DNA of 64,000 nucleotides, from positions 1 through 64,000 of the forward strand of contig CAIYYX010000207.1 in the NCBI GenBank assembly GCA_903930535.1, in the 5' to 3' direction. Of this stretch, positions 1-64,000 are shown piece by piece. Position 1 is the stretch's first letter. Each line of letters begins with the position of its first letter. This DNA comes from an uncultured Sterolibacterium sp. GTDB taxonomy: Bacteria > Pseudomonadota > Gammaproteobacteria > Burkholderiales > Rhodocyclaceae. The notes beneath the pieces are model-generated. The model searched no databases. It saw only the letters and a list, made by a program, of their open reading frames with translations, and was not told where the DNA came from. The translations under genes and the position numbers were made by a program.

Positions 1-177
1 CATGCGCGGCATGTTCTGATCGGTCAGGACGAGATTGACGGTCTTGCCCTTGGCCTTGTCGAGGCCGTCCTGACCGTCGACCGCCTCGACCACCTCATAG
101 CCGGCGCTTTTCAGGGTGAAGGTCACCATCTGCCGGATGGAAGTGGAATCATCAACTGCGAGAACGGTTATTGACAC
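1..177 (-). CDS. CheY-like response regulator receiver, partial at window edge
   Basis: Only the first 59 codons are in the window. The frame begins at a GTG (175-177) and reads VSITVLAVDDSTSIRQMVTF. It has the acidic pair DD at residues 9-10 and the likely phospho-acceptor Asp in LVLTDQNMPRM near residue 53, the layout of a single-domain CheY/PilH-type receiver. The start lies inside the end of the preceding small gene (10-nt overlap), so it is probably translated from the same mRNA as the hemerythrin and GGDEF-EAL genes upstream. Family knowledge: such receivers take phosphate from a histidine kinase and act through protein contacts. The rest of the gene, and any kinase, lie beyond position 1. 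Confidence 0.85.
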   Translation of the reverse strand, partial: MSITVLAVDDSTSIRQMVTFTLKSAGYEVVEAVDGQDGLDKAKGKTVNLVLTDQNMPRM

Positions 178-431
178 CTTGAAACTCCCTCAAGGAGCGG
201 GTAGTGCTTGACTTCAATAGTGCTGCTCAGAACAGTTCGCCCCCCCTGATCCATCTGCTGCCGTGAGACCGGGTTGTTCTCGGTCAGGTCAACTAGTTCC
301 CTGCCCAGCTTGCTGTTGCCGACGATGCTGTCCACTACGCGCCGCATGACGAACGAGGTGTCCTGGACGAACTCGTCGAACTCGCGACAGCTGCCGCCAT
401 CCGCGCCATGAGTCTGGTTTAGAAAGCTCAT
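168..431 (-). CDS. Small unknown protein (87 aa) in signalling operon
   Basis: The ATG at 429-431 overlaps the TGA of the GGDEF-EAL gene as ATGA, and the stop at 168-170 lies inside the start of the receiver gene, so position and coupling argue that it is a real gene. The protein starts MSFLNQTHGADGG and is soluble, with no signal peptide or membrane segment. It carries a mainly polar, probably helical middle (EFDEFVQDTSFVMRRVVDSI). I do not recognise a family; it lacks the pattern of STAS or Hpt domains. An in-frame ATG at 516-518 would add 29 residues, but the ATGA overlap favours the shorter form. Its position between a cyclic-di-GMP enzyme and a receiver suggests a signalling adaptor, which is inference. 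Confidence 0.6.
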   Translation of the reverse strand: MSFLNQTHGADGGSCREFDEFVQDTSFVMRRVVDSIVGNSKLGRELVDLTENNPVSRQQMDQGGRTVLSSTIEVKHYPLLEGVSRCQ

Positions 432-3400
432 GCCGGACACACCAACTCTTGCGCAAAGCTCTCGAAGGCTTCCACTGCCAGGGGTTTGCTGAAAAAATAG
501 CCTTGATAGGCATGGCAACCGAAACTCGCCAGATAGTCCTTCTGCGCCTTGGTTTCAACACCCTCGGCGATCACGCCCAGGCCCAGGCTCTTGGCCAGAG
601 CAACGACGGCTTTGACAATCGCCGCATCGTTTGCATCGACCATGACATCGCGGACGAACGACTGGTCGATCTTCAACTGGTCCAGCGGCAGGCGCTTCAG
701 ATAAGACAGCGAGGAATAACCGGTTCCGAAATCATCCAGCGAGAAGCCCACGCCACGGGCTTTCAGGGCAAACATTTTCTCGATAATGTCCTGCACGTTA
801 TGCGCCAGAATGCTTTCGGTCAGTTCAAGTTTCAGGCGATAGGGGTTGGCGCCCGTGCTGCCGAGAACCGACAGCACCTGATCCACGAAGTCGGCCTGGT
901 TGAATTGAACTGCACTGACATTCACAGCCAGCGTGAAATGAGCCCTTGATGGCTGGGTCGCCCAGACGGCCAGTTGCGTGCAGGCTGTTTCCAGTACCCA
1001 GTGACCCAGGGTCAGTATCAGTCCGGTTTCTTCGGCCAGGGGAATGAATTCTGCCGGCGACACCATGCCGCGCTCCACATGTTTCCAGCGCACCAGCACT
1101 TCAGCTCCCGTCACTTGCCCACCGGCAACCTGCGCCTGGTAATGGAGCACAAACCTTTTTGCCTCGATGGCTGCACGCAAATCACTCTCCAGCGCGGCTC
1201 GAACCTTCACCGCCAATTCCATTGCCGGATCGAAGAAGCGCAGCGTATTCCGGCCCGCTTCCTTTGCTTTGTACATGGTGAGGTCAGCCTGCTTCATCAG
1301 GTTGTCGATCGAAATCGGTTGGCCATTGAACAAGGTGGCACCGATACTCGCAGAGCTGTGGTAAGCCACATCGCTGAAGCGATAGATCTGGTTGAGCGTG
1401 GCGAGAATCTTTTCTCCAGCCGTTTCGGTTCCAATGGCTGCGTCCTTCTCGCTCATTCCCAGATTGCCCAATACCACTACGAACTCGTCACCACCCAGTC
1501 GGGCTAAGGTGTCGCCCTCGCGCACGCACTGCGTCAGGCGTTTCGAGACCTGCTTCAGCAACAAGTCGCCGACGTCATGGCCCAGCGTGTCGTTGATCGA
1601 TTTGAAATTGTCCAGGTCGATGAGCAGCAGCGCACCAAAGTTACCGATACGGTCGCTAGTTGTTATGGCCTGCTTCAAGCGATCCAGCAGCAGGGTGCGG
1701 TTAGGCAAGCCGGTGAGTTGGTCGAAGAAGGCCAGTTCATGGATTTTATCTTCGGCCTGCTTGCGTACGCTGATGTCAGCGTGCGTACTTACGTAATGAG
1801 TCACAGCGCCATCTCTGTCCATCACAGCCGAAATGGAGAGCCATTTCGGATACACCTCGCCGTTCTTGCGGCGGTCCCAGATCTCGCCCTGCCAGCTGCC
1901 GGTGCGGGAGAGGGTTTCCCACATTGCGCGGAAAAAGTCCTTGTCGTGTCGGCCCGATTGAAGCAGGCGCGGATTCTTGCCCACGATATCCGCCTCCGTG
2001 TACCCGGTGCTCTCGGTGAAGGCCCGATTGACCCTCAAGATCGCCCCGTCGGCATCGGTCACGATCATGCCTTCAAGAGACTCGAAGGCCGCGGCGGCAA
2101 TGCGCAGCTGCTCACCATCCTGCCTGACCTGTGTGACGTCGGTATGCGTGATAACCACGCCATATTTGGCGTCCTGTCCCAACGGCTGTGCATTCATCAC
2201 GAACCAGCGCTGCTGCGTCGTTGAATGGCAGGCGTATTCCAGACTGAAGCTGAGTAAGTTGCCGTCGAGAACCCCCTGAAGCCCTCTGCCGGTGTCCAGT
2301 GCATCTTGAGATGAAGGATCCGGACTGGCCCCGCAGACGGCAAAATAGTTGCTTCCGACTTCGCTTTGCAACGCTGGCTTGCCGGGCTCAAGGCCATTTT
2401 CCAGCGCGAAACGCCGCCAAGGTTCGTTGGCCGAAAGAATTGCCCCGCGGCGGTCCATCACGGCGACCGAGGCGGACACGGAATTCAGGATGGAGTGGGC
2501 AAATGCTTCACTTTCCCGAAGCGCAGTCAGGGTTTGCAAGCGCTCGGTGATGTCGGCCCCGACGCCACGGTAGCCGGCAAAATTGCCGAGGTCATCGAAT
2601 ATCGGATCACCGCTGAGCGAGATATGGTGCAAATCGCTGTTTGCTCTGATCCGGGAAATCTCAAAATCGCGGAACGGCAGGTGCTCGTCGAGGATTGCAC
2701 GATGCTTCTGCCATCCGGTTTCGTCAGGGGCAACATAGCTTATCTCCCAGCGCCGCTTGCCGATGATGGAGTTCTGCCGGAATACCTCTTCACATATTTC
2801 CCTCTTACTCTCCGTGCGCGCTGTGATGCGATGCTCGACGTCAGTCTCCCAGTAGAAATCAGAAGACATTTCGGTCAGCGCGCGAAAACGTTGTTCGCTC
2901 TCGCGGAGAGATTTGTCCGCCTGCTTGCGCTCGGTGATTTCGCGCAAGCCACAGGCGAAATACAGGCCTTGCGCTGTTTCAAAACGGCCCAGACTGATTT
3001 CGACCTCAACTTCCTTGCCATCCTTGCGTCGGGCAGATACCGCCAGTCCTTGCCCCATCCGCCGGGAAAGCGGGGAAAGGGCAAACATGGCGCGCAGCGA
3101 CGGATGATTCGCGCGGGAGCGATCCGGCACCAGGATTTCGATTGACTGACCGATCAGTTCGTCCGTCGCATACCCGAGCAGGTTATGGGTTTGCAGGTTG
3201 GCCATGATAATCATGCCCTGCGCATCGCTGATCAATTGAACATCAGGCGTGGCATCGAAAAAAGACTTCAGACGCGCTTCGCTGGTTTGCAGCGTCTGCT
3301 CCTGAGTATTGAAAAGAAGTTCGAATGCTCGCTGCCGACGCTGGTAGAAGAACAGGGTCAGGATGGAAATCAGCGCCAACATGCCAAACATCGTGTTCTG

Positions 3401-3562
3401 AATTCGGGATTCCCGTCCCCAGGCAGCGAATTCGGTTCCCGTGTAATCCTGGTATTGCGTTTGGCCGATATAAGCACCCAGTATCAGCAGCCCGACCAGC
3501 AAGCCGAACCACTCGGTAAGGTACCGGCGTCTGCGCGAAGGAAGTGTCTTGTGGATATTCAT
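428..3562 (-). CDS. Membrane-bound PAS(x3-4)-GGDEF-EAL cyclic-di-GMP protein
   Basis: This 1044-residue protein has two N-terminal membrane helices (about 15-33 and 57-73) around a short periplasmic loop. Three or four PAS-type sensor domains follow (about 98-210, 222-340, 355-478, 488-600). The GGDEF domain has an intact RLGGDEF at 688-694, and the EAL domain runs about 795-1035. The EAL signature reads EVL (821-823) instead of EAL, but the other catalytic blocks are present: NVSAVQF, LELTES, DDFGTG, the lysine in DQLKID, and AEGVET. It could therefore make and/or break cyclic-di-GMP at the inner membrane. Its ATG overlaps the TGA of the hemerythrin gene (3559-3562), and its own TGA overlaps the next small gene, so the operon is translationally coupled. 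Which activity dominates cannot be read from sequence. Confidence 0.93.
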   Translation of the reverse strand: MNIHKTLPSRRRRYLTEWFGLLVGLLILGAYIGQTQYQDYTGTEFAAWGRESRIQNTMFGMLALISILTLFFYQRRQRAFELLFNTQEQTLQTSEARLKSFFDATPDVQLISDAQGMIIMANLQTHNLLGYATDELIGQSIEILVPDRSRANHPSLRAMFALSPLSRRMGQGLAVSARRKDGKEVEVEISLGRFETAQGLYFACGLREITERKQADKSLRESEQRFRALTEMSSDFYWETDVEHRITARTESKREICEEVFRQNSIIGKRRWEISYVAPDETGWQKHRAILDEHLPFRDFEISRIRANSDLHHISLSGDPIFDDLGNFAGYRGVGADITERLQTLTALRESEAFAHSILNSVSASVAVMDRRGAILSANEPWRRFALENGLEPGKPALQSEVGSNYFAVCGASPDPSSQDALDTGRGLQGVLDGNLLSFSLEYACHSTTQQRWFVMNAQPLGQDAKYGVVITHTDVTQVRQDGEQLRIAAAAFESLEGMIVTDADGAILRVNRAFTESTGYTEADIVGKNPRLLQSGRHDKDFFRAMWETLSRTGSWQGEIWDRRKNGEVYPKWLSISAVMDRDGAVTHYVSTHADISVRKQAEDKIHELAFFDQLTGLPNRTLLLDRLKQAITTSDRIGNFGALLLIDLDNFKSINDTLGHDVGDLLLKQVSKRLTQCVREGDTLARLGGDEFVVVLGNLGMSEKDAAIGTETAGEKILATLNQIYRFSDVAYHSSASIGATLFNGQPISIDNLMKQADLTMYKAKEAGRNTLRFFDPAMELAVKVRAALESDLRAAIEAKRFVLHYQAQVAGGQVTGAEVLVRWKHVERGMVSPAEFIPLAEETGLILTLGHWVLETACTQLAVWATQPSRAHFTLAVNVSAVQFNQADFVDQVLSVLGSTGANPYRLKLELTESILAHNVQDIIEKMFALKARGVGFSLDDFGTGYSSLSYLKRLPLDQLKIDQSFVRDVMVDANDAAIVKAVVALAKSLGLGVIAEGVETKAQKDYLASFGCHAYQGYFFSKPLAVEAFESFAQELVCPA

Positions 3563-4083
3563 CGGGAGTCGGGAACCTTTGTTTTCCGGATTGCCAAAGC
3601 GCCGGATGGCTCAAGCAGGGTCGAAGCCGCGGTCATTGCTCGAGGTAGCGTCACAACTCTCGGCGGCTTGCCCAAGATGAAGCGGGCATACTTGTCGTCT
3701 TCACCCATGATGTGCTCCAGGAGCCAAACGGTCACAAAGAGTTTGAGCTTCAGCGGGGTGCTGCCGGGTGCGTGCGCGCGAATCTCGTCGAGGAGCTTTA
3801 GAACTATGGCTTCCAGTTCACGGTGTCGTTTCTTGTGGCTTTCGAGTTCGGGGTACTTGTGTGCCGTGATGAACTTCTCTTCGCTGGCGAAATGGCTTTT
3901 TGTGTAGTTCAGCAATTGTTCCAGTGCGTGCGCCGCGGCATCGATGCCAGCCCGCTCCAGCAGATTCCCGCAGCCGACTGAGCGAAACTCTTCTATGAGT
4001 TGGATCCAGCGGGCATGCTGGGCATCCATCTCGTCGATGCCGATGCTGTACTTGGGGTCGATGACCATGATATGGGTATCCAT
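3559..4083 (-). CDS. Bacteriohemerythrin
   Basis: The protein begins MDTHIMVIDPKYSIGIDEMD and shows the hemerythrin di-iron ligand series: H in DAQHARW, the His/Glu ladder HFASEEKFITAHKYPELES followed by KKRHREL, and the C-terminal WLLEHIMGEDDKY. Single-domain bacteriohemerythrins of about 130-170 residues bind O2 reversibly. This one has about 30 extra C-terminal residues rich in Thr/Ala/Pro. The start is uncertain: the frame stays open to 4257, and I chose the ATG at 4081-4083 because family members begin just before the KYSIGI motif; no clear Shine-Dalgarno sequence supports any option. It is the first gene of an operon with a cyclic-di-GMP enzyme and a receiver, suggesting O2-linked signalling or an O2 store for that pathway (inference). 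Confidence 0.88.
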   Translation of the reverse strand: MDTHIMVIDPKYSIGIDEMDAQHARWIQLIEEFRSVGCGNLLERAGIDAAAHALEQLLNYTKSHFASEEKFITAHKYPELESHKKRHRELEAIVLKLLDEIRAHAPGSTPLKLKLFVTVWLLEHIMGEDDKYARFILGKPPRVVTLPRAMTAASTLLEPSGALAIRKTKVPDSR

Positions 4084-4743
4084 TGGAAATGCGTCATTGC
4101 GAAACCCGTTCAAGCTGCGCGACTCTGTCATGTGGCGACGCGCGTAACGAGCTAGCAACAATCTAACGAGAACCCTCTTGAGACCGTCGCACATCCACTT
4201 CGGCCGGATACCAGTCGTCCATTTCGCCTCCTGGCAATAAGCCACGCCGTTCGGCATGGTATTAAGCTGCTTGGCCTCGTCATGACGAAGTCGAACATGA
4301 TCAGCGTTTCCCAGGCTAAGTGTGCGGCAAGTTGCACATCATACGAGCACGTCATACACGCGCATCATACTAGCAACGTATATCGTGACAAAACAGTGCG
4401 GACAGATGTTTATTTAGCTGGGATATGGGCTACCTTTCAAACATCATCCGATGTCGAAAGTGCAACCGGTTTCGGCAAAGATCTGCCGAGAAAGTGGCGT
4501 TCAGGAAGTGGCGTCAGCGCTATGGATTTCCGCTATCCTTTCACCCGGGAACATATCTACACGTGATATTTACAATCACTATTTCTTTAGCCTGCCCGGG
4601 TGACCGGAACGTCAAACTGAGACGCACGGTTCCTCAGTTGGAGTATTCGTCCTCACCGCCGCCATTGTCCTGCAACATGCTGAGCGGATATTGATCGCGA
4701 AATTCGGATACCGGAAATATTACGACCCAACCGGGCCGGCCCG
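4084..4743. other. Intergenic stretch without recognised gene
   Basis: About 660 bases separate the hemerythrin start from the end of the GntR gene. The first 174 bases could be coding only if hemerythrin used its longest start. The rest is visibly AT-richer than the flanks and holds only short open frames with no recognisable protein motif. It presumably contains the promoter of the hemerythrin operon, but I could not pick out a convincing -35/-10 pair. I saw no RNA-like hairpin series or repeat. Confidence 0.5.
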
Positions 4744-5487
4744 TTAGGGCGACAGTTCCGCCCCGCAGGCGAGATCGAGTTGCATGGCGTAGCGGTAACG
4801 CTCTCCCGGATGGATGGAGAGTGTTGCCTCGAACACTTCATCCGCTTCGCTGAGGTAGTGACGGACGATGGACAGCCCGGGGGAACCCGCCGTCACCTTG
4901 AGCAGCGCCGCGATATCGGCGGGAATGGACAATGCCGATATCTCCTGGCGCAGGCTTCTTGCCTTGACGCCATAGCGCGCCTCGATCAGAGAATAGACCG
5001 GCACCGCTTGGCTTTCGATGTCCTCCATCACCTGGCCGTACTTGTTATGGACATAGACCTGGGTCCAGGAGACAGGCAGGCCGCCGTTCTCTGCGTGACG
5101 GACTCCCTCGAGCATTCGCCAGGGTTTGTCTCCGGGCAGGCCTATTCTCGCTGCTTCGGGGAGAACGTCACGGATCGTCAGGGTCACCCGGTGGGTGTCC
5201 TTGACGTATTGCCAAAGGTCGGAGACGCCGACCAGGGTCTGAACGTAACGGGGGGCGCTGCGGTCGCGCTCTACCTTCGTGCCCACGCCCTGATGACGCG
5301 ACACCATGCCTGCCTCGGAAAGCATGCGGATCGCCTCGCGCACGGTGTGGCGGGAGAGTTTGAAGCGGGCGCGCAACTCGGCCTCGGTCGGCAGCAAGGT
5401 CCCGACGGGATAGACGCCCTCGCGGATGTCTTTCGACAACCGCTCGGCAAGGCTCAGGTAGAGCGGGCGCTTGGTTGCCATGTTCAA
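4744..5487 (-). CDS. GntR-family transcriptional regulator (HutC/UTRA type)
   Basis: The 247-residue protein has an N-terminal winged helix of GntR type at about 8-75 (LAERLSKDIREGVYPVGT, LPTEAELRARFKLSRHTVREA) and a C-terminal UTRA effector domain at about 95-240 (LEGVRHAENGGLPVSWTQVY). UTRA regulators bind a small metabolite and usually repress the neighbouring catabolic operon. The ATG overlaps the stop of the MmgE/PrpD gene by 4 nt, so it is the last gene of the acyl-CoA dehydrogenase / CoA-transferase / MmgE operon. Autoregulation with the divergent hydratase-lyase pair is likely (inference). The effector is unknown; an intermediate acid or CoA ester of the pathway is the obvious guess. 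Confidence 0.9.
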   Translation of the reverse strand: MNMATKRPLYLSLAERLSKDIREGVYPVGTLLPTEAELRARFKLSRHTVREAIRMLSEAGMVSRHQGVGTKVERDRSAPRYVQTLVGVSDLWQYVKDTHRVTLTIRDVLPEAARIGLPGDKPWRMLEGVRHAENGGLPVSWTQVYVHNKYGQVMEDIESQAVPVYSLIEARYGVKARSLRQEISALSIPADIAALLKVTAGSPGLSIVRHYLSEADEVFEATLSIHPGERYRYAMQLDLACGAELSP

Positions 5488-6851
5488 GAAGACAGCAGAA
5501 AGCCCAGCTTCGTTTCGCCTTCGAGCTTCCGCATGCGGTCTATCAGGGCGTGCATTTCTTGCGCGTTTGCCGCACTTCGGAAGCCAGCCAGGAACACTGC
5601 CTTTTCCTCGATCTCGGTCGGCGAGAGGCTGTTGCCGGGGTCGCCCTTGGGCACATCGACGCGCGCAGACAAGCGCCTGCCATCGACAGTCGTCACCTCG
5701 ATCTTGCCTATCCAGCGCTGTGGATAGGCGGTGTTCACCTCATCGTCCAAGGCCATCTGGACCTTGGCTCTGAAGCCTTTCACCTCCGGGTCTGCCAGTG
5801 CGTGATGTTCGAACTCCATCAACCCGGCCTTGCCATGCACGGCGATGAGACCCAGCACCGTGCCCATGGAGAACTTCGCCTGATGGACGGTCGCAGGAGA
5901 AGTCACCGGGCCCAGGACGTCGATCGCCGCCTGATGCACTCTCGCTGTCACCACGGCGATATCGCCGTGGCGAAGTTCCTCACGCTGCATCAGTTGCTGC
6001 AGCGCGTCGGCCGCCGGGTGGGTGTGGCGGCAGGAGGCGTGCCACTTGTAGGAGGTTTCAAGAAGCGCCCAGCGGCTCCCCAAGCGGTCGACCAACCGAG
6101 CCGGATCGGAGTCACTGGACATGCCTGCCGCCAGACCCTGGGGTCCTTCGAGTATGCGCTTCGCACCGGTGAAGCCGGCCCTCGCGATCCAGGCCGACAT
6201 CAGGCCGTCGGCGGCAGCCTTGGCGGTGTGCAACTGCTTGGAGTCCGCCGCGTCGCGCAGGAATTCCCACAGGCCCGCAGCCTGGGTTCCGGCAGAACCC
6301 AGGGCGTGGATGGTCTGGTCGACATCGAGCCGGTAGAGCTTGGCTACCGCAACTGCCGCAGCCAGGGTGCCGGCTGTGCCCGTGGTGTGGAAGACCTTGT
6401 AGTGCGAGCGGCCGAGGAATTCGCCTATGCGTATGCCGGCCTCGTAGCCCGCTATCACCGCCAGCAGGAAGTCTGCGCCGGAGCTGCCCTCGGCCTGGGC
6501 GGCCGCCAGCACCGGCGGGAAAATGACCGTGCCGGGATGGAACACCGAAGCATTGTGCACGTCGTCTTGCTCGACCACATGAGAGGCGGCGGCATTGATG
6601 AGCGCGGCAAAATAAGGGCTGGTCTTCTTGCGGCTCACCAGGATCTCGCTCTCACCTGCGTTGTTGCCGCCCCTGGGTCCCATCGCCGCGGCATAGGCCT
6701 CGAGGATGGCGACCTGACGCGAGTCCTTGCCTGCCAAGGCTGAGCCCAGCCAGTCGATGAAAAGTCTTTTCGCCGCAGCGACCACTTCCGCTGGAATGTC
6801 GGAGAGTTTCAGGCCAGCGATGAACTCGGCGAGTCTTCTGGTTTCAGACAT
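5484..6851 (-). CDS. MmgE/PrpD family protein
   Basis: At 455 residues this matches the family, which includes 2-methylcitrate dehydratase PrpD and cis-aconitate decarboxylase. Typical stretches are visible: DWLGSALAGKDSRQVAI near the start, a His-rich HVVEQDDVHNASVFHPGTV around residue 90, and KWHASCRHTHPAADAL around 265. It starts 9 nt after the CoA-transferase stop and overlaps the regulator by 4 nt. The methylcitrate-cycle partners (prpB, prpC) are absent, while a CoA-transferase, an acyl-CoA dehydrogenase, a hydratase and a CitE-like lyase are next door. A dehydratase, isomerase or decarboxylase acting on a tricarboxylic or branched dicarboxylic acid therefore fits better than a methylcitrate dehydratase. 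The exact reaction is inference. Confidence 0.88.
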   Translation of the reverse strand: MSETRRLAEFIAGLKLSDIPAEVVAAAKRLFIDWLGSALAGKDSRQVAILEAYAAAMGPRGGNNAGESEILVSRKKTSPYFAALINAAASHVVEQDDVHNASVFHPGTVIFPPVLAAAQAEGSSGADFLLAVIAGYEAGIRIGEFLGRSHYKVFHTTGTAGTLAAAVAVAKLYRLDVDQTIHALGSAGTQAAGLWEFLRDAADSKQLHTAKAAADGLMSAWIARAGFTGAKRILEGPQGLAAGMSSDSDPARLVDRLGSRWALLETSYKWHASCRHTHPAADALQQLMQREELRHGDIAVVTARVHQAAIDVLGPVTSPATVHQAKFSMGTVLGLIAVHGKAGLMEFEHHALADPEVKGFRAKVQMALDDEVNTAYPQRWIGKIEVTTVDGRRLSARVDVPKGDPGNSLSPTEIEEKAVFLAGFRSAANAQEMHALIDRMRKLEGETKLGFLLSS

Positions 6852-6860
6852 TTCTGTTCC

Positions 6861-8045
6861 TCAGATCGCGCCGGCTGTCCGCAGCTCGGCAATTGTTTGC
6901 GCGGTGAATCCCAGTCCGGAGAGTATGGCTTCGGTGTGCTCTCCCAGTGCCGGCACGTCGCCCATTGCCGGGGAAATTCCCGTGATGTTGGCCGGAGGCA
7001 GGAGGGCGGCTATTTCTCCGGCACTGCTGCCGACATTCTGCCAGCGGCCCCGGGCTTTCAACTGCGGATGGTTCCAGACGTCCTCGATGCTGTTCATGCG
7101 GCCATTGGCGATACCCGCGCCATCGAGCTTGGCGACCACGGCTTCTGTGCTGAGACTCTTGAAGCTGTCCTCGATGAGCCGCGTCAATTCCTTTCTATGC
7201 GCGACCCTCTGGCTGTTGCTGGAAAAGCGTTCATCGGCTGCGAGCTCGGGCGAAGCCAGAACCTCGGTGCAGAATATGGCCCACTCGCGTTCGTTCTGCA
7301 GGCCGAAGATCACCTCGCCATCGCCCGTCCTGTGCGGGCCGTAGGGCGAGATCGCCGGGTGCGAGGCACCGTTTCTCTCGGGTGGCTTGCCGCCATAGTG
7401 GCCGAAGTAGAGCGCATAGCCCATCCACTCGGCCAGGGCCTCCAGCATGGACACCTCGACGCGCGAGCCGTGGCCGGTCTTGCCGCGCTGTATCAATGCC
7501 GTCAGGATGCCGCTGTAGGCATACATGCCGGCTGCGGTGTCGGCGATCGAGATGCCTGCGCGGGCGGGCTGTTCGGGCCCGCCGGTGATGCCCACCAGCC
7601 CGGCCTCGGCCTGGATCAGGATGTCGTAGGCCTTCTTGTCGCGGTAGGGGCCGTCATCGCCATAGCCCGAGATGTCGGCGACGATGAGGCGCGGATACTT
7701 TTGCGAGAGCGTCGCGAAATCCAGGCCCATGCGCGCCGCCGCGCCCGGCGCCAGGTTCTGCACCAGGACGTCCGCGTCTGCGAGCAAGCGCTCCAGCACT
7801 TCGCGTGCCGCAGGTTGTTTCACGTCGAGGGTCAGGCTCTCCTTGCCGCGATTGACCCAGACGAAGTGGGAGGCGAGACCCTTGACGGTCTTGTCGTAGC
7901 CGCGGGCGAAGTCGCCTGCCCCGGGGCGCTCTATCTTGATCACGCGGGCGCCGTAGTCTGCGAGCTGGCGCGTGCACAAGGGCGCCGCGATGGCGTGCTC
8001 GAGGGAGACGACGGTGATGCCGGAAAGAGGCAGCATAGGTGACAT
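6861..8045 (-). CDS. CaiB/BaiF class III CoA-transferase
   Basis: The 394-residue protein starts MSPMLPLSGITVVSLEHAIA and follows the family III pattern: APLCTRQLADYGARVIKIE, then the DVL.NLAPG block, with the family's catalytic Asp probably the one in AYDILIQAEAGL, and PERNGASHPAISPYG. These enzymes move CoA from an acyl-CoA donor such as succinyl- or acetyl-CoA to a carboxylic acid. The ATG (8043-8045) shares bases with the acyl-CoA dehydrogenase stop as TGATG, which fixes the start; open frame upstream of it is a shadow of that gene. As the only acid-activating enzyme of the module, it probably forms the CoA ester of the pathway's dicarboxylate (inference). Confidence 0.92.
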   Translation of the reverse strand: MSPMLPLSGITVVSLEHAIAAPLCTRQLADYGARVIKIERPGAGDFARGYDKTVKGLASHFVWVNRGKESLTLDVKQPAAREVLERLLADADVLVQNLAPGAAARMGLDFATLSQKYPRLIVADISGYGDDGPYRDKKAYDILIQAEAGLVGITGGPEQPARAGISIADTAAGMYAYSGILTALIQRGKTGHGSRVEVSMLEALAEWMGYALYFGHYGGKPPERNGASHPAISPYGPHRTGDGEVIFGLQNEREWAIFCTEVLASPELAADERFSSNSQRVAHRKELTRLIEDSFKSLSTEAVVAKLDGAGIANGRMNSIEDVWNHPQLKARGRWQNVGSSAGEIAALLPPANITGISPAMGDVPALGEHTEAILSGLGFTAQTIAELRTAGAI

Positions 8046-9238
8046 CAATACGACCTCGGCATGCCCAGCACATGCTCGGCGATATAGGCGAGAATCATGT
8101 TGGTCGAGATGGGAGCGACCTGATAGAGGCGGGTCTCGCGGAACTTGCGCTCGATGTCGTACTCGCAGGCGAAGCCGAAGCCGCCGTGGGTCTGCAGGCA
8201 GGTATTGGCGGCCTCCCACGAGGCCTTGGCGGCGAGATACTTTGCCATATTGGCTTCGGCGCCGCACGGCTCCCGCTTGTCGAAGAGTTCGCAGGCCCGC
8301 CAGCGCATCAGGTTCGCCGCCTCGATTTCGATATGGCTCTCGGCGATGGGGAACTGCACGCCCTGATTCATGCCTATGGGCCGGTCGAAGACCACTCGCT
8401 CCCTGGCATAGGCGCTCGCCTTTTCCACGAACCAGTAGCCATCGCCTATGCATTCCGCGGCGATCAGCGTCCTCTCTGCGTTCAGGCCATCGAGGATGTA
8501 CTTGAAGCCGCGGCCCTCATCGCCAATCAGGTTTTCCTCGGGGATTTCCAGATTGTCGAAGAAGAGTTCATTGGTCTCGTGATTGACCATATTGCGGATG
8601 GGCGCGACGGTCAGGCCGTGGCCGATGGCCTCCTTGAGATCGACGAGGAATATCGACATGCCCTCGGACTTCTTTGTAACCGCGGCCAGCGGCGTGGTGC
8701 GCGCCAGGAGAATCATCAGATCGGAGTGCTGGATGCGCGAGATCCAGACCTTCTGGCCATTCACGACATAGCGGTCGCCCTGCTTGACGGCGAGGGTCTT
8801 GATCTTGGTGGTGTCCGTACCCGTGGTCGGCTCGGTCACACCCATGGCCTGCAGGGAAAGTTCGCCCGAGGCGATCTTGGGAAGATAGCGCTCCTTCTGC
8901 ACTTTCGAACCGTGGCGCAGGAGCGTGCCCATGTTGTACATCTGGCCGTGGCAGGCGCCGGAGTTCCCACCGCAGCGATTGATCTCCTCCATGATCACCG
9001 AGGCCTCCGCCAGACCCAATCCGGCACCGCCATATTCCTGGGGGATCAGCGCTGCCATCCAGCCAGCCTGGGTGAGTGCTGTGACGAAGGCCTCCGGGTA
9101 GCCGCGGGCTTCGTCCACCTTCTGCCAGTAGGCTGAGTCGTAGCCGGCGCAAAGCGCGCGTACGCCATCCCTGATGTCCTGATATTGTTCCAACGAGTTA
9201 TTCACATTGAGCTCCATTGACACTTGTCCGGACATCAT
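8045..9238 (-). CDS. Acyl-CoA dehydrogenase
   Basis: The 397-residue flavoprotein has the full acyl-CoA dehydrogenase fold: ALIPQEYGGAGLGLAEA in the N-terminal helical domain, MGVTEPTTGTDTTKIKT in the beta domain, RERVVFDRPIGMNQGVQF, and the C-terminal THGGFGFACEYDIER. The start at ATG 9236-9238 is preceded by an AGG six bases upstream; ATGs at 9235 and 9217 are alternatives. It is the first gene of the four-gene minus-strand operon and faces the hydratase gene across fewer than 40 bases. Given the CoA-transferase, hydratase and lyase, a substrate of the succinyl or methylsuccinyl class oxidised to a mesaconyl/itaconyl-type CoA is plausible, but substrate choice cannot be read directly. Confidence 0.93.
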   Translation of the reverse strand: MMSGQVSMELNVNNSLEQYQDIRDGVRALCAGYDSAYWQKVDEARGYPEAFVTALTQAGWMAALIPQEYGGAGLGLAEASVIMEEINRCGGNSGACHGQMYNMGTLLRHGSKVQKERYLPKIASGELSLQAMGVTEPTTGTDTTKIKTLAVKQGDRYVVNGQKVWISRIQHSDLMILLARTTPLAAVTKKSEGMSIFLVDLKEAIGHGLTVAPIRNMVNHETNELFFDNLEIPEENLIGDEGRGFKYILDGLNAERTLIAAECIGDGYWFVEKASAYARERVVFDRPIGMNQGVQFPIAESHIEIEAANLMRWRACELFDKREPCGAEANMAKYLAAKASWEAANTCLQTHGGFGFACEYDIERKFRETRLYQVAPISTNMILAYIAEHVLGMPRSY

Positions 9239-9274
9239 GGCATCCTGACTTTTTTCAGTCAATGGGCAATTCAA

Positions 9275-10126
9275 GTGAGTGAAGCCATAGACCTCAAGCA
9301 GTGGGTCGGTCGCAGCGAGTCCCGCAGCGACTGGATCAACCCCAATCATGTTGCCGCCCTCTCCGCCACGCTGGACAGGGAGGATGCGCTTCCCCTGGCA
9401 GGCGATCCGGTCTTCCCGGGCTTCCACTGGACGCTCTTTCCGCCGCTCGCGCGCCAATCGGAACTGGGACCCGACGGCCATCCGAAGAAGGGCGGCTTCC
9501 TGCCGCCCATCACGCTGCCGCGACGCATGTGGGCCGGCGGCCGATTGCAATTCCATCAGCCGCTCAAGGTCGGCGAAAAGGTGGACAGGATTTCGCTGAT
9601 AGAGCGGGTCGAGGAGAAGAGCGGCAAGAGCGGGCGTCTGGCCTTCGTCACGGTCCGTCATACCCTTTCTGGCGGCAAGGGACCGGCCATCGAGGAAGAG
9701 CATGACATCGTCTACCGCGAGGCGCCTGCCGCCGATGCCCCCGTTCCTCCCCCTGCCGTGAAAGTGCCTGCGGGTCCCTGGTGCAGGCAGATCGTGCCCG
9801 ACGATGTGCTGCTCTTCCGTTATTCGGCGCTGACCTTCAATGGCCATCGCATCCACTACGATAGGCGTTATGTAACCGGCGTCGAGGGCTATCCCGGGCT
9901 CATCGTCCATGGCCCGCTGATCGCCACCCTGCTGCTCGACCTGTTGCGCCGCCAGTTGCCCAAGGCGACGCTCGCGAGATTCAGCTTCAAGGCATTGCGT
10001 CCCACCTTCGACATCTCCCCATTCAATGTCGATGGCGGACCCGGCGACGGGCCGGGACACTACCGGCTCTGGTCCACCGACAATCAGGGCGCCATGGCGA
10101 TGGAGGCAGAGGCATGGACGCGTTGA
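9275..10126 (+). CDS. FAS1/MaoC-type acyl-CoA hydratase (HTD2 / mesaconyl-C4-CoA hydratase-like)
   Basis: The protein of about 283 residues begins at a GTG (VSEAIDLKQWVGRSE) and has two hot-dog halves. The N-terminal half contains FPGFHWTLFPPLARQSELG and GGFLPPITLPRRMWAGGRL. The C-terminal half carries the MaoC-like dehydratase signature LLFRYSALTFNGHRIHYDR. Relatives hydrate mesaconyl-C4-CoA, itaconyl-CoA or beta-hydroxyacyl-thioesters. An in-frame ATG at 9224 would overlap the divergent acyl-CoA dehydrogenase start, so I prefer the GTG, although its ribosome site is weak. The last 13 bases overlap the CitE-like gene. Hydratase followed by lyase is the order expected for making and cleaving a citramalyl- or malyl-type CoA. 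Confidence 0.88.
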   Translation: MSEAIDLKQWVGRSESRSDWINPNHVAALSATLDREDALPLAGDPVFPGFHWTLFPPLARQSELGPDGHPKKGGFLPPITLPRRMWAGGRLQFHQPLKVGEKVDRISLIERVEEKSGKSGRLAFVTVRHTLSGGKGPAIEEEHDIVYREAPAADAPVPPPAVKVPAGPWCRQIVPDDVLLFRYSALTFNGHRIHYDRRYVTGVEGYPGLIVHGPLIATLLLDLLRRQLPKATLARFSFKALRPTFDISPFNVDGGPGDGPGHYRLWSTDNQGAMAMEAEAWTR

Positions 10127-10965
10127 CCACGATGAGCGGGTCGAACCGCGCCGCCCGCTCCTGGCTGTTCGTGCCGGCGACGAGTCCGGATCGCTTCGCA
10201 AAGGCTGCCGCCAGCGGCGCCGACCGGGTCGTGATCGATCTCGAGGACGCGGTCTCAGAAATGGCGAAAACTGAAGCGCGGCGATCGCTCAAAAACGCTT
10301 CCCTGCCCGACAATGTGCCGCTCTATGTCAGGATCAACGGCTGCGCGACGGAATGGTTCGAGGAGGATATCGCATTGGTCGCGAAGCTCCCGGTCGCCGG
10401 CATCCTGCTGCCCAAGGCCGAGACGGCTGATCATGTCGCCCGTGCGGCGGCGGCTCTGGCGAAGGGGCAGCGCATTGTCGCCATGATAGAGACGGCCGTG
10501 GGCCTGTGGAATATCCTCGAAGTCGCAAAGGGGCCCGGGGTCGAGCGGTTGACCTTCGGTGCGCTGGACTTCCAGGAGGATACCGGCATCACCGACGAGT
10601 TGCCCAACGATCTCGAACTCGCCTATGCCCGCTCACGCATCGTCATCGCGACCCGGGTCGCCGGCATCGCCGGTGCCATAGACTCGATCTCCACAACCCT
10701 CGATGATGCAGAGCTTCTTTCCCGTGACGCCACAAGGGGCAGGCGCTGCGGTTTTGTCGGCAAGCTGTGCATCCATCCGAAACAGATCCTCCCCACCCAC
10801 AAAGCCTTCCTCCCGTCAGAGAAAGAAAGGGACTGGGCCATGGGGTTGATGGAGATGCTGGCGGCGCGCCCGGAAAACGAGCGCGGGGCCTTCTCTTACC
10901 GCGGCGCCATGGTCGACAGGCCGGTGATGGAACGGGCCAGGAGCATTCTTGCCGTCGGCAAATGA
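10114..10965 (+). CDS. HpcH/HpaI (CitE-like) CoA lyase
   Basis: The 283-residue TIM-barrel protein belongs to the CitE-like group: SWLFVPATSPDRFAKA, ADRVVIDLEDAVSEM with the Mg-ligand Asp/Glu pair, VARINGC-type strand (YVRINGCATEWF), LLPKAETADH, MIETAVGLWNI and KLCIHPKQI. Such enzymes cleave citryl-, malyl- or citramalyl-CoA by a retro-Claisen reaction. Its ATG lies 13 bases inside the hydratase gene, so the two are coupled. In the itaconate and methylsuccinate pathways the matching step is cleavage of citramalyl-CoA to acetyl-CoA and pyruvate; assigning that here is inference from the neighbours. The stop is 1 base from the convergent cysK stop. Confidence 0.9.
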   Translation: MDALTTMSGSNRAARSWLFVPATSPDRFAKAAASGADRVVIDLEDAVSEMAKTEARRSLKNASLPDNVPLYVRINGCATEWFEEDIALVAKLPVAGILLPKAETADHVARAAAALAKGQRIVAMIETAVGLWNILEVAKGPGVERLTFGALDFQEDTGITDELPNDLELAYARSRIVIATRVAGIAGAIDSISTTLDDAELLSRDATRGRRCGFVGKLCIHPKQILPTHKAFLPSEKERDWAMGLMEMLAARPENERGAFSYRGAMVDRPVMERARSILAVGK

Positions 10966-10966
10966 A

Positions 10967-11899
10967 TCACGCCGCCAGGTGTTGAAACAGAACGGTAGAG
11001 AGATAACGCTCGCCGAAGGAGGGGATGATGACCACCGCCAGCTTGCCGGCATTGACCGGCCGCTTCATCACCTCCAGCGCCGCCCAGACCGCGGCGCCCG
11101 AAGAGATGCCGACCAGCAGGCCTTCCTCGGTCGCCATGCGACGCGCGATATCCAGGGTGTCGTCGTTCTTGACCCGGATGATCTCGTCGTAGATTTTGGT
11201 ATTCAGTATCTTCGGCACGAAGCCGGCGCCTATGCCCTGGATGGGATGCGGCCCGCGCGCGCCGCCCGAGAGCACCGGCGAGGCGTCGGGCTCGACGGCA
11301 ATCACCTGGACAGCGGGTTTCCTCGCCTTCAACACTTCGCCGACGCCGGTGATGGTGCCGCCTGTGCCTATGCCGGAGATGAAGATGTCTATCTTCCCGT
11401 CGGTGTCGCGCCAGATCTCCTCAGCCGTGGTACTGCGGTGAATTTCGGGATTGGCCGGGTTCTCGAACTGCTGCGGGACGAATACGCGGGGATCGGCGGC
11501 CGCCATCTCCTCGGCCTTCTTCAAGGCTCCCGGCATGCCTTCGGGGCCGGGTGTCAGCACCAGTTCGGCGCCGTAGGCTTTCAATAGCAGGCGGCGTTCG
11601 CTGCTCATGGTTTCGGGCATGATGAACAAGCACTTGATGCCTCTTGCGGCGCAGACCATCGCCAGGCCTATGCCGGTGTTGCCAGAGGTCGGCTCGACGA
11701 CGATGGTATCGGGCTGCAACCTGCCTGCGGCGGCGGCGGCATCGAGCATGGACACGGCAATGCGGTCCTTGACGCTGTGCGCCGGATTCATGAATTCCAG
11801 CTTGGCGGCGATGGTGCCCGGGACGCCGGCGGCAATCCTGTTGAGTCTGACCAGAGGCGTGTTGCCTATGAGTTCGGTGACGCTGTTGGCGATGTTCAT
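10967..11899 (-). CDS. cysK: Cysteine synthase A (O-acetylserine sulfhydrylase)
   Basis: The 310-residue PLP enzyme turns O-acetylserine and sulfide into cysteine. The PLP lysine is K44 in [10 protein letters not shown]; the asparagine loop TSGNTGIG, the phosphate-binding GTGGTITG and the [10 protein letters not shown] segment are all in place. I start it at ATG 11897-11899 ([17 protein letters not shown]), which has AGGA at good spacing; upstream in-frame ATGs add only unrelated residues. Length and lack of an extra domain fit CysK/CysM; CysM cannot be fully excluded, but the ELIGNTPLV start and [14 protein letters not shown] ending are CysK-like. It is divergent from surE and ends 1 base from the CitE-like gene. 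Confidence 0.93.
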
Positions 11900-11958
11900 G
11901 GCTTTTCCTGGGGAGGCCGAAACATTCATTTTACGCATAACAGCCGATAGGCGAGCGT

Positions 11959-11989
11959 TCGAACTTCAGCGCAATGGGTGCGCTATAAT
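11959..11989 (+). promoter_or_regulatory. Candidate sigma-70 promoter upstream of surE
   Basis: A perfect TATAAT lies at 11984-11989, about 90 bases before the surE start and on its strand. The best -35 candidate, TTCGAA at 11959-11964, is weak and 19 bases away. The element sits in the divergent gap with cysK. Confidence 0.35.
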
Positions 11990-12076
11990 CGGCCTGCCTT
12001 TTCAGTGAAAAGGAAAACGCATTTTTTAAGCGATACGCTACTCGACGCAACGCAAACTTTTTTCGGTGTCTCCGTC

Positions 12077-12820
12077 ATGCGCATCCTGCTTTGCAACGAC
12101 GACGGATATTTCGCGCCGGGCATCGAAATCCTTGCCAGAAACCTGGCAGAGATTGCCGAAGTGACGGTGGTGGCGCCCGAGCGTGATCGCAGCGGCGCCA
12201 GCAACTCGCTGACGCTCGATCGGCCGCTATCGCTGCGCCGTGCCGCCAACGGTTTTTACTATGTCAATGGAACACCCACAGACTGCGTGCATCTCGCCGT
12301 CACCGGCATGCTGGACCATCTCCCCGACATGGTGGTCTCCGGCATCAACCTCGGCGCCAACATGGGCGACGACACCATATACTCCGGCACGGTCGCCGCA
12401 GCGACGGAAGGCTATCTGCTCGGCGTGCCCGCGCTCGCCGTCTCCCTGGCGAGCAAGTCGGGAAAACATTTCGAGACGGCAGTGGGCGTCGCGAAGGAAC
12501 TCGTCCTGCGCTTCCAGCAGGGACAGTTCGGCGAGCCGGTGCTGCTTAACATCAACGTTCCCGATGTCGCCGCCGACAAGCTCAAGGGCCTCCTGGTCAC
12601 GCGCCTTGGCAAGCGCCACAAGGCCGAGTCCGTGGTGAAGCAGCAGACGCCGAGGAACGAAACCGTGTATTGGGTCGGCGCCGCCGGCGGCGCCCAGGAT
12701 GCCGGTCCCGGCACGGACTTCCACGCCGTGGCGAATGATTATGCCTCGCTCACGCCCTTGCAGATCGATCTCACCCATAACGCGCAGATTGCGCCCTTAC
12801 AAGCCTGGCTTGCACCATGA
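12077..12820 (+). CDS. surE: 5'/3'-nucleotidase SurE
   Basis: The 247-residue protein starts [16 protein letters not shown], the hallmark SurE N-terminus with metal-binding Asp8 and Asp9. It continues with [28 protein letters not shown] and [19 protein letters not shown]. SurE removes phosphate from nucleoside monophosphates and is often encoded with pcm, nlpD and rpoS as here. In-frame codons reach back to 11978 but carry no family similarity, so the ATG at 12077 is used. The stop overlaps the pcm start by 4 nt (ATGA). Confidence 0.96.
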
Positions 12821-13488
12821 ACGCACCGACCCTGCGCGGCATCGGCATGACCTCGCAGCGCACGCGCAGCCGCATGATAGAGCGCCTGCGCGAGCAGGGC
12901 ATCGCCGATGAACGCGTGCTGACGGCCATGGCATCTGTGCCCCGCCACATTTTCGTCGAGGAGGCGCTGGCTTCGCGCGCTTACGACGACACCGCGCTGC
13001 CTCTGGGCTTCCAGCAGACAATTTCGCAACCCTTCGTCGTGGCCAGGATGATCGAACTCCTGATGACCTCGGGTCGCTCCCTCGGCAAGACGCTGGAAAT
13101 CGGCGCCGGCTGCGGCTACCAGGCGGCAGTGCTGGCGATGCTGACGCGCGAACTCTTCGCCGTCGAGCGCATCGAGCCGCTCCTGGCGCGGGCACGCAAG
13201 AACCTCGCGCAGTTGCGTCTGAACCACGTGCGCTTGAAGCACGCCGACGGCAACTGGGGCCTGACGGAAGCGGCGCCGTTTGATACCATTATCGTCGCCG
13301 CGGCTGCGGCAAGCGTGCCGCAGGCTTTGCTCGAGCAACTGGCGCCGGGTGGGCGGCTGATTCTTCCCCTGGGCGGGGCGAGTCGCGGCGAGCAGACGCT
13401 GTCCTTGTTCGAGCACAACGCCGGCAGCTTTGCCGAGACGCGTTTCGATGTGGTTCGCTTCGTACCTTTGCTGGCGGGGGTGGAATGA
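12817..13488 (+). CDS. pcm: Protein-L-isoaspartate O-methyltransferase
   Basis: The 223-residue protein uses S-adenosylmethionine to methylate isoaspartyl residues in aged proteins. Visible family marks are [36 protein letters not shown] and the methyltransferase loop [15 protein letters not shown], followed by [12 protein letters not shown]. It overlaps surE by ATGA and its own last 4 bases overlap nlpD. The whole surE-pcm-nlpD-rpoS run is probably one transcript linked to stationary-phase maintenance. Confidence 0.95.
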
Positions 13489-14465
13489 AAAAGTCTTTGC
13501 GCTGTCTGACACTCTTTGCCCTGGTGCTGCTTGCCGGCTGCGCCAGCACTGCACCTGCACCGGTGACCGAGGTCAAGCCGCCGGTGACCATCGAAGCTGC
13601 GATCAAGCCCGCCGGGGTGACCAATGCGGCGGCCAATACGGCTCCGGCTCCGGCTCCGGCAGCGAGCGATCAGCGCGCCGTCTATACGGTGAAGAAAGGC
13701 GACACGCTCTACGGCATCGCCTTGGACCACGGCCAGTCCTACCGAGATATCGCCGCCTGGAACTCTCTCGACAATCCGAACAGAATACAGGTGGGTCAAC
13801 AGTTGCGCCTTGAGCCGCCCGAAGTGGCAACAGCGATCGTAGCAGTGGCAGTACCCCAGGCCATTTCCGTCCCGGCACCGGTCGAAGCCCGGCCTCTGGA
13901 CGCAGCCGCGGGAAACACCGAGATGTTGAAGCGCGAGCCGAAGGGCGGCAAGCAGCCCTATTCGACAGAGGCCCTGGCGCAAATGCAGAAGCCGGAGTCA
14001 CCTCCAGCGCCAAGCATGCCGCCTGAAAAGAAGCCTGCCGAGAAACCGGCCGAAGTCCCCGCTGTTGCGGCGCCAGCCGTCGTAGACGACGAGGGCATGG
14101 AATGGGCCTGGCCGCTGGAAGGCAAGCTGATCGGCAAATTCGCCGAAGGCATCAACAAGGGCATAGACATTGCCGCCAAGTCGGGGAGTCCGGTGCTGGC
14201 CGCATCGGCGGGCAAGGTGGTCTATGCGGGGAGCAGCCTGCGCGGCTATGGCAAACTGGTGATCGTCAAGCACAACGCCACCTTTCTTTCCGCTTACGCC
14301 CACAACAGCCAGATCCTGGTCAAGGAAGGGCTGGCCGTGGCCAAGGGGCAGAAGATCGCCGAGGCCGGGTCTACCGATAGCGATCAGCCCATGCTGCATT
14401 TCGAAATCCGGCGCCAGGGCAAGCCGGTCGACCCGCTCAAGCATCTGCCCGGCCGCTCTCCATGA
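13485..14465 (+). CDS. nlpD: NlpD-like LysM / degenerate M23 lipoprotein
   Basis: The 326-residue protein has a lipoprotein signal with lipobox LLAGC (Cys19). A single LysM domain follows (about 66-110, [17 protein letters not shown]), then a Pro/Ala-rich linker and a LytM/M23 domain (about 210-322). The M23 domain reads NKGIDI where active peptidases have HxGxD, so the first zinc-ligand His is replaced by Asn, while AYAHN and LHFEIR keep theirs. The same loss is known in NlpD, which does not cut peptidoglycan itself but activates the amidase AmiC at the septum. It overlaps pcm and rpoS by 4 nt each. The gene body probably contains the main rpoS promoter as in enterobacteria (inference). Confidence 0.94.
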
Positions 14466-15388
14466 GCAAAGACGTTTTTCCCGCAGAGGAAAGCGATGCC
14501 GCTACGCAGGTGGATGCGGAGGAAACAGCGCCTGGCAGTGTCCGGACAGAGTTCCTGAACGATGTCACCCAACTCTACCTGAACGAGATCGGCGCCAGCC
14601 ATTTGCTCACCGCCAGCGAGGAACTGGTGCTGGCTCGCCGGGTCGTGGCAGGGGATTTTCCGGCGCGGCAGAAAATGATCGAGTCCAACCTGCGACTGGT
14701 CGTGAGCATCGCCAAGCACTACCTGAATCGCGGCATTCCCCTCTCAGACCTGATAGAAGAAGGCAATCTCGGCCTGATCCATGCACTCGAGAAGTTCGAT
14801 CCGGAGCGCGGCTTCCGTTTCTCCACCTATGCGACATGGTGGATACGCCAGAACGTCGAGCGCGCCATCATGAATCAGTCGCGCACCATCCGCTTGCCTG
14901 TGCATGTCGTGAAGGAGTTGAACCTCGTCCTGCGCGCCTTGCGCCACATCGAGTCTTCGGGCGAGCGTCCTGAGCACAGCGGTGCCGAGGAAGTGGCCCG
15001 GTTGCTCGACAAGCCGATAGCGGAGGTGCGCCATATCCTGGCATTGAATGATCACACCGCCTCGCTCGACGCGCCGCTGGAAATCGACGCCGAACTGTCG
15101 GTGGCCGATGCCATCGCCGACGACATCCATGACAGCCCTGAAGCCATCCTCCAGCATGCCGAGATCGGCCTGCGTGTGGCGGAATGGGTCGCGCAGCTTT
15201 CCGAAAAACAGCGCTACGTCGTCGAGCGGCGCTACGGTTTGAGCGGTTGTGAAGTCTCCACCCTGGAACATCTTTCCTCAGAGCTTGGCCTTACTCGCGA
15301 GAGGGTCCGCCAGATCCAGCTTGAGTCACTGGCCAAGCTCAGGAAGAAACTCGCCCGCGAAGGGCTGACCAAGGAAGAGTTGCTTTAG
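14462..15388 (+). CDS. rpoS: RNA polymerase sigma factor RpoS
   Basis: The 308-residue sigma-70-family protein contains region 1.2 ([17 protein letters not shown]) and region 2 ([38 protein letters not shown]). Region 3 is present as well, and region 4.2 ends with [19 protein letters not shown]. Size and lack of a long region 1.1, plus position after nlpD, identify it as RpoS, the general-stress and stationary-phase sigma factor. The start overlaps the nlpD stop (ATGA). Its stop codon lies in a GGTCGG palindromic repeat shared with the convergent mltB gene. Confidence 0.95.
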
Positions 15389-15456
15389 GTCGGGCCCCGA
15401 CAATCCCCGCGTCGGCCTTCACCCGTCCGGGTGTCTCCATCGAAAGGCCGACCTAC
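15386..15456. repeat. Dispersed GTAGGTCGG palindromic repeat (copy A), probable two-way terminator
   Basis: The left arm TAGGTCGGGCC and the right arm AAGGCCGACCTAC are inverted copies, with an inner CACCCGTCCGGGTGTC hairpin between them. The element covers the stop codons of both rpoS and mltB, which converge on it. The same arms recur at 35269, 54866 and 61441; the copy at 61441 also has the inner ACCC..TTCGGGTGTCTCC segment. Confidence 0.8.
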
Positions 15457-16454
15457 AGACCCCTTTCCATCTTAAGCGCCTGGGCCAGATCATTAACCGC
15501 CATGGCGTAGAAACTGCTGCGGTTGTAGCGCGTCAGCACATAAAAGTTCCTGTAGCCCAGCCAGTATTCCGTCTCGCGGTTGGGCGAGGTGAGGTCGATC
15601 AGCGCGGCCGGAAGTTCCGGCGCAGCGTTTGCCTCGACGCCGAAGGCGGCCATCGCGGCCGGCGTTCTCTGCGGCAATATGCCTTCCGCTATCAACCGGG
15701 CAAAGCCCTCACCATTGACCTTGGCCGCCACCGTCACCGGCGCGTCCTTTTCCCAGCCGTGGAAGGCCAGAAAGTTCGCCACGCTGGCGATGGCATCTGC
15801 GGGACTGCCCGCCAGGTCTACCTTGCCGTCGTCATCGCCGTCTATCGCGAAGCGGCGCACGCTGCTGGGCAGGAACTGCGGCAGGCCGAGGGCGCCGGCG
15901 TAGGAGCCGGTGAACCAGAGCGGATCGCGCCGCATCTCGCGCGCCAGCAGCAGCAGTTCTTCCAGTTCGCGGCGGAAGAATGTGGCGCGCGGCGAGGATT
16001 TTTCCGGATAGTCAAAGGCCAGGGTCGCCAGCGCGGCCAGGGTTCCGAAGTGACCGCTGTTTTTGCCGTAGATGGTCTCGACGCCGATGATGGCCACGAC
16101 GATCTCCTCTGGTACGCCATAGCGCTCACTGGCCTTGGCCAGTGCGCTGCTGTGTGTTTTCCAGAAACCGAGGCCCAGGGCAATGCGCTTTTGCTCGACG
16201 AAGCGGGCGCGGTAGGATTGCCAGGAGCGGGTGGACGGATCAGCAGGCGGAGCGATGGCCTTGATGACCGCCGGCAACGATTTCGTCCTGGCGAAGGCGC
16301 GCGTGAGCGCGGCGCTGGCAAAGCCGTGCTTCTCATGCATCTCCCGGATGAAGTCCTGCACCTCCGGACGTTGGGCGAAATTCGCGGCATCAACACTTGC
16401 CGGGAGAACGAACAGCAGCAGGCAGCAGAAGCCGATACGCAGCGTGGCAGTCAT
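15453..16454 (-). CDS. mltB: Membrane-bound lytic murein transglycosylase B
   Basis: The 333-residue protein has a cleavable-looking signal peptide (about 1-23, ending ASVDAA) without a clear lipobox Cys. An SLT_2/MltB domain follows: FWKTHSSALAKASERYGVP, IIGVETIYGKNSGHFGTL with catalytic Glu126, TFFRRELEELLLLARE, GSYAGALGLPQFLPSS and a C-terminal YNRSSFYAMAVNDLA. The enzyme cuts the MurNAc-GlcNAc bond of peptidoglycan, forming 1,6-anhydroMurNAc ends. The missing lipobox suggests a soluble periplasmic form, as in some MltB homologues. Its ATG overlaps the transglutaminase gene stop by 4 nt. Confidence 0.93.
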   Translation of the reverse strand: MTATLRIGFCCLLLFVLPASVDAANFAQRPEVQDFIREMHEKHGFASAALTRAFARTKSLPAVIKAIAPPADPSTRSWQSYRARFVEQKRIALGLGFWKTHSSALAKASERYGVPEEIVVAIIGVETIYGKNSGHFGTLAALATLAFDYPEKSSPRATFFRRELEELLLLAREMRRDPLWFTGSYAGALGLPQFLPSSVRRFAIDGDDDGKVDLAGSPADAIASVANFLAFHGWEKDAPVTVAAKVNGEGFARLIAEGILPQRTPAAMAAFGVEANAAPELPAALIDLTSPNRETEYWLGYRNFYVLTRYNRSSFYAMAVNDLAQALKMERGL

Positions 16455-18445
16455 AGACGTCTGATACGCATATTCAGTTCCTTCAAGCCTTCTCGCGAGG
16501 CGGCCCCGCCGTAGCGGAGCTCTTCATAAATAGCAGCGATGAGACGGATTTCGGCGGCGATCATCGGCAATTTTTCGGCAATCCGTTCGGCGTAGGCGCG
16601 CGGCCCTTCCCAGGGAAAACGCGCGAGGCCCAGCCCTCCAACTCGGCGAGGGCCCAGCCCTCCAACTCGGCGAGGGCCCAGCCGCTCAAGTTTGCGGGAG
16701 AGGCGGTTCCAAGCCGCCAGTGCCGGATCGATTTTCCGTCTGCTGCCCAGGGCCCATATCGCAAAGCCTGCCAGCAACACGCCGCACAGCGCCGTCATGG
16801 TTATCGTCATTTTCTGCCAGTCGGGAGAGCGCATGCCCAGGTTGGCGAGAAACTCCCGCTGGCGCTCCGGATTGTAGCCGAGAACCCACTGGTTCCAGGT
16901 GTTGGCCAGTGCGTCCCACCGATAGCGCAGATCATGCAGCCATAAAAAATCGGGCCGCGCCAGGAAAGGCAGCGGCTCGCCTTGCGGCAGGGCAGAGGCC
17001 AGGTTGGCCTCGATCCGCGACGGCACGATGGCCGCGGTCGGATCGACACGCACCCAGCCGCGCTCCTTCTGCCAGACTTCGCCCCAGGCGTGGGCCTCGA
17101 ACTGGCGCACGATCAGGCTGCCGTCGACCGGATTCATCTCGCCGCCCTGGTAGCCGGTCACGACGCGCGCGGGTATGCCGGCGGCGCGCATCATGAAGAC
17201 GAAGCTTGCCGCGAAGTGTTCGCAAAATCCGCGCCGGCTGTCGAACAGGAATTCGTCTATCGAATCCTCTCCCAGCAGCGGCGGGGAGAGCGTGTAGCTG
17301 AAGAGCTGGCGGCGGTAATAGGCCAGCATGCGCTGTATCAGGGCTTCGTCATCGATGCCGATATCGGCGCGCCACGAGAGCGCCATCGCCCGGGCGCGCG
17401 GGTTGGAGCGCGGCGGAAGTTGCAGCGCCTGACGCAGGATAGCGGGCGACTCATCGAGTCCGGCGCTTATTCCCGGATAGGAGCGTATGTCGTAGCGCAG
17501 GCGCGAGCGCACCGGGACCTTGGCGAGCAGCTGATAATCTGCGGCCAGCAGTCCTTCCGGGGGGATCGATCCGGGCAGTTCCAGGGCGAACAGCCATGGT
17601 TTGTTATGCGGCTCCAGGGTGACCGTGTAATCGAAGGCCGTGCCCGCAGCAGAATAAGGCAGGGTGTTGCGCGGGAAAACGCGATCCATGCTCCAGCTGC
17701 CGCCGTCGAATCGGGTGAGCACCGGACCGCGCCAGTAGAGCAGACGCTGAGCCGGTGGCCGGCCTGTGAACCGGGCACGGAAAGCGATGGCGTCCGAACG
17801 CCCCAACTGGCTGATCGATCCCGGTCTCATGGTTTCCGACAGGCCGGTGAGCCCGCTATAGGCGTCGCTGGGCAGGCCCCACAGCGGCCCATTCACGCGC
17901 GGAAAAAGCACGAACAGCAGCAGCATCAGCGGAGCCGCCTGCGCCAGCATCACTGCGGCTTGCCGCAGTGCGCGCACACCCCCTTGCCGCTGATGATTCA
18001 TGATCAGGAGAGCCGCGGTGATCAGCGTCACCTCGAGCAGCATCGCGGCGGCGTTGACCAGGCTCTGGGAGAAAAGGAACTGGGTCATGACCAGGAAGTA
18101 GGCGAGCAGAACCAGCGCGAAGCCGTCTCTTGCCGCGCGCGTCTCCAGGGTCTTCATGGCGAAGAGCAGCACCAGAAGGGCTATGCTCGGACTGCGGCCC
18201 AGCAGCGTGCGGTAGTAAATGGCAATGGCCAGTGTGGCGGCGGCCACCGCCAGCAGCAACAGCCAGCGTGGCGGCAACGGCGAGCGGCGCCAGAGCAGGG
18301 CGCTACGCCAAATGAAGACGAGGGCAGTCATGATGCCAAGCCATTGCGGCAGATAGGGCGCGAGCGGCAGGAAGGCGGCGAGCGCGGCGGCGATGAGCCA
18401 CAGCGACTGTCGAGCGGAAAGAGGCGGCTGTTTAGTCCCGGCCAT
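16451..18445 (-). CDS. TgpA-like membrane transglutaminase (DUF3488 / transglutaminase core)
   Basis: The 664-residue protein starts MAGTKQPPLSARQ. It has five or six N-terminal membrane helices (about 15-190), a large periplasmic part and another helix near 555-575. The transglutaminase-like triad is visible: Cys in SRRGFCEHFAASF, His in FEAHAWGEVW and Asp in WVRVDPTAA. TgpA of Pseudomonas is an essential periplasmic enzyme of this design, encoded with MoxR and DUF58 partners as here. The start at 18443-18445 overlaps the DUF58 stop by 14 nt; upstream open frame is shadow. Near the C-terminus the coding DNA carries a perfect 24-bp tandem duplication (16627-16674), so GPRRVGGL occurs twice. 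Confidence 0.92.
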   Translation of the reverse strand: MAGTKQPPLSARQSLWLIAAALAAFLPLAPYLPQWLGIMTALVFIWRSALLWRRSPLPPRWLLLLAVAAATLAIAIYYRTLLGRSPSIALLVLLFAMKTLETRAARDGFALVLLAYFLVMTQFLFSQSLVNAAAMLLEVTLITAALLIMNHQRQGGVRALRQAAVMLAQAAPLMLLLFVLFPRVNGPLWGLPSDAYSGLTGLSETMRPGSISQLGRSDAIAFRARFTGRPPAQRLLYWRGPVLTRFDGGSWSMDRVFPRNTLPYSAAGTAFDYTVTLEPHNKPWLFALELPGSIPPEGLLAADYQLLAKVPVRSRLRYDIRSYPGISAGLDESPAILRQALQLPPRSNPRARAMALSWRADIGIDDEALIQRMLAYYRRQLFSYTLSPPLLGEDSIDEFLFDSRRGFCEHFAASFVFMMRAAGIPARVVTGYQGGEMNPVDGSLIVRQFEAHAWGEVWQKERGWVRVDPTAAIVPSRIEANLASALPQGEPLPFLARPDFLWLHDLRYRWDALANTWNQWVLGYNPERQREFLANLGMRSPDWQKMTITMTALCGVLLAGFAIWALGSRRKIDPALAAWNRLSRKLERLGPRRVGGLGPRRVGGLGLARFPWEGPRAYAERIAEKLPMIAAEIRLIAAIYEELRYGGAASREGLKELNMRIRRL
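16627..16683. repeat. 24-bp tandem repeat inside the transglutaminase gene
   Basis: Two identical 24-base units (16627-16650 and 16651-16674) are followed by the first 9 bases of a third. Being a multiple of three, the duplication keeps the frame and adds eight residues to the cytoplasmic tail. It looks like recent slippage. Confidence 0.9.
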
Positions 18446-19400
18446 ACAAGGCCAGCGCCTTGAGGCAGGCGTGACAGTGTTCGTCGCCGCGTGCGGGCGG
18501 GATCGTCTTATCCGGCAGGCGCAGCCCCCAGGAGAGGTCGGCGCGATCCGCATCGCAGACCCAGCGCGTGAGCAGACTGAGGCGTGCCTCGATGTCGAGA
18601 CGCGCCGGCAGGGCATCCCATTCCAGCCACAAGGTTTGCGCAGCGGCGCCGGCGAAGAGCTTGCTCAGAAGCGGCGCGTCTTCCCGGCGTGCCGCCGCCT
18701 TCCAGGCGACACGGCGCAGCGGGTCTGCCGCCTGATGGCCGCGCAGGCCGGCGAAGTCCTCCATGCCGGCATTGCCCCCGCTGTTGCCGCCATCCTCCCC
18801 CGGGCCCATGGGCAAGGCCGGTGCCTGCTTTGCCGGAGTCGGATAGACGAGGCAGCGCATTTTTGGCGCAACATAGGCCCAGGCTCGGATTAATCCGAGA
18901 GGATAGGACGTGGAAATCTTCACCCTGGGCAGGATGAGCCAACCGCGGCGAGGCGCAGGAAGTTCGAGTATCGCTTCGATGCCGGAGTCTTCCGGCACAT
19001 CGATTTCCGTCTCCGCCTGGAGAGGCAGCTTGAGCCTGATCGCCAGCCGCGGTAGGGCACGCAGATTGGTCAGGAGCAGACAGAAGTGCGCCTTGCCGCC
19101 GGCGAACACGGGCGGGGCGCGGCAAGGCGCGATATGCAGATAGGCGAGGTTCCTGAAGGTGTGGAAGATCGCGATCACTCCGAGGCCGGAGAGCAAGAAG
19201 ACCGTGGCATAGCCCAGGCTCAGATTGTAGTTGATGGCGCCAATGAGCATCAGCGTCAATGCGGCCGAGTAGGCCAGTCCCGCCAGGGTCGGCAGCACGA
19301 ACACGCGGCGTCTGCCCAGCACGATGGGCGAGGTCTCCGGCGCCTTCCCGCGCAAGGCCCAGGTGATGAAGTGCTGCTGCAAATCGCCGGTGGGACTCAA
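18432..19400 (-). CDS. DUF58 domain membrane protein
   Basis: The 322-residue protein has two adjacent membrane helices (about 33-52 and 57-77) and a DUF58 module with the family core FAGLRGHQAADPLRRVAWK near residues 210-235, preceded by a Gly/Asn-rich loop. DUF58 proteins accompany MoxR ATPases and TgpA-like transglutaminases and often have a VWA-like fold. The ATG overlaps the MoxR stop by 4 nt, and its end overlaps the transglutaminase start. The trio is probably a cell-envelope assembly or protein-maturation unit, but its biochemical job is not established. Confidence 0.9.
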   Translation of the reverse strand: MSPTGDLQQHFITWALRGKAPETSPIVLGRRRVFVLPTLAGLAYSAALTLMLIGAINYNLSLGYATVFLLSGLGVIAIFHTFRNLAYLHIAPCRAPPVFAGGKAHFCLLLTNLRALPRLAIRLKLPLQAETEIDVPEDSGIEAILELPAPRRGWLILPRVKISTSYPLGLIRAWAYVAPKMRCLVYPTPAKQAPALPMGPGEDGGNSGGNAGMEDFAGLRGHQAADPLRRVAWKAAARREDAPLLSKLFAGAAAQTLWLEWDALPARLDIEARLSLLTRWVCDADRADLSWGLRLPDKTIPPARGDEHCHACLKALALYGRD

Positions 19401-20344
19401 GGCAAGGGCACTGCCTCTATGAGGGAAGCTGCGATCGCTTCTGCGCTCCTGTAGCCGACTGCGTCGCCTGCAGCCTGCAGACGGTGTACCGCGACCGAGG
19501 GCAGAACCGCCTGGATGTCTTCCGGCAGGGCATGGCTGCGACCTTCGAGCAGCGCCCAGGCGCGCGCCGCAGCGAGGAGCGCCAAAGCCGCACGTGGCGA
19601 CAGCCCGACCGGATAATCCGGCGAGGTGCGCGTGTGCGCCACCAGAGCCTGGACATATTCGATCAGCGCATCCGAGACATGAATCCGCGCAGCCTTCATC
19701 TGCAGCGCCGGAAGTTCCTCGGGGGTGAGGCAGGGTTTGAGACTCGCTATCATTTCGCGCCGGTCGGAGCCGCGAAGCAGCTCGCGCTCTGCAGCGCGGT
19801 CGGGATAGCCGAGCATGATGCGCATCAGGAAGCGGTCAAGCTGTGACTCCGGCAGCGGGAAGGTGCCGATCTGCTGCGAGGGATTCTGCGTGGCGATGAC
19901 GAAGAATCCCGCAGGCAGCACCCGGGTCGCGCCCTCCGTCGTCACCTGTCGTTCCTCCATCGCCTCCAGGAGTGCGCTCTGGGTCTTCGGCGTCGCCCGG
20001 TTCACTTCGTCGGCCAGGACCAGCTGGGCGAATATCGGACCCGGGTGGAAGACGAATCCGCCGCTCGCGCGATCGAATACCGAGACGCCGATGATGTCCG
20101 CCGGCAGCATGTCGCTGGTGAACTGGATGCGCTGGAACTGCATGCCGAGCAGCCGGGCGAGGAGATGGGCGAGAGTGGTCTTGCCGACGCCGGGCAGATC
20201 TTCGATCAGGAGATGTCCGCGCGCCAGGAGGCAGGCCAGAGCCAGGCGGATCTGCCTTTCCTTGCCCAGGATGATGCCGCCGGCCTGATGGATCAGTTCG
20301 GCGAGCGGGGCTTTGCTGTCGGCGCTTTTGGACAAAGAGAGCAT
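19397..20344 (-). CDS. MoxR-family AAA+ ATPase
   Basis: The 315-residue ATPase shows Walker A EDLPGVGKTT (about 48-57), Walker B LVLADEVNRA (about 107-116), sensor 1 ATQNPSQQIGTFPLPE and the family motif QLDRFLMRI. MoxR ATPases act as chaperones for membrane or periplasmic protein complexes, often with VWA or DUF58 partners, as here downstream. I use ATG 20342-20344 (MLSLSKSADSKAP). The frame is open 28 codons farther, but those overlap the divergent hydrolase gene and lack similarity. Confidence 0.93.
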   Translation of the reverse strand: MLSLSKSADSKAPLAELIHQAGGIILGKERQIRLALACLLARGHLLIEDLPGVGKTTLAHLLARLLGMQFQRIQFTSDMLPADIIGVSVFDRASGGFVFHPGPIFAQLVLADEVNRATPKTQSALLEAMEERQVTTEGATRVLPAGFFVIATQNPSQQIGTFPLPESQLDRFLMRIMLGYPDRAAERELLRGSDRREMIASLKPCLTPEELPALQMKAARIHVSDALIEYVQALVAHTRTSPDYPVGLSPRAALALLAAARAWALLEGRSHALPEDIQAVLPSVAVHRLQAAGDAVGYRSAEAIAASLIEAVPLP

Positions 20345-20421
20345 TGCTTCCGGGTTTGATGCCGAGTGTCGAATGAGAGGATAATTGAACTTCCCATCAG
20401 ATTGTATGCCAATAGCACTGC

Positions 20422-21345
20422 ATGACAACAGCCTTTATTACCCATCGCGACTGCCGCCAGCATGACATGGGCGCCCATCACCCGGAGTGCCCGGACCGTC
20501 TCGGCGCCATCAACGACAGACTGATCGCAGCCGGCCTCGATCATTACCTGGCCTTCCATGACGCACCCCTGGCGCAGATGGAGCACCTCCTGCGCGCCCA
20601 TAGCCGCAGCCACATCGAACTGATAGAGGCGAGCGCGCCTGACCATGGCATTGTTCATATCGATCCCGACACGGCGATGAGCCCGGGCAGTTGGAATGCG
20701 GCCCTGCGCTCGGCAGGTGCAGGCATCCTGGCTACGGATCTGGTGATGCAGGGCGTTGCGGCCAACGCCTTCTGCGCCGTCCGTCCCCCTGGCCACCATG
20801 CCGAACGCTCCAGGGCGATGGGCTTCTGCTTCTTCAACAACATCGCCGTCGCCGCCCTGCATGGGATTGAGGCATGGGGACTTTCCCGCATCGCCATCAT
20901 CGACTTCGATGTGCATCATGGCAACGGCACCGAGGATATTTTCTCGGGCAATGAGAAGGTGATGATGGTGGGCACTTTCCAGCACCCTTTCTATCCCTAT
21001 TCCGGTACCGAAAACCCGGCGTCCAATATGCACAACGTGCCTTTGCCGGCCGGCACGCGCGGCGACGTATTCCGCCAGGCCGTCTCGGACGTCTGGCTGC
21101 CGCGGTTGCGTGAGTTCGCCCCCGAGATGATTTACATCTCTGCCGGCTTCGACGCCCATTATGAAGACGACATGGCCTCCATGGGCCTGGTCGATTCCGA
21201 CTATGACTGGGTAACGCGAGAGATCAAGGTTGTCGCCGCGGCATCGGCGCAGGGGCGCATCGTCTCCATGCTCGAGGGCGGCTATGCGCTCTCGGCGCTG
21301 GCGCGCAGCGTCACCGCCCACATCAAGGTGCTGGCCGACCTTTAG
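20422..21345 (+). CDS. Histone deacetylase / AcuC / acetylpolyamine-amidohydrolase family protein
   Basis: The 307-residue protein carries the zinc hydrolase signature of this superfamily: HHPECPDRL, RPPGHHAERSRAMGFCFFNN with His125/His126, IIDFDVHHGNGTEDIF with the metal ligands Asp163 and His165, ISAGFDAHYEDDMA and LEGGYALSALA. Bacterial members remove acetyl groups from small amines or proteins. The exact substrate cannot be read. The gene faces the MoxR operon, and dapA follows 45 nt after its stop; whether the two share a transcript is uncertain. Confidence 0.92.
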   Translation: MTTAFITHRDCRQHDMGAHHPECPDRLGAINDRLIAAGLDHYLAFHDAPLAQMEHLLRAHSRSHIELIEASAPDHGIVHIDPDTAMSPGSWNAALRSAGAGILATDLVMQGVAANAFCAVRPPGHHAERSRAMGFCFFNNIAVAALHGIEAWGLSRIAIIDFDVHHGNGTEDIFSGNEKVMMVGTFQHPFYPYSGTENPASNMHNVPLPAGTRGDVFRQAVSDVWLPRLREFAPEMIYISAGFDAHYEDDMASMGLVDSDYDWVTREIKVVAAASAQGRIVSMLEGGYALSALARSVTAHIKVLADL

Positions 21346-21390
21346 CGGCCAGTTCGGGTAAAATCAACACTTTCGCTTTGGCCAACAGCC

Positions 21391-22269
21391 ATGATTACAG
21401 GATCCATTCCCGCTATTGTCACCCCGATGCACGCCGACGGCAGTCTCGACCTGCCGCGCATGAAGAGCCTCATCGACTGGCATATCGCGGCAGGCACGGA
21501 CGGCGTCGTGGTGGTCGGCACCACCGGCGAGTCGCCGACGGTGAACTATCAGGAGCACTGCGATCTCCTCCGCACAGTGGTCTCGCAGGCAGCAGGGCGT
21601 ATCCCGGTGATCGCCGGCACGGGTGCGAATTCGACCGCGGAGGCCATCGAACTGGCGGCCTTCGCCAAGCAGGCCGGTGCCACCGCCCATCTTTCGGTGG
21701 TGCCTTACTACAACAAGCCGACCCAGGAGGGGCTTTACCGCCACTTCCAGGCCATTGCCGCAGCCGTCGATCTGCCCATGATTGTCTACAACGTGCCGGG
21801 CAGGACGGTGGCGGATCTCGCCAACGACACGACGCTGCGCCTGGCGCAGTTGCAAAACATCGTCGGCATCAAGGACGCCACGGGCAATATCGAACGCGGC
21901 AGTGATCTGTTGAAGCGCGCTCCGAAGGGCTTCGCCGTGTATAGTGGCGACGACGCCACGGCGCTGTCGCTGATGCTGCTCGGCGGCCAGGGTTCGATTT
22001 CCGTCACGGCGAACGTCGCACCGCGCCTGATGCACGAGATGTGCGCGGCGGGCCTGGCCGGGGATGTCAGGCGCGCGCGGGAACTCAATTTCAAGTTGCT
22101 CGGCCTGCACCGGAATCTGTTTCTTGAGGCCAACCCGATTCCGGTCAAGTGGGCGCTGACGCAGATGGGTTTGATCGAGGCCGGCTTGCGCTTGCCGATG
22201 ACCCCGCTCTCGCCCGAATGCCACGAGAGGCTGAAGGTCGCCCTGCTCGAAGCCGACATCCAGATATGA
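21391..22269 (+). CDS. dapA: 4-hydroxy-tetrahydrodipicolinate synthase
   Basis: The 292-residue class I aldolase condenses pyruvate with aspartate semialdehyde on the lysine pathway. Schiff-base Lys161 (GIKDATGN) and Tyr133 (IVYNVPGRT) fall exactly at the numbering of the E. coli enzyme; GTTGESPT and YYNKPTQEG are also intact. It ends close to bamC, the conserved proteobacterial neighbour. A TAAAAT at about 21358 could be its -10 element, but I could not define a matching -35. Confidence 0.96.
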
Positions 22270-22286
22270 ATCCATCAAGAGGCCGC

Positions 22287-23429
22287 ATGAAAAGTTACCT
22301 ACTGTTTTCAGCGCTATTGTCGTCTCTCCTGCTAGCCGGCTGCAGCGGCACGCTCATTGAGTCGAAGAAAATAGACTACAAGTCGGCCGCCAAGCAGCAA
22401 TTGCCGCCGCTCGAGATTCCGCCCGATCTCACGACCCCCAGCCGCGACGAGCGCTACGCCGTTCCCGACATCGCGACCAAGGGTTCGGCCACCTTCTCCG
22501 CCTATTCCGACGAGCGCAGCGGCCAGAGCCGAAACAGCAAGGCGTCGGAGTTGTTGCCGCAGGTGGATAAGGTTCGCGTCGAGCGCTCGGGTACGCAACG
22601 CTGGCTGGTGGTCAGCGGCATGACGCCAGACCAGCTCTGGTCCACGGTCAAGGAATTCTGGCAGGAAATCGGCTTCATCGTGAATGTCGAGATGCCCCAG
22701 ACGGGAATCATGGAAACGGACTGGGCGGAGAACCGGGCGAAGATTCCGCAGGACTTCCTCCGCAACATGCTCGGCAAGGTTCTCGATTCTCTCTACTCGA
22801 CCTCGGAGCGCGACAAGTTCCGCACCCGCCTGGAGAAGGGTGCCGAGCCCGGGACGACCGAGATCTATATCAGCCAGCGCGGCATGTCCGAAGTCTATGC
22901 CAGCGAGGCCAAGGACCAGACGAAATGGCAGCCGCGCCCGGCCGATCCAGAACTCGAGGCGGAGATGCTGCGCCGCCTGATGGTTCGCCTGGGCGTCAAT
23001 GATACTCAGGCCAAGGCCTTGGTCACTGCCGGGCAGAAGGTGGAACTGGCCAAACTCGAGCGCGCCGGCGATGGCAGCGGTACGCTGCAGTTGCAGGAGC
23101 CCTTCGACCGGGCCTGGCGCCGCGTCGGCTTGGCGCTTGACCGCGTCAATTTCACCGTCGAGGACAGGGACCGTGCCCAGGGCCTCTATTTCGTGCGCTA
23201 CGTCGATCCTGAGTCAGACAACTCGAAGAAGGAGAGCACGGGTTTCATGTCCAAGCTGATGTTCTGGAAATCCGGCAAGCCGGATGCCACTCAGAACGTG
23301 CAGTACCGCGTCTATGTCAAGGGCGAGGGCGGGGCCAGTACCGTGCAGGTGCTGACGCGCGAAGGCGGCGTCGAAAAGTCGGAAACCTCGAAGAAAATCC
23401 TCGGCCTGCTTTTCGATCAGCTGAAATAG
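22287..23429 (+). CDS. bamC: Outer-membrane assembly lipoprotein BamC
   Basis: The 380-residue protein starts MKSYLLFSALLSSLLLAGCSG, a lipoprotein signal with lipobox LLAGC. It has the unstructured N-terminal stretch (SAAKQQLPPLEIPPDLT) that in E. coli BamC binds BamD, followed by two helix-grip domains (about 100-220 and 255-375). BamC is an accessory part of the BAM complex that inserts beta-barrel proteins; BamD is encoded at 61529. The ATG at 22287 follows AGAGG; an in-frame ATG at 22266 is possible but would disrupt the signal peptide. A strong terminator follows at 23468. Confidence 0.93.
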   Translation: MKSYLLFSALLSSLLLAGCSGTLIESKKIDYKSAAKQQLPPLEIPPDLTTPSRDERYAVPDIATKGSATFSAYSDERSGQSRNSKASELLPQVDKVRVERSGTQRWLVVSGMTPDQLWSTVKEFWQEIGFIVNVEMPQTGIMETDWAENRAKIPQDFLRNMLGKVLDSLYSTSERDKFRTRLEKGAEPGTTEIYISQRGMSEVYASEAKDQTKWQPRPADPELEAEMLRRLMVRLGVNDTQAKALVTAGQKVELAKLERAGDGSGTLQLQEPFDRAWRRVGLALDRVNFTVEDRDRAQGLYFVRYVDPESDNSKKESTGFMSKLMFWKSGKPDATQNVQYRVYVKGEGGASTVQVLTREGGVEKSETSKKILGLLFDQLK

Positions 23430-23467
23430 TATTTCCTGAGACGCCGTGATACTTCGGCGGTTCTTAT

Positions 23468-23493
23468 AAAGCCCGGTAATGCCGGGCTTTTTT
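23468..23493 (+). terminator. Rho-independent terminator after bamC
   Basis: Stem AAAGCCCGG / CCGGGCTTT with loop TAATG, followed by a T run, 38 bases after the bamC stop. Confidence 0.9.
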
Positions 23494-23577
23494 GTCGCCG
23501 GCATGCCGCATCTGCTGCCGCAGTCCGCAACAGGCACTGGTGGCTAACCACTTGAAGCAAATGCGATTGACACATAA

Positions 23578-23911
23578 ATCGACGGCAAGGAGTTCGATCT
23601 GGTCGCACATCTGGTGCACAAAAGCGCCGATGGCAATCTGGCGGTGGTCGCTGTGCTGTTCGATCGCGGCGAGGAAAGCAAGGCGCTCAAAGCCTATTGG
23701 GACAAGCTGCCGCGCGAATCCGGCGAAACGTGCAATCTGCCCAAGTCGCAACTCAACGCCGCCATGCAGCGAGAATGTGCGCTGGCTTGTGCTCAAGAAC
23801 CCGGTGACGGTGTCGAAAGACCAGACCGCTTCTTTCCGCAAAATCTACCCTCTGAACAACCGCCCCGTGCAGCCGCTGAACGGTCGCAAGGTGCAGTTCG
23901 GAGGCGAATAA
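23578..23911 (+). pseudogene. Alpha-carbonic anhydrase remnant (truncated, frameshifted)
   Basis: Starting at 23578 one frame reads IDGKEFDLVAHLVHKSADGN then LAVVAVLFDRGEESKAL, the middle of a bacterial alpha-carbonic anhydrase. After YWDKLP the family text is lost, and a different frame picks up NSTPPCSENVRWLVLKNPV, then RKIYPLNNRPVQPLNGRKVQ, the C-terminal part, ending at TAA 23909-23911. The N-terminal half with the zinc-ligand histidines is missing, an in-frame TAA precedes the fragment, and roughly 50 residues between the two parts are deleted with a frame change. No functional product is expected. Confidence 0.85.
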
Positions 23912-24182
23912 GATTGCCTTCCCCGGCGTAGCCGGGGGAACAGTAAAAATGTGGCGGCGCCCTCACCAAGATCGTCGAGTGAAGGTTCTCAGCCATCAGT
24001 TCATAAACCCTCAGCACATCTGCGCGCCATTCCTGTCAGCCGGATTTTCGCAGCGCCAGGGAATGTGTGAACAAGTCGTCAGATTGTTTCGCCTATGTCA
24101 CTGTGATTGCCACGGCCCTGCGGGTCTGGCAATGACAAAAGCGGCAATCGCAATGACGAGGTTGTACTTGATCAGCTTTTCC
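23912..24182. other. Intergenic region with small palindromes
   Basis: No gene is seen. A CCCCGGC/GCCGGGG hairpin lies at about 23921-23939. At about 24107-24157 two GATTGCC/GGCAATGAC-type segments resemble the second dispersed repeat found near 54895. The region separates the carbonic anhydrase relic from the convergent secreted-protein gene. Confidence 0.45.
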
Positions 24183-25067
24183 CTAGCGCATCGTTTCCAT
24201 CCAGGGCCGCCAGCCGGTCTTGAGTTTCGCCACGAAGGCATCGCGCTTGACGTCAAAGTTGGCTCGGGTGCTGGCCATGCATTGCAACAGCTTTTCCAGT
24301 TGCGCTTGTCCTTTCTTCCGGGCTTCATTATCGAGTCCTGCCAGCAACTGCGCATAGGCCGGCGACGTCAAGCGCTTGTCGTAGCCGCAGCGCGCAATCA
24401 GCACTTCCTCGAGACCGGGATGGAATTCGCCCAACTGCCACAAGTCATCGTCGCTCATCCAGTAGATGTCGTTGGAGGCGTGGGACATCATTTCATCGAT
24501 CAGACGCAGCGGCATGCTCTCGCGCCTCAAGTAGTCTATGACCTTGCCCATTTCCGCCTGCTGCCGTTCCATGCCATACGTCGGGTCGGCATTTTTCAGA
24601 GTGTCCCCGCCCAGGAAGGGTCTGTGCAGGCCGATGCGTCCCGGGCGCATATTGCCGCCGTTGCGCTCGGCAGTCTGTCGCTGGTCGCCAGCGAGGAAGA
24701 CAAAAAAACAGGCGCTGGAACAGAAACCGCCGGAGCGGATCCGGGTGTCCAGGTGCATGCCCCTGATGAGAGAAGCCAGGCGCAGGGCTTCACTGAGGTT
24801 GCCGCCAGGACTGTTGAGCACCACCTCGCTCACCAGCAAGGGTTTATCAGCCAAGGGTTCGAGCAGCGTCCTGACGAATCTTTCGGCGTCGCCGGCATTG
24901 ATGGGTCCGGCCAGCGAGAGACGCCAGGAGCGCTCCCTGTCGCCTTCTATCTTCAGCGCCAGCGCAGATGCGCTGGCGCCAGCCAGCGCAACCGACAGAA
25001 GTATCAAGGTCAGCAGCTTACGCACGTCTTGCCCCGCGCAGAGAAAAAACAGCGTAGCTGTCGCCAT
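24183..25067 (-). CDS. Secreted ClpP/crotonase-fold protein (COG3904-like)
   Basis: The 294-residue protein has an N-terminal hydrophobic signal (LLTLILLSVALAGASASALA). A ClpP-like core follows: EVVLNSPGGNLSEALRLASL matches the oxyanion strand and helix, and GGFCSSACFFVFLAGDQR (about 113-130) matches the segment with the nucleophile Ser in predicted periplasmic ClpP-like proteins. A C-terminal helical tail with Cys residues follows. It may be a periplasmic serine peptidase or a non-catalytic relative. A GTG at 25023-25025 preceded by GGGGC is an alternative start that trims the n-region. It belongs to the material lying between bamC and the YycJ-like gene. Confidence 0.75.
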   Translation of the reverse strand: MATATLFFLCAGQDVRKLLTLILLSVALAGASASALALKIEGDRERSWRLSLAGPINAGDAERFVRTLLEPLADKPLLVSEVVLNSPGGNLSEALRLASLIRGMHLDTRIRSGGFCSSACFFVFLAGDQRQTAERNGGNMRPGRIGLHRPFLGGDTLKNADPTYGMERQQAEMGKVIDYLRRESMPLRLIDEMMSHASNDIYWMSDDDLWQLGEFHPGLEEVLIARCGYDKRLTSPAYAQLLAGLDNEARKKGQAQLEKLLQCMASTRANFDVKRDAFVAKLKTGWRPWMETMR

Positions 25068-25300
25068 GGAGATAAGGGGTGGGATATAAACGCATCATCG
25101 TCCTATTGGTTTTCCTTCAGGCTAAACATACCAGCCGTGACCACTGCAATCAAGCTTGCTTATCGGAAGAACAGGGAAGCTTGCCGCTGCCAGGGGTTTC
25201 ACACGCGCTGATCCGGGGGGCTGCCGCAGGAGTTGATCAGCCGTGCCGATTTACCCGCAGAGCAGAGCGGCCGCTTCAATTCATATTGACCGAGCTTTAG

Positions 25301-26323
25301 ATGTCAAGGATACTTGAACTTGTATCCTCGTCATTCCTACCCGCGAAAATGTTGAAAAAACTCAATGAATCGATGATATTGGCCGGTGAGCCGGTTCCCT
25401 TTGACTGTTACGACAGCGTGGGCAAGCTATTGCTCAGGAAGGGCGTGGTGGTCGAGTTTCAAAACCAGATGGATGCCTTGCTTGAGCGGGGTTTGTACGT
25501 TGAAGAGGAGCCGCCTGCCGCCGCCAGGGTCGCGGGCCCCATGAAAATCGTCATCGTCGATGACAACCTTTCGATGCGAAAGGTCTTGACCGCCTTGTTC
25601 CAAAGCCAAGGTCACCTGGTTGTCGCATCGCTCGAAGACGGCTCCGGGCTAGCCCAATGCATCAATGAATTCTCACCTGATCTAATCTGTCTCGATCAGA
25701 ACATGCCCGGCAAGAGCGGTCTGGAACTGCTTATCGAATTGCAGTCCGCTTCGCCGGAAATCGACGTGGTCATGATGACCGGTTCGAGCGACCCGGAACT
25801 CGCCGGAAAGGCGGCGAACGCCGGCGCTTCGGGTTTCATCCTCAAGCCATTCTCGCCGGCACAGATCCTCGAGGAGATCAGGAATATCGTAGAGACCAGA
25901 CAGATTGTCGCCGTGTCGGCTGCCAAGGATCCTCTGCTCGACCTGCGAGTACCTGGAGTTTCGAAAGGAACGGTCTTGATTGTTGATGACAGCAGCGTGG
26001 TCCGCGTACTGCTCAAAGGCATCCTCGAGGAGATCGGTCTAAAGGTTTTGCCAATGGCGGGAAATGGTGCAGATGGTGTCGAGGCAGCAAGGAAATATCG
26101 CCCAGAGCTCGTCTGTCTGGATGTGGAGATGCCAAGAATGTCGGGGCTGGATGCCCTGCCGTTGATCATGCAAGCCAGCCCGAAAAGCAAGGTGGTGATG
26201 ATCACGGGAAGCCCGGACAAGGGCTTCGCCGAGAGGGCCACCGCAGGCGGCGCCAGGGGCTATATCCTGAAGCCGGTTCGCCCGGCCTATGTCGAGGCTT
26301 TCATGAAGAAGCTGCTGGTATAA
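25301..26323 (+). CDS. Tandem-receiver response regulator with N-terminal unknown domain
   Basis: The 340-residue protein has an N-terminal domain of about 75 residues (LAGEPVPFDCYDSVGKLLLR, KGVVVEFQNQMDALLERGLY) of a type also seen at the front of HD-GYP proteins. Two receiver domains follow (about 81-200 and 223-340). Both keep the acidic pocket, the phospho-acceptor (Asp132 in CLDQNMP, Asp274 in CLDVEMP), the T/S switch and the Lys (182 and 324), so both should be phosphorylatable. There is no output domain. The start ATG at 25301 has little Shine-Dalgarno support. No kinase is nearby; it is convergent with a GGDEF gene, which hints at cyclic-di-GMP control (inference). Confidence 0.88.
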   Translation: MSRILELVSSSFLPAKMLKKLNESMILAGEPVPFDCYDSVGKLLLRKGVVVEFQNQMDALLERGLYVEEEPPAAARVAGPMKIVIVDDNLSMRKVLTALFQSQGHLVVASLEDGSGLAQCINEFSPDLICLDQNMPGKSGLELLIELQSASPEIDVVMMTGSSDPELAGKAANAGASGFILKPFSPAQILEEIRNIVETRQIVAVSAAKDPLLDLRVPGVSKGTVLIVDDSSVVRVLLKGILEEIGLKVLPMAGNGADGVEAARKYRPELVCLDVEMPRMSGLDALPLIMQASPKSKVVMITGSPDKGFAERATAGGARGYILKPVRPAYVEAFMKKLLV

Positions 26324-26414
26324 CGCGCCCTGGCCAAGCATGCGGGAAGCAACGGCGACATGTCGGTCAAGGAAGGCGTTCTGAAAGAAGTGGTTTCGCG
26401 GTTTCTGTTGACAT

Positions 26415-28082
26415 TTACATCGCCGGAAGCGACTTGAAACCGGACTGCGGGATGGCGTCATTCTCCTCGAAAATGGCAAAGGCGCCCTTTCCTGCCCGTT
26501 TGGCCTGATACATCGCGATATCTGCCTGCGAAAGCAAATTTGCAGTGGCGACGCTCGGTCCCTTGTGCAACGCGATGCCGATGGAGGCACCCAGCTTGAG
26601 CGTCTGGCCCTCGACCGCAAAGGGTTTGGCTACTTCGGCAAGGCATTGCTCGGCGACGAAACTGGCGGTAGCGCGCGCGTCGTCGAGATCGGCGAGAAGA
26701 ATGACGAATTCATCACCGCCCAGACGCGCCACGGTATCGGTGCGCCGGCGTCCGTCGTTCAAACGCTCGGCGACCTGGCACAGCACTGCATCGCCGGTGA
26801 TGTGGCCATGCTGGTCATTGATCGGCTTGAATCCGTCGAGATCGCAAAACAACAGGGCGACTTGCGAGTGATCACGTTCAGCGCGGGCCAAAGCCTGCTG
26901 CAAGCGGTCCTCCAGCAAGGCGCGGTTGGGCAGACGGGTCAGGGGATCGTGATGCGCCATGAACTCCAGTCGCGCCTCGCTGGCCTTGAGTTCTGCCTCC
27001 TTCTGCTGCAACCTGGTCACGAGATAATTGAATCCCTTCACCAGATTGCCCACTTCGTCCTCGCGGATGACGGGTAGCGGGGCCAGGTCTTTCTTGCCGT
27101 CAGCCATGTCGCGCATCAGCCGTGCCGCCTCGGTGAGCGGGCGCAACATGCGTGGCAACAGCAGCAACAGCACGGCGAGCAAGACCGCCATCATGACCAG
27201 AGCGCTCTTCAACGCGAAGCTGCGCAGGACAACGATCGGGCGAAACGCCTCTGCCGTCGGCATGCGCGCGACCACGAACCAACCGGTGCTGGGCACCGAG
27301 GCCATGGCCGAGATCTCTTCCACCCCGGAGGCATTGACGGTGATCCCGGTGCCGCGAAAGCCGGCCATGGCGCGGTCGTGCAGTGCATTGACGCCGGCAG
27401 GGGGGGTTGGCTTCAGCACCATTGCGGGGTCGCTGGCAGCGACAAACAGATGGTCGGAAGGGGAAATCAGCAGGAGGCCCCCGCTTGCCCCCAGCCGGGT
27501 GTTCTCCAGGAGATTGAGAAAGCCCGGTGCGTTGAGCAGGGCCACGCCGGCAAGCACAGCGACGACATGCCCGCCACCATCACGTAACGCCGTTGCCATG
27601 ACCATCAATGGGTCGCCGCTGGCGCGTCCGCGCTCAGGTTTTCCCCGCACTGGTTTGCTGCTGCGCAGGGCATCACGGAACCAGTCCGAACTGGCGAAGT
27701 CGAGATGGTTTCGCCCCGGAACGGCCGGATATTCAGCAACCAGACCCTTCCCATCCGGCCGGACGACCAGCAATCCGCTGTTAAACAGCGGATTGAGTCG
27801 CTGCCGGTCTTTGATCCACGCCTGCAATTTCTCCGGCTGTGTGACCAGAGAGGGCGGCAGGTCGGCGGCAAGATCGTCAATCAAAGCCAGACGTGCGGCA
27901 ATGCTGTGGTCTATGTTCCGTGCGACATAGGTGGCGATGGAAAGCTGTTGTGCCGTGACCAGTTCGCTGATCTGCTCCTTGAAGATGGGCAGGGAAATGA
28001 ACAGGCGCAGGCCGATGCCCGCCACGACCAGAGTCACGCCGAGGGCGATTAAGCGGAATTTGATGCTTTGCAGATTCATCAT
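26415..28082 (-). CDS. dCache-HAMP-GGDEF diguanylate cyclase
   Basis: The 555-residue protein has membrane helices at about 10-30 and 289-310 around a periplasmic sensor of double-Cache type (RQRLNPLFNSGLLVVRPDGK, DWFRDALRSSKPVRG, then the second lobe GGLLLISPSDHLFVAAS). A HAMP linker (about 311-362) and a GGDEF domain with intact RLGGDEF (453-459) follow. It should make cyclic-di-GMP in response to an external small molecule. The domain opens with HHDPLTRLPNRALLEDRL. The frame is open upstream to 28136; I use ATG 28080-28082. The ligand is unknown. Confidence 0.92.
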   Translation of the reverse strand: MMNLQSIKFRLIALGVTLVVAGIGLRLFISLPIFKEQISELVTAQQLSIATYVARNIDHSIAARLALIDDLAADLPPSLVTQPEKLQAWIKDRQRLNPLFNSGLLVVRPDGKGLVAEYPAVPGRNHLDFASSDWFRDALRSSKPVRGKPERGRASGDPLMVMATALRDGGGHVVAVLAGVALLNAPGFLNLLENTRLGASGGLLLISPSDHLFVAASDPAMVLKPTPPAGVNALHDRAMAGFRGTGITVNASGVEEISAMASVPSTGWFVVARMPTAEAFRPIVVLRSFALKSALVMMAVLLAVLLLLLPRMLRPLTEAARLMRDMADGKKDLAPLPVIREDEVGNLVKGFNYLVTRLQQKEAELKASEARLEFMAHHDPLTRLPNRALLEDRLQQALARAERDHSQVALLFCDLDGFKPINDQHGHITGDAVLCQVAERLNDGRRRTDTVARLGGDEFVILLADLDDARATASFVAEQCLAEVAKPFAVEGQTLKLGASIGIALHKGPSVATANLLSQADIAMYQAKRAGKGAFAIFEENDAIPQSGFKSLPAM

Positions 28083-28243
28083 GGCGAAATGATACCCGAG
28101 ACCATGCCAGGGTTGGCAAGCGCCATGAGGCGGCATCGCTGCGGCGGAGTTCGGGAGGGTAGAATGAACCCCTCCGGGTCTTCAGGAAAAGAGTATGCCG
28201 TATCGCCTCACCATCGTTCCGCTCTTCCCGGCGCGCTAGCCTC

Positions 28244-29023
28244 GTGCGCTTCGCTTCCCTGGGCAGCGGCAGTCGCGGCAATGCGCTGGTGGTCGAGGCG
28301 GATGCGGATGGGAGCAAGACCCGCGTCCTGCTCGACTGCGGCTTCGGTCCGCGCGAACTGGCGTTGCGTCTGGCACGCCTTGGTCTTGCTCCGGAAGACC
28401 TGGATGCTGTCCTGGTGACGCATGAACACAGCGACCACAGCGCCGGCGTGATGAAATGCGCCCGCCGTCATCACTTGCAGGTATTCCTCAGTCACGGCAC
28501 GCTGGCCAGTCTGCCCAATGACCGCGGTGAGCCGCCACAACTTAATGTCATCGACAGCCACAAAATCTTCGCCATCGGCGCGTTGGAGATCCGACCCTAT
28601 CCTGTGCCGCACGATGCCCGCGAGCCGGTGCAGTTCGTGTTTTCCGATGGCCGCCACGATCTCGGCGTTCTGACCGATACCGGCGGCGCTACCCCGCATA
28701 TCGTCGCCATGCTCGATGGCTGCGATGCGCTGGTGCTCGAATGCAATCATGACAGCGCGATGCTCGCCAAGGGCAGCTATCCCTATCACCTCAAACAGAG
28801 GATCGCCGGGCGCTTCGGTCATCTCGACAACCAGGCGGCGGCGGGACTCCTGGCTGCGCTTGATCGCTCGAAACTGCAGCATGTCGTCGCTGCCCATCTT
28901 TCCGAGCAGAACAACACGCCGCAACTGGCGCGCTGTGCACTGGCAGGGGTGCTCGGCTGCGACATGGAATGGGTGGGTATCGCCAGCCAGGACGAGGGTT
29001 TCGTCTGGCGCGAATTGATTTGA
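28244..29023 (+). CDS. MBL-fold metallohydrolase (YycJ/WalJ-like)
   Basis: The 259-residue protein starts at GTG (VRFASLGSGSRGNALVVE) and has the metallo-beta-lactamase metal motif THEHSDHSAG plus LTDTGGATPH, LECNHD and AAHLSEQNN. This is the subgroup encoded next to bamC in many betaproteobacteria. Relatives are predicted DNA/RNA-processing nucleases or phosphodiesterases. GTG is chosen because the conserved FASLGSGSxGN motif follows at once. A terminator hairpin follows. Confidence 0.9.
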   Translation: MRFASLGSGSRGNALVVEADADGSKTRVLLDCGFGPRELALRLARLGLAPEDLDAVLVTHEHSDHSAGVMKCARRHHLQVFLSHGTLASLPNDRGEPPQLNVIDSHKIFAIGALEIRPYPVPHDAREPVQFVFSDGRHDLGVLTDTGGATPHIVAMLDGCDALVLECNHDSAMLAKGSYPYHLKQRIAGRFGHLDNQAAAGLLAALDRSKLQHVVAAHLSEQNNTPQLARCALAGVLGCDMEWVGIASQDEGFVWRELI

Positions 29024-29040
29024 CGTAAAAAGCGGACGAA

Positions 29041-29067
29041 AAAAAGCCAGCCCGGAGGCTGGCTTTT
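29041..29067. terminator. Two-way terminator hairpin
   Basis: Stem AAAAGCCAGCC / GGCTGGCTTTT with loop CGGA lies between the convergent metallohydrolase and lipoprotein genes, with A and T tracts that suit both strands. Confidence 0.9.
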
Positions 29068-29083
29068 CGAAGGCAGAAACCGA

Positions 29084-29338
29084 TTACTTCTTCGGCTCTT
29101 CTTTCTTCGGCTCCGCAGCCGGGGCGGCGGGTGCAGCGGGAGCAGCCGGAGCGGCAGCGCCAGGAGCAGCCGGAGCGGCAGCGCCAGGAGCGCCAGCAGC
29201 GGGGGCTTCGGCGGGCTTGGGGGCCTCGGCCGGAGCGGCAGCGGGGGCGGGAGCAGGAGCGGGCTTCGGTTCTTCTTTCTTGCCGCAGGCAGATACGGCC
29301 AGGGCAATCAGGGCAGCAACGAGGAGAGACTGTTTCAT
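29084..29338 (-). CDS. Small Ala/Pro-rich lipoprotein
   Basis: The 84-residue protein has a lipoprotein signal MKQSLLVAALIALAVSACGKK (lipobox AVSAC). A tail made almost only of Ala, Pro, Glu and Lys ([18 protein letters not shown]...) ends in EPKKEEPKK. The tail is encoded by near-identical repeats (for example around 29130-29180), so its length probably varies between strains. The composition suits an extended periplasmic tether. No catalytic domain is present and the function is unknown. Confidence 0.8.
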   Translation of the reverse strand: MKQSLLVAALIALAVSACGKKEEPKPAPAPAPAAAPAEAPKPAEAPAAGAPGAAAPAAPGAAAPAAPAAPAAPAAEPKKEEPKK

Positions 29339-29418
29339 TTTTTATTCCCTTTATCGATAAGGTGTCAGGCGAAAGCAAAAAATTCAGGCAGACCGGATGT
29401 GACTCCGACCAGCTTTGA

Positions 29419-29447
29419 ATTATAACACTCCTATTTATTAAGAATCC
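29419..29447 (-). promoter_or_regulatory. Candidate promoter for the Ala/Pro-rich lipoprotein
   Basis: Read on the minus strand, TATAAT lies at 29424-29419, about 80 bases before the lipoprotein ATG. The -35 position (about 29447-29442) reads GGATTC, a poor match, so the call rests mainly on the -10. Confidence 0.35.
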
Positions 29448-29514
29448 AGCCCCCATAAGGATGGGCAAAATACCCATTCTGGCGACAGGCACCCATGCAG
29501 ACAGCAAGCCCCCT

Positions 29515-30294
29515 TCACGGGCGGTAGCCGGGGATGGCGGAAAAGTCCGGGGCGCGCTTTTCGAGAAAGGCTGTGCAGATTTCCTTGGACACGGGCCCGG
29601 CTACCAGTTCGCTGAAATGCCGGGCCTCCTCAGTCAGGGTATCCTTCACCGCGGCGGCAGTGGCGCGTTTCAGCAAGGACTTGGTGATGGCCAGCGACGC
29701 AGGCGGCAGCGTCGCCAACTTGGCCGCACGCTCCTCTGCTGCCTTGAGCAACTCCCCGGGCGCATGGACCTCATTGACGAAGCCGATCTCGCGAGCCCGT
29801 GCGGCGCCGAATGGCTCGGCGAAAAACAGCAGTTCTGCGGCGCGGTGATGGCCTGCGAGCCGCGGCAGCAACAGGCTGGAGGCCGCCTCCGGACACAGGC
29901 CGAGTTTTGTGAAGGGGAGCTGAAAGCGGGCATTTTCAGCTGCATAGACCAGATCGCAGTGAAGCAGCATGGTCGTTCCTATGCCGATGGCGTCACCGCC
30001 GACGGCAGCGACCACCGGCTTCTCAAACACGCAGAGAACCTGCAGAAAGCGAACGGCCTCGCTGGCGTCTTCGGCCCTGCGTGCGAGGAAGTCCTTGAGG
30101 TCGTTGCCGGCGGTGAAGAGGTCTGCCTGGCCGCAGATCAGGACGACGCGGACGGCATCATCAGGGCCGGCTTGCCTCAAGGCATCGGCCATGGCTATGT
30201 ACATGGCCTGGGTCAGGGCGTTCTTCTTGGCGCGGCGATGGATCTCTATCTTCAGCACGCCGTTTTCAATGGTGGTCAGGATATGTTCATTCAT
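29515..30294 (-). CDS. Enoyl-CoA hydratase/isomerase family protein
   Basis: The 259-residue crotonase-fold protein has the CoA-binding turn HRRAKKNALTQAMYIAMADA, the oxyanion-hole segment AAVGGDAIGIGTTMLLHCDL and FQLPFTKLGLCPEAASSLLL, where a single Glu sits at the catalytic position. The pattern PEAASS is typical of delta3-delta2-enoyl-CoA isomerase or isomerase-like members rather than classic hydratases. It stands alone, divergent from the EamA transporter; the substrate is unknown. Confidence 0.88.
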   Translation of the reverse strand: MNEHILTTIENGVLKIEIHRRAKKNALTQAMYIAMADALRQAGPDDAVRVVLICGQADLFTAGNDLKDFLARRAEDASEAVRFLQVLCVFEKPVVAAVGGDAIGIGTTMLLHCDLVYAAENARFQLPFTKLGLCPEAASSLLLPRLAGHHRAAELLFFAEPFGAARAREIGFVNEVHAPGELLKAAEERAAKLATLPPASLAITKSLLKRATAAAVKDTLTEEARHFSELVAGPVSKEICTAFLEKRAPDFSAIPGYRP

Positions 30295-30469
30295 TGTCTT
30301 CGCCGTTCCGTCGAAAGTCTTTGTTTATCATGGGGAAATGTGTTTTCATAAAGCGAAGATACGGCAAATGAGGCGCGGCGACAAGCGCAGTCAGCCAAAG
30401 CCTCAAGGCATCTCATCAGCCATGACAACTCCACTTACGCTAAGCTCTGCCTCCAACATTGGGAAGCCC

Positions 30470-31408
30470 ATGACGAAACTACACCTAGGCCTGCTGGCCT
30501 TGACCGCCTCCATCCTCTCCTGGGGCGGCATGTTCCAAGTCGTCAAGATTGTCTTGGCAACGTTGGACCCTTTCTATTTGACATCCCTCAGATACGGCAC
30601 TGCCGGGGTCATCCTGCTGGTGATCCTGATGCTTGTCGAAGGCCGCGGCGTTTTTGCCGAATTGCGCCGCGACCCGCGCCGCATCTGGCTATTCTTCTAC
30701 GGCACCATGGGATTTGCCGGCTTCAGTCTGTGTACCTTCGGCGGACTGCAATTCACCAGTCCGCAACAGGCGGCGGTGATTTCCAACATGCAGCCGCTGA
30801 TGACCGCGCTGGTGCTATGGTTGATACGCGGCATGCGCCCGGCACGGACCACCCTGGTCTGCATTGTGGTTGCCTTCGCGGGCTGCATCATCGTCGCCGG
30901 CAAGGGTGATCTCGGCAATCTGGCTGAAGGCTCGGTCGGCGGCGATTTTCTGGTCTTGTCCGGAGGATTCTGCTGGGTGGTCTATACGCTGGGCGCGGCG
31001 CGCTTTTCCGACTGGTCGTCGCTGCGCTATACGGCGCTGTCCTGCGGCCTGGGCACGCTCTCCATTTTCTTCATCACCGGCCTCGCCACCTGGCAAGGTT
31101 TCGCCCATGTCCCCAGTGCAGCCCAACTTTCCGCAGTCTTCTGGCACATGCTGTTCATCATCCTGATGACCTCGGTGGTGGCCGTGCTGCTTTGGAATGT
31201 CGGCGTCAAGGCCGTCGGCGCCTTGAACGCCACGCTGTTCGCCACTCTGGTCCCCCTGGTCGTGTTCGCGATCGGGATTTACCAGGGGCAGGTCACTGCC
31301 GCGGCGGAGTATGTCGGCGCCGCCATGGTGGTGGGCGCGCTGATTGCCAACAACCTGATGGCGCGGCACGCATTGAAAACAAGCCTGGCGAAGCTACCAG
31401 CCGTCTGA
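30470..31408 (+). CDS. EamA/RhaT (DMT) family permease
   Basis: The protein of about 312 residues has ten predicted membrane helices in two EamA repeats (first ILSWGGMFQVVKIVL..., second GGDFLVLSGGFCWVVYTLGA...). DMT permeases export or import amino acids, sugars or other metabolites. I start at ATG 30470, preceded by GGGAAG and directly followed by helix 1; an in-frame ATG at 30422 would add 16 residues. The substrate is not recognisable. Confidence 0.85.
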   Translation: MTKLHLGLLALTASILSWGGMFQVVKIVLATLDPFYLTSLRYGTAGVILLVILMLVEGRGVFAELRRDPRRIWLFFYGTMGFAGFSLCTFGGLQFTSPQQAAVISNMQPLMTALVLWLIRGMRPARTTLVCIVVAFAGCIIVAGKGDLGNLAEGSVGGDFLVLSGGFCWVVYTLGAARFSDWSSLRYTALSCGLGTLSIFFITGLATWQGFAHVPSAAQLSAVFWHMLFIILMTSVVAVLLWNVGVKAVGALNATLFATLVPLVVFAIGIYQGQVTAAAEYVGAAMVVGALIANNLMARHALKTSLAKLPAV

Positions 31409-31418
31409 TACTTCCGAA

Positions 31419-31443
31419 TATAATTCCGCAACTTTCAAGGAGG
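31419..31443 (+). promoter_or_regulatory. TATAAT box and strong ribosome site before the GST gene
   Basis: TATAAT at 31419-31424 and AAGGAGG at 31437-31443 precede the ATG at 31449. The -35 is not clear, and the spacing from TATAAT to the start would leave a very short leader. Confidence 0.4.
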
Positions 31444-31448
31444 ACTCA

Positions 31449-32060
31449 ATGAAACTCTATTACAAGCCCGGCGCCTGCTCCCTCACACCCCACATTGTCC
31501 TGTGCGAAGCAGGACTCACCGTCGACTTGGAAAAAGTCGATCTCGCCACCAAGAAAACCGAGGCCGGCTCCGACTATCTCGCGCTTAATCCGAAAGGCTA
31601 CGTTCCGTCCTTGCTGCTCGATGACGGGCAGATGCTCACGGAAGTCTCTGCCATCGTCCAGTATCTCGCCGATCGCGTTCCCGAGAAGCGGCTGATACCG
31701 GCTGCGGGGACGATGGAGCGTTACCGCGTGCAGGAGTGGCTCTCCTATATTTCCAGCGAACTGCACAAGGCCTTCAATCCCCTTTTCAATCCGAAGGCGC
31801 CCGAGGACTGGAAAGTTCTCGTCAAGGAAATGCTTGCCCCCCGCATCGATTTCATCGCCAGACATCTCGAAGGAAAAGACTACCTGATGGGAGCGAACTT
31901 CACGGTTGCCGATGCGTATCTCTTCAACGTGCTCAACTGGGCGCGCCTGGTCAAGGTCGATCTCTCGCCCTGGCCGGTGATCAAGGCCTTTTCCGAGCGT
32001 GTCGCGGCGCGCCCGGGCGTGAGAAAGGCGATGCTCGAAGAAGGGTTGATCAAGACCTGA
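31449..32060 (+). CDS. Beta-class glutathione S-transferase
   Basis: The 203-residue protein begins MKLYYKPGACSLTPHIVLCE, with Cys10 in the PGACSL motif typical of bacterial beta-class GSTs. It has the cis-Pro region NPKGYVPSLLLDDGQMLTEV with the Glu-Ser-equivalent EV, and a C-terminal all-helical domain (YLMGANFTVADAYLFNVLNW). It should conjugate or reduce with glutathione in the cytoplasm, for detoxification or redox repair. An AAGGAGG ribosome site precedes the start. No operon partner is evident. Confidence 0.92.
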   Translation: MKLYYKPGACSLTPHIVLCEAGLTVDLEKVDLATKKTEAGSDYLALNPKGYVPSLLLDDGQMLTEVSAIVQYLADRVPEKRLIPAAGTMERYRVQEWLSYISSELHKAFNPLFNPKAPEDWKVLVKEMLAPRIDFIARHLEGKDYLMGANFTVADAYLFNVLNWARLVKVDLSPWPVIKAFSERVAARPGVRKAMLEEGLIKT

Positions 32061-32116
32061 AATTCGCTCGCCCTTAAGGGTTTGGCGCACTCATTCACGC
32101 AGCGATTGGAGGCAGC

Positions 32117-33145
32117 ATGAAGCAAATCAAGGTGGGCATCATAGGCACCGGCTGGTGCGGTGGCATACGCGCCGAAACCTGCGCAACGAGCCCTTTCGTG
32201 GCTGAGCTGCACGTAGCCGAGACAAACGAAGCCAGACTCGCCGAAATCGTCGCCAAGAACCATCCGATGACGGCGACCACCGATTACAAGCAACTGCTCG
32301 CCAACAAGGATATCGATGCGATCATCATCTCCGCCACGCCGGAGACCAAGCATTATCCGATGGCCAAGGAAAGCCTTCTGGCGGGCAAGCATGTCTTCCT
32401 GGAGAAGCCCATCGCGGTTGAGCTGGCAGAGGCCGACGAACTGATTTCGCTTGCCAGGTCAAAAAAACTGTCTTTCACCATCGGTTACTCGCAGCGCTTC
32501 AATCCGAAGTTCGCCTATGTGAAACGGTCCATCGATGACGGCACCATTGGTGAGCCGATCAGCGCCCTGGTCAGCCGCCATATCACGCGCGGTCTGGGCA
32601 GCAAGATCACCGGGCGCGGCAAGCTTTCCCCCGCTGCGATGGAAGCGACCCATGACATCGACTTCGTGCTCTGGTGTTTCGCCCCGAGAAAGCCGATCCG
32701 TGTCTATGCCCAGGAAGTGCGCAAGATCATGCAAAAGACCGTCGATGCCCCGGACTGCGTCTGGATCATCGTGACCATGGACGACGGTTCGGTTTTCACC
32801 ATAGGCGCGGGTTGGGTGCAGCCGCCGGCTTATCCCAACTTCTCCTCGACCTGGATAGAGATGGTCGGCACGGAGGGCTCCATTCTCGTCGATGACACCC
32901 ACCGCGATGTCGTCCTGTCCACCATGCAGAAGGGAATTGTATTCCCGCTGTCTACCATGCCCGGCGAGAAAGTCGCTCATGTCTATGCCGGTCCGATGGA
33001 GGCGGAAACCATGCACTTCCTCGAGTGCATCGCCTTGAACCGCCAGCCCCTGGTCACTGCCGAGCACGCCCGCATCGTGATGCAAATCTATCAGGCGGCC
33101 GACTTGTCGGCACTGGAGAACAGGCCCATAGACATTGTCTGCTGA
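32117..33145 (+). CDS. Gfo/Idh/MocA family oxidoreductase (first of pair)
   Basis: The 342-residue protein has an N-terminal Rossmann fold (VGIIGTGWCGGIRAETCA), the family motif LEKPIAVELAEADEL with the catalytic-site Lys, and a C-terminal beta-sheet domain (AAMEATHDIDFVLWCF). Such NAD(P)-dependent enzymes oxidise or reduce sugars, inositols and related hydroxy-acids, or dehalogenate aromatics. The second paralogue starts 10 bases after the stop, and a Bug-type binding protein follows, so the three probably form an uptake and oxidation unit for one compound, which is unknown. Confidence 0.88.
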   Translation: MKQIKVGIIGTGWCGGIRAETCATSPFVAELHVAETNEARLAEIVAKNHPMTATTDYKQLLANKDIDAIIISATPETKHYPMAKESLLAGKHVFLEKPIAVELAEADELISLARSKKLSFTIGYSQRFNPKFAYVKRSIDDGTIGEPISALVSRHITRGLGSKITGRGKLSPAAMEATHDIDFVLWCFAPRKPIRVYAQEVRKIMQKTVDAPDCVWIIVTMDDGSVFTIGAGWVQPPAYPNFSSTWIEMVGTEGSILVDDTHRDVVLSTMQKGIVFPLSTMPGEKVAHVYAGPMEAETMHFLECIALNRQPLVTAEHARIVMQIYQAADLSALENRPIDIVC

Positions 33146-33155
33146 CAGAGGGATT

Positions 33156-34268
33156 ATGAAAAAAATAGGACGCAATCGCATCGGCCTGGGGATCATAGGC
33201 GCCGGCCGGGTGGGTCTCATCCGCGGCGAAATTGCGGCAAGATTTCCCCAGGTCGACTGGATAGGGATTGCGGAAATCATTCCCGAGCGGGCCGCATTCG
33301 TCGCCGAGAAGGTGGGCGCGGATTTCATCACCGACGATTACCAGAAGCTTCTCGCCCGCCCTGAACTCACCGCCGTGATCATCTCCACCGATGAGCATCT
33401 GCACGTCGCACCCATACTCGCAGCCGTCGAGCGGGGGCTGGCGATGATGATAGAAAAGCCGCTGGCCACAGACCTTGGCGACTCCGCCCGGGTTTTGCGG
33501 GCGATCGAAGCGCGCGGTGTCGATGCGGTGGTCGGCTATACGCAACGGTTCCGCCAGCGCTGGCTGGTGGCAAAGGATAAGGTCAACTCCGGCCAGCTTG
33601 GCCAGGTGACCATGGCGACCTCGCGCGGCTTCATGAACAGACTGGTGGCACTGGATAACTACAAGCGCACGCCGGACCCGAAGAAGATTTCACCCATGGT
33701 CATCTCCGGCACGCATGCGCTGGACGTGGTGATGTGGATCATGGAGGGGAGAACGCCAGTCGAGGTCTATGCCCGTTCTGTGGACCGCGCCTTGGGGCCG
33801 CAATGCGGCGGCACCGACGGTACGGCCGGTTTGATCACCATGGACGACGACAGCATCTACCATCTGTCCATTTCCTGGGCGCTGCCGATCTCCTGGCCGG
33901 GTGCGGTCTATTCCCTGGAAGTGGGCATCGTCGGCACCGAGGGCGTGCTCACCATCGACGACACGCACAGGGACATCGTCCTGGCGGTGGACCATCCGCA
34001 GTCGGAAGGCTATGCGCCGGACAAGAGCCGCCTGGTCGACTTCATCGGCAGCTATCCTCCGGGCCACATGGCGCTGGGCGAATTGCGCGGACCCATGCAC
34101 GAAGAGACGATGTCCTGGCTCATGCGGCTGTCCACGGGATTGCCGACCCAGCATGCCACTGCCGCCGAGGCGCATAACCGTCTGATGCTGACCAAGGCGC
34201 TCGATTATTCGGCGAAGCGGCGGGCTCCCGTCCAGGTACCCGCTTTCGCCAGCGAAGAATTCGAATAG
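33156..34268 (+). CDS. Gfo/Idh/MocA family oxidoreductase (second of pair)
   Basis: The 370-residue protein starts MKKIGRNRIGLGIIGAGRVG after a GAGGG ribosome site. It shares the family plan: Rossmann GxGxxG, IEKPLATDLGDSARVLRAIE, GYTQRFRQRW and SGTHALDVVMWIMEG. It is clearly paralogous to the preceding gene but diverged, suggesting two subunits or successive steps. The Bug-type gene starts 9 bases after the stop. Confidence 0.88.
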   Translation: MKKIGRNRIGLGIIGAGRVGLIRGEIAARFPQVDWIGIAEIIPERAAFVAEKVGADFITDDYQKLLARPELTAVIISTDEHLHVAPILAAVERGLAMMIEKPLATDLGDSARVLRAIEARGVDAVVGYTQRFRQRWLVAKDKVNSGQLGQVTMATSRGFMNRLVALDNYKRTPDPKKISPMVISGTHALDVVMWIMEGRTPVEVYARSVDRALGPQCGGTDGTAGLITMDDDSIYHLSISWALPISWPGAVYSLEVGIVGTEGVLTIDDTHRDIVLAVDHPQSEGYAPDKSRLVDFIGSYPPGHMALGELRGPMHEETMSWLMRLSTGLPTQHATAAEAHNRLMLTKALDYSAKRRAPVQVPAFASEEFE

Positions 34269-34277
34269 GAGAGGAAT

Positions 34278-35258
34278 ATGAGACAACTCTTTATTGCCGC
34301 ACTCCAAGCGACCCTGCTGCTCGCGGCAACGAACGCCTCTGGACAGGAGAACTATCCGCAAAGAGCGATTCGCCTGATCGTGCCCTTTGCCCCGGGCGGT
34401 GCATCGGACTTTACCGCCCGCATCATCGGCCGTGTGCTTTCCGAAGAGTTGAAACAAAGCATCATCATTGACAACAGGGGAGGCGCCGCCGGCAATATCG
34501 GCATGGAGGCGGCCGCCAAGGCAGCACCCGACGGCTACACGATTTTCCTCGGCAACGTCGGCGCCACCGCGATCAACCCCAGCGTCTTCGGGCCTACCCT
34601 GAGAGTCAAGCCCGAGCAGGATTTCATTGCCGTGACCCTGGTGGCCGATGTCCCCGATGTCCTGGTCGTCAATCCGACCGTTCCGGTTGCGACGGTGAAG
34701 GAATTCATCGACTATGCGGCCAAGCGCAAGGGCGAACTCAATTTCGCAACGCCCGGCAGCGGCAGCCAGAACCGCCTGGAGATGGAACACCTGATGAAGG
34801 AAGCCAGGATCAGCATGATGCATGTGCCCTACAAGGGCGGCGCCGGGCCGGCGATGATAGATCTGCTGGGCGGTCAGACCCAGGTCATGTTCACCACCAT
34901 GCCTTCCGCGAAGGGCTTCATCAAGTCCGGGCAAGTGCGGGCATTGGCAGTCACTTCTGCGCAAAGGCAGGCGGACCTGCCCACCATCCCGACCCTGGTA
35001 GAACAGGGTTATCCGAATATGGTGAGTTCTTCCTGGCAGGGCATTTTCGTGCCGCGCGGCACACCTCTCCCCATCGTCAATAAGCTTTTCTCGACCCTCA
35101 AGAAGGTGATGGCGCAAAAGGCGGTCATCGACGGGCTGGCCGGTGGCGGCGTCCTTTCAGCCACCAGCGCTTCCCCGGAAGAGTTCGCAGCCTTCCTCGC
35201 CTCTGAAACTGTGCGCTGGGGCAAGGTGGTGCGCGAAAACAATATCACCGTGGACTAG
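34278..35258 (+). CDS. Bug/TctC-type periplasmic solute-binding protein
   Basis: The 326-residue protein has a signal peptide (about 1-22, ending NASGQ). The Bug family landmarks follow: YPQRAIRLIVPFAPGGASDF, RGGAAGNIGMEAAAKAAPDG, NPSVFGPTLR, VPYKGGAGPAMIDLLGGQ. The family binds carboxylated compounds for tripartite tricarboxylate transporters. No TctA/TctB membrane genes lie nearby, so it either serves a transporter encoded elsewhere or acts as a sensor. It closes the operon with the two Gfo/Idh/MocA genes; a GTAGGTCGG repeat follows. Confidence 0.92.
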   Translation: MRQLFIAALQATLLLAATNASGQENYPQRAIRLIVPFAPGGASDFTARIIGRVLSEELKQSIIIDNRGGAAGNIGMEAAAKAAPDGYTIFLGNVGATAINPSVFGPTLRVKPEQDFIAVTLVADVPDVLVVNPTVPVATVKEFIDYAAKRKGELNFATPGSGSQNRLEMEHLMKEARISMMHVPYKGGAGPAMIDLLGGQTQVMFTTMPSAKGFIKSGQVRALAVTSAQRQADLPTIPTLVEQGYPNMVSSSWQGIFVPRGTPLPIVNKLFSTLKKVMAQKAVIDGLAGGGVLSATSASPEEFAAFLASETVRWGKVVRENNITVD

Positions 35259-35268
35259 CCATTGCTGG

Positions 35269-35294
35269 GTAGGTCGGCCCTCAGGCCGACCTAC
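35269..35294. repeat. Dispersed GTAGGTCGG palindromic repeat (copy B)
   Basis: A near-perfect palindrome: GTAGGTCGGCC, short centre, GGCCGACCTAC. It lies between the convergent Bug-type and aldehyde dehydrogenase genes and can act as a terminator hairpin. Confidence 0.85.
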
Positions 35295-35318
35295 GACTTG
35301 TGCCGGCTATCCCTCCGC

Positions 35319-36755
35319 TTATGACACCTTCGCCGGCTTGAATTGCAGGGACTTGTACTCGAGGTATTCCTCCAGGCCATACTTGCCCAGTTCGCGGCCG
35401 TTGCCTGACTGCTTGCAGCCGCCGAAGGGGGCAAGGATGTTGAAGGGGCCGCCGTTCACCTCGACCTGGGCCACATTGAGCCGCCGCGCCACTGCGGCGG
35501 CGCGTGCATCGCTGCTGGCCCAGACCGCGGCGGCCAGTCCGTACAGCGTGCCGTTGGCGATCTTCACCGCCTCATCCTCGTCCTTGTAGGTGATGAGGGC
35601 GAGCACCGGGCCGAAAATCTCCTCCTGGGCGATGCGGCTGTCGGACTTCACGCGACCGAATATCGTCGGCTTCACGTAATAGCCTTTGGCAAGACCTTCC
35701 GGTTTCTCGGGGCCGCCCGAGAGCAGTTCGAATCCGTCTGCCTGCCCCGACTTGATGTAGTTCACGACGATGTCTCTTTGCATTCCCGATGCCACGGGAC
35801 CCAGCTTGGCGACATCGGCAAAGGGGTCGCCGACGGTGAAGCTCTGTGCGGCTTCGACGGCCAGCTTCGCCGCCTCGGCGTAGCGCGATTCCGGCACCAG
35901 CATGCGGCCCAGGGCGTTGCAGGTCTGGCCGGAGTTGAGGAAGCAGGCATTGACGATACTCTTCACCGCGGCAGGGAAATCGGCATCGTCGAGAATGATG
36001 GCAGCCGATTTGCCGCCCAGCTCCAGGGAAACGCGCTTGACCGTCTGCGCCGCCAGTTCGCCTATGCGTTTGCCGGTGCGCGTGGAGCCGGTGAAGGAAA
36101 CCATATCGACATCGGGATGGGTGACCAGCGCCTCGCCAACGACAGGACCGTAGCCGGTGACGAGGTTGAAAACGCCGGCAGGTACTCCAGCGGCTGCTAT
36201 GATTTCCGCGAGGATGAAGGCATTCAGGGGTGCGACCTCGGACGGCTTGAGTACCACGGTGCAACCTGCGGCCAGAGCCGGCGCCACTTTCGCGCCGATC
36301 TGGTGCAGCGGATAATTCCACGGCGTGATGCAGGCGACGACGCCGACGGGTTCGCGCAGCACCAGGGAGTTTCCAATCCTCTCCTCGAACTGGAATTCGC
36401 CCGCCATCTTGGCATAGACGCCGAAATGGGAAATCGGCAGGCCGACCTGGATGCGCACCGACATCTTCAGGGGCATGCCGACCTCGCCGGTGATGGTGCG
36501 GGTCAGTTCCTCAGAACGCGCCTTCAGGCCCTCGTGGATCTTCTGCAAATACTCTCCGCGTTTCGCCGGTGGCGTGCGGCTCCATGAATCCAGTGCGGCG
36601 CGGGCGGCGGCGACTGCGGCAGCGACATCGGCTTCCCCGCATTCGGGGATGTGCCCCATCACTTCCTCTGTCGAGGCGCTGATGACCTCTATGCTCTTGT
36701 TGTTTGCGGGAGTGACCCATTGGCCGTCGATGTATACGGTGTCGCGGTTTTGCAT
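35319..36755 (-). CDS. NAD(P)-dependent aldehyde dehydrogenase
   Basis: The 478-residue enzyme has catalytic Cys279 (NSGQTCNA) and general-base Glu245 (SLELGGKS), with ITPWNYPL and [10 protein letters not shown] for the cofactor site and [20 protein letters not shown]. It oxidises an aldehyde to the acid. It faces a six-gene beta-oxidation operon across about 150 bases, so it may supply a carboxylic acid for that pathway, for example from an alcohol or terpenoid aldehyde (inference). Confidence 0.94.
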
Positions 36756-36789
36756 GTTCTGATTTCCTCGCTGTCGGTGTTGGAACGGC

Positions 36790-36841
36790 TGCCGAAGTTC
36801 TATTTACATTCCATGGAGGTGAAGATACCATGACTTCGGCA
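36790..36841. promoter_or_regulatory. Inverted repeat in the divergent ALDH / beta-oxidation promoter
   Basis: TGCCGAAGT (36790-36798) and ACTTCGGCA (36833-36841) are perfect inverted 9-base arms separated by 34 bases, upstream of both divergent genes. They could be paired operator half-sites; chance cannot be excluded. Confidence 0.4.
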
Positions 36842-36907
36842 ATATTCAATTCCCCCAGAGCAGGCAATAAGCTGAATGCGGGCCGAGTTATTCAAGCAGG
36901 AGAGATC

Positions 36908-39004
36908 ATGGGCAATGCCTCATATCAATTGCAAGGCGGCACGGCCGTCATCACTCTCGACAATCCTCCGGTCAACGGTCTCGGGCACGCGCTGCGCAGT
37001 CACATCGTGTCCTCTATGGATCAGGCACAGGCAGACGCCAAGGTCAGCTCCATCGTCCTGATCGGCAGCGGCCGCGCCTTCTCTGGCGGCGCCGATATCC
37101 GCGAGTTCAACACGCCGAAGTCGAACGCCGAGCCGACTTTTCAAACCATGATTGCCGTCGTCGAGGACAGCAAAAAGCCCGTGATCGCTGCCATCGGCGG
37201 CGCTTGCATGGGCGGCGGTCTGGAACTGGCGCTGGGTTGTCATTTTCGCGTTGCGGTAGCCGGCGCGCAGATCGCCCTGCCTGAGGTCAAGCTGGGCATT
37301 CTCCCCGGCGCCGGCGGCACGCAAAGACTGTCGCGCGTCGTAGGCGTCGAGACGGCGGTGAACATGATTGTTTCCGGCAGCGTCGTGGCCTCCGAGCAAC
37401 TCAAGGGAACGGCGCTGTTCGACGAATTCATCGAGGGTGCTCAGTCGGGTGACTTGCTCGCGGGAGCGCTGGCCTTTGCCGACAAGGTGGTCGCCGAGAA
37501 GCGGCCGATGAAGCGGGTTCGCGACATCAAGATAGACTATCCGAATGCGCAGGCCTTCTTCCAGTTCGCCAGGAATACCGTCGGGGCGATGGCGAAGAAT
37601 TTCCCCGCGCCCTTGAAATGCGTCGATGCGGTGGCGGCATCGGTCGCAAAACCCTTTGCCGAGGGTCTCGCCTTCGAGCGCAAACTTTTCGTTGAGCTCG
37701 TCCAGACCACGGAGTCCATGGCCCTGCGTCATGCCTTCTTCGGCGAGCGCGCCTGCGCAAAGATCCCGGACGTGCCTGAGGGCACCCCGACGCGCAAGAT
37801 CTCCAGAGTGGCGGTGATCGGTGCCGGCACCATGGGCGGCGGCATCAGCATGAACTTCGTCAACGCCGGCATCCCGGTGACGCTGCTCGAGATGAAGCAG
37901 GATGCCCTGGACCGCGGCATCGCTGTCATCCGCAAGAACTACGAGAGCTCGATGAAGAAGGGAAGGCTGACGCAAGAGGCGTTAGACGGACGCATGGCTC
38001 TCTTGACGGGTACGCTTTCCTACGACGACCTCAAGGATGCAGACCTGGTGATAGAGGCGGTGTTCGAGGAGATAGGCGTCAAGGAACAGGTGTTCAGGAA
38101 GCTGGATGAGGTCGCCAAGCAAGGCGCCATCCTCGCTTCGAATACCTCGACCCTGGATCTGAACAGGATCGCGGGATTCACCAAGAGGCCGCAGGACGTG
38201 ATCGGTCTGCACTTCTTCAGTCCGGCCAATGTCATGAAACTGCTCGAGGTGGTGCGCGGTGCGGCCACGGGCAAGGACGTACTGGCCACGGTCATGCAGC
38301 TTGCCAAGAAGATCAAGAAGACGGCCGTGGTCTCGGGCGTCTGCGACGGCTTCATCGGCAACCGCATGCTGGAGCAATACATGCGCCAGGGACTGTTTCT
38401 GCTCGACGAGGGGGCGACGCCGCAGCAGGTGGACCGCGCCCTGGAAAAATGGGGCATGGCGATGGGCATGTTCCGCATGTCCGACCTCGCCGGCAATGAC
38501 ATCGGCTGGATGATCAGGAAGCGCCGCTATGTCGAGCATCCCGACATCAGTTATTCGAAGATCGGCGACCGGATCTGCGAGCAGGGCCGCTTCGGCCAGA
38601 AGACCGGCAGCGGTTGGTATCTCTACCAGGCCGGGCGACGCGATGCCATCCCCGATCCCGAGGTCGACACCCTGATCGAAAACTACCGCAAGGAGATGGG
38701 CATCACGCCGCGCAAGATCAGCGACCAGGAGATCGTCGAGCGCTGCATCTTCGCCCTGGTGAACGAGGGCGCGCGGCTGCTGGAAGAAGGCATTGCCCTG
38801 CGCGCTTCCGACATCGACATGGTCTATCTGACCGGCTACGGCTTTCCGCTCTATCGCGGCGGCCCCATGCTGTATGCAGACACGATAGGCCTCTACTCCG
38901 TGGTGCGGGCCATGAAGGGCTTCGCCGCCGCCGGCGACGAGCGTTTCTGGGAACCCGCTGCGCTTATGGCCAGCCTCGCCGGCGACGGCAAGACCTTCAA
39001 TTGA
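36908..39004 (+). CDS. FadB-like bifunctional enoyl-CoA hydratase / 3-hydroxyacyl-CoA dehydrogenase
   Basis: The 698-residue fusion has an N-terminal crotonase domain (about 1-190: [48 protein letters not shown]). A linker and a 3-hydroxyacyl-CoA dehydrogenase follow (about 300-690: [45 protein letters not shown]). It performs hydration and NAD-dependent oxidation of enoyl-CoA substrates. ATG 36908 is preceded by CAGGAG and fits the family start; an in-frame ATG at 36830 is likely spurious. It leads an operon with thiolase, SDR, MDR reductase, kinase-like protein and acyl-CoA dehydrogenase. Confidence 0.94.
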
Positions 39005-39019
39005 ATTCCGGAGCGAATC

Positions 39020-40198
39020 ATGACTGATGCAGTGATTGTTGCCACCGCCCGCACCGCGCTCGCCAAGTCCTGGCGTGGCGCCTTCAACATGACCCATGGC
39101 GCCACCCTGGGCGGCCATGTCGTGGCCGCTGCCGTTGCCCGCGCCGGCATCGACCCCGCCGAGGTCGAGGATGTCATGATGGGCTGCGCCACCCCGGAAG
39201 GTGCCACCGGCGCCAACATCGCGCGCCAGATCGCGCTGCGCGCCGGGCTGCCGGTAACCGCGGCCGGCGTCACGGTCAACCGCTTCTGCTCCTCCGGTCT
39301 GCAGACCATCGCCATGGCCGCCCATCGCGTCATCGTGGATCAGGTGCCGGTGATGGTCGCAGGCGGCGTCGAATCCATTTCCTGCGTCCAGAATGAGATG
39401 AACCAGCACATGCTGCAGGAGGTCTGGCTGCAGCAGAACAAGCCGGAAATCTACTGGAACATGCTGCAGACCGCGGAGCAGGTCGCCAAGCGCTACAAGA
39501 TCTCGCGCGAACCCATGGACGCCTATGGCGCACAGAGCCAGCTGCGCGCAGCCAGCGCCCAGGCGGCAGGAAAGTTCGACGCCGAGATAGCTGCGATGAC
39601 GGTGACCATGGGCGTGGCCGACAAGGAAAGCGGCAAGCTGTTTACGAAGGAAGTGACCATCGCCGCCGACGAGGGCATACGCGCCGACACGACGCCCGAA
39701 GCCCTGGCGAAAATCAAGCCGGTCTTCCCCGGCGGCGTCATTGCCGCGGGCAATGCCAGCCAGTTCTCCGACGGCGCCTCGGCCTGCGTGGTGATGAATG
39801 CCAAGCTCGCCGAGAAGCGCGGCATCGCCCCGCTGGGCATATTCCGCGGCTTCGCCGTGGCGGGATGCGAACCGGACGAGATGGGTATCGGCCCGGTTTT
39901 CGCCGTGCCGCGTCTGCTCTCCCGCGCCGGCCTCAAGGTCGACGACATCGGCCTGTGGGAACTCAACGAGGCCTTTGCCGTGCAGGTGATGTACTGCCGC
40001 GACAAGTTGGGCATCCCCGATGAGCGCCTGAACGTCAATGGCGGCGCCATCGCGGTGGGTCATCCCTACGGCGTTTCCGGTTCCCGCCTGACCGGGCATG
40101 CGCTGATCGAGGGCAAGCGCCGCGGCGTCAAGTATGTCGTCGTGACCATGTGCATAGGCGGCGGCCAGGGTGCCGCTGGCCTGTTCGAGGTGTGCTGA
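39020..40198 (+). CDS. Thiolase (acetyl-CoA acyltransferase)
   Basis: The 392-residue enzyme has nucleophile Cys90 ([10 protein letters not shown]), His348 (AIAVGHPYG) and Cys378 ([11 protein letters not shown]), the complete catalytic set. In a beta-oxidation operon, thiolytic cleavage of 3-ketoacyl-CoA is the likely direction. It starts 15 bases after the FadB-like stop, and its stop directly abuts the SDR start. Confidence 0.94.
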
Positions 40199-40972
40199 AT
40201 GGGCGTCGAAAAACTCTTCTCACTCGAAGGCAAGATCGCCCTGATCTCCGGCGGGTCGCGCGGATTGGGCCTGCAGATGGCGCAGGCGCTGGGCGAGATG
40301 GGAGCCAGGATCGCGATCACGGCGAGGAAAGAGACGGAGTTGGCAGCCGCGGCCGCGCACCTCACCAAGCTCGGCATCGAGGTGCTGACGACTGCCTGCG
40401 ACCTCTCCAGGTCCGAGGCCATCCCCGGGCTGGTAGAAGCCGTCCTGGCGCGATACGGCAGCATAGACATCCTCGTGAATAACGCCGGCGCCTCCTGGGG
40501 TGCCCCCGCCGAGGATCATCCGCATGACGCCTGGCGCAAGGTGATGGGGCTTAACATCGACGCGATGTTTTTCCTGAGCCAGGAAGTCGGCAAGAGAGCC
40601 ATGATCCCGAAGCGCTCCGGCAAAATCATCAATATCGCCTCCATTGCCGGCCTGACGGGAAATCCACCCGACATGTGCACCATCGCCTACAACACCAGCA
40701 AGGGGGCGGCGGTCAATTTCACGCGCGCCCTGGCAGCGGAATGGGGCAAGCACAACATCAACGTCAATGCCCTCTGTCCCGGATTCTTCCCCTCGAAGAT
40801 GTCCCAAGGAATCCTGGAAAAAATCGGCGATGAGGTGATTGCCGCGACGCCTTTGCAAAGACTCGGCGGCAATGAGGACTTGATGGGGGCGGCCGTGTTC
40901 CTCGCCTCCGAAGCCTCGCGCCACATCACCGGCCAGGTCGTGGCTGTCGATGGCGGCGCCAGCATCGTCTGA
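40199..40972 (+). CDS. Short-chain dehydrogenase/reductase
   Basis: The 257-residue SDR has the NAD(P) loop SGGSRGLG, NNAGASWG, the catalytic IASIAGLT / YNTSK pair and a C-terminal VDGGASIV. It probably oxidises a hydroxyl (or reduces a ketone) of the CoA-bound or free substrate. The start ATG follows the thiolase TGA without a gap. Confidence 0.92.
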   Translation: MGVEKLFSLEGKIALISGGSRGLGLQMAQALGEMGARIAITARKETELAAAAAHLTKLGIEVLTTACDLSRSEAIPGLVEAVLARYGSIDILVNNAGASWGAPAEDHPHDAWRKVMGLNIDAMFFLSQEVGKRAMIPKRSGKIINIASIAGLTGNPPDMCTIAYNTSKGAAVNFTRALAAEWGKHNINVNALCPGFFPSKMSQGILEKIGDEVIAATPLQRLGGNEDLMGAAVFLASEASRHITGQVVAVDGGASIV

Positions 40973-40986
40973 AGGCGAGGAGAACC

Positions 40987-41985
40987 ATGAGCGCAATGAA
41001 TCTGCAGGTATTGCTGGCCAGCCGGCCCAAGACCGTGGTGGAAGTGGGCAATTTCAATATCGTCGAAACCCCTGTGCCGGAGCCCAAGACCGGAGAAGTC
41101 CTGGTGCGCAACCATTACCTCTCGCTCGACCCCTATATGCGCGGCCGCATGAGCGACGCCAAGTCCTACGCCGCCCCGGTGGCAATAGGCGAGGTCATGG
41201 TCGGTGGCACGGTGGGCGAGGTGGTGGCGTCCAACAATGCGAAATTCAAGACAGGCGACAAGGTCGCGGGCTACTTCGGCTGGCAGCTCTATGGCATCAG
41301 CGACGGCACCGAGCTGCAGATAGTTGACGACAGCAACGTTTCCCTGTCCGCCTATCTGGGCGTGCTGGGCATGCCCGGCGTCACCAGCTGGGTGGGTCTT
41401 CTGGACATCTGCGCACCCAAGTCCGGCGAGACCGTGTTGGTGACGGCAGCCTCCGGCGCGGTGGGCAGCGCTGTCGGGCAGCTGGCGAAAATTCATGGCG
41501 CGCGCGCCGTGGGCATCGCCGGCGGACCCGAGAAATGCCGCTATGTCGTCGATGAACTGGGCTTCGATGCCTGCATCGATTACAAGGCGGGCAAGCTCTG
41601 GGAGGACCTGAAGGCGGCGACCCCCAAGGGCATAGACTGCCTGTTCGAGAATGTCGGCGGCGAGATTTTCGACACCCTGCTCGCGCGCATGAATCCTTTC
41701 TCGCGCATCGCCGTGTGCGGCCTGATCTCGCAATACAACGGCGAACCCTATGCGATGAAGAACATCCGCTCGGTGCTCATAAACCGCGTCAGGATGCAGG
41801 GCTTCATCGTCTTCGACCACCTGCCGCGCTGGCCGGTGGCGCTGCAGGAGTTGCGCGAGCATGTCGCCTGCGGCCGCATCAAGTACCGGGAAAGCATTGC
41901 CGAAGGATTGCGGCAGGCGCCCTCAGCCTTCATCGGCCTGTTGCAGGGAAAAAACTTCGGCAAGCAGATCGTCAAGCTGATCTAG
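40987..41985 (+). CDS. Zinc-independent MDR NADPH oxidoreductase (CurA-like)
   Basis: The 332-residue protein is of the leukotriene B4 dehydrogenase / curcumin reductase type: LASRPKTVVEVGNFNIVETP, RNHYLSLDPYMRGRM, GVLGMPGVTSWVGLL and VTAASGAVGSAVGQLAK. These reduce the double bond of alpha,beta-unsaturated ketones or aldehydes with NADPH. GAGGAGA precedes the start. In this operon it may saturate an unsaturated intermediate (inference). Confidence 0.92.
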   Translation: MSAMNLQVLLASRPKTVVEVGNFNIVETPVPEPKTGEVLVRNHYLSLDPYMRGRMSDAKSYAAPVAIGEVMVGGTVGEVVASNNAKFKTGDKVAGYFGWQLYGISDGTELQIVDDSNVSLSAYLGVLGMPGVTSWVGLLDICAPKSGETVLVTAASGAVGSAVGQLAKIHGARAVGIAGGPEKCRYVVDELGFDACIDYKAGKLWEDLKAATPKGIDCLFENVGGEIFDTLLARMNPFSRIAVCGLISQYNGEPYAMKNIRSVLINRVRMQGFIVFDHLPRWPVALQELREHVACGRIKYRESIAEGLRQAPSAFIGLLQGKNFGKQIVKLI

Positions 41986-41995
41986 GCTCCACAGC

Positions 41996-43057
41996 ATGAG
42001 CGACAAATTCTCCGGCACGCGGCCGCTTGCCTCCTCGCAGGCTTTCGACCGCGAAAGTCTCGCAACCTACATGCGCAACCATGTTTCCGGCTTCCAGGGA
42101 ACTATCGAGGTCGAACAGTTCAAGGGCGGCCAGTCCAACCCGACCTTTCTTGTCAGAGCCGGCGGCAAGTCCTATGTCCTGCGGAGAAAGCCCATGGGGA
42201 AGCTGCTGCCATCGGCCCACGCGGTGGACCGCGAGTATCGGGTCATCACCGCCCTCGCAGAGACCGCTGTGCCGGTGGCCAAGACGTACACTCTCTGCCA
42301 GGATGCTTCGGTGATTGGCACGGCCTTCTACATCATGGACTATGTGGAGGGCCGGATATTCTGGGACCCGTCTCTTCCCGGAATGAGTTCGATTGATCGC
42401 GCCGCGATATTCGCGGAAATGAACCGCGTCATTGCGGCGCTGCATAGCGTCGATTATCAGGCCCACGGCCTGGCCGATTACGGCAAGCCGGGAAACTATA
42501 TCGCCCGCCAGGTGGCGCGCTGGAGCAAGCAGTACCAGGCTTCGGAAACGGAAGAAATCAAAGCCATGGACAATCTCATCCGCTGGTTGCCGGAGCACAT
42601 CCCGCAAGGCGATGAGACGGCCATCGTCCATGGCGATTTCCGTCTCGACAACGTCATTTTCCATCCTGAGGCGCCGAGGATTCTCGCCGTGCTCGACTGG
42701 GAACTGTCCACCCTCGGTCATCCGCTCTCCGACTTCGCCTATCACTGCCTGGCCTGGCGCCTCTCTCCCGGCCAGTTCCGGGGTCTGGTTGGCCATGATC
42801 TGGGTGCCCTGGGCATTCCCACAGAGGCCGAGTATGTCGCCGCCTACTGCAAACGCACCGGCCGCGAGGGCGTAGCGAAGCAGGACTGGGAGTTTTATCT
42901 GGTATTCAATCTTTTTCGCCTGGCCGCCATCATGCAGGGCATCATGGGGCGCGCCGTGCAGGGCAATGCCGCCAGCGCAGAGGCGCTGGAGACCGGCCGT
43001 CGGGCGCGCCCGCTCGCCGAGGAAGCCTGGCGACAGGTCGAACGCATTCGCTGGTAA
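41996..43057 (+). CDS. APH-like phosphotransferase (ACAD10/11-associated)
   Basis: The 353-residue protein has a kinase-like APH fold: [15 protein letters not shown], the catalytic loop HGDFRLDN and the metal motif [10 protein letters not shown]. In bacteria this family is often encoded next to an acyl-CoA dehydrogenase, and in animals the two are fused in ACAD10/ACAD11. There the kinase domain phosphorylates 4-hydroxyacyl-CoA to bring it into beta-oxidation. The same pairing here suggests handling of 4-hydroxy acids (inference from ACAD11 work). Confidence 0.9.
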
Positions 43058-43085
43058 CAGAGATTACATTACGAAAGGTCAGGTC

Positions 43086-44300
<1,215 letters not shown>

Positions 44301-44453
44301 GGCTCTGCCTCAGGTAACGACAGGGCAGCGCAGCTTGGTGGCCGCTAACTGGTCGCCAAGCCGCCGCTTGTTGGTTTTAACCATGCCACTGGTTATTTTC
44401 TCAAGCAGCCCGGATGCATGTCCGGTGTTGTTCATGCGTATCACAGCAATTGT

Positions 44454-45569
44454 TCAAGCCGCACGGGGCTTTCCAGCAGCGACTTCCACTCGATTTCGGC
44501 CCCGTTCCTTAGCGCGATAGAGCGCTTCATCGGCGCGAATCAGGGCAGTATCTGCTGTGGAATCGGTCGCCCACAACGCAGTGATACCGATGCTCACAGT
44601 GATAGAAATGAATTGGTCATCCTGCTTTAGCGGGGTTGTCGCCACTTTCTGACGGAGTCGTTCGGCGAAGACCCTGGCCTCATCCGGACTCGCACCAGGC
44701 AGTACGATGGCGAACTCTTCTCCACCAATGCGACCCACAGCGTCAATCTTGCGCACTTCTTCCTTCATGAGAACCGCAATATGCCTAAGCATAGCGTCTC
44801 CCACGGCGTGACCATAGGTGTCATTAATGTTCTTGAAGTGGTCAAGGTCAAGCATCAATATGGCGATGTCCGGGTTGTCAAGACGTTGCAGGCGTGCCAA
44901 CTCATTAGTTATTCTGGCTATGAAATGTTGCCGGTTGTCCAACCCCGTTAGAAAATCCGTTGTTGCCATCTGCAGCAATTCGGCTTCCGCGCGTTTTCGC
45001 TCGGAAATGTCCCGGATGAAGGCGCTAAACTCAACCTTTCCTCCGGTCGTAATCGAAGCGATAGAAATTTCAACAGGAAACTCATGGCCATCGCGATGCA
45101 GCGCATGAGTCTCAACCCTTTTATTCATGTATGGCCCTTCGCCTGACGTCAGGAAGCATCTAAGGCCTTGGCTATGAGCATCTCGATGGCGGATAGGGAT
45201 GATCGTCGTTTCGATCGAATGACCCAGGGCTTCCTCTTGAGACCATCCGAAAGTTTGGCTTGCCTGAGGATTCCAGCCAATAATATTTCCCTGGGAATTG
45301 ATCATTACTACGGCATCAAGCGAAGTATCGACAAGGCTTTGAAGCTTCTTCTTGCTTTCCCGCAGCGCGAAAATCAATTCGACTTGTTGTTCAGCAGCAT
45401 CCCAGCAGCTCTGCTGACTGATCGTAAAGCCAGAGCGCTCGGCAATGTGGTAAGCCGCTACCTGAATCATGTCGGAGCGTTCCTCCCGGCTGGGAACCCA
45501 CTCTGCTAAAGCTGCCTCCCCGTTCAACACGGACTCGGATTGAGCAGCATCCTTGCTGGAGTCGTCCAT
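44454..45569 (-). CDS. DUF2934-PAS-GGDEF diguanylate cyclase
   Basis: The 371-residue soluble protein has an N-terminal motif REERSDMIQVAAYHIAERSG followed by CWDAAEQQV, matching DUF2934 (about 28-66). A PAS domain with PAC tail (about 72-192: MINSQGNIIGWNPQASQTFG) and a GGDEF domain with active-type GGEEF (about 284-288) follow. It should produce cyclic-di-GMP under control of a cytoplasmic PAS signal. DUF2934 joined to a GGDEF protein is unusual. It opens the accessory, less GC-rich section of the window. Confidence 0.9.
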   Translation of the reverse strand: MDDSSKDAAQSESVLNGEAALAEWVPSREERSDMIQVAAYHIAERSGFTISQQSCWDAAEQQVELIFALRESKKKLQSLVDTSLDAVVMINSQGNIIGWNPQASQTFGWSQEEALGHSIETTIIPIRHRDAHSQGLRCFLTSGEGPYMNKRVETHALHRDGHEFPVEISIASITTGGKVEFSAFIRDISERKRAEAELLQMATTDFLTGLDNRQHFIARITNELARLQRLDNPDIAILMLDLDHFKNINDTYGHAVGDAMLRHIAVLMKEEVRKIDAVGRIGGEEFAIVLPGASPDEARVFAERLRQKVATTPLKQDDQFISITVSIGITALWATDSTADTALIRADEALYRAKERGRNRVEVAAGKPRAA

Positions 45570-45748
45570 TACGGATTCTCCCCATGATTAGAAGTTCTTT
45601 ATTACATGATATGCCGCTCAACAAGTTACGTCACTGGTCGAACTGGATTTCCTTTGACCCAGATCAAGCCCTCTGATGCTTGACCTTGCTTCCAACCTGG
45701 AACAGGCGAACAATTATCGCGTCATATGGTGTGAGTAGAGGTCACGAT

Positions 45749-46009
45749 ATGCCAAACCCAAGCAAGTCAGTAACGAGTCAGCCAGCCATCCCTGGCCGGA
45801 CGCAAGCGAAGAGATGCGTGAAGGAACTAGTTGCTCCATCTGCCAAAGCACAAACCAAGAACTCCACGAAGCCGGCAGTCGCTGCGCGACAAGCGAAGGC
45901 GGAGCGAGGATGTGGACCGCTCAAACTTGTACGCGAATACGAAAACTGGTTTGCTGCTGAGGAAGTGGTAGATCGCATGATCGCCGCTTGGTCGCTGCAA
46001 CCAAAATGA
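45749..46009 (+). CDS. Small basic hypothetical protein
   Basis: The 86-residue protein begins MPNPSKSVTSQPAIPG. It has a Lys/Ala/Gln-rich, probably disordered N-terminal two thirds and a C-terminal amphipathic segment YENWFAAEEVVDRMIAAWSL. No family is recognised. The frame is open to 45680, but ATG 45749 suits the divergent gap better. Coding status is moderate: composition is protein-like but there are no conserved motifs. Confidence 0.4.
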   Translation: MPNPSKSVTSQPAIPGRTQAKRCVKELVAPSAKAQTKNSTKPAVAARQAKAERGCGPLKLVREYENWFAAEEVVDRMIAAWSLQPK

Positions 46010-46065
46010 CTGTTGAAATACGTGTCCGATATCCACTTGCGACAAAATGATTCCGTTGGGATGCG

Positions 46066-47028
46066 ATGGACCTGCTCGCAAAACTGACATCCAGGCTGAG
46101 TGGTGTACCTCCTGTGGAGGATTTTGTCCGCCAGGCCATTGAGCGCGGAGTGTCAATCGTCGATCCGCTCATCAAGGTTGTTCCTGGCTACGACCACAAA
46201 CTGGCAGCCACAACTCGAGATGCTTTGAGTTATTGCTTCAAGTTGGTGTCTGAAATCTCAGGTCCGATCGACATCAACAGGCGAACATTTAACGAGAGCC
46301 CTCTGGTTCACGCTCTCTTTTCTGGGAATGGGCAAATTCACGAAATGTTCGGAAAAAGCCAGTCTGTGAGGGATTTATTGGCTGACGCTTCTGCTCTCCG
46401 GAATAACGAGTTCTTTGGATTACTTGGCATGCGCCGGCATGAAAGGAAAGTCCTGGGAGTTGGTCTCTATGGGGAAAGGGTACGTTATGAGGTTCCCCAG
46501 ACTCTGCTGTATTTTGCTGACCATACCCTACTGAGTTTGAGCGCGGAATTGGAGGAAACCCACAACATCATCGGCAATCTTGCTTTCGACAGTCTGGCAA
46601 GAAGTTTCGCGGAAGAGTTGAAACAGTTGCGCAACGAAAAGCAGGATTTGCATAGGCAATGGGAGCTTGCGAGAGCTGCCAAGGGCGAACGAGAACGTCG
46701 AGCTTTACCCTTACCTGAACTGGAGAAGCGGTTGCGAGATGCCAGCGAACGCCTGATGCCTGAGAGCGTGATTAGTGCCTATAGGGAATGGATGGCAAGC
46801 CCGACGTCACATTTGAGAATAGATCGGGTGACCCTGAACGTGGACCGACTGGGGGTGGTTCAAAGCCTGGTCGGTGACCAAGAGCATGTGGGGGATACCA
46901 TCAGCATCTCGGAGTTAGTATCTAGGGATCGGCGTCGCTGGATCGTTATGCTGGTCCGCATTCGCAAGGAGGATATGATCCAGGCGGTAGAGTCCTTCAA
47001 GCAATCCAGCCGCTATATGTTGATTTGA
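46066..47028 (+). CDS. Hypothetical protein with coiled coil (320 aa)
   Basis: The protein begins MDLLAKLTSRLSGVPPVEDF. The N-terminal half (1-170) is mixed alpha/beta with ERGVSIVDPLIKVVPGYDHK. A strongly charged helical stretch at about 170-230 (EELKQLRNEKQDLHRQWELA) predicts a coiled coil, and the C-terminal part (about 240-320: LRIDRVTLNVDRLGVV, RRRWIVMLVRIRKEDM) looks like a small beta domain. No signal peptide or membrane helix. I do not recognise the family. Codon use is less GC-rich than the flanking metabolic genes. Confidence 0.7.
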   Translation: MDLLAKLTSRLSGVPPVEDFVRQAIERGVSIVDPLIKVVPGYDHKLAATTRDALSYCFKLVSEISGPIDINRRTFNESPLVHALFSGNGQIHEMFGKSQSVRDLLADASALRNNEFFGLLGMRRHERKVLGVGLYGERVRYEVPQTLLYFADHTLLSLSAELEETHNIIGNLAFDSLARSFAEELKQLRNEKQDLHRQWELARAAKGERERRALPLPELEKRLRDASERLMPESVISAYREWMASPTSHLRIDRVTLNVDRLGVVQSLVGDQEHVGDTISISELVSRDRRRWIVMLVRIRKEDMIQAVESFKQSSRYMLI

Positions 47029-47045
47029 TCGAGCTAGGCTCAGTT

Positions 47046-47378
47046 TTACGATTCTTTCACTCTACGCTGTTCATGTTCCTGCCACAGTGCCTTGGCAAAT
47101 GCTTTCCAGCTTGGACCACCATGGGTCAAAAAACCGTTCTCGGCACTCCTCTGCATGTTCTTCAACATCAAAGCTGCAAGTCCGAATATCTCGGCCTTGA
47201 TCAGAATGTCCCCGCCTTTCTGAATGCCGGCACTGCTCACCGTTTGCGCTGAATGATCGAGGGCTTCCCGCGCCAAGTTGTGAACTTCCGCTTCGTCCTC
47301 CCAATCAATGCCAAGTGCCACACCCAGTCCAGCGATGCGATGACCGATTTCCTCGGTATGCTCCCTGAAAGTATCCAT
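47046..47378 (-). CDS. Small hypothetical protein (110 aa)
   Basis: The protein starts MDTFREHTEEIGHRIAGLGV and is acidic and helical, with an internal FGLAALMLKNMQRSAENGF. AAGGA lies about 11 bases before the ATG. It converges with the 320-residue unknown gene and follows the HD-GYP gene on the same strand after a gap of about 115 bases. No family recognised. Confidence 0.5.
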   Translation of the reverse strand: MDTFREHTEEIGHRIAGLGVALGIDWEDEAEVHNLAREALDHSAQTVSSAGIQKGGDILIKAEIFGLAALMLKNMQRSAENGFLTHGGPSWKAFAKALWQEHEQRRVKES

Positions 47379-47494
47379 ATAAACTCAGTCCTTGAGTATG
47401 TTGATGCCAGGCGCCTTGCCCAGCGTTTTAAGATGGCGGATCGCGTGGGTGACAAGAGTACATCATTAGCCATGCTCTCCAGAGCGTTGCAATG

Positions 47495-48721
47495 TTAGAG
47501 GTAAGCGTAGGGATCTATGCCCCAGCGCTGTGGCAATTCGTGGCCGATAATATTGTCGGTCGCTTGGCTCTCACCAGTCTTGGAGAAGTCGATGTCCTGT
47601 GGTGATAGCTTACGGCTGGTGTTCGTGTCGTATATGACGCGTACCACCGGGTGCAGCAGGTTATTGTTGTCGGGGTCGATGACGACACCTATGCGACCAC
47701 TTTTTAGCATGACTAGAGATCCGACAGGAAAGATGCCTATGGTGCGAATGAAATGGTGCACCAGTTCCTCGTTAAAATGGCTCTTGCTCCACTCGAACAA
47801 CTTTTTCAGTGCTGCCACCGGATCCATGCCGCTGTGGTAGACGCGGTTTGAGGTCAAGGCGTCGTAAACATCGACGATGGAAGCCATCTGCCCGAAGACC
47901 GCAATTTGGTTTCCCTTTAGGCGGTCTGGATAGCCTGTTCCGTCGTAGCGTTCGTGGTGCTGAGCCGCGACAACGATGGCCGTCTCCGTAATACCCGGTG
48001 TTCCTTTAAGCATTTCCCGACCCAGTGCAGCATGCGATTGCATTTGACTGAACTCCGGCGCAGTCAGTTCAATGGGCTTATTGAGTATGTGGTCTGGGAT
48101 CTTCATCTTGCCGATGTCGTGCAGTAGGCCCCCTACGCCTACTTCGCGCATGACGCTGCGCTCGTAGCCCATGGCTTGGCAGAACGAGATGAGCAGGACG
48201 CAAACGCTGACCGAGTGCTGGAACGTATAGTCGTCCTTGTTCTTGAGACGCGACAGGCTAATCAAGGCGTTGCGGTTACGGAATACTGATTCGGTAATGG
48301 ACTCGACAACGGGTTCGACCTTCTGCACCTCGACTTGCTTGCCAAGACGTGCATCGGACAATATCTGGTGCGCGACCAAATGGGCATCATGGTGAACCCG
48401 CCGGGCATTGACGATTTCCGCCTTCAGCGGAACCGCAGGAGCCAAGTTGCCGGGGTGGCGCTGATAATCAGCGATCTTCTCGTGAAATTCTTGGTGAATC
48501 TCAGCCTGATGTTCTTCCTGTGTCTTTGCGCCGTCCACATCGAATCCCTTTCCGGTGTCGATGAACAACTCGACAATGCCTAGTTCGGCAATCTTAGCTA
48601 TGGCCTTTTCGTCCTCGACCTTGAAGGTATTTAGCAGGAAGGGATGGTCGATCCAACTGCAGTTAAGGTCGTGAATGTACATGCCAGGTATTAACTGATC
48701 GCGGCGGATGTGTTTAATCAT
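47495..48721 (-). CDS. HD-GYP cyclic-di-GMP phosphodiesterase (DUF3391)
   Basis: The 408-residue protein begins MIKHIRRDQLIPGMYIHDLN, the DUF3391 N-terminal domain typical of HD-GYP proteins. The HD-GYP domain (about 150-340) follows with LLHDIGKMKIPDHILNKP and HHERYDGTGYPDRL, so both the HD metal site and the GYP motif are intact. It should hydrolyse cyclic-di-GMP to GMP. A C-terminal extension of about 70 residues (LKSGRIGVVIDPDNNNLLHP) is common in this subgroup. Frame upstream of 48721 is not family-like. Confidence 0.92.
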   Translation of the reverse strand: MIKHIRRDQLIPGMYIHDLNCSWIDHPFLLNTFKVEDEKAIAKIAELGIVELFIDTGKGFDVDGAKTQEEHQAEIHQEFHEKIADYQRHPGNLAPAVPLKAEIVNARRVHHDAHLVAHQILSDARLGKQVEVQKVEPVVESITESVFRNRNALISLSRLKNKDDYTFQHSVSVCVLLISFCQAMGYERSVMREVGVGGLLHDIGKMKIPDHILNKPIELTAPEFSQMQSHAALGREMLKGTPGITETAIVVAAQHHERYDGTGYPDRLKGNQIAVFGQMASIVDVYDALTSNRVYHSGMDPVAALKKLFEWSKSHFNEELVHHFIRTIGIFPVGSLVMLKSGRIGVVIDPDNNNLLHPVVRVIYDTNTSRKLSPQDIDFSKTGESQATDNIIGHELPQRWGIDPYAYL

Positions 48722-48906
48722 GATTTGCCAACAGATTGGGTATTCCCTCAAATAGGAGCCTGGGAGGAAGTCCGCGAGCGGGATGACCAAAGGGGACCCG
48801 CCCATAAATGTTTTTGTCACCTATTCGAGGAGTCAGTCCAACCGAAATAAATAATTTTACTGCTCTAACAGCCGATCCTTGTTAAGCATCTCTGTAGCTG
48901 GAAAAT

Positions 48907-49845
48907 TCAGTTGGGGAAGCCGGAAATCTCCAACTGGGTTTCTGGTGTCTTTGACTCAATCGTTATCGTCACCCGCCGGTTGCGTGTACGCCCTTCTGAA
49001 GTGGTATTCTCGGAAAGAGGTTGCTCAGCAGCATAACCTGTGGCGGTGAAACGGTTCTCACCAACACCATTGTCGATGAATAGGCGTACTACACTGGAAG
49101 CTCTCGCGCCAGAGAGTTCCCAGTTTGAGGGAAATTGTGGCGTACTGATTGGGATGTTGTCCGTGTGCCCTGCAACAATAATAGGGAAACTTGTTGGTGC
49201 AAGTATCTTCGCCACGGAAATCAGCGCTTGCACTGCATCTGGAGAAAGACGAGCATCACCCGAAGAGAACAGCACACTGGCATTGATTTCAACTGTAATG
49301 CTAAACGCACCCTCGGTGATTCGTACCTTGCCATTCTGTATCAGCGGTCCCAATGCATCCCTGATTTCTTTTGCCATGCTGCGCATTTTTATTTTGGTCT
49401 GGCTCTTGGCAACATCGCTCTTGGAATGCGGTTTGATTAGGGGAACCTGAATCGATACTCCCTTTTCTCCCGTGTTGACCGAAACCTGCGCCCCTCCACT
49501 AGTGCCTGGAATATGGCGAAATGCAGAAAGCATCGAGTCCGACAGTACACGATACTTGTCTTGTGTGGTGATCAGTGAAAGGGAGTACATCACCACAAAA
49601 AATGCGAACAGCAAGGTAATGAAATCGGCATAGGAAACGAGCCAGCGTTCGTTTTTTTCGTGTTCTTCCTCAGGATCGCGGTGCCTACTTGGAGGTGCCC
49701 ATTTGTGCATTCTCTTGGGCACTTTCTCCAAGCGAGAACTCTGACTTCCATCCACGGAAGGTGCAGAGTCATGCTCCGAATCCATCCGCGCTTGCGACGA
49801 CCCGAGCGGCTGGTTGGGGAACTTGGAGGGTACAGGGATTATCAT
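48907..49845 (-). CDS. MotB/MotD-like flagellar motor or OmpA-domain protein
   Basis: The product is up to 312 residues. RWLVSYADFITLLFAFFVVM (about 67-86) is the MotB membrane helix with the proton-carrying Asp. The C-terminal OmpA-like peptidoglycan-binding domain (about 190-300) carries FSSGDARLSPDAV, AGHTDNIPIS, NWELSGARASSVVRLFI and RRVTITIE. The short N-terminus before the helix favours ATG 49710 (MHKWAPPSRHRDPEEEHEKN) as the true start, giving about 267 residues. No motA/motC partner is adjacent, which is unusual, since stator genes normally come in pairs. Confidence 0.88.
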   Translation of the reverse strand: MIIPVPSKFPNQPLGSSQARMDSEHDSAPSVDGSQSSRLEKVPKRMHKWAPPSRHRDPEEEHEKNERWLVSYADFITLLFAFFVVMYSLSLITTQDKYRVLSDSMLSAFRHIPGTSGGAQVSVNTGEKGVSIQVPLIKPHSKSDVAKSQTKIKMRSMAKEIRDALGPLIQNGKVRITEGAFSITVEINASVLFSSGDARLSPDAVQALISVAKILAPTSFPIIVAGHTDNIPISTPQFPSNWELSGARASSVVRLFIDNGVGENRFTATGYAAEQPLSENTTSEGRTRNRRVTITIESKTPETQLEISGFPN

Positions 49846-50432
49846 ATTATGCGACCTGTTTCGTCAGTAGCTGTGTGACGAGGAGTTCGCCGTGATCCGT
49901 CACAGGCTGACATGAGCAGAGGAGCACGTTCTAACTATCTATATAACCTTTATCTCAAACATGTCGTTAGACCGGTGGGCTTGAGCACATCCCTGATCGA
50001 GTACCTGGCCAAGACCGCATCTGCGCAAGAACTTTGCCCAGGGTATTTAAGTCCCACAGCTTTCCTATGCGATTAGTAGTGTAACTAAAGGATGAAGGGG
50101 AACTTTTGACCTTGGTCAACTGGAAGGATGACCTATAGATAAAGTCGTTCATGCCCGCACTCAGGCAGTTCTCGCGGTCTTAACCATAGACATTGGCGGT
50201 CGTTGCCAGAATGGGTTTTGTTTCCCAGCCAGGAATCTGAGGGATGATGCGCCTCACCTCAAGACCGCTCATCCCAGGCATCTGCGCATGCTTCAAGACA
50301 AGATCAAATTCGCCATCCTGAGTGCTTGCAAATCAGTACTTGCAACGGAGCACTGGCAAAAATTGACTTCTTAATGAAGACAAAATATGCTGAGAATATT
50401 GCAGTGCAGATATTACATCGTGGGAGGCGGTC
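49846..50432. other. Long non-genic stretch around the receiver relic
   Basis: Apart from the receiver remnant, no gene is evident in these 590 bases. The part nearest 50433 probably holds the promoter of the small plus-strand gene. Confidence 0.5.
50090..50330 (-). pseudogene. Decayed receiver (CheY-like) domain relic
   Basis: On the minus strand one frame reads DGEFDLVLKHAQMPGMSGLE, then RRIIPQIPGWETKPILATTA and NVYG, an in-frame TAA (50180-50182), then DRENCLSAGMNDFIY. This matches the second half of a hybrid-kinase receiver (DLVLMDxQMPxMDGLE, PILAMTAN, DRxxCLxAGMND). The phospho-acceptor Asp is replaced (LKHAQMP), the first half is absent, and downstream text fades into unrelated sequence. 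It is a non-functional fragment. Confidence 0.75.
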
Positions 50433-50705
50433 ATGGCGAACTGTAACCATCAGTATCTGAAGAGACTCGCAGACGTGAGCAAGCACCATGGCCATGACGA
50501 GTATTTGCCGGATTCTGCTCGAATGCTGTTTGCCAAAGCGTTCGACCTGGCGGATGCCGGCAAGTACACCTTCAAGAACGACAACACCCTGGATGATGCC
50601 TTCGTCTTGTTATGCTCGGCCTGCCAAGCCGCAGGACTCGATCCGTGCAAGGGGAACCAGACCGGACTGCTCTCCTGCCGCCTTCTCTGGGATTATTCTT
50701 CCTGA
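50433..50705 (+). CDS. Small hypothetical protein (90 aa)
   Basis: ATG 50433 follows GGGAGG at good spacing. The protein MANCNHQYLKRLADVSKHHG is soluble, has four Cys residues spread along its length, and shows an AFDLADAGKYTFKNDNTLDD helix-turn pattern. No family recognised. The ribosome site and protein-like composition support expression. Confidence 0.5.
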   Translation: MANCNHQYLKRLADVSKHHGHDEYLPDSARMLFAKAFDLADAGKYTFKNDNTLDDAFVLLCSACQAAGLDPCKGNQTGLLSCRLLWDYSS

Positions 50706-50940
50706 CCGCCGGGCCGCAGCACTTAACTCCTGCAACTGCCGCTGAAATATTTCTTCAGCAAGCCAGCGGGGTTCAATAGTTCAGCATTGACCTGACCGTC
50801 TCCAGCGGGTCGGCTAGAATACGCCATGAGAAAGCGAGCAACTTCTCACCGTTAGTCCGTGCAGACGGACGCATTGCGGTCCGGCGTGCCAATTCCCGGA
50901 TGTCGTCAAACCGCTTGAACATTTGTGGAAGGAAGTGAAT

Positions 50941-52104
50941 ATGAAATGCGCATTGGTGGGTTCCCGTTTCTTCGCCGCTTCTGTGTTCGAGGCGTTGCGC
51001 AAGGAGGAGGGGATAACGTTCACAAGCGTCGTTGCTCCCGCCGCCGATGATAGGCTGGCTGTGGCCGCGCGAGCGGTCGGCGTAGCCGTCCATGTGCTGG
51101 AAAACCCGAAGATTGTGCCGGGGAACGCGATTGCCGAGGGCACCGATCTCATCATTGCCGCGCACACGCACGCAAGGGTGAGCAACGAGGCGCTCGCGCG
51201 GTCGCGCTTGGGCGGCATTGGCTATCACCCATCCCTACTGCCCAGGCATCGTGGCATTGCTGCAGTTGAATGGACGATTCTTGAAGGCGATACGATCGCT
51301 GGCGGCTCGGTATATCACTTGGCCGACGGTTGGGACGCGGGCGCCATCGCCGCTCAGGATTGGTGCTTTGTCTTGAAGGGCGAGACGGCGCGCGAGCTGT
51401 GGGAGCGCGCCCTGGCGCCATTGGGCCTTGCCCTCTTGAGCAAGGTCGTCCAAGCCGCCAGGTTGCAAGGATCCCTCCCCGCCTACCCGCAAGATCCGCG
51501 CTTCGCCACGAAGGCGCCCATGTTACGCAGGTCTGTCGTGCTGACCGAAGCGGTCTCTGCGACGACGACTTCGCTCGTCGTCACGATCATGGGCGCTGAC
51601 CGGCCTGGCATCGTCAGCTTGCTGGCCGATAGGGCACAGCGTTTAGGAGCAAACTGGGCGGCCAGTCGCATGACAAAACTTGCCGGCGAATTTGCCGGCA
51701 TGGTGCATTTCGAGGTGCCGCACGAGAATGCCGACGCCCTGGCGACGGCGCTGCGCGGCCTGGAGTCCAACGGTTTGCAAGTGATCATCGCGAGAAGCGA
51801 CGGCGCCAATCCGCCCACATCGGTTCGCGTGGTCGAACTCGAGTTGGTCGGAGAGGATAGGCTCGGTATCGTCAGCAGCCTGACGAAGATGCTGGCGGAG
51901 CGCAGCATCAGCATCGAGAACATTCATACCGAAATCATTCGCGGCGGTGAAGCCGGCAAGCAGATCTTCAAGATCGAAGCGCGCCTGCTCGTGCCGGCCT
52001 CCTTGTCTGTAGATGGGTTGCGCCAGGAACTTGGTGCCTTGGCCAGCGAGATGATGCTCGACATTTCCTTGGGCGATGCGCAGACCCCGGGTCATCCGGG
52101 TTGA
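50941..52104 (+). CDS. Formyltransferase domain fused to two ACT domains
   Basis: The 387-residue protein starts MKCALVGSRFFAASVFEALR after AAGGAAG. Residues 1-175 are a formyltransferase N-terminal fold with HPSLLPRHRG (96-105) and GWDAGAI. The catalytic His96 and Asp132 are present, but the Asn two residues before His in methionyl-tRNA, ArnA and purine formyltransferases is Gly94. Residues about 208-285 (SLVVTIMGADRPGIVSLLAD) and 296-375 (LELVGEDRLGIVSSLTKMLA) are two ACT domains like those of GcvR. PurU combines ACT and formyltransferase modules in the opposite order. A ligand-gated folate or formyl enzyme, possibly no longer a formyltransferase, is plausible; the substrate is unknown. Confidence 0.88.
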   Translation: MKCALVGSRFFAASVFEALRKEEGITFTSVVAPAADDRLAVAARAVGVAVHVLENPKIVPGNAIAEGTDLIIAAHTHARVSNEALARSRLGGIGYHPSLLPRHRGIAAVEWTILEGDTIAGGSVYHLADGWDAGAIAAQDWCFVLKGETARELWERALAPLGLALLSKVVQAARLQGSLPAYPQDPRFATKAPMLRRSVVLTEAVSATTTSLVVTIMGADRPGIVSLLADRAQRLGANWAASRMTKLAGEFAGMVHFEVPHENADALATALRGLESNGLQVIIARSDGANPPTSVRVVELELVGEDRLGIVSSLTKMLAERSISIENIHTEIIRGGEAGKQIFKIEARLLVPASLSVDGLRQELGALASEMMLDISLGDAQTPGHPG

Positions 52105-52140
52105 ACACACGGCTTGTGTGCTCCCTGACGCTGCGACGTG

Positions 52141-53097
52141 TTACTTCAGCATCCCCGATTTCTTTGCGAGTTGTTCGGTCGTTCGGTATTCCTCCCGCAT
52201 CTCGTTTTGCAGCAACTCGGGTGAGGCATACTCCTGCACCAGGCCGCGCGGAAGCAGCCGGGCGGCGACGTCGGGATCTCTGACCACCTTTTCGATTGCG
52301 GGCGCCAGCGCGGTCGCCACGTCAGTCGAGACGCCAGCCGGTGCGAAGAAGCCCATCCACATGCCGTACAGGTTCTTGCTGTAGCCCTGCTCTACAAGTG
52401 TCGGCACGTCGGGAAACTCGGAAAATTGGCTTGAGATCGCGATCGCTTTTAGCGCGCCGCTTTTTATGAGGCCGCTGACGGCGCCCAAGGCCAGCGTGAT
52501 TCCCTCGGTGTGGCCGCCAAGAACGTCGGTCACTGCCGGGGAAGCGCCGTTGTAGGGCACCATGGCCAGGCCTGCTCCGGTGATTGCGTTGAGAGTCGCG
52601 ATGTTCAAGTCGCCGGTACTGCCCGTCCCGGCCACGCCAACGCGTATCTGGTTCGGATTTTTCTTGCCAAATGCCACCATCTCGGCAAAGTTCTTGTAAG
52701 GCAGATCATTGCGCAAAGCGAGAACATTGGGAGCACGGGTGGACAGTCCCAGCGGAACGAAGTCGTGCAAGGGATCGTAGCGTGCCGTTGCAGGGTAGAA
52801 GATGCGCCTCAGGATCAGCGTCGAGTTGGTGGTAAATAGTATCGTGTAGCCATCTTTGGCGGCATTCGCGACAAATTCGGTTCCCAATGCACCCCCGGCA
52901 CCCGGCCGGTTGATCACCAAAACGGCGACCTTCAGCAGCTTGGACAATTCTGCCGCCATCGTGCGCCCCGCGAGATCCGCGGCATCGCCTGGAGCATAAG
53001 GAACGACGACATTGATCGGCCGCGAGGGATAGCCTTGTGCCTGGGCTGTTGCAGCGACGAGCAGGGTGGCTATGCACAGTAGAACACTCTTCATCAT
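52141..53097 (-). CDS. Bug/TctC-type periplasmic solute-binding protein
   Basis: The 318-residue protein begins MMKSVLLCIATLLVAATAQA, a signal peptide, then YPSRPINVVVPYAPGDAADL, the family NRPGAGGALGTEFVANA, AGTGSTGDLNIATLNAITG and MVPYNGASPAVTDVLGG. It probably binds an aromatic or other carboxylate. GGAG precedes ATG 53095-53097. It is divergent from the UbiD-family decarboxylase, whose substrate may be the same compound (inference). Confidence 0.92.
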   Translation of the reverse strand: MMKSVLLCIATLLVAATAQAQGYPSRPINVVVPYAPGDAADLAGRTMAAELSKLLKVAVLVINRPGAGGALGTEFVANAAKDGYTILFTTNSTLILRRIFYPATARYDPLHDFVPLGLSTRAPNVLALRNDLPYKNFAEMVAFGKKNPNQIRVGVAGTGSTGDLNIATLNAITGAGLAMVPYNGASPAVTDVLGGHTEGITLALGAVSGLIKSGALKAIAISSQFSEFPDVPTLVEQGYSKNLYGMWMGFFAPAGVSTDVATALAPAIEKVVRDPDVAARLLPRGLVQEYASPELLQNEMREEYRTTEQLAKKSGMLK

Positions 53098-53133
53098 GAT
53101 CTCCGTCACTGGCAGTGAGTGAGCCTCATTATG

Positions 53134-53156
53134 TTGTATCGACGAATTAGATACAA
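53134..53156. promoter_or_regulatory. Perfect inverted repeat, candidate operator
   Basis: TTGTATC (53134-53140) and GATACAA (53150-53156) are perfect inverted arms with a 9-base AT-rich spacer, in the 156-base gap between the divergent Bug-type and UbiD genes. Half-sites of this kind are typical of GntR/FCD-type and related repressors. No regulator gene is adjacent in the window. Confidence 0.6.
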
Positions 53157-53253
53157 TAGAATCGAAATCAAAAAATCAGATCTGCTGCGGCCATGTGTTG
53201 AACTCTTGGCCCTTTCCCCTAAATGAATTGTCCCCGTGCACAGGAGCGCAACC

Positions 53254-54720
53254 ATGACCTCATCCTCTCGTTCAATCCAGCAGCCCAAGGATCTTCGGAC
53301 GTGGATTGCCGAGTTGGAGGCTGCCGGCGAGTTGATCCGGATCGACAAGCCCGTCGATCCCCTCACGCAGATGGGCTCGCTTCTCTATCAGTCGCGCGAA
53401 AAGGCGTTGTTCTTTGAGAATTTGCCGCATGGCTGGCGATCCCTCGGCCAGGCCCCTGCGAACGTGCGCCATGCTGCGATTGCCTTCGGCGCCACGGAAG
53501 AGACGGTGATCCCGCTGGTGGCCGGAAAGCTGGGCAAACTCATCCCGCCGGTAATGGTGGCATCCGGCCCGGTCAAGGACGTAAAGCTCGGCAAGGGCGA
53601 ATTCGATCTCACACAGCTTCCCGTTCACGTCGCCGGACAACTCGACGGCGGGCCGGTGATCGGTTCCGGCCTCGTGGTGACCAAGGATCCCGATACCGGC
53701 GAGAGAAACGTCAGCTTCCACCGGTTGCAGATCAAGGGCCCCAACAAATCGGGCATTCTGCTTTACCCGCGACACTCCTGGAAGAATTATCTGAAATACC
53801 AGGCGCGGAACGAGCCTATGCCGGTAGCGATTTTCATCGGCCACCATCCGATCTACTACGTGGCCGCAGCCACCACTGCGGCTTACGGGGTCGATGAGTT
53901 CGCAATCGCCGGTGGTCTTCTCGGCGAAGCGGTGCGCCTGGTCAAATGCGAAACGGTCGATCTGGAGGTGCCGGCCGATGCCGAGATCGTGCTTGAAGGC
54001 CATATCCCGCCGCATTATCGCGAGGAGGAAGGCCCGTTCTCCGAATTCCAGGATTATTACGTCACCGGCACCGGGAAAAATCCCATCGTAGAGTACCAGC
54101 ACATGACGCGACGTCACGACGCGATCTTTAAAAACCTGCAGAACGGATCGGAAATGGAAGGTTGTGTTTTCCACAAGATCCCGATGAGCGCAACGATTTA
54201 TCGCCGCCTCAAGGATGTGGGCGGTGGAGCGAACCTGCACAATGTGATGATACTTCCCGGGGTTTTCGCAGTAGTCGTGCAGATGACGCAACGCTTCTAC
54301 GGCGAAGCGAAGAACCTTTTGCTCGCCGCGCTCACCTCCGAGTACCATCATCCGAAGATCGCCATTGCGGTCGATGCCGATGTCGATATTTTCAACCACT
54401 CGGAGTTGATGTGGGCACTGGCGACGCGGGTGAATCCGGAGAAAGATGTGGTCGTCATTCCCGGGACCCATAACCACGGAATGGATGCCAGCCTGCCAGA
54501 ACTGGGGGCGGCGGGTACGCCCCTCTGGCAGCGGTTCGGGTCCAAGATGCTGATCGATGCGACCATCCCGCCGCCCGCCGACGCCAAGGCGCGCGATATG
54601 TTTGAGCGTATTCGTCCGCACCACCCGGAACTCAGGCTGGAGGATTTCGCTGCCGAGGCTTCTTTGCCCCTGGTTCATGGCCTTCCCCAGCGCTTCTTCG
54701 GATCGAAGCTGCTGCGCTAA
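53254..54720 (+). CDS. UbiD-family prFMN-dependent (de)carboxylase
   Basis: The 488-residue protein starts MTSSSRSIQQPKDLRTWIAE after AGGAG. It follows the UbiD fold: SFHRLQIKGPNKSGILLYPR at the prFMN/metal site, VDEFAIAGGLLGEAVRLV, EEEGPFSEFQDYYVTG with the conserved Glu residues, and HNVMILPGVFAVVVQMTQ. UbiD enzymes reversibly decarboxylate aromatic or alpha,beta-unsaturated acids and need prenylated FMN from a UbiX partner, which is not in this window. With a carboxylate-binding protein and a second decarboxylase next door, aromatic acid turnover is likelier than ubiquinone synthesis (inference). Confidence 0.93.
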   Translation: MTSSSRSIQQPKDLRTWIAELEAAGELIRIDKPVDPLTQMGSLLYQSREKALFFENLPHGWRSLGQAPANVRHAAIAFGATEETVIPLVAGKLGKLIPPVMVASGPVKDVKLGKGEFDLTQLPVHVAGQLDGGPVIGSGLVVTKDPDTGERNVSFHRLQIKGPNKSGILLYPRHSWKNYLKYQARNEPMPVAIFIGHHPIYYVAAATTAAYGVDEFAIAGGLLGEAVRLVKCETVDLEVPADAEIVLEGHIPPHYREEEGPFSEFQDYYVTGTGKNPIVEYQHMTRRHDAIFKNLQNGSEMEGCVFHKIPMSATIYRRLKDVGGGANLHNVMILPGVFAVVVQMTQRFYGEAKNLLLAALTSEYHHPKIAIAVDADVDIFNHSELMWALATRVNPEKDVVVIPGTHNHGMDASLPELGAAGTPLWQRFGSKMLIDATIPPPADAKARDMFERIRPHHPELRLEDFAAEASLPLVHGLPQRFFGSKLLR

Positions 54721-55023
54721 TGGATTGACTATGCGGCAAAGCGCTTGCGGCTGCGACTGGTTCAAGCTCCTGCAATGAAAGACCCTGCTGTCGCATGCTG
54801 ATCAAACCGGCCCGGGCTTCAGCCGGAAAAAATGGCAGATCACCCCAAAGCGATTTTCTTCGGACGTCGGGCTGAAGCCCGACCTACACAGTTCGTCATT
54901 GCGCGGCCCGCAGGGACGTGGCAAGCGCGATGACGGACTTATTCAGACACTCCCTAGGATGAAAACCAAGGCAGCAAAACTGTTCTTACCATGCACCAAC
55001 GCCAACCAGAGGACTCAAAGAAG
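54721..55023. other. Intergenic region with repeats
   Basis: No gene is seen. It holds the GTAGGTCGG-type repeat copy C (54866-54887), a related GGCCCGGGCTTCAGCCGG segment near 54810-54828, and a GTCATTGCGCGGCCCGCAGG ... GCGATGACG palindrome at about 54895-54935. Confidence 0.6.
54866..54887. repeat. Dispersed palindromic repeat (copy C)
   Basis: GTCGGGCT-GA-AGCCCGACCTAC shares its right arm with copies A and D. It lies about 145 bases after the UbiD stop and could act as a terminator. Confidence 0.75.
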
Positions 55024-56004
55024 ATGAAGACGATCGCTCTCGAAGAGCATTTCATTACTCCGATGTACCAGGAAAAGGTCACAGCCAACGACTATCGCAA
55101 CGCCTATGTCGAGAGTCGGGGGCGCCAGATCGGCCACGACATTTACGAGCAATACGTCGACATCGACGCCAAGCGCCTGGCCTACATGGACGCAGCCGGC
55201 GTCGACGTGCAGGTTCTGTCGCTCGGGTCGCCAGGCGCGCAGGGCTTCGCCGCCCCCATCGCGATCCCTATGGCGCGCGACGCCAATGACCGCATGCACG
55301 CGGCGGTGCAGAAGCACCCGACCCGCTTCACCGCATTCGCCGCGCTACCGACGGCGAGCACTGCGGCCGCGGTGAGTGAATTCGATCGCGCCGTCACGCA
55401 GCTCGGCTTCAAGGGCGCGATGATTCACAGTCATACCCAGGGCGAGTTTCTCGACGATAAAAAGTATTGGCCCATCTTCGAGCGCGCGGCCGCGCACGAC
55501 CTGCCTATTTACCTGCACCCGGCGCTACCGCATCCGGCGCTGCTCAACAGCTATTTCGCAGGCTACGAGGAACTTTCCCGCGCCGCCTGGGGCTTCATGC
55601 TCGATGCGAGTTGCCATTTCCTGCGCCTGGTGTTCTCGGGCTTGTTCGACGAGTATCCGAAGCTGAAGATCATCCTCGGTCATCTTGGCGAGGGCCTGCC
55701 ATTTGCCATGCACAGGCTGCACGACCACACTTACATGGCTGCCCAGAGGCGAGGCTTGAAGAAGAGTCCGCTCGAATATTTCCGCGACAACCTGGTCGTG
55801 ACCACGAGCGGCAACTGGTATCCGCCGGCGTTTGACTGCACGCTGGCGGCGATTGGCGAGGATAACATCCTGTTCGCGGTGGACTGGCCGTTCGAGCCGA
55901 ACAAGGTGGCTGTCGAATTCCTGGGCAAGCTCAACATCAGTGAAACGGTGCGGGCAAAAATCGCTCACGGCAACGCCGAGCGTTTGTTAAAAATGGCGCC
56001 GTAA
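55024..56004 (+). CDS. Amidohydrolase_2 decarboxylase (gamma-resorcylate decarboxylase type)
   Basis: The 326-residue TIM-barrel protein begins MKTIALEEHFITPMYQEKV, with the Glu-x-His metal motif of this subfamily. It continues with PIYLHPALPHPALLN (metal His), LGHLGEGLPFAMHRLHDHTY, TTSGNWYPPAFDCTLAAIG and LFAVDWPFE (catalytic/metal Asp). That ending is characteristic of 2,6-dihydroxybenzoate, 2,3-dihydroxybenzoate and salicylate decarboxylases rather than of ACMSD. It should remove CO2 from a hydroxylated aromatic acid without an organic cofactor. An in-frame ATG at 54991 is possible. It follows the UbiD gene but is separated by about 300 bases with repeats, so it may have its own promoter. 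Confidence 0.9.
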   Translation: MKTIALEEHFITPMYQEKVTANDYRNAYVESRGRQIGHDIYEQYVDIDAKRLAYMDAAGVDVQVLSLGSPGAQGFAAPIAIPMARDANDRMHAAVQKHPTRFTAFAALPTASTAAAVSEFDRAVTQLGFKGAMIHSHTQGEFLDDKKYWPIFERAAAHDLPIYLHPALPHPALLNSYFAGYEELSRAAWGFMLDASCHFLRLVFSGLFDEYPKLKIILGHLGEGLPFAMHRLHDHTYMAAQRRGLKKSPLEYFRDNLVVTTSGNWYPPAFDCTLAAIGEDNILFAVDWPFEPNKVAVEFLGKLNISETVRAKIAHGNAERLLKMAP

Positions 56005-56010
56005 ACACAC

Positions 56011-56047
56011 AAGCCCGCTGTTCTCAAGAACGGACGGGCTGTTTCTC
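56011..56047. terminator. Terminator hairpin after the amidohydrolase gene
   Basis: Stem AGCCCG / CGGGCT with an inner GTTCT/AGAAC hairpin, followed by GTTTCT, 7 bases after the stop and before the convergent solute-binding gene. Confidence 0.75.
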
Positions 56048-56072
56048 AAATGTTTAAGCGGAACAGGGGATA

Positions 56073-56891
56073 TCAAGGCGCTGCCAGCGGCTTGACGGTG
56101 CCGCGTATTCCCGCCCTGGCGACGGCCGAGTGCACGGCGCCGTCGGCCGTCGCGTCCGCGACGAACTGCTTTACCCAGGGCATGCCGCTGTCCCTTCCCT
56201 TCGGGATGCCCACGGAGAAATGCTCCAGTCCCCAGCGGCCGGAGAGCACTCGCGAGCCTGGCAACTGGTCCGACATTTCGAACAGGATGGCCTTGTTGGT
56301 GGCGAAGGCATCGATTTTCCGCTGGCTCAGCATCTCGATGGCGCCCTTCAAGGTCGGCGCCAGGACGATCTGGACATGCTTTAACACGCTTGACAGTTCG
56401 ACCTGGGTAGAACTGCCTGCGCTCACGCCGACCTTGATCCCGGGCTTGTCCAGATCGGCCAGGGTGGCAATCCGGGAGTCGCCAGGAACGAGGTAGCTCT
56501 TCTCGACATCGAGAAAGGGCGGGGTGAAATCCATGTCTCTGGCGCGCTCGGCCGTGGCGTTGGTGAATGTCACATCCACCTCACCCGACTTCACTGCGGC
56601 GAGAACTTCCGCGTTTTTCGGGAACACTACCGGCTCGAAAGGGACGCCCAGGCGGCGCGCCATTTCCTTGCCGAGGTCGAATCCGACGCCCTTGCTTTCA
56701 CCCGTCGCGGCGTCGCGGATGGTGGATGTGGGGCTGCCGGGATAAAGTCCGACGCGAAGTTTTCCGGAAGGAGCAAGAATCTGTCGCGGCTCAGCGGTGG
56801 GGGAAATGCCCGCGCAGCCGGCAAGCAAAGTGCCGACGATGGCAATAAGGGGAACGAAAGATCTGCAGGATCTTGCCATCGAGTTCTCCAT
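56073..56891 (-). CDS. Family 3 extracellular solute-binding lipoprotein
   Basis: The 272-residue protein has a lipoprotein signal (VPLIAIVGTLLAGCAG, lipobox LLAGC). A SBP_bac_3 domain follows: KLRVGLYPGSPTSTIRDAAT, GVGFDLGKEMARRLGVPFEP, AAVKSGEVDVTFTNATAERA, VGVSAGSSTQVELSSVLKH. It likely captures an amino acid or similar small ligand. No ABC permease or ATPase genes are adjacent, so the transporter must be elsewhere, or the protein is a sensor. Confidence 0.88.
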   Translation of the reverse strand: MENSMARSCRSFVPLIAIVGTLLAGCAGISPTAEPRQILAPSGKLRVGLYPGSPTSTIRDAATGESKGVGFDLGKEMARRLGVPFEPVVFPKNAEVLAAVKSGEVDVTFTNATAERARDMDFTPPFLDVEKSYLVPGDSRIATLADLDKPGIKVGVSAGSSTQVELSSVLKHVQIVLAPTLKGAIEMLSQRKIDAFATNKAILFEMSDQLPGSRVLSGRWGLEHFSVGIPKGRDSGMPWVKQFVADATADGAVHSAVARAGIRGTVKPLAAP

Positions 56892-56975
56892 TTGGCTTTA
56901 CTCTTTATCGGTCGGCGAGCTTAGAGCTTTTTCAGAAAGCAGGTCTTCAGCACCAGCCCTTTGGCTTTCATGGTT

Positions 56976-57581
56976 TCAGCCATAGGCGCTTTTGCCCGCC
57001 AGCCAGCCCTTGCCGCGCGCATAAAGTGCCTCGACCTCGGGGCCGGTGAGTTGCGGCATGTCGAGCTTGATCTTGTAGCCTATCTGCGTCTGGATGTAGG
57101 CCAGGTGGCGATAGCCTTTGGGAAACCCGGAGAGTTTTGCCGCGTCTATCTCCAACCGCGCCACGGGGTCGACGGGATCGACCCTGTCCTTCTCATAAAT
57201 CGGCTGGCGCAGGACATATCCCCAGCGGCCATTGCGTCTTTCGATGAAATCGTAGAAGCGTCCGGTGCAGGTGACGTCGCAAAGCACGCCTTGCACATCG
57301 CCGCGCTGGGAGATGGTCATCTTGGTCTGGGCGATGGCCCGATCGCCGGCAAGGTCGATGGAGGTGCCGCCGAGGAAATGCAGGATGCTCACCCCCTTGT
57401 CCCAACCCTCCTTGGTGACGCGGATGAACTCATCGGCAGGACCCTGGAACCAGGTTGCCATCATCACGCCGTCGTCGTGCCAGACGGTGCGGAAACGCTC
57501 CCAATCTCCGGCATCGCGCCACACCACCCAGTTCTCGACAAGATCGCGGATGGAGAGTCGGTCGGTGATTTCATCTTGCAT
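56976..57581 (-). CDS. SnoaL-like (NTF2 fold) protein
   Basis: The 201-residue protein begins MQDEITDRLSIRDLVENWVV after AGAGGA and has the cone-shaped NTF2/SnoaL pattern: WRDAGDWERFRTVWHDDGVM, HFLGGTSIDLAGDRAIAQTK, CTGRFYDFIERRNGRWGYVL. Members include steroid isomerases, dehydratases and ring-cyclising enzymes. The LHFLGGTSID and WHDD residues may line the pocket. The substrate is unknown; a role in steroid or aromatic catabolism is only suggested by the surrounding genes. Confidence 0.8.
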   Translation of the reverse strand: MQDEITDRLSIRDLVENWVVWRDAGDWERFRTVWHDDGVMMATWFQGPADEFIRVTKEGWDKGVSILHFLGGTSIDLAGDRAIAQTKMTISQRGDVQGVLCDVTCTGRFYDFIERRNGRWGYVLRQPIYEKDRVDPVDPVARLEIDAAKLSGFPKGYRHLAYIQTQIGYKIKLDMPQLTGPEVEALYARGKGWLAGKSAYG

Positions 57582-57694
57582 GGTCTTATCCTCTGGGAAC
57601 GGTTTATTTGCGGGCATTATATGAGTACGGGCAGGAGGCTGACAATGACCTCACTCCCACTTGTCCTTCTGCTTGGCCATGCACATGACCAAGT

Positions 57695-57973
57695 TCAGGA
57701 ATCACTTTTCACCAGGGGAACGAGGTAGGTGTGAAGCACTCCCATAAGCAGGATGCCTGCTGCGACAGCCGCAATTCCCAGGGGCAGGGATTCCGCTTTC
57801 ATGAGCGTAAAACCGCCCAGAAAGGCCGGGATCGCCGCAAAGACGGCGCTCCAGTGCGCCGATACCCTTTTCCCGCAGGATTGGCAGTTGACCGCACGCC
57901 TGGGACCGAGTGCCGACTTTTGCCAGAGGCTCATGGCGGGTCGGCTGCAGTAGGGACACTTGACTGTCGTCAT
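57695..57973 (-). CDS. Small zinc-ribbon, two-helix membrane protein
   Basis: The 92-residue protein MTTVKCPYCSRPAMSLWQKS has two CxxC pairs (CPYC and CQSC) forming a likely zinc ribbon. Two membrane helices follow (SAVFAAIPAFLGGFTLM and GIAAVAAGILLMGVLHTYLV). Function unknown. Its ATG overlaps the stop of the antitoxin-like frame upstream. In-frame codons extend to 58015 but are the antisense-like shadow of that frame. Confidence 0.65.
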   Translation of the reverse strand: MTTVKCPYCSRPAMSLWQKSALGPRRAVNCQSCGKRVSAHWSAVFAAIPAFLGGFTLMKAESLPLGIAAVAAGILLMGVLHTYLVPLVKSDS

Positions 57974-58149
57974 GCGCAAGCAGGCCGATACTTCCGCTTG
58001 AAGTGCAGTTTGCACTGCGCGGCAGCACAGCCGCGCAAATGCAGGTTGATGAGACTTTGGTAAGGAGTCCCGACCTGCTCTGAAATGGATTCGAAATAGT
58101 TCATTGATTCCTCTTCAAGGGGAATGGTGATCGGCTTCTTCAACTGCAA
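57970..58149 (-). pseudogene. Orphan BrnA/CopG-type antitoxin-like fragment
   Basis: A minus-strand frame reads LQLKKPITIPLEEESMNYFE then SISEQVGTPYQSLINLHLRG and CAAAQCKL. This matches the C-terminal ribbon-helix-helix of BrnA-like antitoxins (YFKxLAEETGIPYQTLINLYLRDCA). There is no good start: TTG 58147-58149 or the internal ATG 58102-58104 (MNYFESIS). The expected BrnT-type toxin is absent, and the N-terminus would run into phaZ. It is probably a truncated remnant, possibly still translated from the ATG; its TGA overlaps the zinc-ribbon gene's ATG. Confidence 0.55.
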
Positions 58150-58201
58150 GGCGCAGGGATTGTTCCGGCCTTGCAGCGGGTCTGGCGGACCGCCTGGTTC
58201 T

Positions 58202-59419
58202 TCAGGCGCTGGCGCGGATGAACCTGGCGACGCTCGGGCAGATCGTCTCGCGCCAGCGGCGGCCGCTGAATATGCCGTAATGACCGACGCCCGGGACGAG
58301 GTAGTGCTGCTTCCTCATTTTCGGGATCGCCGAGCACAGATCGTGCGCGGCCTCTGTCTGGCCGATACCCGAGATGTCGTCGAGTTCGCCCTCTATGGTA
58401 AACAGCGCGGTCTTCCTGATCGCCGCCGGGTTCACCCGTTCTCCCTTGATATGCATTTCTCCCAGCGGCAGCATATGCTTGTGGAAAACCATGTCTATGG
58501 TCTCCAGGTAGTACTCGGCGGGCAGGTCCATCACGGCGTTGTATTCGTCGTAAAATTTGCGGTGTGCCTTCGCCGAGTCGCCGTCGCCCTGGATGAGGTG
58601 GTTGTAGAAGTCGGTGTGGGCCTGGAGATGGCGGTCCTGGTTCATGGCGACGAAGCCGGCGTGCTGCAGGAATCCGGGATAGACGCGGCGCGTGTAGCCG
58701 GGATATTTCAGCGGCACGCGGCCGATCACCTGGCTTTCAAACCAGCGCAGCGAGTGCGACTTGGCGAAGCGGTTCACTTCCGTCTGCGCCCGCCGGGTAT
58801 CAATCGGGCCGCCCATCAAGGTCATGCTCGCCGGCTGCGCCGGGTCTTCCCTCACCGCCATCAGCGATACCGCGGCCAAGAGCGGCACGGTCGGCTGGCA
58901 GACCGCAATCACGTGCAGATTGCTGCCAAGGTGGGTCATGAACTCCTGCAGGTAGGAGACATAATCGGCGAAATGGAAGCCGCCTTCGGCGAGCGGCACC
59001 AGGCGCGCGTCTGTCCAGTCGGTGATAAAGACGTCGTGGTTGGGCAGGAGCGCCCTCACCGTGTCGCGCAGCAGCGTCGCGTGGTGGCCTGACAGCGGGG
59101 CGACCAGGAGCACCCTCGGATCGTCATGGGGCGTGGCCCGAGCGAAATGCAGCAGCTTGCAGAACGGTTTTTCCAGGACGATCCTCTCGCTGACCGCGAC
59201 CTCGCGGCCGGCTATGAGGGTGTGGTCGAGGTCGAAGGGCGGCTTCTCGTAATGGCGGACCAGGCGGGCGATCAGTTCGGAGCCGGCGGCGATCTTCTGG
59301 CTGGCGGGCGTGTAGGAGAAAAGGCTGAAGGGATTGGAGAACCACTGGCGGCTTGATTCGGCCCATGAGTGGAGAGGGCCGGCGAAGGATTGCTGCATTT
59401 CGTGCAAGGTATAGATCAT
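58202..59419 (-). CDS. phaZ: Intracellular polyhydroxyalkanoate depolymerase
   Basis: The 405-residue alpha/beta-hydrolase begins MIYTLHEMQQSFAGPLHSWA, the typical start of class PhaZ intracellular depolymerases. It has VCQPTVPLLAA with the Cys nucleophile in place of the usual Ser, RVLLVAPLSGHHATLLRDTV, VFITDWTDARLVPL and the late VPGVGHYGIFSGRRWR His. It releases hydroxyalkanoates from storage granules. The thioesterase and 3-hydroxyacyl-CoA dehydrogenase upstream on the same strand suit use of the released hydroxyacids. Confidence 0.93.
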   Translation of the reverse strand: MIYTLHEMQQSFAGPLHSWAESSRQWFSNPFSLFSYTPASQKIAAGSELIARLVRHYEKPPFDLDHTLIAGREVAVSERIVLEKPFCKLLHFARATPHDDPRVLLVAPLSGHHATLLRDTVRALLPNHDVFITDWTDARLVPLAEGGFHFADYVSYLQEFMTHLGSNLHVIAVCQPTVPLLAAVSLMAVREDPAQPASMTLMGGPIDTRRAQTEVNRFAKSHSLRWFESQVIGRVPLKYPGYTRRVYPGFLQHAGFVAMNQDRHLQAHTDFYNHLIQGDGDSAKAHRKFYDEYNAVMDLPAEYYLETIDMVFHKHMLPLGEMHIKGERVNPAAIRKTALFTIEGELDDISGIGQTEAAHDLCSAIPKMRKQHYLVPGVGHYGIFSGRRWRETICPSVARFIRASA

Positions 59420-59467
59420 CTTGATGCGTGTCCCATGCTGTGGCGGAATTTACTCCTGGAGAAAAGC

Positions 59468-59896
59468 TTACACTAAATCTTCCCCATGCAGTTCTTTGAA
59501 GCGCTCCACCGCGTCCCGGATTGCGGCAGGCACTCGTTGCGGCTTCTTCGTGTGCGCATCGGCAAACACATAGACCACCTCGCCGGTAATCAGCAATTCG
59601 TCTTTGCGGCGTATGCCGATGGCGAAAGCCATGCTGGAATTGCCGATGCGCGCGACCTTCACGACGATGTCGAGCCAGTCGTCGTAGCGCGCCGAACCGT
59701 GATAGTTGATCAGGGACTTGACCACGAAAAGATCGCCGCCGCTGCCAGCCAGACCATCCGGATAGGGCAGTCCGATGGCGCGCCAGTACTCGGTGATGCC
59801 GACATCGAAATAGGTCAGGTAGTGGCCGTTGAAAACGATGGCCTGGGCATCGACCTCGGCCCAGCGCACGCGCAGCGGGAAGCTGAAGCCGCTCAA
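59468..59896 (-). CDS. YbgC-like acyl-CoA thioesterase (4HBT hot-dog)
   Basis: The 142-residue hot-dog protein has VRWAEVDAQAIVFNGHYLTY, where the Asp matches the catalytic residue of 4-hydroxybenzoyl-CoA thioesterases, then FDVGITEYWRAIGLP and a C-terminal sheet. It hydrolyses short- or aromatic-acyl CoA. Its start overlaps the 3-hydroxyacyl-CoA dehydrogenase stop (ATGA), so they are cotranslated. Confidence 0.9.
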   Translation of the reverse strand: MSGFSFPLRVRWAEVDAQAIVFNGHYLTYFDVGITEYWRAIGLPYPDGLAGSGGDLFVVKSLINYHGSARYDDWLDIVVKVARIGNSSMAFAIGIRRKDELLITGEVVYVFADAHTKKPQRVPAAIRDAVERFKELHGEDLV

Positions 59897-61422
59897 TCGT
59901 TTGCCGCGGTGAGGAGGGAGACGCCGAGCATGGCGCGACGCTTAAGCCAGGGACTGGGGCGGTAGCGCGGATCGCCATAGAAGGCCTGCATGCTCTCCAG
60001 GATGGCGAGGATGTTTTTCGCGCCCAGGGCATCGCCGAAGGAAAGCGGGCCCTTCGGATAGGCCAGGCCGAGCCTGATCGCGCTGTCGATGTCGGCGGGC
60101 AGGGCGATCTTCTGCTGGGCGATGTCGCAGGCGACATTGACGACGCAGGCGACGATGCGCTGCGCGACCATGCCGGCACTGTCGCCTATCAGGGTCACAG
60201 GCACGCCGTCGCTGCCGAACAGCCCATGGGCGGCGTCCTTCATGGCCGTCGTGGTCAGCAGCGTGGTCATGACGGTGCGCCGTTTCTCCAGCGGAAACAG
60301 GCAGTCTATGGCCACGGTATGTTCGGCTTCGAGTCCCTGCGCCAGGCACTCCGTGGTGGCGTCGGAGCCGCGTGGGGTGACGACGCAGAGCGAGTCCGTC
60401 TCCGGGAACGGATCCATGTCGATGTTGGCGCCCAAGGAGGCCAGGAGATCGCGCACGACATCGCCCCATTCGGGAATGGCCTGGCTCACCCACACCCGCG
60501 GCGGGCGATTGAGAGGGACGGGCACCTGCGTGACCGGCTGTCGCTGGCGCTCGACATAGGTATAGAAACCGCGCCCGGTCTTGATCCCGAGCAGGCCGCC
60601 GGCCACTTGCAGGGCGGCCAGCGGCGATGGCCGGAAGCGCGGCTCATCGTAGAACTGCCGGTAGATCGACTCCATCACCGGTTGCGAGACATCGAGGCCG
60701 GTCAGGTCCATCAGCTCGAAGGGACCCATGCGGAAGCCTGCGGCCTCGCGCATGATGTCGTCGATGGCGTGGAATGGCGCGACGCCTTCGCCGAGTATGC
60801 GCAAGGCCTCGGTGACGAAACCGCGCCCGCCATGATTGACCAGAAAGCCCGGCGTATCCTTGACGCGCACCGCGCTGTGGCCCATGCGCCGACCCAGCGC
60901 CAAGAGCGCCTCGCCCACCCAGGGTGCGGTGGACAGACCGTCTATCACTTCGACGATTTTCATCAGCGGCACGGGGTTGAAGAAATGCATGCCGCCGACG
61001 CGCGCAGGATTCTTGCAGGCGGCGGCGATGGCGGTGACGGACAGTGACGAGGTGTTGGTGGCGAGCAGGCAGTCGGGGAGGACGATGTCTTCCAACTGGC
61101 AGAAGAGTTGGCGTTTTTGCTCGAGGTTCTCGACGATGGCCTCGATCAGAACCTGGGCCGGCGCCACTTGTTCGATCCGGTCCGCCACTTCCAGCCTGCC
61201 CTTCACCTCAGCCAGTTCTCCGGCCGTGATCTTGCCCTTCTCGGAGAGCTTGGTCAGGGTGGCGACGAGGCTCTCGCGGGCCGCTGCTGCGGCACCGGGC
61301 AGCGCGTCGTAAAGCAGCACGTGGATGCCGGCCTGGGCTGCGATCTGGGCAATGCCCCGCCCCATCGCGCCGGTTCCGACGATGGCGAGGGTGAGGGAGG
61401 GGCTTTGGATATCCAGGTTCAT
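59893..61422 (-). CDS. 3-hydroxyacyl-CoA dehydrogenase (PaaH type, two C-terminal domains)
   Basis: The 509-residue protein has the NAD loop AIVGTGAMGRGIAQIAAQAG, LLATNTSSLSVTAIA, GGMHFFNPVPLMKIVEVIDG and two successive 3HCDH C-terminal domains (about 193-290 and 405-500). It is therefore longer than the 280-310 residues of the simple enzyme, matching the PaaH/phenylacetate-type form. It oxidises 3-hydroxyacyl-CoA, for example from PHA mobilisation or aromatic catabolism. It shares an operon with the thioesterase and perhaps phaZ. Confidence 0.93.
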   Translation of the reverse strand: MNLDIQSPSLTLAIVGTGAMGRGIAQIAAQAGIHVLLYDALPGAAAAARESLVATLTKLSEKGKITAGELAEVKGRLEVADRIEQVAPAQVLIEAIVENLEQKRQLFCQLEDIVLPDCLLATNTSSLSVTAIAAACKNPARVGGMHFFNPVPLMKIVEVIDGLSTAPWVGEALLALGRRMGHSAVRVKDTPGFLVNHGGRGFVTEALRILGEGVAPFHAIDDIMREAAGFRMGPFELMDLTGLDVSQPVMESIYRQFYDEPRFRPSPLAALQVAGGLLGIKTGRGFYTYVERQRQPVTQVPVPLNRPPRVWVSQAIPEWGDVVRDLLASLGANIDMDPFPETDSLCVVTPRGSDATTECLAQGLEAEHTVAIDCLFPLEKRRTVMTTLLTTTAMKDAAHGLFGSDGVPVTLIGDSAGMVAQRIVACVVNVACDIAQQKIALPADIDSAIRLGLAYPKGPLSFGDALGAKNILAILESMQAFYGDPRYRPSPWLKRRAMLGVSLLTAAND

Positions 61423-61440
61423 TGACGTCTTTCTAGGAAT

Positions 61441-61524
61441 GTAGGTCGGCCTTCAGGCCGACATGTCCACCTCCAGGCGTCGGGCTACACCCATTCGGGT
61501 GTCTCCAACGAAAGCCCGACCTAG
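61441..61524. repeat. Dispersed GTAGGTCGG palindromic repeat (copy D)
   Basis: GTAGGTCGGCCTTCAGGCCG begins the element, which ends AAAGCCCGACCTAG and encloses the CACCCATTCGGGTGTCTCC segment shared with copy A. It lies between the stop of bamD and the start of the 3-hydroxyacyl-CoA dehydrogenase, both on the minus strand. Confidence 0.85.
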
Positions 61525-61528
61525 GTGA

Positions 61529-62332
61529 TTACCAGAGCTTCCACCAGGGCAGCTCGCGATTCAGGCCGCGCACATAGTATTCGCTTTTGGGAAAATTCTT
61601 GCGCATGACGCGTTCGGTGTCGTCGCGCAAATCGTTCATGCCGAGTGCATCATAGGCCTTGATCATGATGAACAGCGCTTCCTCGTTGGCGGGTGCGTCC
61701 GGATAAGTCTTGATCGCTCCCTGGGCGCGATTGATGGCGGCGATATGAGCGCCACGCTTCAGGTAATAGTTGGCGACATGCACCTGGTGGGCGGCCAGGG
61801 CATTGATCAGGTATTTCATGCGCGTGGCGGCGTCGGCTGCATACTTGCTGTCGGGAAACTTGGTGACGAGCTCCTTGAAAGAGTCAAAGGATTCCCTGGC
61901 AGCCTTGGGGTCGCGCTCGGTCAGATCCTGATTGCTGATATAGCCCAACAGGCCGAGGTCTTCGTTGAAATTGGCCAGTCCCTTGAGGTAATAGGCGTAA
62001 TCCACGTTCGGGTGATTGGGATGGAGGCGAATGAAGCGTTCGCAGGAGGCGATGGTGGCCGGGACGTCAGATTGCCGGAAGTGGGCATAGGCGACCTCGA
62101 GCTGGGCCTGCTGCGCATAGCGCCCGTAGGGATAGCGCGACTCGAGTTTCTCGAAAAACTTGATGGCCTTGTCGTAGGCGCCTTCACTCATGGCCTCCTT
62201 GGCTTCGCTGTACAGCTTCTGCGCCGACCAGGAGGCAGTCTCGTCGACGACGTCGGGCAAAAAGCTGCAGCCGCCGAGCAGGTTGGAGAGAAGAAGCGCG
62301 AAAATTAACGCTAGTGCCGCTACACTACGCAT
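61529..62332 (-). CDS. bamD: Outer-membrane assembly lipoprotein BamD
   Basis: The 267-residue protein has the signal MRSVAALALIFALLLSNLLG with lipobox LLGGC. TPR-like repeats follow, starting SAQKLYSEAKEAMSEGAYDK and AIKFFEKLESRYPYGRYAQQ, the classic BamD/ComL pattern, then HPNHPNVDYAYYLKGLANF. BamD is the essential lipoprotein of the BAM complex. Its start overlaps the divergent rluD start by 2 bases. Confidence 0.95.
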   Translation of the reverse strand: MRSVAALALIFALLLSNLLGGCSFLPDVVDETASWSAQKLYSEAKEAMSEGAYDKAIKFFEKLESRYPYGRYAQQAQLEVAYAHFRQSDVPATIASCERFIRLHPNHPNVDYAYYLKGLANFNEDLGLLGYISNQDLTERDPKAARESFDSFKELVTKFPDSKYAADAATRMKYLINALAAHQVHVANYYLKRGAHIAAINRAQGAIKTYPDAPANEEALFIMIKAYDALGMNDLRDDTERVMRKNFPKSEYYVRGLNRELPWWKLW

Positions 62333-63296
62333 GATGAAAATCCTTCAATCGAGTGAGGCCGATTATAGCGCCCCCGTGCGCTTCGTGGCGTCGGCCGAGT
62401 GCGCCGGTCTGCGCCTTGACCAGGCGCTGGCCAAGCTCATGCCCCTGCATTCGCGCAGCCGCCTGCAGGCATGGCTGCGCGAAGGGCGCATTCGCATCGA
62501 TGGCGCGCCCGAGTCTGAGCCTACGCGCAAGATCTGGGGCGGGGAAAGAATCGAGGTCGAGGTCAAAGAGGATCCGCGCGCGGTGCCGGACGAGGCAGAG
62601 GACATTGCGCTTGCCATTGTTCATGAGGACGAAGACATCCTGGTCGTGAACAAGCCGGCCGGGCTGGTGGTGCATCCGGGCAGCGGCAACTGGGCCGGCA
62701 CCTTGCTGAACGCCTTGCTGCATCACGCGCCGGCGTTGGCCATCATCCCGCGTGCCGGCATCGTGCATCGCCTCGACAAGGAAACCAGCGGCCTCCTGGT
62801 GGTGGCCAAGACGCTCGAAGCGCAGACCGACCTGGTGCGCCAGCTGCAGGCGCGCACGGTGCACCGCCATTACCTGGCGCTGGTGCATGGGCCGGTTGCC
62901 GGCGCGGGCACTGTCGATGCGCCCATCGGCCGCCATCCGAGCCAGCGCGTCAAGATGGCGGTGGTGGCAGAGGGGAGGGAAGCCCGGACACACTACTCTG
63001 TGCTCGAACGCTTCGAACAGGCGACATTGCTCGAATGCCGGCTGGAGACAGGGCGCACCCACCAGATCCGCGTCCATATGGCCTCGATAGGCCATCCCCT
63101 GGTTGGCGATCCGACCTACGGCAAACGCGGCAATGCCAGGGCCGGTTCGCTCTCCCTCCTTGCCGCTTTTCCGCGCCAGGCACTGCACGCCTTCAGGCTG
63201 GCCTTGATACATCCGCGGACGCACGAGGAAATCGCCTGGGAGGCGCCGCTGCCGGAAGATTTCGAACATCTGCTGCAAGGCCTGCGGACGGCATGA
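62331..63296 (+). CDS. rluD: 23S rRNA pseudouridine synthase D
   Basis: The 321-residue protein has an S4 RNA-binding domain (about 25-75: LRLDQALAKLMPLHSRSRLQ) and the RluA-type catalytic core. The core carries GIVHRLDKETSGLLVVAKT with the nucleophile Asp and the late TGRTHQIRVHMASIGHPLVG. It modifies helix 69 of 23S rRNA. The ATG at 62331 (or 62334) gives an N-terminus slightly longer than E. coli; a GTG at about 62376 is the main alternative. bamD is divergent, and the stop overlaps pgeF by ATGA. Confidence 0.94.
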   Translation: MMKILQSSEADYSAPVRFVASAECAGLRLDQALAKLMPLHSRSRLQAWLREGRIRIDGAPESEPTRKIWGGERIEVEVKEDPRAVPDEAEDIALAIVHEDEDILVVNKPAGLVVHPGSGNWAGTLLNALLHHAPALAIIPRAGIVHRLDKETSGLLVVAKTLEAQTDLVRQLQARTVHRHYLALVHGPVAGAGTVDAPIGRHPSQRVKMAVVAEGREARTHYSVLERFEQATLLECRLETGRTHQIRVHMASIGHPLVGDPTYGKRGNARAGSLSLLAAFPRQALHAFRLALIHPRTHEEIAWEAPLPEDFEHLLQGLRTA

Positions 63297-64000
63297 AGCA
63301 AGACTGGATCAGCCCAGACTGGGATGCCCCGGCCTGCGTTCGCGCCCTGGTGACGACGCGGGTCGGCGGTGTGAGCGCACCGCCTTATGACGGATTCAAT
63401 CTTGCCTCCCATGTTGGCGACGACCCTCTCCGGGTGGCGGAAAACCGGCTGTCTTTGCGCCAGCAGTCGCGTTTGTTACTACCAAGCGAGCCGCTCTGGC
63501 TGAACCAGTTGCATGGCACGCAGGTGCTCTCGGCGGAAAATCCCATGAGGCTGGAGGCCGATGCCTGTGTCGCGAAGAGCGCCGGACAGGTGTGCGCCGT
63601 ACTCTCAGCAGACTGCCTGCCGGTGTTGTTTTGCGACGCCGCCGGCACGGTGGTGGCTGCGGCACACGCCGGCTGGCGCGGACTGGCCGCGGGCGTGCTG
63701 GAGAAAACGGTGGCCGCCATGGACGTTTCTTCTGAACGGCTCATGGCCTGGCTGGGTCCGGCGATCTCGCAGCCTGCCTTCGAGGTCGGATCCGAGGTGA
63801 GAGAGGTTTTCTGCGCCCACGATCCACGCGCGGCGGCGGCCTTTGTGGCGCACGGCGATGGCAAATGGCTGTGCGATCTCTATGCGCTGGCCAGGCTTCG
63901 GCTGATGGATGCAGGCGTCACCCGAGTCTCTGGCGGTGACCTTTGCACCTTCGCCGATGCCAAGCGCTTCTATTCCTATCGCCGCGACGGCACCACCGGT
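63293..64000 (+). CDS. pgeF: Multicopper/laccase-domain protein PgeF (YfiH), partial
   Basis: The first 236 codons are present and run off the window edge. Visible marks are RALVTTRVGGVSAPPYDGFN, LWLNQLHGTQVL, AVLSADCLPVLFCD, AAAHAGWRGLAAGVL and WLGPAISQPAFEVG, with the zinc-site His/Cys set. The family was called a laccase or polyphenol oxidase, and PgeF edits peptidoglycan precursors that carry Ser instead of Ala. It overlaps rluD by 4 nt, as in the conserved bamD-rluD-yfiH neighbourhood. Confidence 0.93.
   Translation, partial: MKQDWISPDWDAPACVRALVTTRVGGVSAPPYDGFNLASHVGDDPLRVAENRLSLRQQSRLLLPSEPLWLNQLHGTQVLSAENPMRLEADACVAKSAGQVCAVLSADCLPVLFCDAAGTVVAAAHAGWRGLAAGVLEKTVAAMDVSSERLMAWLGPAISQPAFEVGSEVREVFCAHDPRAAAAFVAHGDGKWLCDLYALARLRLMDAGVTRVSGGDLCTFADAKRFYSYRRDGTTG

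Follow-up and report, generated by a model that had tools for sequence, protein, structure and literature searches.

A patchily distributed bacterial family without the catalytic asparagine places two GcvR-like ACT domains behind a formyl-folate enzyme domain

The gene at 50941 to 52104 of the window, by which the whole analysed stretch of 64,000 nucleotides is meant, raises the question of what may be accomplished by a protein that joins a formyl-folate enzyme domain to a pair of ACT domains in the reverse of the order found in PurU (10-formyl-THF deformylase), and that carries a glycine in place of the asparagine of the classical Asn/His/Asp catalytic set. The original prediction regarded it as an amino-acid-regulated enzyme or sensor with changed chemistry, and pointed to its location next to genes for aromatic decarboxylases rather than folate genes. 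The underlying observation was confirmed by the analysis described here, and those parts of the interpretation that concern the domain order, the ACT pair and a plausible regulation by amino acids stood, whereas the special chemistry and the argument from the neighbourhood did not.

Domain layout and occurrence of the fusion protein

The open reading frame at this position runs on the plus strand from an ATG start to a TGA stop, and the following features were assigned to it.

50941..52104, + strand: coding sequence of the 387-aa formyltransferase-ACT-ACT protein, stop included (ORF reading, Pfam, start kept in relatives)
50927..50935, + strand: ribosome-binding-site-like GGAAGGAAG, 5 nt ahead of the ATG (sequence reading)
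50941..51525, + strand: formyl-folate domain, residues 1-195 (Formyl_trans_N, predicted FDH-hydrolase-like fold; PF00551 with E 4.3e-19, VIA-align against 4qpd)
51163..51171, + strand: His75-Thr76-His77, the His-x-His signature of the family
51220..51255, + strand: active-site motif GYHPSLLPRHRG, residues 94-105, with Gly94 (Asn position), His96 and Ser98
51334..51336, + strand: Asp132, equivalent to FDH Asp142 (FDH alignment)
51526..51564, + strand: low-confidence linker, residues 196-208 (pLDDT below 50 at 195-205)
51565..51801, + strand: ACT domain 1, residues 209-287 (ACT_6, DRPGIV motif; PF13740, Foldseek matches 2nyi and 1u8s)
51823..52077, + strand: ACT domain 2, residues 295-379 (DRLGIV motif; PF13291 with 28.5 bits at a cut-off of 27, secondary structure of the model)

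An ATG is found at the same start position in 71 of the 77 relatives that align from residue 1 to at least residue 376; the long N-terminal extensions of L048, L088 and L108 were rejected as chance open frames, as judged from their sequence. Formyl_trans_N is matched by residues 65-158 (69.4 bits against a gathering score of 26.1), ACT_6 by residues 212-279 (E 3.2e-18) and ACT_4, narrowly above its cut-off, by residues 298-353 (E 2.4e-6). The tandem ACT-ACT pair with its GcvR-like fold is recognized by profile as well as by fold (Pfam, Foldseek), and the predicted reversal of the PurU order, with the formyl-folate domain at residues 1-195 and two ACT domains of the GcvR type at 209-379, was borne out by Pfam, Foldseek and the structural model. 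All NCBIfam models stay below their cut-offs for the window protein. Pfam detects no C-terminal domain of the Fmt type, the place of which is taken by the ACT domains, and neither the carrier nor the aldehyde dehydrogenase domain of full FDH in the frame ending at residue 387.

The ACT pair finds its Foldseek matches in 2nyi, 1u8s (putative glycine cleavage repressor) and SerB2, the entry of which (5jlp) names serine at the ACT domain in its title. Stand-alone ACT-ACT relatives are up to 49% identical, and the motif D-R-x-G-I-V is present in both ACT domains. The fusion protein shares the tandem arrangement with the GcvR-like ACT-ACT proteins, but differs from them in that its ACT pair is joined to an enzyme domain, and it reaches 28.1 bits with the GcvR model NF008612 at a cut-off of 267. 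The expected ligand would be an amino acid, with glycine and serine as the likeliest candidates. PurU is under amino acid control, and the same control may apply to the fusion protein; an amino-acid-regulated folate enzyme, in line with the original prediction, is plausible.

A scan of genome contigs yielded relatives of 57-88% identity, the best 80 of 200 related stretches being kept. Nearly all of these are full length, while L076, L087 and L089 are cut by a contig end or match from later residues only. Among the 78 aligned members, the window protein included, Formyl_trans_N is present in 78 (E up to 0.001), ACT_6 likewise in 78 and ACT_4 in 77. By record title, the relatives belong mostly to Burkholderiales and other betaproteobacteria, including Polaromonas, Massilia, Herminiimonas, Noviherbaspirillum, Paraburkholderia, Caballeronia, Thiomonas and Azoarcus, and one MAG is labelled alphaproteobacterial. 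An order-wide sample of 250 genomes contains the full-length protein in two (E up to 1e-30), one of them being the window genome, together with five further genomes encoding the formyl part only and 17 encoding the ACT part only; in a sample of one family, 6 of 299 genomes encode the full-length protein (E up to 1e-80). Because of this rarity, the gene is regarded as an accessory one, and the fusion proteins form a conserved bacterial family of patchy distribution. No description of the combined formyltransferase-ACT-ACT arrangement was found in the titles and abstract openings of the open-licence literature. As judged from the comparison of the window with L043, the gene is under purifying selection, with dN/dS ratios of ~0.09 in the formyl part and 0.14 in the ACT part, the respective identities being 91% and 84%.

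Relation to FDH and residues of the active site

The N-terminal hydrolase domain of 10-formyl-THF dehydrogenase (FDH, ALDH1L1) is the closest solved structure by both fold and sequence. It provides the top PDB sequence match of the formyl part (1.5e-20), and a profile of the family matches FDH/ALDH1L1 at 2.3e-41 as compared to 7.3e-26 for the best Fmt. A first structural model had a mean pLDDT of 74.4, with the catalytic loop partly below 50, and the fold search was repeated on a second model (AlphaFold2) with a mean pLDDT of 86.0. In VIA-align, the predicted fold superimposes on the hydrolase domain of zebrafish FDH (4qpd) with Z 28.1 and an rmsd of 1.6 A over 189 residues, and the match stops at residue 201 of the 308-residue chain. 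The FDH hydrolase domain reaches Z values of 26.9-28.1 (188-190 residues), compared to at most 25.9 for Fmt, 24.4 for ArnA and 20.8 for PurN, the lead over Fmt being small at 1 to 2 units. In a tree of 56 rows, the row adjoining the family, with a support of 94/90 that stays under the starred level, is the bacterial L036, which matches FDH best among PDB entries (7.8e-64), and Fmt, PurN and PurU of the same genome fall outside the family. Within the family, the phage-type rows form one group (100/98), among which the plasmid rows L039 and L040 are placed, the rows of the stand-alone bacterial proteins termed f256 form another (97/95), and the fusion rows form one clade (97/94), the f256 and fusion groups being nearest to each other.

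Residues were compared across 180 members of the family, consisting of 81 fusion proteins, 80 proteins from viral contigs, 8 f256 proteins and 11 others. His96, Ser98 and Asp132 are each present in 180/180, and Gly occupies the Asn site in 178/180, stand-alone and phage proteins included. His75 (173/180) and His77 (177/180) form a near-invariant His-x-His. The stretch G94-Y95-H96-P97-S98-L-L-P-R-H-R-G is unchanged in 81/81 fusion proteins, as are E110, W111, Y125-H126-L127, W131-D132 and W141-C142; E110 and H126 also occur in 8/8 f256 proteins, and the viral relatives contain R110 in 46/80 and W or R126 in 73/80 cases. The residue numbering of the original prediction proved correct, with His96 and Asp132 kept and Gly94 aligning to the Asn of PurN, Fmt and PurU from the same genome, and residues 83-132 of the window protein contain no Asn at all.

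Eight other proteins with the formyltransferase fold, of which the window genome encodes six, were included in the comparison, and His is absent from positions 75 and 77 in all eight. PurN, Fmt and PurU of the window genome were identified by NCBIfam models with their cut-offs passed, while L007 and L042 are named merely formyltransferase-fold proteins, because NCBIfam yields no match to the former at E up to 1e-20 and the latter stays below every cut-off. The Asn site is occupied by Asn in four of these proteins (PurN, Fmt, PurU and a PRK06988 formyltransferase), by Val in two (one being HypX), by Gln in the FDH-like L036 and by Gly in L042, so proteins of this fold do not always carry the Asn. 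L042 is encoded on a Ruegeria plasmid (5770-6684), reads GFHPSALP at this site, is placed outside the family in the tree and adjoins sugar-transferase genes. As judged from these alignments, the loss of the Asn is a trait of the family that is accompanied by a new His-x-His. Since Gly is present in 178/180 members, it most likely arose before the fusion, and the single fusion clade together with the Gly shared by the stand-alone members suggests that the fusion most likely occurred once, in a stand-alone enzyme already bearing the Gly.

According to passages of PMC4388273, Ile104 occupies the Asn site in FDH, and His106, Ser108 and Asp142 are proposed to act as a kind of triad; the variants I104A and I104N are cited there as retaining ~50% and <10% of the hydrolase activity, respectively, and FMT, ArnA and GART are described as crucially dependent on the Asn. 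The His/Ser/Asp set of FDH is matched without Asn by H96, S98 and D132 together with Gly94, and the motif YHPSLLPRHRG is common to the window protein and the FDH structures (4qpd, 1s3i, 2bw0). The original prediction had taken the missing Asn as a sign of changed chemistry in the window protein; because FDH is active without Asn, and with Gly present in nearly all members, this argument is weakened as a special feature of the protein. The window protein differs from FDH in that Gly takes the place of Ile at the Asn site, in the presence of His75-x-His77 and of the ACT domains, and in the lack of a carrier or dehydrogenase domain. Moreover, the residues that contact folate in FDH according to the same source, Phe89 and Tyr200, align with Arg79 and Lys191 in the window protein, and Phe is found at position 79 in 63/80 viral relatives. 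The protein agrees with the FDH domain in its fold, its nearest sequence and its triad but not in the two folate contacts, and it does not qualify as a complete FDH enzyme.

Among the other named systems, PurU likewise combines ACT and formyl-folate domains, but in contrast to Gly94/His96/Asp132 of the fusion protein, PurU of the window genome, a hydrolase, keeps the Asn (NIH). The PurU model NF004684 yields 19.6 bits at a cut-off of 223, and membership in PurU fails on score, domain order and Asn. HypX possesses an FDH-like formyl-folate domain at its N-terminus, differs by its fusion to an enoyl-CoA hydratase-like domain, and is proposed to formylate CoA (passages of PMC6802093); the Asn is also absent from HypX of the window genome (best PDB match 8.6e-173), with Val instead.

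Gene neighbourhoods and stand-alone relatives

A TctC receptor, a UbiD-family decarboxylase and an Amidohydro_2 protein are encoded at 52141-56004 of the window, a set that resembles a separate locus for aromatic acid decarboxylation. The TctC gene lies on the opposite strand, between the fusion gene and the UbiD and Amidohydro_2 genes, and the UbiD protein reaches 277 bits, above the TIGR00148 cut-off. The adjacency of an aromatic decarboxylase is therefore as predicted, but it does not carry a functional argument, as the neighbours are not conserved. The UbiD gene has no cluster partner among the genes of the other 80 loci, and clusters of at least six loci do not include the amidohydrolase; the window genes in shared clusters are those for TctC (8 loci) and a more distant acyl-CoA dehydrogenase-like ORF (11 loci), the window being counted in each case. 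All such neighbour counts are lower bounds, as numerous loci are short or end close to the gene. Genes of these two kinds are common, and deriving a function from the window neighbours was rejected. In two relatives, L096 (6177-7760, by scan) and L093 (6182-7771, by ORF cluster), the fusion gene is preceded on its own strand by purH, which encodes a user of 10-formyl-THF.

The only recurrent neighbour found is the gene of a class V aminotransferase of the serine-pyruvate type, which directly adjoins the fusion gene in 24/81 loci (L086:6776-7936, L069:9351-10478 and 22 more), always with the same orientation, upstream in 13 and downstream in 11, and the same 24 loci were recovered by tblastn. 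The aminotransferases of the two arrangements are 71% identical (one protein each), and the best PDB match of one protein is a putative serine-pyruvate aminotransferase (1.7e-139). Such an enzyme is encoded in 11 of 21 host genomes searched (E up to 1e-40), and the window genome contains only a 24%-identical protein. PurU is encoded by the window genome as well as by 21/21 other host genomes tested, which were drawn from the 80 relative loci and whose records are not labelled MAG; a replacement of PurU by the fusion protein was therefore rejected.

The stand-alone GYH formyltransferases belong to the same family and share its Gly and His-x-His, but contain no ACT domains, and most of the viral ones adjoin an ABC-GNAT gene. 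The resulting two-gene pair of an ABC-ATPase/GNAT protein of ~360-400 aa (phrog_11143) and a GYH formyltransferase (phrog_9240) is found in 73 of the 80 viral contigs kept (80 of 335 confirmed) and in 51 of the 54 clusters that form at 90% identity, the genes overlapping by 4 bases in 42/73 and by 10 or 13 bases in 20/73. It is also present at all 5 formyl-only matches of the 250-genome order sample, on an IncP plasmid, in a Pseudomonas phage and in a Gordonia phage; in Gordonia phage Sisko, it comes after a gene annotated as ParB-like. The pair is located on L186-L235 and L237-L259 (viral contigs), L151-L155, L038:7039-8603, L164:4688-6417, L165:597-2464 and, by ORF list reading only, L268. 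None of 80 fusion loci carries it. Its sole PADLOC match is a weak one to mad3 (6.4e-8), no title on it was found in the open-licence literature (titles, abstract openings), and it may possibly represent a nucleic-acid or polymer modification system. The f256 proteins (L260-L267), of 195-199 aa, occur in 10 genomes of one family from the same phylum as the window but a different class, possibly Alphaproteobacteria, and are ~63% identical to the window domain (five compared). The 8 regions read contain no named functional neighbour, an ORF of ~200 aa recurs nearby, and a GcvR partner is not apparent, with 0/10 genomes matching the GcvR model (E up to 0.001).

Candidate functions of the fusion protein

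Because of its likeness to FDH in sequence, fold and Asn-less triad, the fusion protein is best, if tentatively, read as an amino-acid-gated 10-formyl-THF hydrolase, i.e., as an independently built analogue of PurU. The absence of an Fmt-type C-terminal domain, the likeness of the ACT pair to 1u8s, 2nyi and SerB2, and the serine-pyruvate-type aminotransferase next to the fusion gene in 24/81 loci also speak for this reading. Going beyond the fold and the residue matches, 10-formyl-THF would be bound in the FDH-like cleft, its formyl group would be polarised by His96 and Asp132, and water (or a thiol, as in FDH) would accept it to yield formate and THF, with His75 and His77, at a guess, standing in for the missing Asn. 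The ACT pair would bind its amino acid and set the rate, and the one-carbon supply would thereby be matched to the glycine/serine status. Such an enzyme would have originated, independently of PurU, when a stand-alone formyl-folate enzyme gained a GcvR-like ACT pair at its C-terminus. A hydrolase is less easily reconciled with PurU in all hosts tested, next to which a second hydrolase may be redundant, with the replaced folate contacts, and with an aminotransferase that is present in just 11/21 hosts and represented in the window genome by a distant protein only. The main rival, which has to be taken seriously without being expected, is a formyltransferase that would pass the formyl group of 10-formyl-THF to one specific acceptor of small size, which would be an amine or a thiol and perhaps an amino-acid derivative, under control of an amino acid bound to the ACT domains. 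It is favoured by the co-occurrence with PurU (21/21), by the partners of the phage proteins and by additional residues that do not vary: the viral relatives adjoin and mostly overlap an ABC-GNAT gene (73/80 viral loci), as in a modification pathway, which suits formyl transfer better than hydrolysis, and E110, H126, W131, W141 and C142 are invariant (81/81), as would be those of a specific acceptor pocket, with residues 110 and 126 varying by clade. The FDH domain itself is described in passages of PMC6802093 as handing the formyl group to a phosphopantetheine carrier. A transferase is, however, at odds with the nearest solved protein, a hydrolase domain devoid of the Asn on which FMT, ArnA and GART are said to depend crucially (passages of PMC4388273), and no conserved neighbour gene names an acceptor.

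Two further explanations appear very improbable. The loss of the Asn from the classical set would fit a catalytically dead formyl-folate domain that reads the folate or amino acid status and serves as a sensor only, but His, Ser and Asp are invariant in 180/180 members, the formyl part is more conserved than the ACT part between the window and L043, and FDH is active without the Asn (passages of PMC4388273). It is equally hard to believe that the protein is simply a PurN, Fmt or PurU paralogue whose ACT tail is mere decoration: the weak matches to the three NCBIfam models lie far under the cut-offs (65 of 201.5 bits for fmt, 35.2 of 150.1 for PurN, and the PurU score given above; ArnA, 43.5 of 777), and bona fide Fmt, PurN and PurU are encoded in the same genome and placed outside the family in the tree. 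A more far-reaching proposal, which we consider unlikely on balance, is that the protein belongs to a so far undescribed formyl-folate enzyme class, with the His-x-His in the role of the catalytic Asn. Its phage branch, with the overlapping ABC-ATPase/GNAT gene, would plausibly modify DNA or another polymer, and in its bacterial branch an amino acid bound to the GcvR-like ACT pair would gate the transfer of the formyl group to an acceptor new to folate metabolism.

Should the reading as an amino-acid-gated 10-formyl-THF hydrolase be true, amino acid sensing would have been coupled to 10-formyl-THF at least twice in bacteria, the domains being arranged in opposite orders and the ACT domains being of different types. 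The control of one-carbon metabolism in these bacteria would then be more layered than annotation suggests, with the tested hosts carrying PurU as well as the fusion protein. The family also represents a natural test of the need for the Asn in formyl-folate chemistry.
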